DNA from: Deltaproteobacteria bacterium
GTDB lineage: Bacteria > Myxococcota_A > Polyangia > Haliangiales > Haliangiaceae
Reading direction: 5' to 3'
NCBI GenBank assembly: GCA_013813765.1
Contig: JACCRC010000169.1
Span: 1 to 40,331, forward strand
Length of the DNA stretch: 40,331 nt
Below are positions 1-40,331 of the stretch, one piece after another; positions within the stretch are counted from its first letter, which is position 1; every line of letters begins with the position of its first letter. The position numbers were made by a program, and so were the translations under genes. The notes under the pieces are model-generated. The model was not told the origin of the DNA, did no database searches, and saw only the letters and a list, made by a program, of their open reading frames with translations.

Positions 1-10
1 CGGTACCGCC

Positions 11-1174
11 ATGCGAATGCGGTGCCTGCTCGTCGTTGCGTCGGTGCTGGCGGTTGGTGCGTGCAAGTCGAAGGACACCGGGAGCGCCGCGGGCTCGGCC
101 GCCGGCAGCGCGACCGTGAAGCTGCCGCCTGCGAAGAAGATCGATGGGCCGAGCGTGTCGCCGGTGCTCACCACCGCGGTCACGTTCGTCGTACCGAAGA
201 GCGCCGCGTGGTGGGGCGAGATGAACTTCTCCTGCTACCGCGCCGTCATGGGGCTGACCGGCACGAAGACGCCGGGCGAGGCGTTCGAGAAGCTCAGCCC
301 GAACGTGATTCCCGCGATGAAGGCCGCCGGCATCGATCTCGGCCGCGACCTCGCGGGCGTGGGCGCGTTCGAGTGCGAGGGCTCGCCGTGCATGTACGTC
401 GTCGGCTCGATCGCGCAGCCGGAGAAGATGGGCGAGGTCCTGAAGATCTTGATCCCCGGCTCGCCGCCGAAGGAGCTCGGGAACGGTCACTACCAGCTCG
501 AAACGCCGGGCGTTCGCGGCCCGCGCACCGTGCACGTGCGCGTCGTTCCGATCCAGTGGGGTGCCGAGCTTCCCGACGATCGCTGGTCGCAGGAGCAAGG
601 AAAGGCGACCCATGTAGTGTTCCTCGGCGGCATCGACGGCAAGAACGTAGATCTCGATCCGCTCGCCTCGGTCGCCGACCCGGTGACTGCACTCGCGAAG
701 GTCAAGGAGGCGGAGGCCGTCGTGGCCGATCCACGCGGGCGCTGCATCGTCGGAGCCATCGGTCCGCGCGATTTTCTGCCGGGGTTCAAGCTCGACAAGG
801 CGCGGTTCGGGGTTGCCGCGCCCGAGGTCGATGGCGACGACGCGCTGATGAAGCTGATGGGATCGCGGCGCACGCTCGACGTCGAGGTCGAGCTCACGCT
901 GACGCCCGCGCCAAAGCCGGCGGAGGTCGATGCGTGGATCACGCAGGGCAGGATGTACCTCGGTGGCATCGGTGACAGCGTGCGCGGTCAGTTCGCGGGG
1001 CAAGGCGATCTGATGGACATCTACTTCGACATGCTGAGCATGATCGGGACGAAGGCGTTCCGTCACGAGCTGAAGGCCAACGTGCTGCGGTTCTCGTGGC
1101 GCACCGATCGCATTCCTTCCTCGGACCTGAGCGCGCTCGAGAAGCGCCTCGAGGCCGTGATGGGCGCGCCGTAG
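11..1174 (+). CDS. Lipoprotein of unknown function
   Basis: A 387-residue protein that opens with a lipoprotein signal peptide: basic MRMR start, hydrophobic core, and lipobox VGAC with Cys18 as the predicted lipidation site. A Gly/Ala/Ser-rich flexible linker follows (about residues 20-36), then a soluble domain that I do not recognise. Cysteines in NFSCYR and FECEGSPC could form disulfides, which fits an exported protein. An alternative ATG two codons downstream would give the same signal peptide. The stop lies 5 bases before the start of the hydrolase gene, so the two are probably co-transcribed. Only 10 bases of upstream sequence are visible, so the promoter cannot be judged. The lipoprotein call is good; the function is unknown. 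Confidence 0.85.
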   Translation: MRMRCLLVVASVLAVGACKSKDTGSAAGSAAGSATVKLPPAKKIDGPSVSPVLTTAVTFVVPKSAAWWGEMNFSCYRAVMGLTGTKTPGEAFEKLSPNVIPAMKAAGIDLGRDLAGVGAFECEGSPCMYVVGSIAQPEKMGEVLKILIPGSPPKELGNGHYQLETPGVRGPRTVHVRVVPIQWGAELPDDRWSQEQGKATHVVFLGGIDGKNVDLDPLASVADPVTALAKVKEAEAVVADPRGRCIVGAIGPRDFLPGFKLDKARFGVAAPEVDGDDALMKLMGSRRTLDVEVELTLTPAPKPAEVDAWITQGRMYLGGIGDSVRGQFAGQGDLMDIYFDMLSMIGTKAFRHELKANVLRFSWRTDRIPSSDLSALEKRLEAVMGAP

Positions 1175-1179
1175 CTCGG

Positions 1180-2019
1180 ATGACGTTCGCACGCAAAACG
1201 TTCCGGATCCCGGTCGGCGAGATCCACGCACTCGTCGGCGGTGACACCGCGTCCCCGCCGCTCGTGTTCTTGCATGGCTTTCCCGATCATCCGCCGACCG
1301 CGATGCCGTTCCTCGAGCACCTCGCGCAGACTCATCGCGTGGTCGCTCCGTGGCTGCGCGGCTACGCGCCGTCGCCGCGCGTCGGTCCGTATGATGTCGA
1401 GACGCTCGCGGCCGATGCCGCCGCGTTGATCGATCAGGTCGGCGGCAAGGTCGATCTCGTCGGGCACGACTGGGGCGCGCTGATCACCTACGCCGTGTGC
1501 GCGACCTCGCCGGCGCGCGTGCGTCGCGCCGTGACGCTCGCGGTGCCGCACCCGGCCACGTTCCTGCGCTCGCTCGCGTACTCGCGGCAGTGGAAGAAGA
1601 GCTGGTACATGGCGCTGTTCCAGCTACCCGGCGCCGGCTATCTCGCCCGCGCGAACGACTTCGCGTTGATCGATCGCCTGTGGCGCGACTGGTCGCCGGG
1701 CTACACGCTTCCCGATGCCCAGCGCGCCGAGCTACATGCCTGCCTCGCGGCGAGCATGCCCGCGCCGCTCGAATTTTATCGCGCGATCCTGCGGCCGGTG
1801 ACCACGCTCGTCGATCGCGTGCGCAAGAGTCAGGGCAAGATCACGACCCCGCTGCTCCAGCTGCACGGCAACGACGACGGCTGCATCGTCCCGCCGACTG
1901 ACGACGATGCTCGCTGGTTCAGCGAGCGTATCGTCGAGGTGCTGCCCAACCTCGGGCACTTTCTCCACGTCGAAGCACCGATCACCGTCGGTGCGCGCGT
2001 CGCGAGCTGGCTGGCGTAG
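1180..2019 (+). CDS. Alpha/beta hydrolase, epoxide-hydrolase-like
   Basis: A 279-residue alpha/beta-fold hydrolase. Motifs in order: HGFP (about 32-35, oxyanion hole), GHDWGA with Asp97 in the nucleophile position, HGNDDG with an acid near residues 232-233, and LGHFLH with catalytic His260. An Asp nucleophile rather than Ser points to the epoxide hydrolase / haloalkane dehalogenase branch. The lid segment KKSWYMALFQLP resembles epoxide hydrolases, where lid tyrosines activate the epoxide. There is no signal peptide, so it is probably cytoplasmic. An upstream in-frame ATG at 1096 would overlap the preceding lipoprotein heavily; the ATG at 1180 begins the conserved fold and is preferred. Substrate unknown. 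It converges with the next gene, and a perfect palindrome covers both stops. Confidence 0.88.
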   Translation: MTFARKTFRIPVGEIHALVGGDTASPPLVFLHGFPDHPPTAMPFLEHLAQTHRVVAPWLRGYAPSPRVGPYDVETLAADAAALIDQVGGKVDLVGHDWGALITYAVCATSPARVRRAVTLAVPHPATFLRSLAYSRQWKKSWYMALFQLPGAGYLARANDFALIDRLWRDWSPGYTLPDAQRAELHACLAASMPAPLEFYRAILRPVTTLVDRVRKSQGKITTPLLQLHGNDDGCIVPPTDDDARWFSERIVEVLPNLGHFLHVEAPITVGARVASWLA

Positions 2020-2028
2020 CGCTACGCC
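2013..2028. terminator. Perfect palindrome over two convergent stop codons
   Basis: The 16-base sequence GGCGTAGCGCTACGCC is a perfect palindrome. It contains the TAG of the hydrolase gene (2017-2019) and, on the other strand, the TAG of the next gene (2022-2024). It could form a short hairpin in either transcript and act as a bidirectional terminator. There is no T-tract on either side, so it is not a classical intrinsic terminator. The symmetry is seen; the role is inferred. Confidence 0.35.
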
Positions 2029-2906
2029 GAAGGAAGCTCGAGTGCGAGCGCGAGCAGCTGGCGCGGATCGTGGACCGGATACACGATGCCCGGTTCGTGA
2101 GCGCCCGCCGGATACACGCGCACGAAGTGGCCGTCGAGGATCACGTGAGCGATGCGGCACTGACCTGCTTCCGGCATGAGCGCGAGCTCGTGACCTGGCA
2201 GCGCGAGCAGCCCCGGTAGCTCTGCGCCGCGCGTGCGATCGATCAGCGAGAGGAGCTCGCGTGCCGTGTTGCCGTGAACGAGGCGCAGTGGTCGTGCGAT
2301 CGGCACGCGGGGCAGCGCGTCGATGTCGAGCCTGCGATGCGCGCGATCGGCCGGCATGTCCATCACCACTGCCAGCGGGGCCTCGCTCCCCGCCGCGAGC
2401 ATCCCGCGAGCGTCTTCGCGGAAGCCATCCGCGTCGTAGTGCACGCGGTGGATCGGCCCGATCGTGCCGAGCACCTCGAGCTCGAGCAGCTCCGAGAGGA
2501 TCTGCAGCGTCGCGCGGCCGCGTGTGGTCACGGCGGTGCACGAGCCGAGCAGGCGGAGCGACGTGACACCGAGTCGCGGCAAGATCTCGACGTCGGCGAT
2601 GCCGCGGAAGAACGCGGTGACCGTCGGGCTCTCGCCGTCGAGCACCCAGTCGCCCAGCTGCTGGAGTCCGTCCGGCGTGGTGTGACCGATCAGGTCGAGC
2701 GTCTTCGCCGTGCGCTCGCCATCCGCGCCGATCAGCTCGCCGAGGATCCGCTCGAGCGCGGACCGTCCATCGACCTCGAGGTGATCGCCGAGGACCGCTC
2801 GCAGGCGGTCGACCTCCACGTCGAGACGCGATGTGACGAGCGAGATCCGAGGCCGGGCGAGCAGCCGGGAGGTGACGCCCTGTGTCGACTGCCGTCGGTT
2901 GGCCAT
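2022..2906 (-). CDS. Unknown protein, possible caspase-like (clan CD) fold
   Basis: A 294-residue soluble protein with no signal peptide or membrane segment. I do not recognise a named family with certainty. The central part reads LDLIGHTTPDGLQQLGDWVL, then about 40 residues later LRLLGSCTAVTTRGR and a segment ending in LGTIG. This spacing of a His after a hydrophobic strand and a Cys after the next strand recalls caspase/gingipain-like proteins (CHAT, DUF4347), in which a His-Cys pair is catalytic. The usual His-Gly dipeptide is His-Thr here, so it may be inactive or unrelated. The C-terminal half (VHGNTARELLSLI onward) is unassigned. The promoter probably lies in the 2907-3088 gap. Confidence 0.7.
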   Translation of the reverse strand: MANRRQSTQGVTSRLLARPRISLVTSRLDVEVDRLRAVLGDHLEVDGRSALERILGELIGADGERTAKTLDLIGHTTPDGLQQLGDWVLDGESPTVTAFFRGIADVEILPRLGVTSLRLLGSCTAVTTRGRATLQILSELLELEVLGTIGPIHRVHYDADGFREDARGMLAAGSEAPLAVVMDMPADRAHRRLDIDALPRVPIARPLRLVHGNTARELLSLIDRTRGAELPGLLALPGHELALMPEAGQCRIAHVILDGHFVRVYPAGAHEPGIVYPVHDPRQLLALALELPSA

Positions 2907-3088
2907 CAGTGCGCCCAGTATCGTCCCTCCCTCCGACGAAATCGACGCGTGGCGGGTTCGCAGCCGCGAAGTCCCATGGTTGAGGACACATCGGTGTCAT
3001 AAGCCGGGCGGTTCGGGGTGCCGCAAAATGATGCACCCCCTTCGAATCCACCCCAACTTCTCCAATGGCGCGAGTACAGTCCGCGGCG
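2907..3088. other. Intergenic region between divergent genes
   Basis: This 182-base gap separates two diverging genes and should hold both promoters. It contains a perfect short inverted repeat, GACAC-ATCG-GTGTC, at 2985-2998, a possible operator. It is less GC-rich than the flanking genes. I found no convincing -35/-10 pair and no gene. Confidence 0.4.
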
Positions 3089-4138
3089 ATGAGGGTGACC
3101 ACGAAGCTCGGGTTCTGCCTGGCGCTCGCGACAGCCGCGTGCAGCTCCGCCGGTAGTGGCGGCGGTGATGACGACGGCGGCGGCGGCGGTGGCGGAGGCG
3201 GCGACGGCACGCCCGACGCGGCCGTCCCGCAACCCAAGCGCGTTCGCTTCATCGCGATCGGCGACAGCGGCAAGGGCAACGCGGACCAGCGCAAGGTCGC
3301 GATCGCGATGCGCGATCTGTGTGCGCAGAAGGGCTGCGACTTCGTCCTCATGCTCGGCGACAACATCTACGACGCGGGTGTCTCGAGCACGACCGATCCG
3401 CAGTGGCAGACGAAGTTCGAGCAGCCCTACAACGACGTGAACCTCCCGTTCTACGTCGCGCTCGGCAACCACGACTACGGCGGCAAGTTGATCGTCGACG
3501 CCCCCGGCATCGGCAACGAGTTCAACAAGGGCCTCGTCGAGGTCGCGTACTCGCAGGTCTCCACGAAGTGGAATATGCCGGCCACGCACTACACGTTCAC
3601 GCAGGGGCACGTCGGCTTCATCGTCCTCGACACCAACTCGATCGTCTGGTCGAACACCACGCACGGCGATCAGGCCGCGTGGCTCCCGACCGCGATGATG
3701 GAGGTGCAGGGCAAGGACTGGGTGTTCCTCGCCGGTCACCACCCGTATCGCTCGAACGGCACGCACGGCAACGCCGGTGACTACGACGCGCCCGAGCTCG
3801 CCGGCATCCCGATCCCGAACCCGCTGCCGATCCAGAACGGCGACGCGATGAAGAGCTTCTTCGACGCGAACATGTGCGGCCTCGGCCAGATCTTCTTCAC
3901 CGGTCACGACCACAGCCGCCAGTGGCTCAACGAGGCCGGCTCGATGTGCGGCATGCAGCAGATCGTCTCCGGCGCAGGCGCCACGGTCACCGAGCTCCGT
4001 GACCGCGGCAACGACGCCTACTACGAGGACGCGTCGAAGCCCGGCTTCTTCTACGCGGACATCGAGGGCAACAAGTTCACCGGCTCGTTCTACGACCTGA
4101 ACGGCAACCTCGACTTCACGCGGACGTTCACGAAGTAG
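3089..4138 (+). CDS. Secreted metallophosphoesterase, purple-acid-phosphatase-like
   Basis: A 349-residue exported metallophosphoesterase. All signature blocks of the calcineurin-like fold are present in order: GDSG (58-61), GDNIY (90-94), GNHDY (126-130), GHHP, and GHDH near the C-terminus, which supply the Asp, Asn and His ligands of a dinuclear metal site. The GDNIY spacing and overall length match tartrate-resistant acid phosphatases. The N-terminus is a signal peptide with a weak lipobox (TAAC, Cys18), followed by a long Gly/Asp linker (about 24-40) typical of surface lipoproteins in this window. The start at 3089 is chosen because it gives a clean signal peptide; an ATG at 3065 would add eight residues in front. 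The likely role is phosphate release from extracellular phosphomonoesters. Confidence 0.9.
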   Translation: MRVTTKLGFCLALATAACSSAGSGGGDDDGGGGGGGGGDGTPDAAVPQPKRVRFIAIGDSGKGNADQRKVAIAMRDLCAQKGCDFVLMLGDNIYDAGVSSTTDPQWQTKFEQPYNDVNLPFYVALGNHDYGGKLIVDAPGIGNEFNKGLVEVAYSQVSTKWNMPATHYTFTQGHVGFIVLDTNSIVWSNTTHGDQAAWLPTAMMEVQGKDWVFLAGHHPYRSNGTHGNAGDYDAPELAGIPIPNPLPIQNGDAMKSFFDANMCGLGQIFFTGHDHSRQWLNEAGSMCGMQQIVSGAGATVTELRDRGNDAYYEDASKPGFFYADIEGNKFTGSFYDLNGNLDFTRTFTK

Positions 4139-4146
4139 TCCCCGCC

Positions 4147-4797
4147 GTGTCCGCCTCGCGATCGCGCACGCGGTTCGCCGCACCGTTCATCGTTACGGTG
4201 GCGGCCGCCGGCTGCTCGAAGAGCGAGAGGACCTCGAATCCGCCGCCGCCCATGTTCCCCGGCATCACGTACCGGGTGCGCATGGCGGACATGCTCTGCT
4301 ACGCGAACGAGGTTCTCCGCGGCCAGCCTGCGCCGAGCGACAAGCCGCAGCCCACGTACAACCCGCCGCCTCCGCGCGCGATCGAGTGCCCGCCCGGCAT
4401 GTCCGGCAACACCGTGCTCGTCGTCGGCCACCTCTCGGGCTCCGAGTGCGGCATCGTCCCCGACGGGTGCACCACCACTGCGTGCGTGAAGATCCGCACG
4501 CCGTGTCCGCTTCCGCCCGGACGGCCGTACGCGCAGCAGCTCGCGAACGTGTGGACGATCGAGAAGCGCGACGACAAGTGCCACGCCGAGGAAGGCGATC
4601 ACGACGACTGCCCGCCCGGCAAGGACTGCAACCCGCCTGCGCCCCGCTTCGTACCGTGTCCACCTGGCATCACCGAGGCCGATCCCATCCGCGTCGCCGA
4701 GCTGCCCAACGCGACCTGCGTGATCGTGCCGCCCGGCTGCAAGGACACGAGCTGCATCGGCGCGAAGATCGCCTGTCCGACCGAATCACCGAAGTGA
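4147..4797 (+). CDS. Cys-rich lipoprotein with an internal duplication
   Basis: A 216-residue predicted lipoprotein with GTG start and lipobox AAGC (Cys23). A proline-rich stretch is followed by two copies of a Cys-rich module, about residues 81-121 and 171-211. Both follow the pattern CPPG...C-x-IVP-x-GC-xx-T-x-C...I...CP, and the conserved cysteines probably pair as disulfides outside the cytoplasm. The linker between the copies is also Cys/His/Asp-rich (KCHAEEGDHDDC), so metal binding is possible. I do not recognise the family. It starts 8 bases after the phosphoesterase stop, so the two are probably one operon. Confidence 0.8.
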   Translation: MSASRSRTRFAAPFIVTVAAAGCSKSERTSNPPPPMFPGITYRVRMADMLCYANEVLRGQPAPSDKPQPTYNPPPPRAIECPPGMSGNTVLVVGHLSGSECGIVPDGCTTTACVKIRTPCPLPPGRPYAQQLANVWTIEKRDDKCHAEEGDHDDCPPGKDCNPPAPRFVPCPPGITEADPIRVAELPNATCVIVPPGCKDTSCIGAKIACPTESPK

Positions 4798-5090
4798 CGG
4801 CGTGGGCCACGTGGCCGCGCCAGCTCTCAACAACGAGACACAACATTGAATCCCACGTGCAACACTGCGGCGATCTCGTCACCGAGGGTGCCCAGTCGCA
4901 CTGGACCGAGGGCGACGGCCACTGCCACGCTCACAAGGGCTGTGCTGCGACTGTAGTCGAACCGAGATGCGGGCACGTAGCGAGCCGCACACGCGCACGA
5001 ACTGTTCTCCGCCGGAGCCGCGCCGCGTCGCGGCCGTGACGGTGGTGGCGTCGCGGCGCACAGGTCCGTCGGAAGCGAGCCGTGACGAAC
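4798..5090. other. Gene-free stretch, possibly a decayed coding fragment
   Basis: No ORF with a credible start is seen in these 293 bases. In one plus-strand frame, about 4839-4976 reads as an open Cys/His-rich stretch including HWTEGDGHCHAHKGC. This faintly resembles the WTIEKRDDKCHAEEGD linker of the Cys-rich lipoprotein just upstream. No ATG or GTG with a ribosome-binding site precedes it. It may be a degraded duplicate of that gene's tail, or chance. Confidence 0.3.
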
Positions 5091-5504
5091 CTAGAGGTGG
5101 GTCGCGAGTGCCTCGAGCTTCGCGCGCACGACGCGGGGCCGTTCGAATAGCTCGCCGAGAGCGAACGCCGCCGCTCGATCGACCGGATACTCGCCGCGCT
5201 CCCACCGGGAGATGGTCTCCGGTCGCACACCGAGCAGCTTCGCAAGATCGACCGCAGTGATATCGAGCTCCTTCCGCACGAACTGGAACTGTCTTCCATC
5301 GCGGATCCCGCGCGCCACCATCACGGAGGCGGCTTCGGCCTCCATGCGCGCGAGCTCCGCGTTCGCGATCAGAAACTCGTCGCAGAACCGACACGCCAGC
5401 CCGCGTCCGCGGACTTCGAGCCCGCAGATCTCCGCGGAGCTCTCGCGGTCACGTAGCGCGTTCTCCTTCTTGCAGGTCGGGCACTTGGTCATAGTCATGT
5501 TCAA
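5091..5504 (-). CDS. MqsA-like antitoxin (zinc-binding + HTH)
   Basis: A 137-residue two-domain protein matching MqsA-type antitoxins. The N-terminal part carries two Cys pairs, KCPTC near residue 7 and LACRFC near residue 37, expected to bind zinc. The C-terminal half is an XRE/Cro-type helix-turn-helix: LDITAVDLAKLLGV followed by the recognition helix in RPETISRWERGE. In this family the HTH binds a palindrome upstream of the pair and represses it. The start may be any of Met1, Met3 or Met5. It lies 9 bases after the toxin stop, the toxin-first order typical of mqsRA-like loci. Partner and operator are described in adjacent entries. Confidence 0.88.
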   Translation of the reverse strand: MNMTMTKCPTCKKENALRDRESSAEICGLEVRGRGLACRFCDEFLIANAELARMEAEAASVMVARGIRDGRQFQFVRKELDITAVDLAKLLGVRPETISRWERGEYPVDRAAAFALGELFERPRVVRAKLEALATHL

Positions 5505-5513
5505 CTCATCGGC

Positions 5514-5777
5514 TCAGAACATCGTCACGACGAGCAGGTCCGCAACGAAGTCCACCACGACGGTCATCGCGTCTCCCTCGCGGTCGTGCCCGCCGCGGAG
5601 TCTCCAGTTGTCGCGACCGTCCTGATACGTCGCCGACGTCGCAGTGAGGATCGCGGTGACGACGTCGAGCCGCTTGGCATTCCGCCGGTCCATTCGGCGG
5701 TGTGCATGTCGCGAGAACCGGATCTGCCCGCCTCTCGCCAGCCGTTTCGCTTCGTACAGCGCGGTTGCATCGTCCAC
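5514..5777 (-). CDS. DUF4258 family toxin
   Basis: An 87-residue basic protein resembling the DUF4258 family, small proteins often paired with MqsA-like antitoxins. The family-like segment is IRFSRHAHRRMDRR, with conserved Ser-x-His and Arg-Met residues, followed by a helix and two beta strands ending in VVVDFVADLLVVTMF. By analogy with MqsR and RelE folds it is probably an RNA-cleaving toxin, although the activity of DUF4258 proteins is not well established. The GTG start at 5777 is used because no in-frame ATG precedes the conserved region. A GAGG element sits about 14 bases upstream. The antitoxin follows after 9 bases. Confidence 0.82.
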   Translation of the reverse strand: MDDATALYEAKRLARGGQIRFSRHAHRRMDRRNAKRLDVVTAILTATSATYQDGRDNWRLRGGHDREGDAMTVVVDFVADLLVVTMF

Positions 5778-5795
5778 GTCAGTCTGCCTCTACTA

Positions 5796-5808
5796 GACAA
5801 AATGTCAA
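5796..5808 (-). promoter_or_regulatory. Candidate toxin-antitoxin promoter and operator
   Basis: Upstream of the toxin start, read on the minus strand, is a perfect -35 hexamer TTGACA (5808-5803). It overlaps an inverted repeat, GACA-TTT-TGTC (5806-5796). The locus is conspicuously AT-richer than its surroundings. MqsA-like antitoxins bind short palindromes over their own promoter, so this is the natural autorepression site. I found no good -10 hexamer. Confidence 0.45.
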
Positions 5809-5860
5809 GCCGCCGCCTCTGACCGCTTCGAAGTCCCAGGTCGGCGAGCGGCCAGGCGGC

Positions 5861-6345
5861 TCAGTTTCGCGAGGCCGCGGACTTCCGCGCGCCCTTCGAC
5901 GCGCGCAGCCCGAATCGCCGCAGCGCCTCCGCGTTCTCGGCGCGCCACTCGCGCGCCATGTCATCGCAGAGCGAGCACTCGCCCTCGTGATCGTGCTCGG
6001 ACTCCGGCGGAGACTGCGCCTCCATCCGGCAGAGCGGGCAGCTGTCGTCGTACGACGCTGCCTTCTCCTCGGCCTTCGTGATCCCCAGTGGAACGAACGA
6101 GCAGTAGCGCCGCTCGTCTTTTGCGACGCGCGCCAGCGCATCCGTGATCAGCTGCTGTGCAGTGTGCTCGTCCGGCCCGTCGCCCACCAGGGACCACAGC
6201 ATCTGCTCGAGCTGGTAGAGCGCGGTGAAGTCGATCGCGTCGATGACGTGCTCGTAGACTTGATCGCCGAGCGCGCCTCGATCGACCGCGCGATCGCCGA
6301 GCACCTCGGACAGCGGGCCGCCGCCCCGGCCGTTGCGCGTGCCGC

Positions 6346-6349
<4 letters not shown>
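5861..6349 (-). CDS. Small Cys4 protein coupled to recA
   Basis: A 162-residue protein of unknown function. Its start codon overlaps the recA stop as ATGA (6346-6349), so it is almost certainly translated from the recA message by coupling. The first two thirds look helical and acidic. The C-terminal third has a CPLC...CSLC pair separated by 17 residues with an intervening HDHEGE, a likely structural zinc site. There is no export signal or membrane segment. It may modulate RecA, as RecX does in other bacteria, but it does not resemble RecX; this is inferred from position only. Confidence 0.8.
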
Positions 6350-7374
<1,025 letters not shown>

Positions 7375-7378
7375 GGAA

Positions 7379-7383
7379 CCTCC
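7379..7383 (-). promoter_or_regulatory. recA ribosome-binding site
   Basis: GGAGG on the minus strand, 4 bases before the ATG at 7374. It is a strong Shine-Dalgarno element and decides the recA start over the longer ORF at 7419. Confidence 0.7.
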
Positions 7384-7495
7384 GGTGCAGGCGCATTCCA
7401 CGATGCGTGCCGAGCGCAAGGCGCTGGAATTGCGTCGCGCGCTGTCCGCGGTGTCCGAGCAGCGGACCGTGTCCGGCCGGATCTCGGTCGCTGCG

Positions 7496-7717
7496 CTACT
7501 TCGTCACGGGAAGCCGCAGGACGTGGGGGCCGGACTGACGCGCAGGTTGTCGGCGTACCCCTTCGCGACGAGCACGGGCTTCGCCCGGCGGCGCCGCGTC
7601 GGGTGGAATGCTCTGTGGCGCCGTCGCGGAACCGTGTGCAGTGGCCGCAGACTCGTCCGTCGACCCCTTCGAGCACGCGGCCGCCATCACCAGAGCCACC
7701 ACCAGCGCATTCCGCAT
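7496..7717 (-). pseudogene. Small lipoprotein, probably frameshifted
   Basis: The N-terminus is a good lipoprotein signal (MRNALVVALVMAAAC, Cys15), followed by a Ser/Thr/Ala/Pro linker. The open frame runs to a TAG at 7496 (73 residues), but after the PPGEA segment codon usage collapses: third positions lose their G/C bias. Shifting by one base at about 7575-7595 restores a strongly G/C-third frame that reads KPVLVAKGYADNLRVSPAP and ends at TGA 7504-7506. The intact protein was therefore probably about 70 residues, with a one-base indel near the GC-rich PDAAPPG codons. It could be a real mutation or a sequencing error. Function unknown; it sits 121 bases upstream of recA in the same direction. 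Confidence 0.55.
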
Positions 7718-7736
7718 GCGCCGTTGTAACACCGGA

Positions 7737-9209
7737 CTACTGCACGACGAACGTGCGCGCGTTGATCAGCGACATCTCCTGCGTGTCCGTGATCCCGCGG
7801 AAGTCGCCCATCGCCGCGGTGCCTCGGCCGCTGTAGGCGGAGATCGCGAGCACGTAGTGCTTGCCGGTCTCGAGCTCGCTCTTCTGGATCGTCACCGACT
7901 GCACGAGCGTCGTGTAGATGCGGCGCCTCAGGAGCTGCGATCCGCTGAGCTCGGAGAGCGTGACCTCCCAGAAGCTCGCCTCGCCGCCGGGTTGCGTCTT
8001 GTCCCAGGTCAGCGTCATCACGCCGGTCGGCACGACGAGCGGCGCGCCGTCCGACGCGCCCGACAGGCTGAACATCGCCGCGGAGCTCGAGAGCTTGATG
8101 TTGCCCGCGAAGGCGACGCTGGTGCTCACGGCGAACGTGTTGCCGCTCTTCGGTGTGAGGATCGCGAGGCCGTTGACGAGCTCGACAGCTCCGACCATGC
8201 GCGAGGACGTGATCTCCGTGTGTACGGCTTCCGGCAGGTTGTCGCCGAGCACCTTCGGCGCGTGGACGACCACGTTGGTGCCTCCAGGCAGCTGGCAGGT
8301 ACGCAGCGCGATGATCGGAGGATTGGGCAGGTGCAGCTGGCGCTGAGCCTGGGGTGGTCGAGCGAACGCGGGCATCTGCATGCTCGGGATGAAGCCGTAC
8401 TGCTCCGTCGCGTGGAGCTGCGTCTCGTTGAACGGGCGCACCTCGTCGGTGGTCAGCACGTCGATCGGAGTGTTCACGCTCGGCAGCATCGAGTCGGTGA
8501 ACCAGTTGCCGACCTGGGCCATCTTCGGCGGTCCGATCGTGCCCGCGGCGAACTCCATCGAACCGATCGCGGTCCGGCACTCCGCGCCCTGCGTGAAGTC
8601 GACGAGCACACCCCGATCGCTGGGCGCTGGGGCACCGAGCGGCCCGCTATACGAGGTGGCGCTCGCGTAGTCGTAGTCGATCGTGTTGCCGGTGGGGAGC
8701 GGCTGAAAGCCCTCCGTCCACGTGCCGATCGTGTAGACGCGATGCACGGCGTGGTTGATCCCGGTGCCGGTGGGATTCAGCAAGTACCCGGATGTCGCGC
8801 CCGGTGCCGTTCGCATCAGCGGCCCCCACAGCGGCTCGATCACGTGCGACCCGGACGGCAGGTTCTGCAGCTCGCGCACGACGCCGCCGGTGCGCTGATA
8901 GACGAGCCGCCAGCCGGGTTCGACGATCTCGGGCGGCACCGTGAACGTTCCGCTCGTCGCGGACACCGTGTTCAGTGGACCACCGTCGAGCGTTCCGACC
9001 TGAACCTGCGCGAGGTCGGGCATCGGCGCCTCGGTCGGCGCCACCGGATCGGAGCTCGTGTCGAGCGTCGCCTGCAAGAGGTTCAGGTGGACCGTGGTCC
9101 ACGAAGCGTCGAGCGGAGGCGCGTCCGGTCGCGCCTTGGTCTCATCGAGACCGAAGACCCAGTTGCAGCCTGCGAGCAACGCGAGCAGGCCGGGGGCCGT
9201 GCGCCTCAT
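7737..9209 (-). CDS. Large lipoprotein, beta-rich
   Basis: A 490-residue predicted lipoprotein with lipobox LAGC (Cys15), followed directly by NWVFGLDET, a sequence style I associate with myxobacterial surface lipoproteins. The rest is beta-strand-rich. About 40-130 looks like an Ig/carboxypeptidase-regulatory-like sandwich. The last ~100 residues (MTLTWDKTQPGG... to HYVLAISAYSG) look like a fibronectin-type-III-like domain. No catalytic motif is seen. The start at 9209 is chosen for the signal peptide; the ORF opens further upstream at 9338 but would then overlap the divergent yhhQ gene. Only 40 bases separate its start from yhhQ. Function unknown, perhaps adhesion. Confidence 0.82.
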   Translation of the reverse strand: MRRTAPGLLALLAGCNWVFGLDETKARPDAPPLDASWTTVHLNLLQATLDTSSDPVAPTEAPMPDLAQVQVGTLDGGPLNTVSATSGTFTVPPEIVEPGWRLVYQRTGGVVRELQNLPSGSHVIEPLWGPLMRTAPGATSGYLLNPTGTGINHAVHRVYTIGTWTEGFQPLPTGNTIDYDYASATSYSGPLGAPAPSDRGVLVDFTQGAECRTAIGSMEFAAGTIGPPKMAQVGNWFTDSMLPSVNTPIDVLTTDEVRPFNETQLHATEQYGFIPSMQMPAFARPPQAQRQLHLPNPPIIALRTCQLPGGTNVVVHAPKVLGDNLPEAVHTEITSSRMVGAVELVNGLAILTPKSGNTFAVSTSVAFAGNIKLSSSAAMFSLSGASDGAPLVVPTGVMTLTWDKTQPGGEASFWEVTLSELSGSQLLRRRIYTTLVQSVTIQKSELETGKHYVLAISAYSGRGTAAMGDFRGITDTQEMSLINARTFVVQ

Positions 9210-9249
9210 GCGCGCGATCCTGGCACCGTGATGTGCCAAAGTCCATCGC

Positions 9250-9981
9250 GTGAAGCTCGACGCGCGTCTGACGCTGTTCATCACGCTCGTATCGACGTTC
9301 ATGGTGTGCCTCGTCGTCGGCGATCTGATCGGCGGCAAGCTGACGTCGTTTCACCTGTTCGGCCGCGAGTGGGTGTTCTCCGTCGGCCAGCTCGCGTTCC
9401 CGGTGACGTTCATCCTCACCGACATCCTCAACGAGTTCTACGGCCGCAAGGTCGTGCGCCGGATCACGCTGCTCGCGGTCGCGATGGTGGGCCTGTCGTT
9501 TCTGTTCATCTATGCGGCGGGCGCGATGCCGTGGTGGTCGGTCGCCACGCAGCCGGACTGGCCGGGCGTCACGCCGCCGGCGTTTCATCTCGTGTTCACG
9601 CAGGCGACGAACATCCAGCTCGCGTCGATGGTCGCGTTCCTGATCGCGAACTACGTCGATATCTACGTGTTCTTCCTGTTCAAGAGGCTCACGCGCAACC
9701 GGATGCTCTGGCTCCGCGCCACCGGCTCGACGGCGGTCTCGCAGCTGATCGACACGTTCGTGATCTCCGGCCTCGTCTGGGGCTGGAAGCTCTCGCTCGG
9801 CGAGTACCTGACCGTGGTGTTCACGTCGTACTTCGTGAAGCTCGGCGTTGCGATCCTCGTCACGCCAATCATCTATGCGCTGCACTCGCTGATCGAGAAG
9901 AAGTACGGCATCGCGCCCGCGCCCGCCGAGGTCGAAAGCGCTGACATCTCGGCCCCGAGCGCGGATAAGATGCCGCCATGA
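9250..9981 (+). CDS. yhhQ: Queuosine precursor transporter YhhQ-type
   Basis: A 243-residue integral membrane protein of the VUT/YhhQ (DUF165) family, which imports the 7-deazaguanine precursors preQ0/preQ1 for queuosine in tRNA. Family signatures: VGDLIGGKLTSF near the N-terminus, FPVTFILTDILNEFYGRKVVRRI (the conserved TDxxNEfyGrk block), and the later GSTAVSQLIDTFVI segment. About six hydrophobic helices are visible. The start is GTG at 9250, which begins the first helix correctly. The stop overlaps the next gene by ATGA. No queuosine biosynthesis gene is in the window. Confidence 0.9.
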   Translation: MKLDARLTLFITLVSTFMVCLVVGDLIGGKLTSFHLFGREWVFSVGQLAFPVTFILTDILNEFYGRKVVRRITLLAVAMVGLSFLFIYAAGAMPWWSVATQPDWPGVTPPAFHLVFTQATNIQLASMVAFLIANYVDIYVFFLFKRLTRNRMLWLRATGSTAVSQLIDTFVISGLVWGWKLSLGEYLTVVFTSYFVKLGVAILVTPIIYALHSLIEKKYGIAPAPAEVESADISAPSADKMPP

Positions 9982-10979
9982 GAATCGGACTCGTCGCGCT
10001 CGGGTGTCTGGTGGCGTTGTCGCAACCCGCGATCGCGGAGGAGATGCGCGTCGCAACGCTCGCTCCTGCGGGAAGCCCGTGGATGGTCGCGCTGGAACGC
10101 GCGGCCGCCGAGATCTCGGAGAAGACCGAGAAGCGGGTCACGGTGAAGTACTTCCCCGGCGGACAGCAGGGCGACGAGCGCGACTTCGTCCGCAAGATCC
10201 GGCTCGGACAGCTCGACGGCGCCGCCGTCACCTCGATGGGCCTCGCGATGATCGAACCGTCGATCCTCGTGCTGCAGCTGCCGCTCCTGTTCGCGACCGA
10301 GGACGAGGTCGACTACGTCGCGGGCAAGATGTGGCCGCACTTTCAGAAGAAGTTCGAGAAGCAGGGCTTTCGCCTTGGCGAGCGCGGCGAGGTCGGGTGG
10401 ATCTACGTCCTCTCGAAGAACAAGATCCAGACGATGGCCGACCTCCGGGCGCAGAAGCTGTGGACCACGGGCGACTCTGACCTCACCGGGAACATCCTCG
10501 ACAAGCTCAAGCTTCGCGGCGTCCCGCTCGGCGTGCCGGAGGTCGATGCCGCGCTGACGTCGGGTCGCATCAACGTGACGTTCAGCTCGCCGCTGGGTGC
10601 GATCGCGCTGCAGTGGCACACGAAGGTCAAGTACATGAACAGCATGCCGCTGACGTTCGCGATCGGCGCCACGGTGTACTCGCTCGAGGCGCAGAAGAAG
10701 ATCTCCGCCGCGGATCAGGCGGAGATCGATGGCCTCGCGAAGCGAAACCAGAAGAAGGCTCGCAAGGTCATTCGCAAGGCCAACGAGGACTCGAAGAAGA
10801 TGCTGCTCAAGAAGGGCATCACCGTCGTCGAGCCTTCGAAGGAGATGGTCGACGAGCTGACCGCGGCCGCGTTGGCCGTCCAGGCGGACATGATCGGCAA
10901 GGTCTACACCAAGGAAGAGCTCGATGCGGTGATTCGCCATCGCGACGAGTACCGCGCGAAGCAGGCGAAGAAGCCCTAA
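9978..10979 (+). CDS. TRAP-type solute-binding protein (DctP family)
   Basis: A 333-residue periplasmic binding protein. A Sec signal peptide ends at about AIA-EE (residue 20), followed by the DctP-like fold: MRVATLAPAGSPWM, then KYFPGGQQGDERDFVRKIRLGQLDGAAVTS, the conserved segment in which TRAP binding proteins hold a carboxylate ligand, and the LGVPEVDAALTSGRINVTFSSP hinge region. TRAP binding proteins work with DctQ and DctM membrane subunits, and neither is encoded here, so this is an orphan. It is translationally coupled to yhhQ (ATGA overlap at 9978-9981). The C-terminal 80 residues are very lysine-rich and helical. It converges with the lectin-like gene and the stop codons overlap. 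Confidence 0.88.
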   Translation: MRIGLVALGCLVALSQPAIAEEMRVATLAPAGSPWMVALERAAAEISEKTEKRVTVKYFPGGQQGDERDFVRKIRLGQLDGAAVTSMGLAMIEPSILVLQLPLLFATEDEVDYVAGKMWPHFQKKFEKQGFRLGERGEVGWIYVLSKNKIQTMADLRAQKLWTTGDSDLTGNILDKLKLRGVPLGVPEVDAALTSGRINVTFSSPLGAIALQWHTKVKYMNSMPLTFAIGATVYSLEAQKKISAADQAEIDGLAKRNQKKARKVIRKANEDSKKMLLKKGITVVEPSKEMVDELTAAALAVQADMIGKVYTKEELDAVIRHRDEYRAKQAKKP

Positions 10980-11926
10980 TCGATCTCGCAGAGCGCGAAG
11001 CTCTGCGGCTCGGAGCACGCCGTCGGCTCGACACCATCGAGCACGGTGCCGGAGAGCCCTTCCTCGGGGTCGTCGACGACGCGGACCTTCGACGCGACGC
11101 AGCTGCCGTTCGCCGGCGTGCCCGGCGTGCCGCCGGTCCAGGAGTAGGTGCCGAAGCAGTCGTTCTCGGTCTTCCACGTCGTACCGTCGAAGCGACTGCC
11201 GAGCCAGAACGGCTTCTCCCACTCGGTCTTCGTCCGCTTCGAGAGGTGGAGCCACTCCTCGTGCGTCTCGACCACGACCAGGTGCGCGTCGTTCGACGCG
11301 CAGAATGCCTTCGCGCGGTCGTAGGTCAACGTCGAGTCCGAGAGGAAGTACTCCACGGCCGCCGGGTTCTGACCGAGGCATGCGATCGAATCGGGTCGCG
11401 GCGTCTCGCACAGCGCGCCGATGACCACGTTCGGCTCCATCATCGGCGGCAGCTGACCGTCGCAGCTCGCGCCACCGATCTCGTTCGCGGTCGTGACCAT
11501 TCCGCACGCAATCGCATGCAGCGAGCTCGGCGCGGTGAGCGCGGGGCAGCCATCGACGGTCTCGGCGACGGTGCCGATGGTGCGCTGTCCGATCCAGTAC
11601 GGCCACGCAGCGTCCTCGGCTCCCATGCCTAGCTCGCGCTGATCGTTGAACACCGCGAGATCCATTCCGCGCTGCTGACACTGTGTGCGCGCGTCGTCCC
11701 ACGACCACGGCATCAGCCCGATCGGATTTCCATCGCCATCGACAACGACGTTCGGATTTCCGATCGATGCGTACCGCAGCGGCTCGTCGAAGAGGAACGA
11801 GCCGCACCGGTCGTAGTTCTCGAACTCCGGCGGCGGATCACGTTCGAGCCCGTAGATCACATCGCAGCCGCTGCTCGCCACGAGAGCGAAGAGGGTGAGG
11901 ACGTTACGAATTGGCTCTGCTCGCAT
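10976..11926 (-). CDS. Lipoprotein with two C-type-lectin-like domains
   Basis: A 316-residue predicted lipoprotein (lipobox SSGC, Cys21, then DVIYGLERD). Two C-type-lectin-like folds are visible. The first, about 72-175, has WDDARTQCQQRGMDLAVF, YWIGQR and a terminal ALCE. The second, about 192-316, has YDRAKAFCASNDAHLVVV, FWLGSR, the YSWTGGTPG segment and a terminal ALCE. The paired Cys, the WIG/WLG tryptophan and the closing Cys are hallmark positions. Classical sugar-binding EPN/QPD with WND motifs are not seen, so carbohydrate binding is uncertain. It is probably surface-exposed and may bind ligands or other cells. Its stop overlaps that of the convergent TRAP protein by two bases. Confidence 0.85.
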   Translation of the reverse strand: MRAEPIRNVLTLFALVASSGCDVIYGLERDPPPEFENYDRCGSFLFDEPLRYASIGNPNVVVDGDGNPIGLMPWSWDDARTQCQQRGMDLAVFNDQRELGMGAEDAAWPYWIGQRTIGTVAETVDGCPALTAPSSLHAIACGMVTTANEIGGASCDGQLPPMMEPNVVIGALCETPRPDSIACLGQNPAAVEYFLSDSTLTYDRAKAFCASNDAHLVVVETHEEWLHLSKRTKTEWEKPFWLGSRFDGTTWKTENDCFGTYSWTGGTPGTPANGSCVASKVRVVDDPEEGLSGTVLDGVEPTACSEPQSFALCEID

Positions 11927-11991
11927 CGACCGGCGTGAACAACCATTATGGCGTTCAACCAGCCCGCGATGGGGTAACTACCGGGTCACGC

Positions 11992-12351
11992 TCAGTTCAC
12001 CGCGGGCGCGCGCCACTCGGCTGCGAGCGCGCACCCAGATAGACCTACACGCTTGGCTTCGGCGTCCAGTCGGTTCGCCTTCGCGTCGCCGACCAGTGGC
12101 TGGATCTCGACCAGGAACTTCCGCGACTCGGGCGTCTTCAGATTCGCCGAGAGCCAGTTCGCGATCGTCAGCGCGCGCGCGTCCTCCTCGCCCTTGTCCG
12201 CGCCGGACCGCGACACGCAGTCGCAGAGCGCGGCGATATCCTGCGCGTACTCGCCGGCGGTCGGGGCCACGGGTGTCGGTGCCGCCTCCGACGACGACTC
12301 ACGCCGCTGGCAGCCCAAAGAGATGAGCAATAGGAGGCAAACGGACTTCAT
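11992..12351 (-). CDS. Small lipoprotein
   Basis: A 119-residue predicted lipoprotein: MKSVCLLLLISLGC with Cys14 in the lipobox, a short Ser/Pro linker, then a helical domain with LCDCVSRSGADKGEEDAR and SGCALAAEW. The three remaining cysteines could form a disulfide. The start at 12351 is set by the signal peptide; the ORF upstream to 12471 overlaps the divergent ferredoxin gene and is rejected. I do not recognise the family. It is 76 bases from, and divergent to, the ferredoxin gene. Confidence 0.78.
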   Translation of the reverse strand: MKSVCLLLLISLGCQRRESSSEAAPTPVAPTAGEYAQDIAALCDCVSRSGADKGEEDARALTIANWLSANLKTPESRKFLVEIQPLVGDAKANRLDAEAKRVGLSGCALAAEWRAPAVN

Positions 12352-12413
12352 GGGGGCGCAGCTTGCACCGGGGAGATCTTTGCGTCCATGCCTTCCGGGC
12401 CACCCCCGGTTAT

Positions 12414-12427
12414 GAGTAGATCTGCTC
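12414..12427. promoter_or_regulatory. Near-palindrome directly before the ferredoxin start
   Basis: GAGTAGATCTGCTC abuts the ATG at 12428 and is symmetric except for one base pair. A TTATGA that could serve as a -10 hexamer overlaps its left edge, implying a very short or absent leader. A second AGATCT occurs at about 12374. It could be an operator for the ferredoxin gene; this is inference from symmetry alone. Confidence 0.3.
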
Positions 12428-12835
12428 ATGGCATACGTCGTTGCTGACCCGTGCGTGAAGTGCAAGTACACCGACTGTGTGGCCGTGTGCCCCGTCGACT
12501 GCTTCTACGAGGGCAAGAACTCCCTCGCGATCAATCCGGACGAGTGCATCGATTGCGGCGCGTGCGAGCCCGAGTGCCCGACGACCGCGATCTTCGAGGA
12601 GAGCGAGCTGCCCAGCAAGTGGGCCGTCTACAAGGACATCAACGCGCTCGTGTCGGGCGCGAAGAAGGCATCGGATGTCGACGCCGCGTCGTGGCCCGGG
12701 CACCTGAAGGACGCCGCCGCGACCGCGGACACGTGGCCGAACATCACCGAGCAGAAGACACCGCTGCCGGGCGCGGATGACGCCGCGAAGGAAGACAACA
12801 AGATCGCCGCGCTCACGCTCGACGGCGGCAGCTGA
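12428..12835 (+). CDS. fdxA: 7Fe ferredoxin FdxA
   Basis: A 135-residue seven-iron ferredoxin of the Azotobacter FdI type. Cysteines fall at 9, 12, 17, 21, 25, 40, 43, 46 and 50: [17 protein letters not shown], then [12 protein letters not shown]. The first cluster is expected to be 3Fe-4S and the second 4Fe-4S. The C-terminal tail with [16 protein letters not shown] is also typical of FdI. The protein is somewhat longer than the usual ~107 residues because of an Ala/Lys/Asp-rich insertion around 77-95. It is cytoplasmic, a low-potential electron carrier; its partner enzyme cannot be told from the context. It converges on the UspA gene 7 bases away, and CGCCTAGGCG (12840-12849), a perfect 10-base palindrome, lies over the UspA stop. 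Confidence 0.95.
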
Positions 12836-12842
12836 TCGTCGC

Positions 12843-13742
12843 CTAGGCGTGACCGTGTACCACGAGGACGGTGCACGGCGCGTGACGGATCGTGTTCTCG
12901 GCGACGCTGCCCAGCAGCAGACGCCTCACGCCGCGGTGGCCATGCGCGCCCACGACGATCAGGTCGTGACCGCCACGCTCGGCGGCCGCCGTGATCACCT
13001 GCGTCGCCGGACCCTGCACGAGCTCGACGTGCACCGGGTTTCCGAGCGACGCAGCGGCCTTCACGGTCTTGTCGGCCTGCGCCTTCGCGCTCGACAGCAC
13101 GGCATCGCGAACCGTCGACCACGGGAAGCGCGCCTGGCCGAGGAGCGTGGCGCCCCACGAGCCGGCGGGCAGCTGCCACGCGTGAACGAGCTCGATCGGT
13201 ACGCCTGGCGGACACAGCGCTGCGGTGTGCTCCAGCGCCATCACCGCGGCCGGCGAGAAGTCGGTGGCGACGAGCGGCTTCGCGAACGGTCCGCGCACCG
13301 GACCACGGCACACGAGCACGTCGCACGTCGCGTGACGGATCACCTCGGTGGCCTGGCTGCCGATCAAGAACCGCGAGATGCCGGTGCGGCCGTGCGTGCC
13401 GACGACGATCAGCTCCGCCTTGCGCTCGTTGGCAGCAGCCGTGAGCACCTCGCCAGGAGGACCGATGCGGCTGATCACGTCGGCGGTGAGGCCGCGCGAC
13501 TGGATGAGCGTGAGCTTGTCGGCGAGCTGGCGCGCTTCCTCGACGCGCACCGCTGCACTGACCTCGCCGATCTGCTTGAGCATCTCGACGTCGACGTGCT
13601 CCATCGGCGCGTCGTCGGCCTGGGCGTGGACGAGGACCATGTGAGCGCGGTGCTGCTCCGCGATCTGCAGCGCGCGCTCGACGGCGCCGTCGCTTCCTTC
13701 GGAGAGGTCACAGCCGACGAGGATCGTGGTGATCGCGCCCAT
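12843..13742 (-). CDS. Tandem universal stress protein
   Basis: A 299-residue protein made of two UspA domains (about 1-150 and 155-299). Each has the ATP-binding signature G-xx-G-x9-G-S: GTHGRTGISRFLIGS in the first and GAHGHRGVRRLLLGS in the second, so both may bind ATP. Each starts with the typical strand and loop (ILVGCDLSEGSDGA; PLVATDFSPAAVMA). It is the last gene of the seven-gene operon that begins at 20855, 2 bases after the preceding stop, which suggests coupling. UspA proteins respond to stress and starvation; its link to the surface nuclease genes is by co-transcription only. The start at 13742 gives the canonical N-terminus; the ORF upstream overlaps the previous gene. Confidence 0.93.
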   Translation of the reverse strand: MGAITTILVGCDLSEGSDGAVERALQIAEQHRAHMVLVHAQADDAPMEHVDVEMLKQIGEVSAAVRVEEARQLADKLTLIQSRGLTADVISRIGPPGEVLTAAANERKAELIVVGTHGRTGISRFLIGSQATEVIRHATCDVLVCRGPVRGPFAKPLVATDFSPAAVMALEHTAALCPPGVPIELVHAWQLPAGSWGATLLGQARFPWSTVRDAVLSSAKAQADKTVKAAASLGNPVHVELVQGPATQVITAAAERGGHDLIVVGAHGHRGVRRLLLGSVAENTIRHAPCTVLVVHGHA

Positions 13743-13744
13743 GG

Positions 13745-14767
13745 TCACTTCCCCAGGGTGAGGACGACTTCCTCGGTGTCGGAGTAGTCGAGGGCGAGCT
13801 TCGGCCGACTCCACGTGGTCTTCGTGCTGCCGGTGCTCTCGTCGGACGTCGCGGGCTTTCCGAACAGCTTCTGCAGCTGCGCCTCCAGCGCTTCTCGCGT
13901 CTCCACGCTGGCGGTCGTGTAGACGGTGAGCTTCGTGACCTTGCCGCCCGCGAGCGTCGCGTTGAACGTGGTCGGCTTGGTGCCGACACCGAGCCCCGGA
14001 CCGGCCCAGCTGACCTCGCCATTGTCCTCGACGGGCATCTTCGCGACGGCCTCCACCTTGCTCGCCGACTGGCCGATCAGCGAGAGCGGCACGACCGACG
14101 ACGCATCCTTCGTGATCCACTGCTCCGGCGTGACGTAGCGCTCGAACGCGAGCTCGCAGCGATACTCGTTCGCGAACGTCGCGCGAAGCTTCTGCACCGG
14201 GTTCAGCCAGACTGTCACGTCCGCGGAACCCGTGACGAGCTCGCCGCCGCCCCACGCGCTGCGCAGGCCGCTGGCGAGCTCCTCGCACAGCGCCTCGCGA
14301 TCATCGCTGTCGCCGGTCGCGCCGGGCCGGATCTCGAAGCGATCAAAGGTGTCGGCGCCGATCCCCGAACCGGTCGTGATCGTGCTGTCGGTGTCGTCCT
14401 GGAACTTCTCGCGGCGCTGAATGAAGTCGTCCACCGGCGTGTTCGCAGCGGCGCCGACGGGGAGCCCGGCAAACAGTGTCCCGGGCGTGGCGGCCTCGGT
14501 GCCGTACAGGTCGCGCACGGCCTTCAGCTTCAGCTTGCGAGCGGCCTCTTCCTCGGCACGCTCGCGCTCGTCGCGTTCCTCGCGCTCCTTGCGATACGCC
14601 TCGTAGGCTTCCTCGGACTCCTCGTCGCCCTCGTAGCTGTCCTCTTCGTCGGCGTACTCCGAGCGGTCCTTGGGCTCGTGCTTCTCGCCCATCGTCTTGT
14701 AGGCCGCGAATCCGAACAACCCGAGCGTCACCGCTCCCATCACGAACGTCGACTTGGGGATCGCCAT
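13745..14767 (-). CDS. Membrane-anchored protein with charged linker
   Basis: A 340-residue protein of unknown family. Residues 7-24 form a single membrane helix (FVMGAVTLGLFGFAAYKT). A very acidic then mixed-charge Glu/Arg/Lys segment follows (about 30-80), probably an extended or coiled-coil helix, and then a soluble domain of about 250 residues with two cysteines. The domain has no motif that I recognise. If the helix is an uncleaved anchor with the domain outside, it would span part of the periplasm. It starts 14 bases after the beta-barrel gene stop and ends 2 bases before UspA, so it belongs to the nuclease operon. The charged linker might connect the inner membrane to the barrel; this is speculation. 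Confidence 0.82.
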   Translation of the reverse strand: MAIPKSTFVMGAVTLGLFGFAAYKTMGEKHEPKDRSEYADEEDSYEGDEESEEAYEAYRKEREERDERERAEEEAARKLKLKAVRDLYGTEAATPGTLFAGLPVGAAANTPVDDFIQRREKFQDDTDSTITTGSGIGADTFDRFEIRPGATGDSDDREALCEELASGLRSAWGGGELVTGSADVTVWLNPVQKLRATFANEYRCELAFERYVTPEQWITKDASSVVPLSLIGQSASKVEAVAKMPVEDNGEVSWAGPGLGVGTKPTTFNATLAGGKVTKLTVYTTASVETREALEAQLQKLFGKPATSDESTGSTKTTWSRPKLALDYSDTEEVVLTLGK

Positions 14768-14781
14768 CGCCGCCGACGCTA

Positions 14782-16986
14782 CTACAGGCGCGCTTCGTAC
14801 GACAGCCAGAGTTGGAGCTCGGGGTCGGGCGTCCGGAGGCCCGTGCTCGCACGGTCGTCGAGCCAGAACTTCGTATCCGCGCGCAGGTGCAGGGTGTCTC
14901 GCTCGCGCAGCTTGAACGCGACATCCGCCATACCCGTGAGGGAGGTCTCCAGATAGCCGTCGTTCGCGATCGCCTCGTCGAGGTAACGCGCGCGGGCGCG
15001 CACGCGGACGGTCTTCTCCGGATGCCACAGCGCGATCGCCCACACCGCGAAGTCCTGCCGGAACTTCGACTTCGATGCCGACGTCGAGTTGTCGTCGAGC
15101 AGCTGGTGCTGCAGCTGCAGCGTCAGCGCGAGCTTCTTCTCGGGCTGGTAGGTCACCCGCCCGATCGAGGTGAGCTGGCGGCCGGCGCACGGCACCGGGC
15201 CATCGATCGGGTCGGTCTCGGTCACGACCTCGTAGCACTGATTGTGGCCACCGAGCGACAGGTCCTTGTCCTGGTAGCGCTCCGAGAGTCCGAGCTTGAT
15301 CTGATCGCTCGACTTCACGTCGACGCGCACGTAGGTGTCGAGCTTGGGCTGCCAGTCGCCGTCCTTGATGGTCGACGGTGGCACCCACACGTCGAGCTGA
15401 CCGCGCAGCGTGTAGCGCTTGCTCGAGCGGATGTACTTCGTGCGCAGACCGGCTTCGTCGCGGGCGCGCTGGCCCTCGAACTCGTCGGCCTGTGCGATCG
15501 GTCGGCCGTAGGGGTTCGCGTACTCGCTCGAGTAGTAGCGCGCGACGATCTCGAGCTCCTCGCGCTTGCGCGAGGCGGTCATTCGCAACAGCACGGCGGG
15601 ACCACCGCCGGCGAGCACGCGATCCGTCGCGTCCTGACCGTTCGGATCGACGACGGTGGTCACGTTGAGACCCGCCTCACCGAACAGATCGAGCCAGTCG
15701 CGGCCGAACGAGAAGCTCGCGCCCGCGGCACCGAACTGCCGGCCCGTCGGGTAGCGCGACCACTCCTGGAAGTCGAGCGCGATGCCGCTCACGAGATTTT
15801 TCTCGCTCGCACCGTACGCCGTGACGCCGACGGAGTTCCGGCGATCCGCGAAGTACGAGACGTTCACGCCGACGAGGCGCTCGAGGAACACATCAGGCAG
15901 CGTCGCGTACGCGTGCGCGGCGGCGGGCTGCAGCGGGTTGCCGTCGGGGCGCACGTAGACCGGAGGTGCACTGCACTCGTTCGTGGTGTTGCGCGGATCC
16001 TCGCAGATCGCGCTGTCGACGAGCTCGTACTGGTAGATCGAGCGCGTCGACGCACTGGCCCACCCGAACACCTGGAGCCACCCGGCGCCGGCGATCTCGA
16101 GCTTCTTCGCGCCGAGCCCCACGCCGAACAGCGCATCGCGCCACGTGTAGTCCGGCGTGTCGTAGATCTGCGGGACGTTCTCGGGGCACGGCGTTCCCGC
16201 CAGCTCGCCCGTGGAGCGCTTGCAGTCGCGCGAGAGGTCGACGGCGTAGTTGAGCTGGTCGTCGTGGTACAGGCCGTTCGGCGTGTAGTCGTTCGAGTTG
16301 TCGAAGATCAGCTTCTGGCCAAAGCCGGCGCGGAAGCTGCCGCCGATCGCGGCGAAGTCCTCGGTCTCCCACTTGAGGAAGACCTTGGGCACGTGGAGCT
16401 GCGTGCTGCGCGGATCGGCGATCAACGCGCCGCGGTTCCTGTCGTACGTGGGATCGCCGATGCGCAGGCGGGTCGTGGTTGCCGCGATACCCGCCATTAG
16501 ATTCTTGTAGGCGGTGAACCGCGCGCGCAGCATGAACGGCGGAAACAGATCGTCGTGGACCTCCCACCGCGTCTGGATCTTCACGAAGCCGTGCAGGTTC
16601 ATCGGGTTCTGGCCCGGCGGCTTGACGACGATGAACACCGAGATCGCGAGGAGCTTCTCCTGCGATAGCGCGCCCGCCGAGGCGAGCTCCGCGGGGTCGC
16701 GAATGATCCCCTTGTTGAGCTTCCGGTACTCGATGATCTTGTCGACGTCCTCGTAGGTGAGGTTCGGCAGCGAGTACAGCTCCTGCCGGTTCGCGGTCGA
16801 CAGTTCGACGCCGCGCTCGAGCAGATCCAGCAGCTGGTCGTAGGTGTCCTGCGAGATGTCCTGCGACGCGAGCAGGTCCTCGAGGTCGGCCTGGTCGTTG
16901 ATGTCGATGAACGTCTCGTACGGGATTGCGTGTGCCGGCCGCACGGCGAGCACCACGATCAGACCAGCGAGGAATGCCGCGCGCAC
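14782..16986 (-). CDS. Outer-membrane beta-barrel with N-terminal helix-hairpin-helix
   Basis: A 734-residue exported protein. A Sec signal peptide ends at about AHA-IP (residue 20). Residues 25-115 are helical and contain a helix-hairpin-helix resembling ComEA: ELYSLPNLTYEDVDKIIEYR, then PAELASAGALSQEKLLAISV. In ComEA this fold binds double-stranded DNA without sequence specificity. From about 125 to the end are alternating amphipathic strands of outer-membrane-barrel type (FVKIQTRWEV, RLRIGDPTY, LALTLQLQHQLL, VRVRARARYL), ending in LQLWLSYEARL, though the last residue is not the usual Phe. It lies between nuclease genes and a membrane-anchored protein, with 17- and 14-base gaps. It is a candidate DNA channel or docking protein. 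The barrel call is good; DNA binding is inferred. Confidence 0.85.
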   Translation of the reverse strand: MRAAFLAGLIVVLAVRPAHAIPYETFIDINDQADLEDLLASQDISQDTYDQLLDLLERGVELSTANRQELYSLPNLTYEDVDKIIEYRKLNKGIIRDPAELASAGALSQEKLLAISVFIVVKPPGQNPMNLHGFVKIQTRWEVHDDLFPPFMLRARFTAYKNLMAGIAATTTRLRIGDPTYDRNRGALIADPRSTQLHVPKVFLKWETEDFAAIGGSFRAGFGQKLIFDNSNDYTPNGLYHDDQLNYAVDLSRDCKRSTGELAGTPCPENVPQIYDTPDYTWRDALFGVGLGAKKLEIAGAGWLQVFGWASASTRSIYQYELVDSAICEDPRNTTNECSAPPVYVRPDGNPLQPAAAHAYATLPDVFLERLVGVNVSYFADRRNSVGVTAYGASEKNLVSGIALDFQEWSRYPTGRQFGAAGASFSFGRDWLDLFGEAGLNVTTVVDPNGQDATDRVLAGGGPAVLLRMTASRKREELEIVARYYSSEYANPYGRPIAQADEFEGQRARDEAGLRTKYIRSSKRYTLRGQLDVWVPPSTIKDGDWQPKLDTYVRVDVKSSDQIKLGLSERYQDKDLSLGGHNQCYEVVTETDPIDGPVPCAGRQLTSIGRVTYQPEKKLALTLQLQHQLLDDNSTSASKSKFRQDFAVWAIALWHPEKTVRVRARARYLDEAIANDGYLETSLTGMADVAFKLRERDTLHLRADTKFWLDDRASTGLRTPDPELQLWLSYEARL

Positions 16987-17003
16987 CGTCTACGAAGCTA
17001 ACA

Positions 17004-17474
17004 TCAGTTGCAGGGGATCGGGTCGCACTGGCCCCACAGACCTTTCTTCGCCGTCTTCGCCGCGCTCTCGAGCGCCTTGAACTCGGCGAGTCGATCCGCA
17101 CCGTCGGGTGGGATGTGGAGCAGGCAGCCGTAGCCGCGCTCGATCATCAGCGAGTTGACCTCGACGCCACCGACCGACACGAACGCGAGCGTGCGCCCGA
17201 AGCGGTCCTGACACTCGACGTCGTACTCGAGCTCGACGGTCTGGTTCAGCACGAGGTCGGTGTTGAACATCACCGCGTTCGAGCCGTAGCACTCGTTCTT
17301 GCCGCCCGTGGTCTCGGGCGCGTTGACCATCAGGTAGCGGACCTTGAGGCCGTTCTCGAGCTCGATCGTGTCGCCGTCGATGATCCGGGACACCACGGCC
17401 GAGGACGGTCCGCACATGGAGCCAGTTTCACCGCAGCCTGCGACGAGCACAGCAAGCACGAGCCACCGGCTCAC
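17004..17474 (-). CDS. Lipoprotein nuclease (SNase/thermonuclease family)
   Basis: A 156-residue predicted lipoprotein (lipobox VAGC, Cys14) with a single staphylococcal-nuclease domain. Compared with the S. aureus enzyme, the residues read IDGDT (Asp33, Asp35), Arg46 (Arg35 equivalent), Asn51 in place of the metal ligand Asp40, Glu54 (Glu43) and DRFGR with Arg94 (Arg87). The essential Arg-Glu-Arg set is intact; the Asp-to-Asn change also occurs in homologues. Cysteines at 21, 62, 88 and beyond suggest disulfides. It should cut extracellular or periplasmic DNA or RNA. The GTG at 17474 overlaps the previous gene's TGA (GTGA) and is preferred to the GTG at 17480. Confidence 0.92.
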   Translation of the reverse strand: MSRWLVLAVLVAGCGETGSMCGPSSAVVSRIIDGDTIELENGLKVRYLMVNAPETTGGKNECYGSNAVMFNTDLVLNQTVELEYDVECQDRFGRTLAFVSVGGVEVNSLMIERGYGCLLHIPPDGADRLAEFKALESAAKTAKKGLWGQCDPIPCN

Positions 17475-19192
17475 GGGCACTGCGCGTTATCCGCCTTCGG
17501 CGTGCCCATGTTCGACATGTCGCCGTAGCCACCGACGCCCGCACAGAAGTTCGCGGGCGTGTCGTTACCTGCCGTCGTCTGCTGATCGGGATCGAGCGAC
17601 TTCGAGACGCCGGAGGTCACCGACGGATACGTGATGACGTCGAGCACTGCGTTCGCGTTGTCGCGGACCTCGATGTTGCCGGTGGTGTCGATCAGGCTGA
17701 ACGTGAACACGGCGTCGACGGCCGGCAGCATCGCGTTGACCGCGGGGTCGTTCGAGCGCGCGAACAGCGCATAGCCGCCCGCCGCGACCGGCTTGCACAT
17801 CGCGGACTGGATCACGTTCGCGGTGCCACCGGTGCGGGCGAGCCCGAGCTCGTTGAGATCGAACGCCGCGATGCCGGTGTTCTTGATCTCGAACCACTCG
17901 CGCTGCGCGTCGGTGAAGCCGGTGACGTTGGCGGGATTCGCGAGGAACTCGGTGATCACGACCTGGCCCGCGATGGGCCGCACGATCGGGCGGAGGACGC
18001 CGGTGCCCGGATCGCACATGCCGACGGTCGAGCCAGCACACTGCGGGTTTGCCACACCGGGCGTGCCCTGGTCGCCGCTGCCGAACACGGTGGAGCCATC
18101 GCAAAAGTTCGACTCGGCGTCGTTGTCGGCCGCGTTGAGGAAGTCGGGATCGAGCGCGTGCGACCGGGCGCTGCGCGAGCTCGTCCAGGTGACCGCGTCG
18201 ATCACGTTCGTGCCGGCCATCAGGCGGACGTCGCCGGGCGCGGCGGCGGTGCCGTCGATCAGCGCGAAGCTGAACGTGCCGGAGATCGGGTTCGGCAGGC
18301 CGCCGTTCATCGTCATGTCGGCGTTCTTAGCGAACACCGCGTATTGGCCGGTGCGCAGGCGAATGCAGGTCGCGCTGTTCACGAGGTTCGGGTTCGAGCT
18401 ATCGCCCGCGCGGTCCAAACCGACGCCGTTGAGATCGACGTCGGTCTTCGCGAGCACCTCGAACCACTCGCCGGCGGTATCGCTGACGGCACCCGGGTTC
18501 GGCATCACCTCGGTGATGACGAGATCTCCGGGCATCGGCGACACGGCGTCGCGCATCGCGCCGCCCTCGCTGCACTGGCCGACGATCACCGGCGCGCAGT
18601 CGCTGTCGGAGCCGGGCGTGCCGAAGTTGCCGGTCTCGAACTCGCTGTCGTCGGCCTGGCACCACTGGCTCGGATCGTCGTTGATCGAGTAGTCGGGCGG
18701 CTGCGCGTTCGACAGCTGGCGCGCGTGACCTTCCTTGACGGACTCGTAGGTCGCGCCGTCGATCAGCGTGCTCTTGCACTGCAGAACGAGCTTGCCGCCG
18801 TCGCTGTTGAAGAAGTCGCCGAGGTCGGCGCTGTAGCCGTAGTCGACGAACGGCCGCACGAGGTCGGGCGTGGTGTTACCGAGGGTCAGGAACTGACCGG
18901 GCCCGATCGTCATGTCGTCCATCACGTGCGACTTCGCCTTGTCGACACCATCGGGCCGGCTGTGCGTGACCGTCATGCCCTTCAGCTCGACCGGGCGATC
19001 CGTGGCGTTGTAGATCTCGAACCACTCCTTGCCTTCGTCGGTTCCGCTGCCGCCGGGAGGCGCCTTCGCATCCGCGAACACCTCGGTGATCACGATGTCG
19101 CCGGGAAGGAGCTTGTCCTTGCAACCGTCGCCGCTCGCGGAGGGTCCGCACGAGGAGACCGCGAACAGGCCGGCAAACAGGACGACGCGCAT
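17471..19192 (-). CDS. Lipoprotein with three lamin-tail domains
   Basis: A 573-residue predicted lipoprotein (lipobox VSSC, Cys15) built of three lamin-tail-domain (LTD) Ig-like repeats, about 29-185, 218-385 and 405-573. Each begins with the LTD hallmark: LPGDIVITEVFADAK, MPGDLVITEVMPNPG and IAGQVVITEFLANPA, followed by EWFEI/EWFEV, and ends with a SxSLDPD / NFC / GTPG-type signature. LTDs in bacteria occur in secreted proteins and are often fused to or near nucleases and phosphoesterases; they are thought to act as binding or scaffold modules. It lies between the two nuclease genes, overlapping the second by four bases. The start at 19192 is set by the signal peptide. Confidence 0.93.
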   Translation of the reverse strand: MRVVLFAGLFAVSSCGPSASGDGCKDKLLPGDIVITEVFADAKAPPGGSGTDEGKEWFEIYNATDRPVELKGMTVTHSRPDGVDKAKSHVMDDMTIGPGQFLTLGNTTPDLVRPFVDYGYSADLGDFFNSDGGKLVLQCKSTLIDGATYESVKEGHARQLSNAQPPDYSINDDPSQWCQADDSEFETGNFGTPGSDSDCAPVIVGQCSEGGAMRDAVSPMPGDLVITEVMPNPGAVSDTAGEWFEVLAKTDVDLNGVGLDRAGDSSNPNLVNSATCIRLRTGQYAVFAKNADMTMNGGLPNPISGTFSFALIDGTAAAPGDVRLMAGTNVIDAVTWTSSRSARSHALDPDFLNAADNDAESNFCDGSTVFGSGDQGTPGVANPQCAGSTVGMCDPGTGVLRPIVRPIAGQVVITEFLANPANVTGFTDAQREWFEIKNTGIAAFDLNELGLARTGGTANVIQSAMCKPVAAGGYALFARSNDPAVNAMLPAVDAVFTFSLIDTTGNIEVRDNANAVLDVITYPSVTSGVSKSLDPDQQTTAGNDTPANFCAGVGGYGDMSNMGTPKADNAQCP

Positions 19193-19209
19193 GTGGGTTC
19201 CTTCGAGTA

Positions 19210-20289
19210 TCACTTGCTTGCGCTCGCCGTGGGAATGGAAAGACCTGGCACCGGGCACAGCGTGATCTGGCTGGCACGATCGATCTGGATCTGCAGCTGT
19301 TTCTTCTTGTTGTGCTTGTTCTCGTAGAACGTCGGCACGCCCGTCACGATCACGTACTCGCTCTTCCACTCGGAGATGCCAGAGGTACCGAGCACGTCGC
19401 GGTCGAAGAAGATCAGCGGAAAATCCGCGAACAGGCGGCGCGACAGCGTCACGCGCGTCGGGCCCTTCTCGCCGATTCGCACGTCACCGACGGTGCCGAG
19501 CAGCTTCACTTCCTTGCCCAGGTTCGCCTCGAGCTGCTGGAGCGCGTCCCAGTGCGTGATGTCGATGTAGTTCGACTTGCCCTCGCCCTCCTTGCGGAAC
19601 GCGTCGACGAAGTTCCCCCGCGCGACCCACCAGGCCTCACGCTCGGCGTAGTCGGGATACGCCGGCGCGCCGGGCTGCCAGATGCCGCGTTTGGCCTGCT
19701 TCGCCTCGTCCTGCGCGGCTACGAACTCCGCGTGGAACCGGCGCGAGTTGCCGTACTTCGGAAAGTACGGCGACATGCCGGCGCGCACGACCTCGATGTT
19801 GTAGTTCACCCACGTGCCCTTCTTGTTCGCGAACACGTACGCGAGGTAGCGGTTGTAGCGATCGCGGATCTCCGCCGGGTGATCGCGCTCGATGCGGACC
19901 TTGTCGACGCCAGCGAACCAATTCTTCGCGAACACTTTCGCCTGCTCGCCCATCGGCGTCGCGCCCTTCACCGGCCGGGTCGAGTTGCCCTTCTTCGCCT
20001 TGATGTACGCCTCGAAGCCGGCCTCGGCTTCGCGGCGATCCGCCTCGTTCTTGAACGTCTCCTCGGTGTCATCGCCGATCAGGCGGAGCGACGAGTCGAG
20101 GCCCTCGACCTTGATCGTGTCGCCGTCGACGATCTTCGTCAGGTCGAACTCGCCGACCACGATGCCCGGGGCCTCGAGCTTCTTGAGCGACTTCTGCGCC
20201 TGCTTGCGCGAGTAGCGTTCGCCACCGACGGGCGCGCACGCGGTGACGAGTGCGAGGAGGCCGACGAGGAGTCTGTTCGTCACGGACAT
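19210..20289 (-). CDS. Lipoprotein nuclease with C-terminal OB-like extension
   Basis: A 359-residue predicted lipoprotein (lipobox VTAC, Cys18). An SNase domain spans about 40-205 with all catalytic positions kept: VDGDT (Asp55, Asp57), Arg69, Asp74, Glu77 and RDRYNR with Arg147; YGNSRRFHAEF and AKRGIW complete the fold. An insertion of about 30 residues (80-112) lies after the first active-site loop. Residues about 250-345 form a second, strand-rich domain (GKEVKLLGTVGDVRI, PLIFFDRDVLG, SEYVIVTGVPTFYENK) that reads like an OB-fold and may bind nucleic acid or another subunit. The lamin-tail gene upstream overlaps it by 10 bases, and the triple lamin-tail gene starts 17 bases after its stop. 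Confidence 0.92.
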   Translation of the reverse strand: MSVTNRLLVGLLALVTACAPVGGERYSRKQAQKSLKKLEAPGIVVGEFDLTKIVDGDTIKVEGLDSSLRLIGDDTEETFKNEADRREAEAGFEAYIKAKKGNSTRPVKGATPMGEQAKVFAKNWFAGVDKVRIERDHPAEIRDRYNRYLAYVFANKKGTWVNYNIEVVRAGMSPYFPKYGNSRRFHAEFVAAQDEAKQAKRGIWQPGAPAYPDYAEREAWWVARGNFVDAFRKEGEGKSNYIDITHWDALQQLEANLGKEVKLLGTVGDVRIGEKGPTRVTLSRRLFADFPLIFFDRDVLGTSGISEWKSEYVIVTGVPTFYENKHNKKKQLQIQIDRASQITLCPVPGLSIPTASASK

Positions 20290-20855
20290 GCGGTGTTCGC
20301 TTTCTGCGGCGTGCCTGGGAAGCTGCCGGTGTTCGTGGTGGTGTCGGTGCACCAGTTCGCGGGGAGATCGTTCGCTTCGGCGGTCGGCGGTGTGGCGCCG
20401 AGCGAGTACGTGCCGGCGTTCGGAAGCGAGTTGTAGATCACCCGATCGAGCTGCTCGCCGCAGACCTCGACGTCGACGGCGGCCTGCGAGGGCCAGCTCG
20501 CGTGGAAGTCGGCCGAGATCCCGTAGTCGTGGTACGCGGGGCGATTCATGTCATCGGCGAGGCCGAGCACGACGTATGCGCCGGGGGCTACCGTCAGCGA
20601 GCGGCGCACCAGCGTGGGAGTCTCGTCGCTGCCATTGAGCCGGCGGAAGCGGACCTTGATGCCGAGCAGATCCACGCTCTTGCCGCTCGCGTTGTAGAGC
20701 TCGATCCACGGCTTCAGCGTGTCCATGCCCGTCTGCTTGCCGCCGATCTCGGAGATGACGAGCTCGCCGGGTGCGAGGTCGGGGCAGCTCGCGCTGTCGG
20801 GGTCTCGGACGCACGCACCCACGAGACCCAGAAGTAACAGACCGGCGACACGCAC
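20280..20855 (-). CDS. Lamin-tail-domain lipoprotein, first gene of nuclease operon
   Basis: A 191-residue predicted lipoprotein with GTG start (MRVAGLLLLGLVGAC, Cys15) and a single lamin-tail domain: PGELVISEIGGKQ, PWIELYNASGKSVDLLGIKV, and the closing ANDLPANWC...GSFPGTPQKAN signature. It is a shorter relative of the triple-domain protein two genes downstream. It overlaps the following nuclease gene by 10 bases (20280-20289), so the two products are probably made in similar amounts. It is the first gene of the operon; the promoter must lie within or beyond the small divergent ORF that starts at 20874. Confidence 0.9.
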   Translation of the reverse strand: MRVAGLLLLGLVGACVRDPDSASCPDLAPGELVISEIGGKQTGMDTLKPWIELYNASGKSVDLLGIKVRFRRLNGSDETPTLVRRSLTVAPGAYVVLGLADDMNRPAYHDYGISADFHASWPSQAAVDVEVCGEQLDRVIYNSLPNAGTYSLGATPPTAEANDLPANWCTDTTTNTGSFPGTPQKANTACP

Positions 20856-20873
20856 CGCGCTATCGTAGCTCAG

Positions 20874-21191
20874 GTGGACGGCGAGTTGCCCGCGTTCCAG
20901 ACGCTGCAGGAGGTGCTCTTCTACGGACTCCCGAGGAAGTGGGACGTGGTGGAGGTCGTGGTGCAGGACGAGTACACGCACGACGTGATCGTTGCCACGC
21001 CCGCGGGGTTCCTCGTGTTCGACACGACATGACTCGGCGGTGTGAACGCGGTCTCCGGGTGGGACCACAGGCCGACCGCCGACGAGCTGCTCGAGGCGCG
21101 AATCGCGAGCGGGTGGACCGCGACGCCGACCGGCACCGTCGACGGGCCCGTCGTGCTGGGCCACGCCGCGTGTCGGTTTATCGCACGCTGA
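20874..21191 (+). pseudogene. Small ORF interrupted by an in-frame TGA
   Basis: From GTG 20874 the frame encodes 52 residues (DGELPAFQTLQEVLFYGLPR... FLVFDTT) and stops at TGA 21030-21032. The same frame continues without shift for 52 more codons (LGGVNAVSGWDHRPTADELL... GHAACRFIAR) to TGA 21189. Both halves have coding-like third positions. The simplest reading is a nonsense mutation in a gene of about 105 residues. Alternatives are a genuine 52-residue protein, or recoding of the TGA as selenocysteine, since a short hairpin follows (separate entry). I do not recognise the family. The end overlaps the convergent PD40 lipoprotein by 14 bases. Confidence 0.5.
21050..21066 (+). other. Hairpin with bulged U downstream of the in-frame TGA
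   Basis: GGTC-T-CC-GGGT-GG-GACC can fold into a six-pair stem with one bulged U on the 5' side and a GGGU loop. The loop begins 24 bases after the TGA. Bacterial selenocysteine insertion elements are hairpins at such distances with a bulged U and G/U in the loop, so the resemblance is noted. Hairpins of this size are common by chance in high-GC DNA. Confidence 0.2.
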
Positions 21192-22071
21192 TGTAGAGGT
21201 CCTTCGTGCCGCTGATGTTCGACACGAACAGGAACGTACGGCCGTCGGTGGCGAGCCACGGATCTTCCTGCGCGCCGCCGAGCATCGTGAAGTCATTGAC
21301 CAGCGTCGGGGCTTGCCACGCGGTGGTGGTCGACGTGCGATGCGACGTGTAGATCTGGTTCGTGCCGCTGCGCACCGACGCGAAGTACGTCGTGAGGCAA
21401 TCGGACGTCATGAACGTGCCCGTCTCGTTGGCACCTGCGGCGCTGAGCTCGGCGACGATCGTGGGTGCGGCGCCGCCGACGGTGCCCGCGCCGATATCAC
21501 CACCGACAATCACGAGGTAGTCGTTCGACATGCCGCACGGCATGAACCACTTCTCGCTCGCGATCGTGTTGGGTCCCGCGAGGTTCTGCGGTGCGCTCCA
21601 CGGGCTCTGCGCGTTCTGGCGGGTGACACGGTAGATATCGAGGCCGCCCACGCCGCCCGCACGGTCCGAGGCGAAGTAGAGCGTCTTGTCGTTGGGGGAG
21701 AACCGCGGTGTTTCTTCGCTCGAGCCGGTCAGCGAGAGAGCCAGCTTCGATGGCGTGCCGAACGGCGTGGTCGTGGACGTGCGCGTCGCCACATAGAGGT
21801 CTTTGCGGTTTGCATCCGCAGCGTTGGCGACCGCGAACACCAGCTCGAGCCCGTCGGAGGAGAGCGTTCCGTCGTCCTCTTCGGCGGTGGAGCTCGCACC
21901 CGGGACCTTCATCGGAGGGCCCCACGCGCCGAGCATGAATGCGTCGGCACCAGCATCCGTCGTAGGGGCATTGCTGCCGATCCCTGCATCCGAGCTGGCT
22001 CCCATCGCGTCCATCAGCTCGGCGCTGCACCCGCTCCCCAGCAGAACCGCGAGGAGCAGACGGCAACCCAT
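21178..22071 (-). CDS. Lipoprotein with PD40 (TolB-like) repeats
   Basis: A 297-residue predicted lipoprotein (lipobox GSGC, Cys15) with a Ser/Ala/Asp linker, then beta-propeller repeats of the WD40-like PD40 type. Repeat signatures: DDGTLSSDGLELVF...KDLYVATR, ETPRFSPNDKTLYFASDR...GLDIYRVTR, and EDPWLATDGRTFLFVSN...KDLYISVR. Such propellers in TolB and OmpA-associated proteins mediate protein contacts in the periplasm. No catalytic domain is fused. Its partner is unknown. It converges with the interrupted small ORF and diverges from the YXWGXW gene across a 197-base gap. Confidence 0.87.
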   Translation of the reverse strand: MGCRLLLAVLLGSGCSAELMDAMGASSDAGIGSNAPTTDAGADAFMLGAWGPPMKVPGASSTAEEDDGTLSSDGLELVFAVANAADANRKDLYVATRTSTTTPFGTPSKLALSLTGSSEETPRFSPNDKTLYFASDRAGGVGGLDIYRVTRQNAQSPWSAPQNLAGPNTIASEKWFMPCGMSNDYLVIVGGDIGAGTVGGAAPTIVAELSAAGANETGTFMTSDCLTTYFASVRSGTNQIYTSHRTSTTTAWQAPTLVNDFTMLGGAQEDPWLATDGRTFLFVSNISGTKDLYISVR

Positions 22072-22108
22072 GTTTGCGATGGTAACTCGAACGGATGTCG
22101 CCTAGCCA

Positions 22109-22147
22109 CACACCACTTCGACGGGGCATACTGCCCGGTGTGGTGTG
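22109..22147. repeat. Nested inverted repeat between divergent genes
   Basis: Outer arms CACACCAC (22109-22116) and GTGGTGTG (22140-22147) are perfect complements. Inside lies a second perfect pair, GGGCA (22124-22128) and TGCCC (22132-22136), around a TAC loop. The whole can fold as a long interrupted stem-loop. It lies in the intergenic region shared by two divergent lipoprotein genes, so it may be an operator or leader structure. No gene is seen in the surrounding 22072-22268. Confidence 0.45.
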
Positions 22148-22253
22148 AAATCCACAGGACGTGCGCTCACGGTCGTGCGCGGCGGGCCTCGTAACCACGT
22201 GAGGTAGCAAGGCAAATGAGATGGTCTCTCGTTTGCTCGGATGTCTCAGCCTG

Positions 22254-22260
22254 AGGAGGA
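22254..22260 (+). promoter_or_regulatory. Strong ribosome-binding site
   Basis: AGGAGGA, 8 bases before ATG 22269. It is the best Shine-Dalgarno sequence seen in the window, and it decides the start over the upstream in-frame ATG at 22221. It suggests high expression of the following lipoprotein. Confidence 0.75.
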
Positions 22261-22268
22261 TTGCGAAG

Positions 22269-22715
22269 ATGAATTTCAAGAATGCACTCGGTAGCTTTGT
22301 GTTGCTTGCCGCGGTCGCGGGCAGTGGTTGCATGGTTCGCGCCCATGGTCGGGTCCACGCGCCGCCGCCGGCGGTCTATGTCGAGGTCGAGGAGGAGCCG
22401 CCTCCGCCGCGCGCAACCGTCGTCGAGATGCGCCCCGGCTTCGTGTTCATCCAAGGTCGCTGGGACCGCCGCGGCGGACAGTGGCACTGGCGTGATGGTT
22501 ACTGGGAGCGCCAGCGCTCGGGCTTCGTCTGGGACGAGGGCCGCTGGGAGCGCCGCGGCCGCGGTCACGTCTACGTCGAGGGTCGCTGGCGTGCAGGTGG
22601 TGGAGGTGGCGGACCCGAGGGTGGTGGCCGCTTCCGCGGGAACAACGACAACCGCCGCAATGACTCGCCGCCGCCCCCGCCGCCGTCGGGGCCGGTCGTT
22701 CGCGACCACAGGTAG
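22269..22715 (+). CDS. YXWGXW-repeat-type lipoprotein
   Basis: A 148-residue predicted lipoprotein (lipobox GSGC, Cys20) with a proline-rich linker and a row of Trp/Tyr/Gly/Arg repeats: GFVFIQGRWDRRGGQWHW, DGYWERQRSGFVWDEGRW and HVYVEGRW. They match the YXWxxGxW motif class found in small envelope proteins of many Gram-negatives, whose function is not established. The C-terminus is low-complexity Gly/Arg then Pro. It is strongly basic in the repeat region and probably extends from a membrane. Expression is likely strong given the AGGAGGA site. Confidence 0.85.
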   Translation: MNFKNALGSFVLLAAVAGSGCMVRAHGRVHAPPPAVYVEVEEEPPPPRATVVEMRPGFVFIQGRWDRRGGQWHWRDGYWERQRSGFVWDEGRWERRGRGHVYVEGRWRAGGGGGGPEGGGRFRGNNDNRRNDSPPPPPPSGPVVRDHR

Positions 22716-22749
22716 TCGCCTCTTCACGAGGTGATGGCATAGTCACGGC

Positions 22750-23877
22750 GTGAAAGCGCTGTGGCTATTTTTGTTGGTCGCCTGCAACTCGAACGCGGCG
22801 CCTCCGGCGGGCACTCCGCCGGCGCGCGGATCGAACCAGTCCGGAAGCGCTGCGCCGCTGATCACCGCGGCGTCGACCGGCAGCGAGCTCTATGCGGCGC
22901 TGTGCGCGAAGTGCCATGCCGAGAATCTCCAGGGTGGCGCGGCGGATCACGCACCGTCGCTGATCACGACGACGTTCCTCGAGACGGCGACCGACGACTT
23001 CTTGCACCAGTCGATCGCGCGCGGCCGGCCGGGAACGTCGATGGCGGCCTACTCGAAGGGCCTCGGTGGGCCGCTCGAGCCGGCCGCGATCCAGCGCATC
23101 GTGAAGTTCATCCGCGAGCGTGGCAATGTCCCCGCGAAGGCGCCGATGCAGAGCTCGGTCGTCGGTGATGCGAAGCTCGGCGCCGCCATCTACGACGCGA
23201 GCTGCAAGGTCTGCCACGGCGACCGCTCGTTCCGCGGCGAGGGGATCCACCTCGCGAACCCGGTGTTCCTCGAGCAGGCGAGCGATCCGTTCATGCGCCA
23301 CGCGATCATGCACGGTCGCCCGGGCACGAAGATGATGGCGTTCGGCAACACGCTGAACGAGAAGCAGATCTCCGACGTGATCGCGTACGTCCGCACGTTC
23401 GCGGTGACCGCGGCGCCGAAGGTCGCGCAGCTGCCGCCGCCGACGGGCAAGGAGCCGCTCGTGATCTTCCCGGGCGGCAAGCAGCCGGACTGGAAGCCGC
23501 GCGAGAACCGCTACGTTCCGGTCGATGTCGTGAAGAAGGCGTATGACGAGAAGCGAGCGTTCATCCTCATCGATGCGCGACCGCCGTCGGACTGGATGCG
23601 CGCGCGCATCACGGGCGCGGTCTCGATCCCGTACCACGACCTCAAGCGGCTCGCGGAGATCCCGAAGGACACGTGGGTGATCGCGTACTGCGCGTGCCCG
23701 CACCACCTCTCTGGTGATGTCGTCGATGCGCTGAAGAAGATGGGGCACACGAAGGCCGCGATCCTCGACGAGGGAATCAACGACTGGCACCGCAAGGGCT
23801 ACCCGATGACCGCGGCCGAGGGTGTGGAGAAGCCGGCGCTCGAGCCGGCGCACGACCACAACCATCACCCGCACTGA
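22750..23877 (+). CDS. Diheme cytochrome c - rhodanese fusion lipoprotein
   Basis: A 375-residue predicted lipoprotein (GTG start, lipobox LVAC, Cys12). There are two class I cytochrome c domains: CAKCH at 52-56 and CKVCH at 152-156, each with a Met (about 98 and 195-196) as possible distal heme ligand. A rhodanese domain follows, about 255-355, with DARPPSDWMRARITGAVSIPYHDL and an active-site loop YCACPHHLSG holding Cys314 and Cys316. The C-terminus is His-rich. The fusion suggests sulfur oxidation or sulfur transfer coupled to electron flow in the periplasm. A weakly basic region precedes the rhodanese. No terminal oxidase or sulfur gene lies nearby. Confidence 0.92.
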   Translation: MKALWLFLLVACNSNAAPPAGTPPARGSNQSGSAAPLITAASTGSELYAALCAKCHAENLQGGAADHAPSLITTTFLETATDDFLHQSIARGRPGTSMAAYSKGLGGPLEPAAIQRIVKFIRERGNVPAKAPMQSSVVGDAKLGAAIYDASCKVCHGDRSFRGEGIHLANPVFLEQASDPFMRHAIMHGRPGTKMMAFGNTLNEKQISDVIAYVRTFAVTAAPKVAQLPPPTGKEPLVIFPGGKQPDWKPRENRYVPVDVVKKAYDEKRAFILIDARPPSDWMRARITGAVSIPYHDLKRLAEIPKDTWVIAYCACPHHLSGDVVDALKKMGHTKAAILDEGINDWHRKGYPMTAAEGVEKPALEPAHDHNHHPH

Positions 23878-23880
23878 GCG

Positions 23881-24843
23881 TCAGCTGTACTTGACGGCGA
23901 GCGCGTCTTCAGCGAGCTCGTCGAACGACATCTGCTGCGTGCGTGCGAGCTCCTCCTGGGTGAACAGGATCCGGGCCGCGCGATCCTCGGCACCGAGCGC
24001 GCGGAGCAGCACGGGACCGAGCACCTTGCCGATCACCGGGTGGTTGTAGAGCTCCTGCAAGCGGATCATCAACTTCGAGAACGGCGCGCGCGCGACCGTG
24101 GGCTTGCGGAGCACGAGCTGGATCCGTTTGAACGCTTCCTGCACCCGGCGGCCGCTCGGATCCGTGCGGTCCATCGGCTTCAGGAACACCTGCTGGAGGA
24201 ACGGCTTCGCGTGCCACATCATCGTGCCGAGCACCTTCGCCATGCGGAGCATCTCGCGGACGGGTGGGCGCGGGCGGCGCGAGACCTCTGCGAGGTACTC
24301 GTCGGAGCAGTAGTGCTCCGTCATGTGGAAGTCGACCGCGATGTGACGTGACTCGTCGCGGTTGATCAGGTGCATCGCCTGATGGCTCATCTGATCGGCG
24401 ACGTAGTCATCGAGCGAGCGGAGCAGCGCGACATCGAGGATCAGCTCACCCGAGGTGATGTACGCGTTCGCGATCTCCGGGGACGTGTTTCGGACGAGCG
24501 CGAGGAAGTGCGGGCGGAACGACGTCAGCGCCTCGCTCTCCTTGTACGGCTTGTACTTGTTGACGTTGTAGTACTCGGCGAGTCGGGCCGCGACGGCCGC
24601 GTGGCGCTTCTCGTCGACGACGAAGGTGGAGAAGATCTTGTGCAGCGTCGGATCGTCGGTCTTCTCGCGCTGGACCTCGAACAGTGCCCCGGCGAGCCGC
24701 TCGATCCCTTCCATGTCGATGAAGGCCTGGACGATCATCTCCTCCTTGTCGCGCGTCATCACGGGCGGAGGGCTGGACCAGTCGAGGTCGTCAATCGACC
24801 ACTGGTCGCGAACGCACTTGTCGAGCATGCGTCCCAGATCCAT
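23881..24843 (-). CDS. Ferritin-like diiron protein
   Basis: A 320-residue cytoplasmic protein with the four-helix-bundle diiron pattern: Glu45/Glu48 (FIDMEGIE), Glu78 and His81 (DEKRH), Glu133 (TSGELILD), Glu164 and His167 (RDESRH). Two E-xx-H motifs about 86 residues apart are the ligand layout of ferritin-like oxidases and oxygenases. The C-terminal third (about 190-300) is helical and without metal ligands. Which reaction it catalyses cannot be told; oxygenase, desaturase-like and peroxide-handling roles all fit. It converges with the cytochrome-rhodanese gene 3 bases away and diverges from the ABC gene with only 6 bases between start codons. Confidence 0.85.
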   Translation of the reverse strand: MDLGRMLDKCVRDQWSIDDLDWSSPPPVMTRDKEEMIVQAFIDMEGIERLAGALFEVQREKTDDPTLHKIFSTFVVDEKRHAAVAARLAEYYNVNKYKPYKESEALTSFRPHFLALVRNTSPEIANAYITSGELILDVALLRSLDDYVADQMSHQAMHLINRDESRHIAVDFHMTEHYCSDEYLAEVSRRPRPPVREMLRMAKVLGTMMWHAKPFLQQVFLKPMDRTDPSGRRVQEAFKRIQLVLRKPTVARAPFSKLMIRLQELYNHPVIGKVLGPVLLRALGAEDRAARILFTQEELARTQQMSFDELAEDALAVKYS

Positions 24844-24849
24844 GGGCTA

Positions 24850-26343
24850 ATGGTAGCGTACGCGGCCGTGACCCGGGGGTTCGTCGTTGCCATTGCCCTC
24901 GCATGCGTAGTGGGCGCGTGCGGCAATAGCGCAGACCCGAAGGGCCAGACGCTTGCAGGGATCAAGCAACGCGGCGAGATCACGTGGGGTGCGGACATCC
25001 AGGGCGGCGAGCCCTACGTGTACGAGGATCCTCAGAATCCGAGTCAGTTGATCGGGTTCGAGGTCGACATCATGAACGCCATCGCCCGGCGCCTCGGGGT
25101 GAAGGCGAAGATGGTGCAGTACACCTGGTCGAACCTCGTGCCGTCGCTGGAGCGCGGCGACTTCGATGTCGTGATGAACGGCCTCGAGTCCACGGCGGAG
25201 CGGCGCGAGCGGATCCTGCTTTCCGAGCCGTACTACGTCTATGCGGAGACGCTGACGGTGCGCGCGGGAGAGCCGTTTCGTTCGCTGTTCGATCTGACGG
25301 GCAAGCGCGTCGGCACGCTGAACCAGACGGTCGCGCACGACATCCTGATCGCGATCCCGACGATCGACGTGAAGGTCTACGAGGGCAACGAGGAGCCGTA
25401 TCGCGATCTCGAGCTCGGCCGCAGTGATGCGGTGCTGCTCGACAACATCATCGCGGACCGGTACGGGTGCATCAACAAGGCGCTGCGCTGTCTGCCGTAC
25501 GACGTCGCGCGCGGCATCTACGTGATCGGTATTCGCAAGGGCGATGACGATCTCAAGGCGGCGATCGACGGCGCGCTCGCCGACATGCGCAAGGACGGCG
25601 AGCTCGAGAAGATCCTGAAGAAGTCGAACCTGTGGGACGACCGCCAGACCGAGCAGCAGACCGGCGGTGGGATCACGCGGCCCAAGCGCGGCTTCGACGG
25701 CGAGATGCTGTCGCAGTTCTTCGACGCGGCGCTCGTGACGCTGCAGATCTCCTTGCTCGCGTTCCTGCTCGCGGTGCCGCTCGGCATGCTGCTCGCGATC
25801 GGGCGCGTGTATGGCGCACTGCCGCTGCGGGCCGCGTGTCGCGTCTACATCGAGGTGTTCCGCGGCACGCCGGTGCTGCTGCAGCTGTTCGTCCTCTATT
25901 ACGGGCTCGCCGGGTTCATCAACCTCGGGCCGCTCCAGGCGGCGATCCTCGGCCTCGGGCTCAACTATGCCGCGTACGAGGCAGAGGTCTATCGCGGTGC
26001 GCTGCTCGCGATCCCGCGGGGGCAGAGCGAGGCGGCACGCGCGCTCGGAATGGGACCGTGGCAGACGCTGCGGCACGTGATGATCCCGCAGGCGCTGCGG
26101 CTCGCGCTGCCGCCGATGACGAATGACTTCGTGTCGCTGCTCAAGGACAGCTCGCTCGTCAGCGTGATCACCGTGATCGAGCTGACGAAGCGGATGACGA
26201 TCGCAGCGGTGGACATGCGCAGCTGGATCGTCCCGGGCATCGCGTGCGCGGCGTTCTATCTGATCCTGAGCTTCCCGCTGTCGGAGCTCGCTCGCAGGCT
26301 CGAGAGGAGGTTGGCGCGTGATCAGCGTCCGCACACTCTCTAA
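24850..26343 (+). CDS. Amino-acid ABC transporter: binding protein fused to permease
   Basis: A 497-residue fusion. Residues 1-20 are a lipoprotein-like signal (VVGAC). About 25-265 is a solute-binding domain of the polar amino acid family: LAGIKQRGEITWGADIQGGEPY, GFEVDIMNAIARRLG, DVVMNGLESTAERRERI. About 290-490 is the permease, with QFFDAALVTLQISLLAF, the EVFRGTPVLLQLF segment and the EAA loop AYEAEVYRGALLAIPRGQSEAARALG that contacts the ATPase. With a fused binding domain the protein needs only an ATPase partner, the next gene, which overlaps by 26 bases. The likely substrate is a polar amino acid. GTG 24868 is an alternative start. Confidence 0.93.
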   Translation: MVAYAAVTRGFVVAIALACVVGACGNSADPKGQTLAGIKQRGEITWGADIQGGEPYVYEDPQNPSQLIGFEVDIMNAIARRLGVKAKMVQYTWSNLVPSLERGDFDVVMNGLESTAERRERILLSEPYYVYAETLTVRAGEPFRSLFDLTGKRVGTLNQTVAHDILIAIPTIDVKVYEGNEEPYRDLELGRSDAVLLDNIIADRYGCINKALRCLPYDVARGIYVIGIRKGDDDLKAAIDGALADMRKDGELEKILKKSNLWDDRQTEQQTGGGITRPKRGFDGEMLSQFFDAALVTLQISLLAFLLAVPLGMLLAIGRVYGALPLRAACRVYIEVFRGTPVLLQLFVLYYGLAGFINLGPLQAAILGLGLNYAAYEAEVYRGALLAIPRGQSEAARALGMGPWQTLRHVMIPQALRLALPPMTNDFVSLLKDSSLVSVITVIELTKRMTIAAVDMRSWIVPGIACAAFYLILSFPLSELARRLERRLARDQRPHTL

Positions 26344-27058
26344 GCGCCACGGCGACCGGCAGATCCTTCAGGACGTCAGCGCAGACGTCGCGAAGGGCGA
26401 GACGATCGCGATCGTCGGACCGTCGGGCGGCGGCAAGTCGACGCTGCTGCGCTGCCTGAACTACCTCGAGACGTTCGACGGTGGCAGCGTCGAGATCGCG
26501 GGCTTCAACCTCCGGCCGGGGATGGCGGGCAAGGACGCGCGGACGCTCCGTGCGATGCGCGCGCGGGTCGGCATGGTGTTCCAGCAGTTCAATCTGTTCC
26601 CGCACCTCAGCGCGATCGACAACATCACGCTCGCTCCGCGGATGGTGAAGCGGGAAGCGAAGGATGCGGCGGAGACGCGGGCGCTGGAGCTGCTGGAGAA
26701 GGTCGGGTTGCGCGACCGTTCGGGGGCGTTCCCGCACGAGCTCTCCGGCGGTCAGCAGCAGCGCGTCGCGATCGCGCGCGCGCTCGCGCAGCAACCCGAG
26801 GTGATGCTGTTCGACGAGCCCACGAGCGCGCTCGATCCGGAGATGCGCGACGACGTGATGGAGGTCATGAAGGACCTCGCGAAGGGCGGCATGACGATGC
26901 TCGTCGTGACGCACGAGATGCAGTTCGCGCACGACATCGCGACGCGCGTGTGGGTGATCGACAAGGGCACGATCGCGGAGGATGGTCCGCCGTCGCAGGT
27001 TGTCGACAATCCCAAGACGGATGTCGCGCGCGAGTTCTTCGGTCGGATCCGGAAGTGA
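26318..27058 (+). CDS. Amino-acid ABC transporter ATPase (GlnQ-like)
   Basis: A 246-residue ABC ATPase of the polar amino acid family. It has Walker A GPSGGGKST (34-42), the Q-loop VGMVFQQFNLFPHLS, signature LSGGQQQRVAIARAL, Walker B VMLFDEPTSALDPE and the H-loop VTHEM. The end (ARVWVIDKGTIAEDGPP) is standard. The GTG start at 26318 overlaps the permease gene by 26 bases, which indicates coupling. It drives the fused transporter upstream. Confidence 0.96.
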   Translation: MISVRTLSKRHGDRQILQDVSADVAKGETIAIVGPSGGGKSTLLRCLNYLETFDGGSVEIAGFNLRPGMAGKDARTLRAMRARVGMVFQQFNLFPHLSAIDNITLAPRMVKREAKDAAETRALELLEKVGLRDRSGAFPHELSGGQQQRVAIARALAQQPEVMLFDEPTSALDPEMRDDVMEVMKDLAKGGMTMLVVTHEMQFAHDIATRVWVIDKGTIAEDGPPSQVVDNPKTDVAREFFGRIRK

Positions 27059-27133
27059 TCAGCGCGCGCGCAGCTGCAGCTTCGGATGCATCGCGGTCCT
27101 CGCCTCGGCGGGCGCTGCCTCGCACTTCTTGCG

Positions 27134-27853
27134 TCAATCGAAGAGCGAGCCCTGCGCGGGCGGCTCGGTCGCAATTGGATCGATGAGGGTCGGGTCATCG
27201 ACCTGCGCACTGTTGACACGGATTGCGACGGGCTCGCGGATCCAGCCTCCGGCCGGGGGCACGCCGAGCAAGTCGCGTGCACCGTCGGCGTCGAGTGATG
27301 GATCGAGCCACGCGGTGTAGGCGGATGGGGCGAGCACGATCGGCATGCGATCGTGAATCGGCTTGACGAGCTCGTTCGGTGGGCCCGTGATGATCGTGAA
27401 CGACAGCTGCTCGCCGTCATCGGTCCGCGAGCGGGCCCACAGGCCCGCGAAGGCGATGGTGTGACGCGGCTGTGGATGGATGTACATCGGCTGCGGCTTC
27501 GCCTTCGGTACGGCGGGGTCGCGTTTCCACTCGAAGAAGCCGTCCGCCGGCACGAGGCAGCGCTTGCGCGCGAGCGCGTCGCGAAACACCGGCTTGTCCT
27601 TCAGACCCTCGACCCGCGCATTGATCATCAGCGGTGGCTTCGCGCCCGGCTTGCCAGCCCAGTGCGGCACCAGGCCCCAGCGCATCAGCTCGACCATCCG
27701 CGCTCCATCGCGCAACACCACCACCGGAGCCGGTTGCGTTGGCGCCACATTGAAGCGCGGCTTCCACCACTCGCCCTGCACCGAGAGGCCGAGCGCGGCC
27801 TGCAGATCTTCGACCGCGTCCTCGTGACGGGTGAGCGTGTAGCGACCGCACAT
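27134..27853 (-). CDS. yedK: YedK/HMCES-family abasic-site protein
   Basis: A 239-residue SRAP-domain protein. Diagnostic residues: Cys2 in MCGRYTL (forms a thiazolidine crosslink to abasic sites in single-stranded DNA after Met removal), FNVAPTQ (34-40), Asn78 in INAR, Glu108 in CLVPADGFFEW, and His167 in HDRMP. It protects abasic sites from strand breakage. The gene ends at TGA 27134-27136; 24 further codons stay open in frame (see findings). Its start is 20 bases from the divergent rarD start. Confidence 0.96.
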   Translation of the reverse strand: MCGRYTLTRHEDAVEDLQAALGLSVQGEWWKPRFNVAPTQPAPVVVLRDGARMVELMRWGLVPHWAGKPGAKPPLMINARVEGLKDKPVFRDALARKRCLVPADGFFEWKRDPAVPKAKPQPMYIHPQPRHTIAFAGLWARSRTDDGEQLSFTIITGPPNELVKPIHDRMPIVLAPSAYTAWLDPSLDADGARDLLGVPPAGGWIREPVAIRVNSAQVDDPTLIDPIATEPPAQGSLFD

Positions 27854-27873
27854 GCGAGTGTTACTGTGCCACC

Positions 27874-28746
27874 GTGAGCCCGACCCGCAAGGGCCTCCTC
27901 CACGGTGTCATTGCCTACGGCCTGTGGGGTTTCGTCGCCGCCTACTGGAAGCTGCTGACGCACGTCGACCCGGTGGAGCTGATCGCTCACCGCGCACTAT
28001 GGGGCCTCGGCGCATTCCTGATCCTCATTGCGGCTGCCGGTCAGCTTCAAGCGCTGGGCGCGGCGTTGCGCGATCCACGCGCGCTCGGCGTGATGGCGCT
28101 GTCCGCCACGTTGCTGGCGATCAACTGGGCCGTCTTCGTATGGGCCACGATCAGCGGCCACCTCCTCGACGCGAGCCTCGGCTACTTCATCAACCCGCTG
28201 ATCTCGGTAGCGCTCGGAACGCTCGTACTTCGCGAGCGGCTGCGCCGTCTCCAGTGGATCGCGCTCGCGCTCGCAGCCTGCGGTGTCGCGCTACTCACGT
28301 GGCGCGCCGGTCAGGTGCCGTGGATCGCGCTCGTCCTCTCGACGACCTTCGGCGCCTACGGGCTGGTGCGCAAGCTCACGAAGATCGAGGCGCTGGTCGG
28401 ATCTACCGTCGAGACGGTCATCATGGTGCCGATGGCGATCGCGTACCTCGCGCTGCACGGCGGAGGAATGCTCGCGAGCGGGGACGCCGGGACGATCGCG
28501 TTGCTGGCGGGCACCGGCATCGTCACCGCAGTACCCCTGATCTTCTTCACCAGCGCCGCCCGTCTATTGCCGCTGTCGACGGTCGGATTTCTGCAGTACC
28601 TCGCACCGACGGGGCAATTCATCCTAGCCGTCGTCGCATTCGGCGAGCCACTCGCGCAGGACAAGCTCACAGCGTTCGCACTGATCTGGATCGGGCTCGG
28701 CGCGTTCTCACTAGATCTCTGGCGGGAGTCGAAGTCGCACGCATAG
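27874..28746 (+). CDS. rarD: RarD-like EamA transporter
   Basis: A 290-residue integral membrane protein of the EamA/DMT superfamily, RarD branch. It has about ten hydrophobic helices in two repeats. Family segments: GVIAYGLWGFVAAYWK at the N-terminus, ELIAHRALWG, LLAINWAVFVWA, DASLGYFINPLISV, and LSTVGFLQYLAPTGQFILAV in the last third. The substrate is not established; E. coli RarD was linked to chloramphenicol sensitivity. The start is GTG 27874 (MSPTRKG), 20 bases from the divergent yedK start. Confidence 0.92.
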   Translation: MSPTRKGLLHGVIAYGLWGFVAAYWKLLTHVDPVELIAHRALWGLGAFLILIAAAGQLQALGAALRDPRALGVMALSATLLAINWAVFVWATISGHLLDASLGYFINPLISVALGTLVLRERLRRLQWIALALAACGVALLTWRAGQVPWIALVLSTTFGAYGLVRKLTKIEALVGSTVETVIMVPMAIAYLALHGGGMLASGDAGTIALLAGTGIVTAVPLIFFTSAARLLPLSTVGFLQYLAPTGQFILAVVAFGEPLAQDKLTAFALIWIGLGAFSLDLWRESKSHA

Positions 28747-28749
28747 CGC

Positions 28750-29409
28750 TCACCACGAGCGCCGCGTGCGCGGCTTGTGCTGCCCGTAAGCCACGAACTT
28801 TGCTCTGACCTTGTCGAGCTCGCTGCGATCGAGGATGTGTGGCGTCCCGATCTGCGCGGCGTGCCAGTACTGCGAGGCGAGTGTTTCGACCTCGGCCGCG
28901 AGCCGCAGTGCTTGCGGCAGTGACGCGCCGAGCGCAACCATGCCGTGGTTCGCGAGCAAGCACGCCTGCCCACCGCCGAGCGCGACGATCGCGTTCGAGG
29001 CCAGCTCGGCGCTACCGAACGTCGCGTAGTCCGCGCACGGAATCTCATCGCCGCCGGCGAGCACGATCATGTAGTGCAAGGCGGGAATCGGGCGGCGCAG
29101 CGTGGAGATCGTCGTGCAGAACAGCGAGTGCGTGTGCACGATCGCCTGCACGTCGGTTCGCGATCCGAGGATGTCGCGATGAAGCTGCCACTCGGTGGTC
29201 GGACTGCGCTGCCCCGGGCGGATCGTGCCATCCTGGGAGATCTCCACGGCGTCGTCCGCGACAAGCTCTCCGTACGGCATTCCCGACGGAGTGACGAGCA
29301 GCCCGCGCGGCGTGCGCACGCTGACGTTGCCCGACATTCCCGGTGTCAGCCCGAGGTCGCTCATCCGGCGTGCGGTGGCGACGAGCTCTTCGCGCAGACG
29401 CTGCGTCAT
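28750..29409 (-). CDS. Class II aldolase, methylthioribulose-1-P aldolase candidate (FucA-like)
   Basis: A 219-residue class II (zinc) aldolase closely resembling L-fuculose-1-phosphate aldolase: SGNVSVR (26-32), TPSGMPY (40-46), Glu73 in TTEW, His92 and His94 in VHTHS, YATFGSAEL (128-136) and His155 in ANHG. These are the FucA zinc and catalytic positions at the same numbers. The gene follows mtnA with a 4-base overlap. The context points to cleavage of 5-methylthioribulose-1-phosphate to DHAP and methylthioacetaldehyde, the 'Ald2' step of the DHAP shunt. The MtnB dehydratase has the same fold, but no mtnC or mtnD is adjacent. Confidence 0.9.
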   Translation of the reverse strand: MTQRLREELVATARRMSDLGLTPGMSGNVSVRTPRGLLVTPSGMPYGELVADDAVEISQDGTIRPGQRSPTTEWQLHRDILGSRTDVQAIVHTHSLFCTTISTLRRPIPALHYMIVLAGGDEIPCADYATFGSAELASNAIVALGGGQACLLANHGMVALGASLPQALRLAAEVETLASQYWHAAQIGTPHILDRSELDKVRAKFVAYGQHKPRTRRSW

Positions 29410-30452
29410 GTCCTCTGTTCAGGGAACAATACACGGAGGCCGTCGGCGGTTGCCGCTGCCACGCCGCGCTCGGTGATGAGTCCGGTCACCAGGCGGCGCG
29501 GCGTGACGTCGAAGGCCGGATTCGCAACCGGGCTCGTCGCCGGTACAACCTCGCGCCCGGCGACAAACCGCACCTCGTCGGCGCCGCGCTCCTCGATCGG
29601 GATCGTGCTGCCATCCTCGATCGACCAGTCGATACTCGGCGATGGTACGGCCGCGTAGAACGGCACCTTGTTGTCGAAAGCTGCGAGCGCCTTGAGGTAC
29701 GTACCGATCTTGTTGCAGACATCGCCGCCGCGCGTGGTGCGATCGGTACCGACGATGCAGAGATCGACCAGACCTTGCTGCATGAGGTGCCCGCCCGCGT
29801 TGTCGGCGATCACCGTATGCGGAACGCCGTGCTGCGCGAGCTCCCACGCGGTCAGGAGGCCCTGGTTGCGAGGGCGTGTCTCGTCGACCCACACGTGCAC
29901 CGGAATGCCGCGCTCGTGGGCCTTGTAGATCGGCGCGAGCGCAGTGCCCCAGTCCACGGTCGCGAGCCAGCCCGCGTTGCAGTGCGTGAGTACCCGAACC
30001 GGTCGCGCGCGCTCCGCGGCGGTGTGGATCAGTGCCTCGCCGTGAGCTCCGATCGCCTCGCATAAGGCGACATCCTCGTCGGCGATCCGCGCGGCCTCGG
30101 CGAACGCAGCATCACGGCGAGCACCTGCCGAGAGCGGCGTGAGGACGCGGCGCATGCGATCGAGTGCCCACTGGAGGTTGATCGCGGTGGGCCGCGTTGC
30201 GGACAGTTGCGCGCATGCAGTATCGAGCGCGATGCCCTCGTGCATCGCGATTGCCACACCGTATGCCACCGTTGCGCCGATCAGCGGTGCGCCGCGCACG
30301 TGCATGTCCTTGACCGCACGCGCGACGGCGGCGAGGGTGTCAAGGTTCAGCCACTCGATCGCGTAGGGTAGCCTCGCCTGATCGAGCACGGTCACGGAGC
30401 TGCGATCAGCCGCGAGCTCGATCGCGCGGCGCCACTCCCCCTCGACCTTCAT
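29406..30452 (-). CDS. mtnA: Methylthioribose-1-phosphate isomerase MtnA
   Basis: A 348-residue isomerase converting 5-methylthioribose-1-phosphate to methylthioribulose-1-phosphate in methylthioadenosine salvage. Key blocks: MHVRGAPLIG (51-59), LTHCNAG with Cys158, and GTDRTTRGGDVCNKIGT with Asp237; Cys158 and Asp237 are the family's catalytic residues. ADNAGGHLM and the FVAGREVVPA end segment are also typical. Overlaps of 4 bases with mtnP upstream and the aldolase downstream show one operon. Confidence 0.97.
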   Translation of the reverse strand: MKVEGEWRRAIELAADRSSVTVLDQARLPYAIEWLNLDTLAAVARAVKDMHVRGAPLIGATVAYGVAIAMHEGIALDTACAQLSATRPTAINLQWALDRMRRVLTPLSAGARRDAAFAEAARIADEDVALCEAIGAHGEALIHTAAERARPVRVLTHCNAGWLATVDWGTALAPIYKAHERGIPVHVWVDETRPRNQGLLTAWELAQHGVPHTVIADNAGGHLMQQGLVDLCIVGTDRTTRGGDVCNKIGTYLKALAAFDNKVPFYAAVPSPSIDWSIEDGSTIPIEERGADEVRFVAGREVVPATSPVANPAFDVTPRRLVTGLITERGVAAATADGLRVLFPEQRT

Positions 30453-31309
30453 CGCAGCACTCGGCCGGCGATCGCACCGAGCCGGCTCACCATGTCCGGA
30501 TCGCGAGCGTCCGGCGCGGTCAGGATTGCTCGCTCGAGCGCGCGATCACAGCCGTGCGGGCACGGAGCCGCGAGCCGAGCCACGCGCGGGATCACGCGCT
30601 GCACGAGCTGTTTCGCGTTCGCGGAGTTGGCGTGCATCACCTTGATCACGTCGCTGACCTGCACGTGGTCGTGGTCTGGATGCCAGCAGTCGAAGTCGGT
30701 GACCATCGCGACCGTCGCGTAGCAGAGCTCCGCTTCGCGTGCGAGCTTGGCTTCTGGCATGTTCGTCATGCCGATCACGTCGCACCCGAGACCGATATGC
30801 ATCCGCGACTCGGCGAGGCTGGAGAACTGCGGGCCCTCCATTACGAGATACGCGCCGCCCTTCTGGTGCGCGAGGCCGATCTCCACGGCAGCATCGGTGA
30901 CCTCGTCCATCATGCGGCGGCACGTCGGGTGCGCCATCGAGACGTGTGCGACGAGTCCTGTGGCGAAGAACGTCTTGGGACGGCGTAACGTGCGATCGAT
31001 GAACTGATCGACGATCACGAACGTGCCTGGCGCGAGCTCCGCGCGCAGCGAGCCGACCGCGCTCACCGACAGTAGCGACGTCGCGCCAGCGCGCTTGAGA
31101 GCGTCGATGTTCGCGAGGAAGTTGATCTCGTGGGGCGGGATGCGGTGACCGCGGCCGTGACGCGGCAGGAACACGATCTTCTGATCGCCGAGCTGGCCGA
31201 AGAGCAGCTCGTCCGAGGGCGCGCCGAACGGCGATTCGATGCGTCGCCACTGCTGATCGGTCAAGCCTTCGAGGTCATACAGGCCAGTACCACCGACGAT
31301 TCCGAGCAT
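30449..31309 (-). CDS. mtnP: Methylthioadenosine phosphorylase MtnP
   Basis: A phosphorylase that splits 5'-methylthioadenosine into adenine and methylthioribose-1-phosphate. Motifs: GIVGGTGLYDLE at the N-terminus, the phosphate-binding RHGRGH segment, PHEINFLANIDALK, the substrate block YLVMEGPQFSSLAES and MTNMPEAKLAREAELCYATVAMVTDFDCW. A Thr/Met pair typical of MTA rather than inosine specificity (IGMTNMPE) is present. The ATG at 31309 gives the standard start MLGIVGG; an ATG at 31327 would add six residues. First gene of the mtn operon. Confidence 0.96.
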   Translation of the reverse strand: MLGIVGGTGLYDLEGLTDQQWRRIESPFGAPSDELLFGQLGDQKIVFLPRHGRGHRIPPHEINFLANIDALKRAGATSLLSVSAVGSLRAELAPGTFVIVDQFIDRTLRRPKTFFATGLVAHVSMAHPTCRRMMDEVTDAAVEIGLAHQKGGAYLVMEGPQFSSLAESRMHIGLGCDVIGMTNMPEAKLAREAELCYATVAMVTDFDCWHPDHDHVQVSDVIKVMHANSANAKQLVQRVIPRVARLAAPCPHGCDRALERAILTAPDARDPDMVSRLGAIAGRVLR

Positions 31310-31341
31310 CTCGTGCGGGCGTAGCACTATTCGGTTTCGCC

Positions 31342-32178
31342 GTGGGGGTACCCGGGCGGGTACTCCCGTTCATTGCGGATTCGTCGTCTTCATTGGACGC
31401 TGTGCTGGAGAGGGCCGAGCGGTACGTCGATGCGGCGGCGATGGTGTGCGAGGAAGCTCGTCTCCTCGGTGTCCGCACCACGATCCTGTTCCTGCACGGC
31501 GAGGCTGGGCCGCCGGTCATGATCGTGGACAACGCTACCGACGTAACGGACGAGTTCCGGATGACGAATGGGATCGGTGAGACCGTGTGGAAGGTGAACC
31601 CGGTGTTCATCGTTCTTCGCCAGCGCCTCGGGATGATTGGCTCGGAGGTACTCGCCACGGACTATCTTCCGATCGCGCGCCAGTTCGGCTACACGGGCGC
31701 ACCGCTGCAACTGTTCGCGATTCCGTTGCTCGGTGCGGACGGCTGGTTCGGCACGATGGTGTGCGGGAATCTGGAGCCAATTCCCTTGGATCTCGAGCGC
31801 AGGCTCACGCTCCTCGCAACGCGGCTCTCGGTGTGGTGCACGGAACGCGGAGTCGGACGAGTGCCGCAGGTGACTGGCGATGGCGATCTTCCCGCTCGGC
31901 GGTACCGGATCGCTCAGCTCGCAGCTTCGGGGCAAACGAACTCGGAGATCGCGCAATACTTGGGAATCTCGATCAACACGGTGAAGTCGCGGCTCAAACA
32001 GGTGTTTGCCCAGCTTGATGTCGACAACCGCACCGAGCTCGCGCTGACGCTGCGCCGCCTAGCCCCGGTCCGCGACGTGAAGCTCGGAGTCACGCAGATC
32101 GGTGAGGCCACGGTGACTCGCGTGGCGCACCCGATCGGGTACTCCGCGACTGCTCGGCGTTCTGCCACAAGTGGTTGA
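31342..32178 (+). CDS. LuxR-family HTH regulator
   Basis: A regulator of up to 278 residues. The N-terminal ~180 residues form a sensor-like domain (VCEEARLLGVRTTILFL, FGTMVCGNL) that reads like a GAF fold. The C-terminal region has a LuxR/FixJ helix-turn-helix: RYRIAQLAASGQTNSEIAQYLGISINTVKSRLKQVFAQLDV. About 55 residues of unassigned tail follow. The start is uncertain. GTG 31342 is the most upstream, but it overlaps the strong inverted repeat; TTG 31393 or GTG 31402 would place that repeat in front of the gene. Its stop TGA overlaps the radical SAM start by one base. It may sense a small ligand. Confidence 0.82.
   Translation: MGVPGRVLPFIADSSSSLDAVLERAERYVDAAAMVCEEARLLGVRTTILFLHGEAGPPVMIVDNATDVTDEFRMTNGIGETVWKVNPVFIVLRQRLGMIGSEVLATDYLPIARQFGYTGAPLQLFAIPLLGADGWFGTMVCGNLEPIPLDLERRLTLLATRLSVWCTERGVGRVPQVTGDGDLPARRYRIAQLAASGQTNSEIAQYLGISINTVKSRLKQVFAQLDVDNRTELALTLRRLAPVRDVKLGVTQIGEATVTRVAHPIGYSATARRSATSG
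31344..31367. promoter_or_regulatory. Strong inverted repeat at the mtnP / regulator junction
   Basis: The perfect core is GTACCCG-GG-CGGGTAC (31348-31363). It extends to GGG and CCC (31344-31346 and 31365-31367) with one mismatch pair. It lies just upstream of mtnP and at the 5' end of the divergent LuxR-type gene. It is a candidate operator for one or both genes, and suggests that the regulator's true start is downstream. Confidence 0.5.
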
Positions 32179-33236
32179 TGCGCACGCGGCGGCGGGGAAT
32201 GTGGTGGCCCAAGGTGCTGGCCTACGGGCCTCACCTTGCGCAGGTGGTGATCACGAGGCGCTGTAATCTGTCGTGCGGTTACTGCAACGAGTACGACGAC
32301 TACTCGCCTCCAGTTTCAAAAGAGCTGATCAAGCAGCACATCGAGAAGCTCGCTGACCTCGGGACCTGGTTCCTCGAATTCACGGGCGGCGAGACGCTGC
32401 TGCATCCAGATGTGATCGAGCTGATCGAGTTCGGCTCGCGCTTCAAGTTCTTCGAGCGCTGGATCATCACCAACGGCTACCTGCTGTCGCCGGAGATCGT
32501 GAAGCAGCTCAACGATGCGGGGCTGACGCATCTGCAGATCAGCGTGGACGGCGTGACGCCGAACAGCACGACCGTGAAGGTGCTGACGCCGCTGAAGAGG
32601 AAGATCGAGCATCTGCAGAAGTATGCGAGGTTCACCGTGCAGATCAATGCGGTGCTCGGCGCGGGCAACGACGAGGAAGTGCTCGACGTCATGGCGTTCG
32701 CGCGCGACGCGGGCTTTCGTCCGCGCGCATCCGTCTTGCACGATGCCAGCGGCGGCATCGCGCTCGACGAACGTGGGCGCCAGATCCTCGACAGGGTCGC
32801 ATCGACCGTCGGGAGGCGATTCTCCGAGTCTGGTGATTATCGCGCACGGCTGATGACGACGGGGGGCGCGGATTTCAAGTGCCGTGCCGGCGCGCGCTAC
32901 CTCTACATCGACGAGCACGGCGACGTGAACTGGTGCTCGCAGCAACGCGGCTTGTTCCGGAAGCCGCTGGCCGACTACACCTGGGAAGACCTGCGCGAGC
33001 AGTTCCACACGAAGAAGGACTGCGCGCCCACCTGCACTGTCGGTTGCGTGCGCACGGCAAGTCGGTTCGACGAATGGCGTGGCCAGGCGAAGACCTACTC
33101 GGCGCCGTCGCCGACGCCCGATGTGCCCGTGCACGCGCTCGTGCGGCGGACTCAGTCCGCTTCGGGCAACGTGATCGGGAACGTCAGCTCTAGCGGCTCG
33201 GCGGGAAGTGAGGTCACGCCTTCCGGGACCGGATAG
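32178..33236 (+). CDS. Radical SAM protein with Cys-rich C-terminal region
   Basis: A 352-residue radical SAM enzyme. The 4Fe-4S/SAM motif is RRCNLSCGYC (Cys29, Cys33, Cys36), followed by the FTGGETLLHPD SAM-binding segment and the barrel strands. A C-terminal set of cysteines (about 235, 253, 282, 286, 290: KCRAG, NWCSQQ, CAPTC, GC) looks like a SPASM or Twitch domain, which would bind further clusters and is common in enzymes that modify peptides or proteins. No obvious precursor peptide is nearby. ATG 32178 overlaps the regulator stop. The last ~28 residues are low-complexity and overlap the convergent gene by 85 bases, so the C-terminus is uncertain. Confidence 0.86.
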   Translation: MRTRRRGMWWPKVLAYGPHLAQVVITRRCNLSCGYCNEYDDYSPPVSKELIKQHIEKLADLGTWFLEFTGGETLLHPDVIELIEFGSRFKFFERWIITNGYLLSPEIVKQLNDAGLTHLQISVDGVTPNSTTVKVLTPLKRKIEHLQKYARFTVQINAVLGAGNDEEVLDVMAFARDAGFRPRASVLHDASGGIALDERGRQILDRVASTVGRRFSESGDYRARLMTTGGADFKCRAGARYLYIDEHGDVNWCSQQRGLFRKPLADYTWEDLREQFHTKKDCAPTCTVGCVRTASRFDEWRGQAKTYSAPSPTPDVPVHALVRRTQSASGNVIGNVSSSGSAGSEVTPSGTG

Positions 33237-33958
33237 GCCGGGATCACTCGTTCGAGCACGTAGCGAAGGCACGTCCAAACGGGCTGCCCGACGACGTCAC
33301 CGCTCATCCGGTAGGCCAGACGTCGACCATCGAGCTCGAATCGGATCACGAGCGTACCCGTGGCGGGATGCGCTCTGAAGCAGCGCCGCGTCTCCGGATC
33401 CTCGCTGAACGCGCGGGTCGCTCCGTCGGCGACTCGATAACCGACGCCGATCTCCGGCTCAGCGATCGCGATGTAGGTCTCCTCGGGCCCGAAGCTCATC
33501 CTGTCGAACAGCTCGCGCCCCGGATACGTGCTCTGGAGCGCGTGGATCCAGTGGTTGTCGCGACGGTCGACATCGAGGCGGCACACGCGGCCGTGGCACT
33601 CGGTCGTGTAGGTTCTACGTTCCACGCCGGGCGCCTCGAACACACGCTTCAGGTACGGGGCGATGATCCGCTCGGAGGCGTCGGAGCGTGGCTGATCCGC
33701 GTAGACCTCGGAGAGCGGCCTGAGCCGCTCGATTCGAGCTTCGAGCTCGGCGAGGTGCTGCTCGCGCTGCGGACGCTCGGCGGTGCCAGTCGAGCGCTGT
33801 GGTGCCGGAAGCGATCGTGGTCGGGACGGCGGACTCGCTGGAGCCGCGGTGCTCGCAACGCTGGGCTCACTCGCTGCGGGGTCGCTCGCGACCACCAGGT
33901 AGACGTTGAGCGCGAGACTCGACACGAGGAGGACACCGAGGACCGCGCGCGGGCTCAT
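33152..33958 (-). CDS. Membrane-anchored protein, paralogue A (CHGRVC)
   Basis: A 268-residue protein: one N-terminal membrane helix (VLGVLLVSSLALNVYLVV), a Pro/Ser/Ala linker, a coiled-coil-like segment (LAELEARIERLRPL), then a globular domain. It shares an order of motifs with the neighbour at 33955-34728: CHGRVCRLDV, CFRAHPATGTLVIRFEL, and CLRYVLERVIPAYPVP. The Cys residues in C-x-GRVC probably form a disulfide outside the cytoplasm. Family unknown. The start is set by the 4-base ATGA overlap with the upstream paralogue. Confidence 0.8.
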   Translation of the reverse strand: MSPRAVLGVLLVSSLALNVYLVVASDPAASEPSVASTAAPASPPSRPRSLPAPQRSTGTAERPQREQHLAELEARIERLRPLSEVYADQPRSDASERIIAPYLKRVFEAPGVERRTYTTECHGRVCRLDVDRRDNHWIHALQSTYPGRELFDRMSFGPEETYIAIAEPEIGVGYRVADGATRAFSEDPETRRCFRAHPATGTLVIRFELDGRRLAYRMSGDVVGQPVWTCLRYVLERVIPAYPVPEGVTSLPAEPLELTFPITLPEAD

Positions 33959-34728
33959 GGAACACGGATTCCGAAGGCGTCGTTTGGTAGCTCGGTCACT
34001 TCGGCGGGAAGTGGCTTTGCCGCGACGAGTGACTCGAGCACCTTGCGGATGCAGACGCCGCCTGCCTGGTTCGCGAGTGTGCCCGTCGTCGCGATGTCGA
34101 GCTGGTGCTGAGCGTCGAGTGCGAGCTTGAAGATCACGCTGCCAGCGGTCGGGTGCTCCTTCTTGCACGCATCGACCGCGCTCGAGGCATGCATCGCGAT
34201 GTACAGGCGCATGAACCACTGGATCCCCGCGACCTTGGCCTCGTCATTCACCTGGACGTAGATGCCGTTGCTGCCGATGGACTGACCATCGAAGTACCCC
34301 ATGTTGTCGGGGTCCATCCCCATCGACGTCTGCCAGTCGTTGGAGGCTTTCGTTTCGACCTTGCAGACGCGGCCGCGGCACTCGAGCGTGTAAGGCGCGC
34401 CACGCAGTACGCGATCCCACAGCGGCTTCAGCCGTGCTTCGTGGTCCGGTGCGGGCGGCTCCAGATCGAAACGCTCGTGAAGTGGCAGCAACTTGTAGAG
34501 CCGCTCCTCCGCAGACGCGATCCGTTGCTCGAGCTTCTCATCGTCGAGGGCGACGACACTCGGTGGAACCGACACTCTCGTCGTCGCGAGGGGTGCTCGC
34601 TGTTTCGATGCAGGCGGTACGAGCGGCGACGAGGTCCCCTTCGCATCAGCGCGCGCACGCTGCCGCAGCAAGAGCACGTTCGTGGCAACGCTTGCCACGA
34701 GCACGCACCCGAACACGACCCGCCACAT
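33955..34728 (-). CDS. Membrane-anchored protein, paralogue B (CRGRVC)
   Basis: A 257-residue paralogue of the following gene: N-terminal membrane helix (VVFGCVLVASVATNVLLL), a charged linker and a coiled-coil-like segment, then CRGRVCKVET, CKKEHPTAGSVIFKLAL and CIRKVLESLVAAKPLP at matching positions. The two arose by tandem duplication and probably act together or on related targets. Function unknown. It is co-oriented with the methyltransferase gene, 25 bases downstream of it. Confidence 0.8.
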   Translation of the reverse strand: MWRVVFGCVLVASVATNVLLLRQRARADAKGTSSPLVPPASKQRAPLATTRVSVPPSVVALDDEKLEQRIASAEERLYKLLPLHERFDLEPPAPDHEARLKPLWDRVLRGAPYTLECRGRVCKVETKASNDWQTSMGMDPDNMGYFDGQSIGSNGIYVQVNDEAKVAGIQWFMRLYIAMHASSAVDACKKEHPTAGSVIFKLALDAQHQLDIATTGTLANQAGGVCIRKVLESLVAAKPLPAEVTELPNDAFGIRVP

Positions 34729-34753
34729 GCCAGGAGGCTAGCAGACTTGCGAT

Positions 34754-35920
34754 TCAGGAGATGCGCAGCAGGCAGACCTGCAGGTACCGATCGGCGGGCT
34801 GCGCCACGAGGGTCGGGTACTCGGGAGGCAAGCCCCCTTGCTCGAGGATCACGCCGGTACGGTTCGCGCTGCGCAGGCCCTTGTGGGCGAGCTTGGCGAG
34901 TGACCCGACATCGGCCGCGTTGGAAGCGAGCCAGAGCAGGCCGTCAGGCGGGATCACGGCGGCGGCCTTTGCGATCAGGTCCGGGTAGTCACGGCCGAGC
35001 GCCCACGAGACGCCGCCCGCGCTCGAGGAGCCGGGCGGATCGATCAGGATCAGATCGTATTGCTCCTTGTCGCGGGCGGCACGCGCGAGGTAGCGCGAGG
35101 CATCGCCAGTCTCGAACTTCCAGCGCGGATCGGAGGTCAGGTTCGAGCGGGCGAAGTTTGCGGCGGCCCATGCGTTGACGCCCGCGGAGGTGTCGACGCT
35201 GGTGACCGAGGCGGCGCCGGCGAGCGCGGCCGTCAACGAGAGAGCGCCGGTGTACGAGAACAGATTGAGGACACGCTTGCCGCGCGAGAACCGACGAAGG
35301 CCGACCCGGTGCTCGCGCATGTCGGTGAACAGACCAACGTTGAGACCACCGAGCGGATGGATCTCGTAGGGCACTCCGTGCTCCGTGGCGACGGTCTTCT
35401 CGGGCACGGTGCCGATCGTGTCCTGGCTGACGTCGGAGGCGCCGCCGCGTGCGCGGAGCTTGATCACCGCGCCGTCGAGGCGAGCGAAGCCGACAACGGC
35501 CTCCGCGAGCTGCTTGCCGATTGCGCGAAACGCATCGGCGTACGCGTAGACGACCGCGTGGCGGCCGAGCACGTCACAGGCGAAGCCGGGTAGACCATCA
35601 CCAGCGCCGTGGACGATCCGATAGGCATGATCGGAACCAGGCAGGCCGAGTTGCGTGCGCAACGCGAGTGCGCGCTCGACTCGCCAGCCGAGCAGGGCGC
35701 CATCGATCTTCGGGAAGTTGTCGGCGGCCGTCGCGAACATGCGAAGCCGCGCGTTCTCGGGATCGCCGAGCCCGAGCCCGAGCTCTTCACCCCGTTCGTC
35801 GGTGACTAACACCTGCTCGCCGGGTCCGAGCGCGAGCTCGGTGATGCGCGTCGTGTCGAGGTCGCGCCCTCCGCCGGCGATGAACTGCGCGGCGAAGCCA
35901 GGAACGACGACCGACCGCAC
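34754..35920 (-). CDS. RlmI-like class I methyltransferase
   Basis: A 388-residue SAM-dependent methyltransferase of the rRNA large-subunit (RlmI/RlmK) type. An N-terminal PUA-like segment precedes the Rossmann fold. SAM motif I is VLNLFSYTGALSLTAALAGA, with SVDTS for the acidic end of strand 2 and LILIDPPG as the catalytic-loop motif. RFSRGKRVLNL and TDMREHR match the family's linker. It probably methylates 23S rRNA on a cytosine, but the site cannot be read from sequence. The GTG at 35920 overlaps the regulator's TAG by one base, so it is co-transcribed with it. Confidence 0.9.
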   Translation of the reverse strand: MRSVVVPGFAAQFIAGGGRDLDTTRITELALGPGEQVLVTDERGEELGLGLGDPENARLRMFATAADNFPKIDGALLGWRVERALALRTQLGLPGSDHAYRIVHGAGDGLPGFACDVLGRHAVVYAYADAFRAIGKQLAEAVVGFARLDGAVIKLRARGGASDVSQDTIGTVPEKTVATEHGVPYEIHPLGGLNVGLFTDMREHRVGLRRFSRGKRVLNLFSYTGALSLTAALAGAASVTSVDTSAGVNAWAAANFARSNLTSDPRWKFETGDASRYLARAARDKEQYDLILIDPPGSSSAGGVSWALGRDYPDLIAKAAAVIPPDGLLWLASNAADVGSLAKLAHKGLRSANRTGVILEQGGLPPEYPTLVAQPADRYLQVCLLRIS

Positions 35921-37284
35921 TACTCGTCCCGCTTGCGCGGGCGGGCAATGCCGTACTCGTCCAGGCGGTTGATCAGCGTGCGGCGGGAGATACCGAGCAT
36001 CTCGGCCGCGCGCGTCTGGTTACCGGCGCACCTCTCGAGCGCCTCGAGGATGCGCTGCTTCTCGAGCTCGGCGACGGTCGCTCGAACCTGCGTGGGCATG
36101 TCGGCCGCGGACGGAGCACTGATGCCCATCGGGGGTGGGATCGTCGGCGACGAGCGGAAGCGCTGCCCGGGCGGCCGCTTGTTCGGATCGGCCTCGGTGG
36201 GGAATCCGACGGTCAGATGGTGCAGATCGATCATCGGGCCCGTCGCGAGCAGTACCGCGCGCTCGCAGGCGTTGCGCAGCTCGCGGATGTTGCCGGGCCA
36301 GTCGTGCGACGACAGCCACTGCCGCGCATCCTCGGAGAGCGTGAACGAGCGGCCAATCGGACCGGCCGCCGACGCCACGAACTGCTCCGCGAGCGGAATG
36401 ACCTCGTCCTTGCGCTCGCGCAGCGCCGGGAGCACGAACGTCGCACCTGCGATTCGGAAGAACAGATCGCGGCGGAAGCGGTTCTGATCGACCTCGCCCT
36501 GCAGGTCCTTCGACGTCGACGAGATGACGCGAACATCGATCGCACGCGCGCGCGCGCTCCCGACCCGGCGAACCGCGCCATCCTCGAGCACGCGCAGCAG
36601 CTTCTGCTGCAACGACTGCGGGAGCTGATCGACATCCGAGAGGAACGCAGTGCCGCCATCCGCGGCCTCGAGCATTCCAGGTTTGCCGGTCTGATCCGAA
36701 CCGAACAGCTCTGCCTCGAGCAGCGGCTCGCTGATCGCGCTGCAGTTGATGCGAACGAAGGACGCGGGCCGCCGCGGGGACATCTCGTGGATGCGCTCCG
36801 CGAACCGCTCCTTGCCGACGCCGGTCTCGCCGACGATCAGCACTGCCAGCTTACCGATCGCGATGCGCGCCGCAGATTGCTCGAGCGCTGCGAGCTGGCT
36901 CGCCTTGGCAGCCGTCTCGCGACGCGATCCCGCACGGTTCTGCACCATCAGCGTGACCGCACCCACCAGGAATGGCACGCCGATCGTCAGCTTCGCAGTG
37001 GTGTTGGGCGGGAGCCTGACGCTGTCGACGGTGGTTCCGTTCGAGCTGCCGACATCTGCGATCTGAACCTCGGTGCCCAGCAGCAGATTCGCGTGGTGCC
37101 GCGAGACCGAGCCCGAGTCGATCACGACATCGCACTTGCTCGCGCGTCCGATCGTCAGCGTTCCCGCGCCCGGCATCGGCACGACCTGGAGGGCCGCGCC
37201 GTCGATGACGAGCAGCACCCTGTCCCCGAACGGAGCTTCGCGATCGATCTGTTCGGTCGTTGCACCGGTTTCGTCGTCGATCAC
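35920..37284 (-). CDS. FHA-AAA+-HTH enhancer-binding-type regulator, atypical
   Basis: A 454-residue sigma-54-type regulator. The FHA domain spans about 22-115 with GR (46-47), SRHH (61-64) and SSNG (80-83), which read phosphothreonine peptides. The AAA+ domain has Walker A GETGVGKE (152-159). The C-terminal HTH is NQTRAAEMLGISRRTLINRL. The sigma-54 contact loop GAFTGA is absent: after ELFG (192-195) the sequence reads SDQTGKPGMLEAADGG. Walker B is AFLSDV where LFLDEI is usual. GTG 37284 is the start that fits; TTG 37320 is weaker. It probably receives signal from a Ser/Thr kinase. Confidence 0.92.
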   Translation of the reverse strand: MIDDETGATTEQIDREAPFGDRVLLVIDGAALQVVPMPGAGTLTIGRASKCDVVIDSGSVSRHHANLLLGTEVQIADVGSSNGTTVDSVRLPPNTTAKLTIGVPFLVGAVTLMVQNRAGSRRETAAKASQLAALEQSAARIAIGKLAVLIVGETGVGKERFAERIHEMSPRRPASFVRINCSAISEPLLEAELFGSDQTGKPGMLEAADGGTAFLSDVDQLPQSLQQKLLRVLEDGAVRRVGSARARAIDVRVISSTSKDLQGEVDQNRFRRDLFFRIAGATFVLPALRERKDEVIPLAEQFVASAAGPIGRSFTLSEDARQWLSSHDWPGNIRELRNACERAVLLATGPMIDLHHLTVGFPTEADPNKRPPGQRFRSSPTIPPPMGISAPSAADMPTQVRATVAELEKQRILEALERCAGNQTRAAEMLGISRRTLINRLDEYGIARPRKRDE

Positions 37285-37321
37285 ACGGCTAGGGTACGCG
37301 ACGACGGGAGTGCACGGCAAC

Positions 37322-40300
37322 TCACGGGGGCCGCTTGTGGGCGCAGCTGGCGGGAGCCGCGTCGAGGCGGCTCCCGGTCACCCGCAGCGGGACCCGGCAT
37401 TCGATGTCCGCGAGGATGTCGGCGATCGGGCGGCTGTCGCGCGGGATATCGATCAAGCCGAGCTTGTCTCCGACCGTCTCGATACGCCCATCTGCGGTGA
37501 ATGCTGCCCCGAAGGCGCCGCGAAGGAACTCGAGGTTCCACACCAAGTTGTCGCCGGTGGTGCGCTCCCACACCGTCAGGGTGCCACGACTGGTGCGGAG
37601 GACGAGATCTCCGGTCCCGTCGAGGACGGCCGCCACACCGTAGGACTCGACGGGTTCGAAACGGCGAACGATCTCGCCGCTCGCGCCATCCAGGATCAGC
37701 GTGGCCCCGTTCTCGAGGTGCGCCGAGACGAAGCGCCGGTCCGCGGACGCATGGAGGTACTGCACGCCCTCGCTGGCCTCGACGCGCTTGACCTCGCGCA
37801 CGGCCCCGCCCGCGATCTGCAAGAGCACGATCGTCGACTTCCCGCCGAGCATCACTCCGCCCGCCACGATCGCGATCGCGCCGGTGGGCTCGTCGACCGC
37901 CCTCAGCTGCTGCCACGCGCCGGTCGCGATCGTGAACCGCATCAGCGCCTGCGCCGCATCCTCGCCGGTCACGACCAGCAGGTGGTCCGGATCCTCGAAA
38001 GCGATCGGGCCGCGGCGCTCCTTCGGAGCCGTCGCGATAACCGCGCCCTTCGGATCGAACACGGTCACATCCTTGCCGCTGACCACGGCGGAGCGCTGCG
38101 AGGTCGGATCGAGCGTGGCGTGTAGGAGCGTGTGATCGGTGATGGTGCCGAGCAGGCGCTGGCCTATGTAGATCACCGCGCGGCCGTCCTCGCAGACGTA
38201 CCCGATCGCCGGTCCGGACACCGAGAAGCTTCCCGCCTTGCATGGACCGTCGCTGACCTTGAAGTGTGAGGCGGCTGCGTCGTGCACGACGACGGTGGCA
38301 TCGAACCCGACGCTGATCAGGTGTTCGCCCGAGATCCGGATGTCCTCGATCTCCGTGGTGTGTGCCGGCAGCGACGCGACGAGCGCGACGTCGTGATAGT
38401 GGCGGATCACGCCGTGCGTCGAGCCCGTCCACACGTCATCGCCGCGAAGCCGCACGAGGAGCTCCTCGTCGATCGGCGAGAGCGGGACCGTGCGCAGCTC
38501 CTTGCCGTTGCGGTCGTACACGGCGAGTGCGCGATCGCTGATCGCACCCAGTCGATCGCCAGTCGATGATACGTAGATCGTGTCGGCCCGCACCGATGGC
38601 ATGAACGAGATCACCGGCGTGCCGTTGCCGTCGAGGACGTGTGCCTTTCGTTGCTTGTCAACGAACACGATCGTCGAGCCATCTGCGGATCCGCCGGGTC
38701 CCGCATACACGTCTGATGCGATCGTTCGCTGCTTCATCGTCTTCCGATCGATCGCGACGATCGATGATCCGACCGCGAGGAACAGCGCACCGGTGCCCCA
38801 CACCGGCTCTGCATCCGATTGCGAGAAGTCGCCCTCGAGCGAGCGCCGGATCGCACCGTCGGTTCCGTACACGGTGAGGCCGGCGGCGGTGACCACGGTG
38901 ATCTCGTCGGCGGCTGGCCCGGGATCCGCGGTGGTGACCGGATCCTTTACCGGGATCCGAGCGATCGCGGTGTGCTTCACGGCATCGACCAGCGTCACGC
39001 CGGTGCGGCCGATCACGGCGATCCGATCACCGCGCGCGCGGAGGATGCCGATGAGCTCCGCTTCGAGCGCGAGCTCGCCGATGGGCTTCGCCGCCAGATC
39101 GTAGAAGTGGATCTTCCCGTCGGTGGCGCCGACGGCGAAGCCCGACGGCAGCGCGGTGATCGCCATCGCCTTGTACTCGCGCAGCACGAGCTTCTCGTGT
39201 GGTATCCCGCGCGCGGCCAACGCGATCATGAAGCGCAGGCCCGGCGTGTCGGCGCCGCGGCGCAGGGCCTCCGCGAAGTACGCCAGGGCAGGGAGGCCTC
39301 GGTTGTCATTCAGCTCGCGCCGACCCTGTGCGATCAGGCCCGTGGTCAGTCGCTCCTCGGCGAGCTTCGCTGCATCGCGCGCTTCGCCGGCGCTGTGCTC
39401 GGCTTGGCTCCGGCTCCGATTCGCCGCGAGTGACAAATACGCCATCACCACCGCCACTGCGCCGAGCGACGCCATGGTGCCGATGATCAAGCCGCGCCGC
39501 ACCAACCGCGCTCGCCGCGCCGCGCGACCCGCCGTCACCGCAAAGGCGCGTTCGTCGTCGGTGAGCGCTCCCGATCGTGCGGCCAGCTTCCTCAGCTCCG
39601 CGAGCGCTTCACCGCGCCACAGCAGGTCGCTGCGCCGCCCTGAATCGAGCCAGCGCCTCGTTGCCGCTCGCACGTCGCCGAGCAGGGCGCGATCCGCGGC
39701 GTCCTCGTTACGCCAGCGTGCGAGGCGATCCCAGCGCTCGGCGAGGCACTCGTGCACCACCTCGACGATGTCGACGCCGTCGTCCTCGCGCACGACGAGG
39801 AGCCGGGCGTCGATCAGGTGTGCGAGCACGCCGGAAGCACCGGGAATCTTCGCGAGCTCGGTGCGCGGCGCGGGAATGCGCGTGCCATCGCTCGCGACCA
39901 GGCGCGCGAACAGATCGCGCACGACCTCCTGGTCCTTGCGCGCGAGGCTGCCGTACAGCTGATCGGCATACGTCGAGAGCGCGCCCGCGACGCCGCCGAG
40001 TGCCTTGTACGCGTCGTGCGTGATCCTCCGCGCTGGGCGGTCGCGCGTCTTCCACAGCTGCGATGCCGTGAACGACAGCAGCGGCAGCGACGCCGGCCGC
40101 CCCGCGACCTCTGCAACCATGTCGTCGACAACACGGGGATCCACCGTGACTGCCGCGCGCCGCGCAGGCTCCGTGACGATCCTGCGCAGCGCCTCGGGCA
40201 GCGGAGTCGCGAGCACGAACACCTCGAACCGGCCGCGGAATGCCTCCTCGCTCTCGATCACCGTCGCGAAGTCGTCGCGCAGCGTGACGACCACGCGCAC

Positions 40301-40331
40301 CGGCGCCCCCGGCCCATCGGCCGCCGCGGCG
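37322..40331 (-). CDS. nSTAND/propeller giant protein, C-terminal part (partial)
   Basis: The gene runs off the right edge; the frame is open to 40331, and the first visible residues (VRVVVTLRDDF) are the sensor region of an nSTAND NTPase. Next come a helical/winged-helix region to about residue 260, a single membrane helix (GLIIGTMASLGAVAVVMAYL), a coiled-coil-like stretch (SQAEHSAGEARDAAKLAEERL), then about 650 residues of WD40-like propeller repeats. In myxobacteria such proteins often begin with a Ser/Thr kinase, which would lie beyond the window. That would fit the FHA regulator gene 37 bases downstream. The N-terminus is unseen. Confidence 0.9.
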   Translation of the reverse strand, partial: AAAADGPGAPVRVVVTLRDDFATVIESEEAFRGRFEVFVLATPLPEALRRIVTEPARRAAVTVDPRVVDDMVAEVAGRPASLPLLSFTASQLWKTRDRPARRITHDAYKALGGVAGALSTYADQLYGSLARKDQEVVRDLFARLVASDGTRIPAPRTELAKIPGASGVLAHLIDARLLVVREDDGVDIVEVVHECLAERWDRLARWRNEDAADRALLGDVRAATRRWLDSGRRSDLLWRGEALAELRKLAARSGALTDDERAFAVTAGRAARRARLVRRGLIIGTMASLGAVAVVMAYLSLAANRSRSQAEHSAGEARDAAKLAEERLTTGLIAQGRRELNDNRGLPALAYFAEALRRGADTPGLRFMIALAARGIPHEKLVLREYKAMAITALPSGFAVGATDGKIHFYDLAAKPIGELALEAELIGILRARGDRIAVIGRTGVTLVDAVKHTAIARIPVKDPVTTADPGPAADEITVVTAAGLTVYGTDGAIRRSLEGDFSQSDAEPVWGTGALFLAVGSSIVAIDRKTMKQRTIASDVYAGPGGSADGSTIVFVDKQRKAHVLDGNGTPVISFMPSVRADTIYVSSTGDRLGAISDRALAVYDRNGKELRTVPLSPIDEELLVRLRGDDVWTGSTHGVIRHYHDVALVASLPAHTTEIEDIRISGEHLISVGFDATVVVHDAAASHFKVSDGPCKAGSFSVSGPAIGYVCEDGRAVIYIGQRLLGTITDHTLLHATLDPTSQRSAVVSGKDVTVFDPKGAVIATAPKERRGPIAFEDPDHLLVVTGEDAAQALMRFTIATGAWQQLRAVDEPTGAIAIVAGGVMLGGKSTIVLLQIAGGAVREVKRVEASEGVQYLHASADRRFVSAHLENGATLILDGASGEIVRRFEPVESYGVAAVLDGTGDLVLRTSRGTLTVWERTTGDNLVWNLEFLRGAFGAAFTADGRIETVGDKLGLIDIPRDSRPIADILADIECRVPLRVTGSRLDAAPASCAHKRPP

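Follow-up and report, generated by a model that had tools for sequence, protein, structure and literature searches.

Gene content of the locus

Seven minus-strand genes lie at positions 12843-20855 of the window, by which we mean the whole 40,331-nt stretch of forward-strand DNA analyzed here and to which all position numbers refer (Table 1). The gene set described in the original prediction is present, and the junctions that we recomputed, in order from gene 1 to gene 7, are -10, +17, -4, +17, +14 and +2, the same overlaps and gaps as had been given for it; the LTD3x/SN2 junction becomes -10 instead of -4 if SN2 starts at its upstream GTG. The products proposed for five of the genes are borne out by Pfam matches, namely, LTD in gene 1 (37.1 bits, curated cut-off 34.3), SNase in gene 2 (51.9 bits), LTD over three stretches in gene 3 (85.5 bits, cut-off 34.3), SNase in gene 4 (60.6 bits) and Usp in gene 7 (186.7 bits). 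No Pfam family exceeds its cut-off in gene 5 (the barrel) or gene 6 (the acidic protein).

Table 1. Genes of the locus and domain layout of the barrel protein
Gene	Feature	Role	Position	Strand	Length	Details
1	LTD1, single lamin-tail lipoprotein	core	20280..20855	-	191 aa	GTG start, lipobox LVGAC
2	SN1, SNase lipoprotein with conserved C-terminal domain	core	19210..20289	-	359 aa	lipobox LVTAC
3	LTD3x, triple lamin-tail lipoprotein, acidic	core	17471..19192	-	573 aa	lipobox VSSC
4	SN2, second SNase lipoprotein	core	17004..17480	-	158 aa	from upstream GTG, lipobox LVAGC
5	HhH barrel	core, most widespread part	14782..16986	-	734 aa	signal peptide, then ComEA-like HhH (~residues 58-122), then ~600 residues of predicted outer-membrane barrel
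6	membrane-anchored acidic protein	peripheral	13745..14767	-	340 aa	
7	tandem universal stress protein	peripheral, possibly co-transcribed	12843..13742	-	299 aa	

A lipobox is found in all four lipoproteins of the window (4/4). The regular expression used is crude and overlooks plain lipoboxes, for instance those of most PLD proteins described below, so we relied on it for the window proteins only and read the PLD lipoboxes by eye. The residues at position +2 are V, A, G and G; the Asp+2 signal, which retains lipoproteins in the inner membrane under a rule that comes from E. coli and may not hold for myxobacteria, is therefore absent, and by this rule none of the four is predicted to stay there. 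Predicted surface-sorting features are present in these sequences.

We took the catalytic positions of SNase, including Asp40, to be those known for this family. In SN1 all six columns are invariant in 14 of 14 rows, and in SN2 five of the six are invariant over 18 rows, the equivalent of Asp40 being N in five rows, that of the window included. Judged from these alignments, the SNases retain intact catalytic motifs. The OB-like tail claimed for SN1 found no support among PDB sequences: in a sequence-only comparison, a profile of 10 such tails gave two matches up to E 10, neither of them named an OB fold. The LTD proteins are acidic, but another exported protein of the window equals them in acidity. 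The role of the bacterial lamin-tail domain is called not yet elucidated in the ExeM study, where ExeM lacking its LTD is described as still degrading DNA (PMC6085458).

The HhH domain and the predicted barrel

Taken alone, the barrel protein of the window matches HHH_3 at 20.1 bits, below the cut-off of 27; all 22 aligned members, including the window protein, match this family at E <= 0.01 (best 4e-10). The best PDB match of the barrel profile is ComEA (8dss, E 0.0068), which is also the top Foldseek match of a model of residues 20-125 built from three sequences (pLDDT 82.5; probability 1.00, TMq 0.53, rmsd 1.8, E 0.084), with 0 of the 30 Foldseek matches reaching E 0.001. These results agree with the N-terminal ComEA-like HhH proposed previously. 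GxG is the DNA-contacting hairpin motif of the ComEA HhH, and it occurs in the first hairpin of 0 of the 48 readable window-type domains, whose median charge is -4, compared with +4 and +10 in two ordinary ComEA-like proteins that this genome also encodes, and 0 in one from another genome. Since the first hairpin is degenerate and the domain acidic, the further claim that the HhH binds DNA is unsupported. A role in docking proteins or in gating is more likely for this domain than classical DNA binding.

Amphipathic strand periodicity is seen in 0.34 of sequence windows, against 0.154 +/- 0.032 for shuffled sequences, and all 22 aligned rows end in F, L or Y; from these two properties we infer that the region of ~600 residues is probably an outer-membrane barrel. 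A full-length model from three sequences was unusable (pLDDT 34.4). Neither the window barrel (E 1) nor the 22 aligned members (E 0.01) matched a TonB receptor or plug family of Pfam, and a TonB-dependent receptor was rejected.

The barrel might serve export instead: as a Slam-like translocon whose HhH docks partners, it would deliver the LTD and nuclease lipoproteins to the surface, where the nuclease would do its work outside the cell, and import nothing. A barrel with a periplasmic domain beside four lipoproteins does resemble the layout of Slam loci, an HhH without GxG may bind proteins, and T2SSK is also matched by one of the 22 aligned members and, below cut-off, by three of the five distant barrels scanned. 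However, DUF560, the Slam family, is not among the three Pfam families matched by the 22 aligned members (E 0.01), and we rejected Slam and regard export as unlikely, the sorting of LTD proteins in other loci (see below) being a further point against it.

Conservation of a five-gene module

The barrel was detected in 25 of the 30 genomes of the family and in 67 of the 377 genomes of the phylum sample, and a scan of named genomes found two relatives; the whole-genome searches were centred on Myxococcota. We fetched the surroundings for 63 of these 67 genomes, leaving out G063, G126, G215 and G401. The resulting set of 86 loci contains the window together with 25 of the 26 family regions, L063 having given no match, and a further 60. 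Among them are fragments (e.g. L060, L062, L142 and L143) and, for some genomes, a pair of loci; L157 is also counted, although its sequence is that of an ordinary ComEA-like domain and not of the barrel. On one side of 39 of the 86 loci there is less than 4 kb, not enough for a judgement, and no partner is seen in 15 of the 39.

Gene order, on which we tested the original prediction, is conserved in relatives with exceptions. The ordered five-gene core occurs in 12 of the 26 fetched family regions, representing six of seven genera, with 1.5-3.2 kb of extra sequence inside the core in four of the 12, and it is present in other families too. LTD1 homologues occupy the same place in the family loci, and at E 1e-20 LTD3x and SN1 are found in 29 and 28 of the 30 family genomes, respectively. 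For 47 barrel loci, which are related and therefore not independent, at least 4 kb is available on each side. An LTD gene lies no more than 4 kb away and on the same strand in 44 of them, and a nuclease-type gene lies that close in 43 (36 SNase, four PLD and three MBL); in L113 the SNase lies just past a very long LTD gene. The order varies (LTD-SN-barrel, barrel-LTD-SN or LTD-barrel-SN) and the gene set is constant. The LTD-nuclease-barrel set is deeply conserved, and the first five genes, LTD1, SN1, LTD3x, SN2 and the HhH barrel, are a conserved module.

The genus without the ordered core (g5, represented by G021, 99% complete) has LTD1-LTD3x-barrel without the SNases at this locus, with no SN1 match genome-wide and none of the three nuclease kinds near its barrel. 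Neither an LTD nor a nuclease was found with the barrel in L099 and L116. The LTD block lies ~12 kb from the barrel in G028; within the genus of the window, G012 carries the block in inverted orientation at a distance of 3.6 kb, and barrel and block are on separate contigs in G002, G003, G004, G006 (at a contig end) and G015. Of the five family genomes lacking the barrel, four retain LTD3x. A tblastn search for plasmid carriage gave no match at E 0.001.

The seven-gene assembly originally proposed is thus reduced to its first five genes: homologues of the acidic protein lie beside the barrel in four of the 26 family regions, all of the same genus (L038, L040, L041 and L043), and Usp lies downstream of it in 11 of the 26, so we rejected a seven-gene system.

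Replacement of the nuclease and sorting of the LTD proteins

The nuclease slot is filled by one of three unrelated families, namely, SNase, a PLD lipoprotein resembling NucT, or a metallo-hydrolase of the ComEC type (MBL). PLD lipoproteins lie directly upstream of nine barrels; the HKD motif and, by eye, a lipobox are present in 9/9, PLDc_2 in 5/5 tested, and NucT is the best NCBIfam match in 2/2 tested, at 58 and 73 bits against an equivalog cut-off of 297. The MBL proteins, in seven loci, have HxHxDH in 7/7 and a signal-like N-terminus by eye in 6/7, with ComEC_Rec2 the best NCBIfam match of the one tested. We left the weak PLD matches in L128 and L129 (<=57 bits) out of the swap count, and no LTD was found in L148, L149, L098 and L151, where a PLD or MBL gene is present. 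In a barrel tree built by a quick method (82 rows), the MBL loci form one clade and the SNase loci fall in separate places; its 17 changes of nuclease label overstate the true swaps because the label "none" includes truncated contigs. The nuclease has been replaced by unrelated nuclease families during evolution, which strengthens the DNA theme, and such a swap within a conserved module suggests an undescribed way of surface DNA handling.

Since the kind of nuclease is interchangeable, cutting may be all that matters, and the module could be a surface DNase for defence or biofilm, which destroys phage, matrix or prey DNA and uses the barrel merely as an anchor. The LTD nuclease ExeM is described as degrading extracellular DNA and affecting biofilm (PMC6085458). 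However, a 700-residue barrel with a conserved periplasmic HhH would seem needless for proteins that are already lipid-anchored, and we consider this quite unlikely.

By eye, the LTD proteins of 10 of the 11 PLD/MBL loci with an LTD, and also that of L152, have a MYXO-CTERM-like tail (Cys motif, TM helix and Arg cluster). The one LTD protein tested matches the MYXO-CTERM model at 17.2 bits (cut-off 15.85; E 0.0057), with no single stretch within the E limit. In Myxococcus, this signal is reported to sort proteins to the surface via the type II secretion system (PMC11980579). That the barrel is still kept in most PLD/MBL loci, where the LTD protein bears such a tail, speaks against the export reading, although the barrel might export the PLD lipoprotein there.

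Proposed function of the module

The original prediction was of a surface machine that captures DNA. As far as sequence evidence goes, our results support a complex of surface nucleases with an outer-membrane protein at its centre; the case for DNA capture or import is weaker, given the degenerate acidic HhH, the acidic LTDs, the lack of OB support and of a full-length model, and the PilQ, ComEC and two ComEA-like proteins encoded elsewhere in the genome. We give about an even chance to the reading in which the products of the five genes form a complex that processes nucleic acids at the cell surface, with the barrel as a conduit of DNA or oligonucleotides for salvage. The acidic lamin-tail proteins, lipid-tethered to the outer membrane, would form a surface scaffold, on which one or more tethered nucleases would cut extracellular DNA; the barrel with its periplasmic ComEA-derived HhH would be the invariable centre of the complex and, most likely, the channel that lets cut DNA or oligonucleotides into the periplasm. 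These would be used for phosphorus, nitrogen and purine salvage, and imported DNA might perhaps also supply the separate ComEC pathway. The nuclease NucT of H. pylori is reported, in the title of a study, to be outer-membrane-associated and to serve in salvaging purines from DNA. In this proposal the parts presumably form one complex, DNA is the probable substrate, and the barrel would import rather than export, with a nutritional purpose.

Alternatively, the module could be a pilus-independent outer-membrane step of natural transformation, in which the nuclease nicks DNA at the surface and a strand is handed on through the barrel to periplasmic ComEA and to ComEC. The ComEA-derived domain of the barrel, the ComEC in the genome and the relation of two replacement nucleases (ComEC MBL and NucT) to transformation or DNA-salvage proteins are in line with this, as is Riemerella, where an HhH protein (RA0C_RS02645) and a predicted barrel (RA0C_RS04915) are both described as essential for transformation (PMC8459023). 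However, the likeness to Riemerella lies in the descriptions of an HhH and a predicted barrel, the HhH of the module is degenerate, and PilQ and ordinary ComEA-like proteins are present in the same genome, so that we find this explanation very unlikely.

On the boldest reading, the module would be an undescribed pilus-independent outer-membrane DNA-uptake machine of Myxococcota, with an LTD scaffold, an interchangeable nuclease and a barrel bearing a ComEA-derived periplasmic gate, a possibility that we put forward tentatively and hold to be somewhat improbable. Literature searches aimed at this gene set found no description of the module, in agreement with the original prediction, in which no described system of such composition was known. 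The question of how DNA or large pieces of it could cross the outer membrane independently of a type IV pilus, to our knowledge still open, can be put directly to genetics in a conserved operon that combines interchangeable nucleases and a surface scaffold with a candidate conduit. The module would also give bacterial lamin-tail domains a functional context and be relevant to the possible feeding of predatory myxobacteria on lysed cells.

Comparison with known systems

With ComEA/NucA/ComEC competence, the module shares an HHH_3 of ComEA type and membrane nucleases, one of its lineages having the ComEC-type MBL hydrolase. However, ComEA is a small protein, whereas the HhH of the module lacks GxG and is fused to a predicted outer-membrane barrel (734 aa in the window, ~600 residues of it strand-rich), and we know of no LTD proteins in competence systems. 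Lamin-tail extracellular nucleases (ExeM, Deinococcus and halophile DNases) likewise combine an LTD with an exported nuclease, and an SNase-LTD fusion adjoins one of our loci, L108; in the module, by contrast, the LTD and the nuclease are for the most part carried by different surface proteins, whose genes share an operon with that of a barrel, and the nucleases are not of the DNaseI/EEP type of those DNases. NucT of Helicobacter pylori is a PLD-type outer-membrane nuclease and the best NCBIfam match of the two PLD proteins tested from relatives, both of which score far under its cut-off.

Slam (DUF560) translocons also have a barrel with a periplasmic domain beside lipoprotein genes, but the N-terminal domain of Slam is a TPR, in place of which the module has an HhH. 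Uptake systems of the SusCD or TbpAB type pair surface lipoproteins with an outer-membrane barrel and share with the module the layout of lipoproteins, barrel and hydrolase; the module differs in its periplasmic HhH and in its predicted substrate, nucleic acid. As for Riemerella, the word "lamin" is absent from the main text of the transformation study (PMC8459023), and the HhH and the barrel are separate proteins there, whereas they are fused in the module described here.

Operon structure and gene order in the family

The gene coordinates of the seven-gene run were recomputed, and the resulting overlaps and gaps have the same values as those given for its tight packing in the original prediction, while Pfam agrees with the product families proposed there for genes 1-4 and 7. 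The run encodes a single lamin tail domain (LTD) lipoprotein (LTD1), an SNase lipoprotein (SN1), a triple LTD lipoprotein (LTD3x), a second SNase lipoprotein (SN2), a helix-hairpin-helix (HhH) protein with a predicted barrel, an acidic protein and UspA. The adjoining ferredoxin-like gene (cluster c4) also has homologues close to the module at several loci of the family.

Features of the operon, of the window's own genome and of related loci (L, locus; G, related genome; C, contig of the window's own genome)
Feature	Location	Strand	Remark
Seven-gene operon	20855-12843	minus
Gene 1 product		minus	LTD (Pfam)
Gene 2 product		minus	SNase (Pfam)
Gene 3 product		minus	LTD in three stretches (Pfam)
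Gene 4 product		minus	SNase (Pfam)
Gene 7 product		minus	Tandem Usp (Pfam)
Ferredoxin-like gene	12428-12835	plus	Named from sequence; adjoins operon end
Three ORFs between SN2 and barrel	L041:4824-7816 (G011)		No Pfam match at E 0.01
Stand-alone LTD lipoprotein	C169:3475-4269 (L173:3418-4365)		Own genome; 48% identical to first part of LTD3x
ComEA-like HhH gene (94 aa) and LTD + CotH kinase gene	L166:7645-10120 (C380)		Own genome; HhH gene overlaps start of the other
Gene near barrel	L107:4514-5152	opposite to barrel	Similar to next
Gene near barrel	L110:7377-8015	opposite to barrel	Similar to previous
SNase-LTD fusion	L108:3512-5329		Divergent from a barrel-LTD-SNase locus

Among the 30 family genomes, the barrel was found in 25, SN1 in 28 and LTD3x in 29. 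The predicted conservation of gene order in relatives holds, with exceptions, for the five-gene core LTD1-SN1-LTD3x-SN2-barrel, which occurs in 12 of the 26 family regions and in six of the seven genera; four of these 12 regions (L041, L047, L050 and L051) contain 1.5-3.2 kb of extra sequence inside the core, and at least half of the 14 regions lacking the ordered core are interrupted by a contig end. As for the exceptions, the LTD-SNase block is inverted and 3.6 kb from the barrel in G012, lies about 12 kb upstream of it in G028, and is on a separate contig in G002, G003, G004, G006 and G015; G021 has an LTD1-LTD3x-barrel arrangement, with no match to SN1 anywhere in its genome. Of the 26 regions, 11 have UspA downstream of the barrel and four have the acidic protein there.

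The HhH-barrel protein

When queried singly, the window's barrel protein matches HHH_3 below the Pfam threshold; all 22 aligned members, including that of the window, match it (best E 4e-10). ComEA (8dss) is the first match of the barrel profile among PDB sequences (E 0.0068), and also the top Foldseek match (probability 1.00, E 0.084) of a structure predicted for residues 20-125 from three sequences (pLDDT 82.5). The ComEA-like HhH fold of the N-terminal domain is therefore well supported, as had been proposed. However, the accompanying claim that this domain binds DNA is not supported by these sequences: the first hairpin, where a DNA contact would be expected to show as GxG, has this motif in none of the 48 readable window-type domains and reads LPN[LIM] in all of them, and the domains are acidic (median charge -4). 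More distant relatives often have LPG[VLM][TS], i.e., half the motif. The HhH domains of two ComEA-like proteins in the window's own genome carry charges of +4 and +10, but one from another genome is neutral (0), and charge by itself is therefore not a clean discriminator between the types.

Outer-membrane barrels commonly end in F, L or Y, as do all 22 rows of the barrel alignment. In the remaining ~600 residues, hydrophobicity alternates in 0.34 of windows versus 0.154 +/- 0.032 in shuffled sequences, while the corresponding values for the SNase and LTD profiles differ from those of their own shuffles by no more than 1.5 sd. Strand periodicity and the last residue are consistent with a putative outer-membrane barrel.

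Partner genes beyond the family

The barrel profile matches 27 of 35 genomes of the order and 67 of 377 in the phylum sample, of which 63 were inspected for surroundings. Counting the family regions, there are 86 barrel-profile loci. On either side of the barrel, 47 of them extend for 4 kb or more, and in this subset, whose members are related and not independent, an LTD gene lies on the same strand no more than 4 kb away in 44 and a nuclease-type gene in 43. Neither is present in two (L099 and L116), only SN2 in L053, only LTD in L058, and the SNase of L113 lies just beyond the limit. The window's own genome (a draft of 8.1 Mb, 88% complete) has LTD domains in six places outside the window, and we estimate that, in that genome, an LTD would lie this near to a random place in <1% of cases. 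The order of the parts varies (LTD-SN-barrel, barrel-LTD-SN, LTD-barrel-SN) while the set is kept, which argues for function rather than mere inheritance of a block. At L107 and L110, both distant loci, the nearby gene on the strand opposite to the barrel may encode an RNase H-type N-terminal domain.

The nuclease itself can be replaced. Nine distant loci have a short phospholipase-D-family (PLD) lipoprotein directly upstream of the barrel, with the HKD motif in all nine, PLDc_2 in the five tested, and nuclease NucT as the best NCBIfam match, far below cut-off, of two tested. Seven loci have a metallo-hydrolase (MBL) downstream, with HxHxDH in all seven and, by eye, a signal-like N-terminus in six; the best NCBIfam match of the one tested is ComEC_Rec2, a sub-threshold match that covers the hydrolase part at that family's C-terminus. 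Both enzymes occur at L101. A quick-method tree of 82 barrels groups the MBL loci in a single clade and puts the SNase loci in separate places; five locus labels require 17 changes versus a shuffled mean of 29, truncated loci being scored as 'none'. Judging from family and motif, we infer that the slot proteins are active nucleases. Such a swap among unrelated families with common nucleolytic chemistry is in our view the strongest evidence for nucleic acid as the module's substrate.

Surface location and possible function

All four window lipoproteins have a lipobox. By eye, the LTD proteins of 10 of the 11 PLD or MBL loci with LTD, and that of L152, end instead in a Cys motif, a hydrophobic stretch and an Arg cluster, resembling the MYXO-CTERM surface-sorting tail, whose NCBIfam model weakly matches the one protein tested. 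That one partner is held by either of two unrelated anchors argues for the importance of display at the surface. The barrel might alternatively export the lipoproteins; the MYXO-CTERM-like tail argues against its being needed for LTD, although nucleases could still be exported through it. The LTD proteins are acidic (median per 100 residues -8.4 for LTD3x and -7.9 for LTD1), which argues against simple electrostatic DNA binding, although one other exported protein of the window is equally so and Ca2+ bridging is possible. On contig C380 of the window's own genome, HhH and LTD genes are again neighbours, giving a second such pair.

We favour, giving it an even chance, a surface complex that would cut extracellular nucleic acid, the products then passing inward through the barrel. 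Rival readings are a surface DNase with the barrel merely as anchor, and a step in transformation; against the latter, the same genome encodes ComEC, PilQ and the two ComEA-like proteins, with which ordinary transformation could do without the barrel.

We found no description of the module, or of its parts in combination, in the open-access library searched (subscription papers were mostly outside this scope, and absence is no proof), and no paper in that library combines the terms 'helix-hairpin-helix domain-containing' and 'lamin tail domain-containing'. The closest published systems found there are the Riemerella transformation genes (PMC8459023), ExeM (PMC6085458) and the Thioalkalivibrio DNase, in connection with which LTD and HhH are treated as accessory domains of secreted DNases that may be analogous to each other (PMC4486849).
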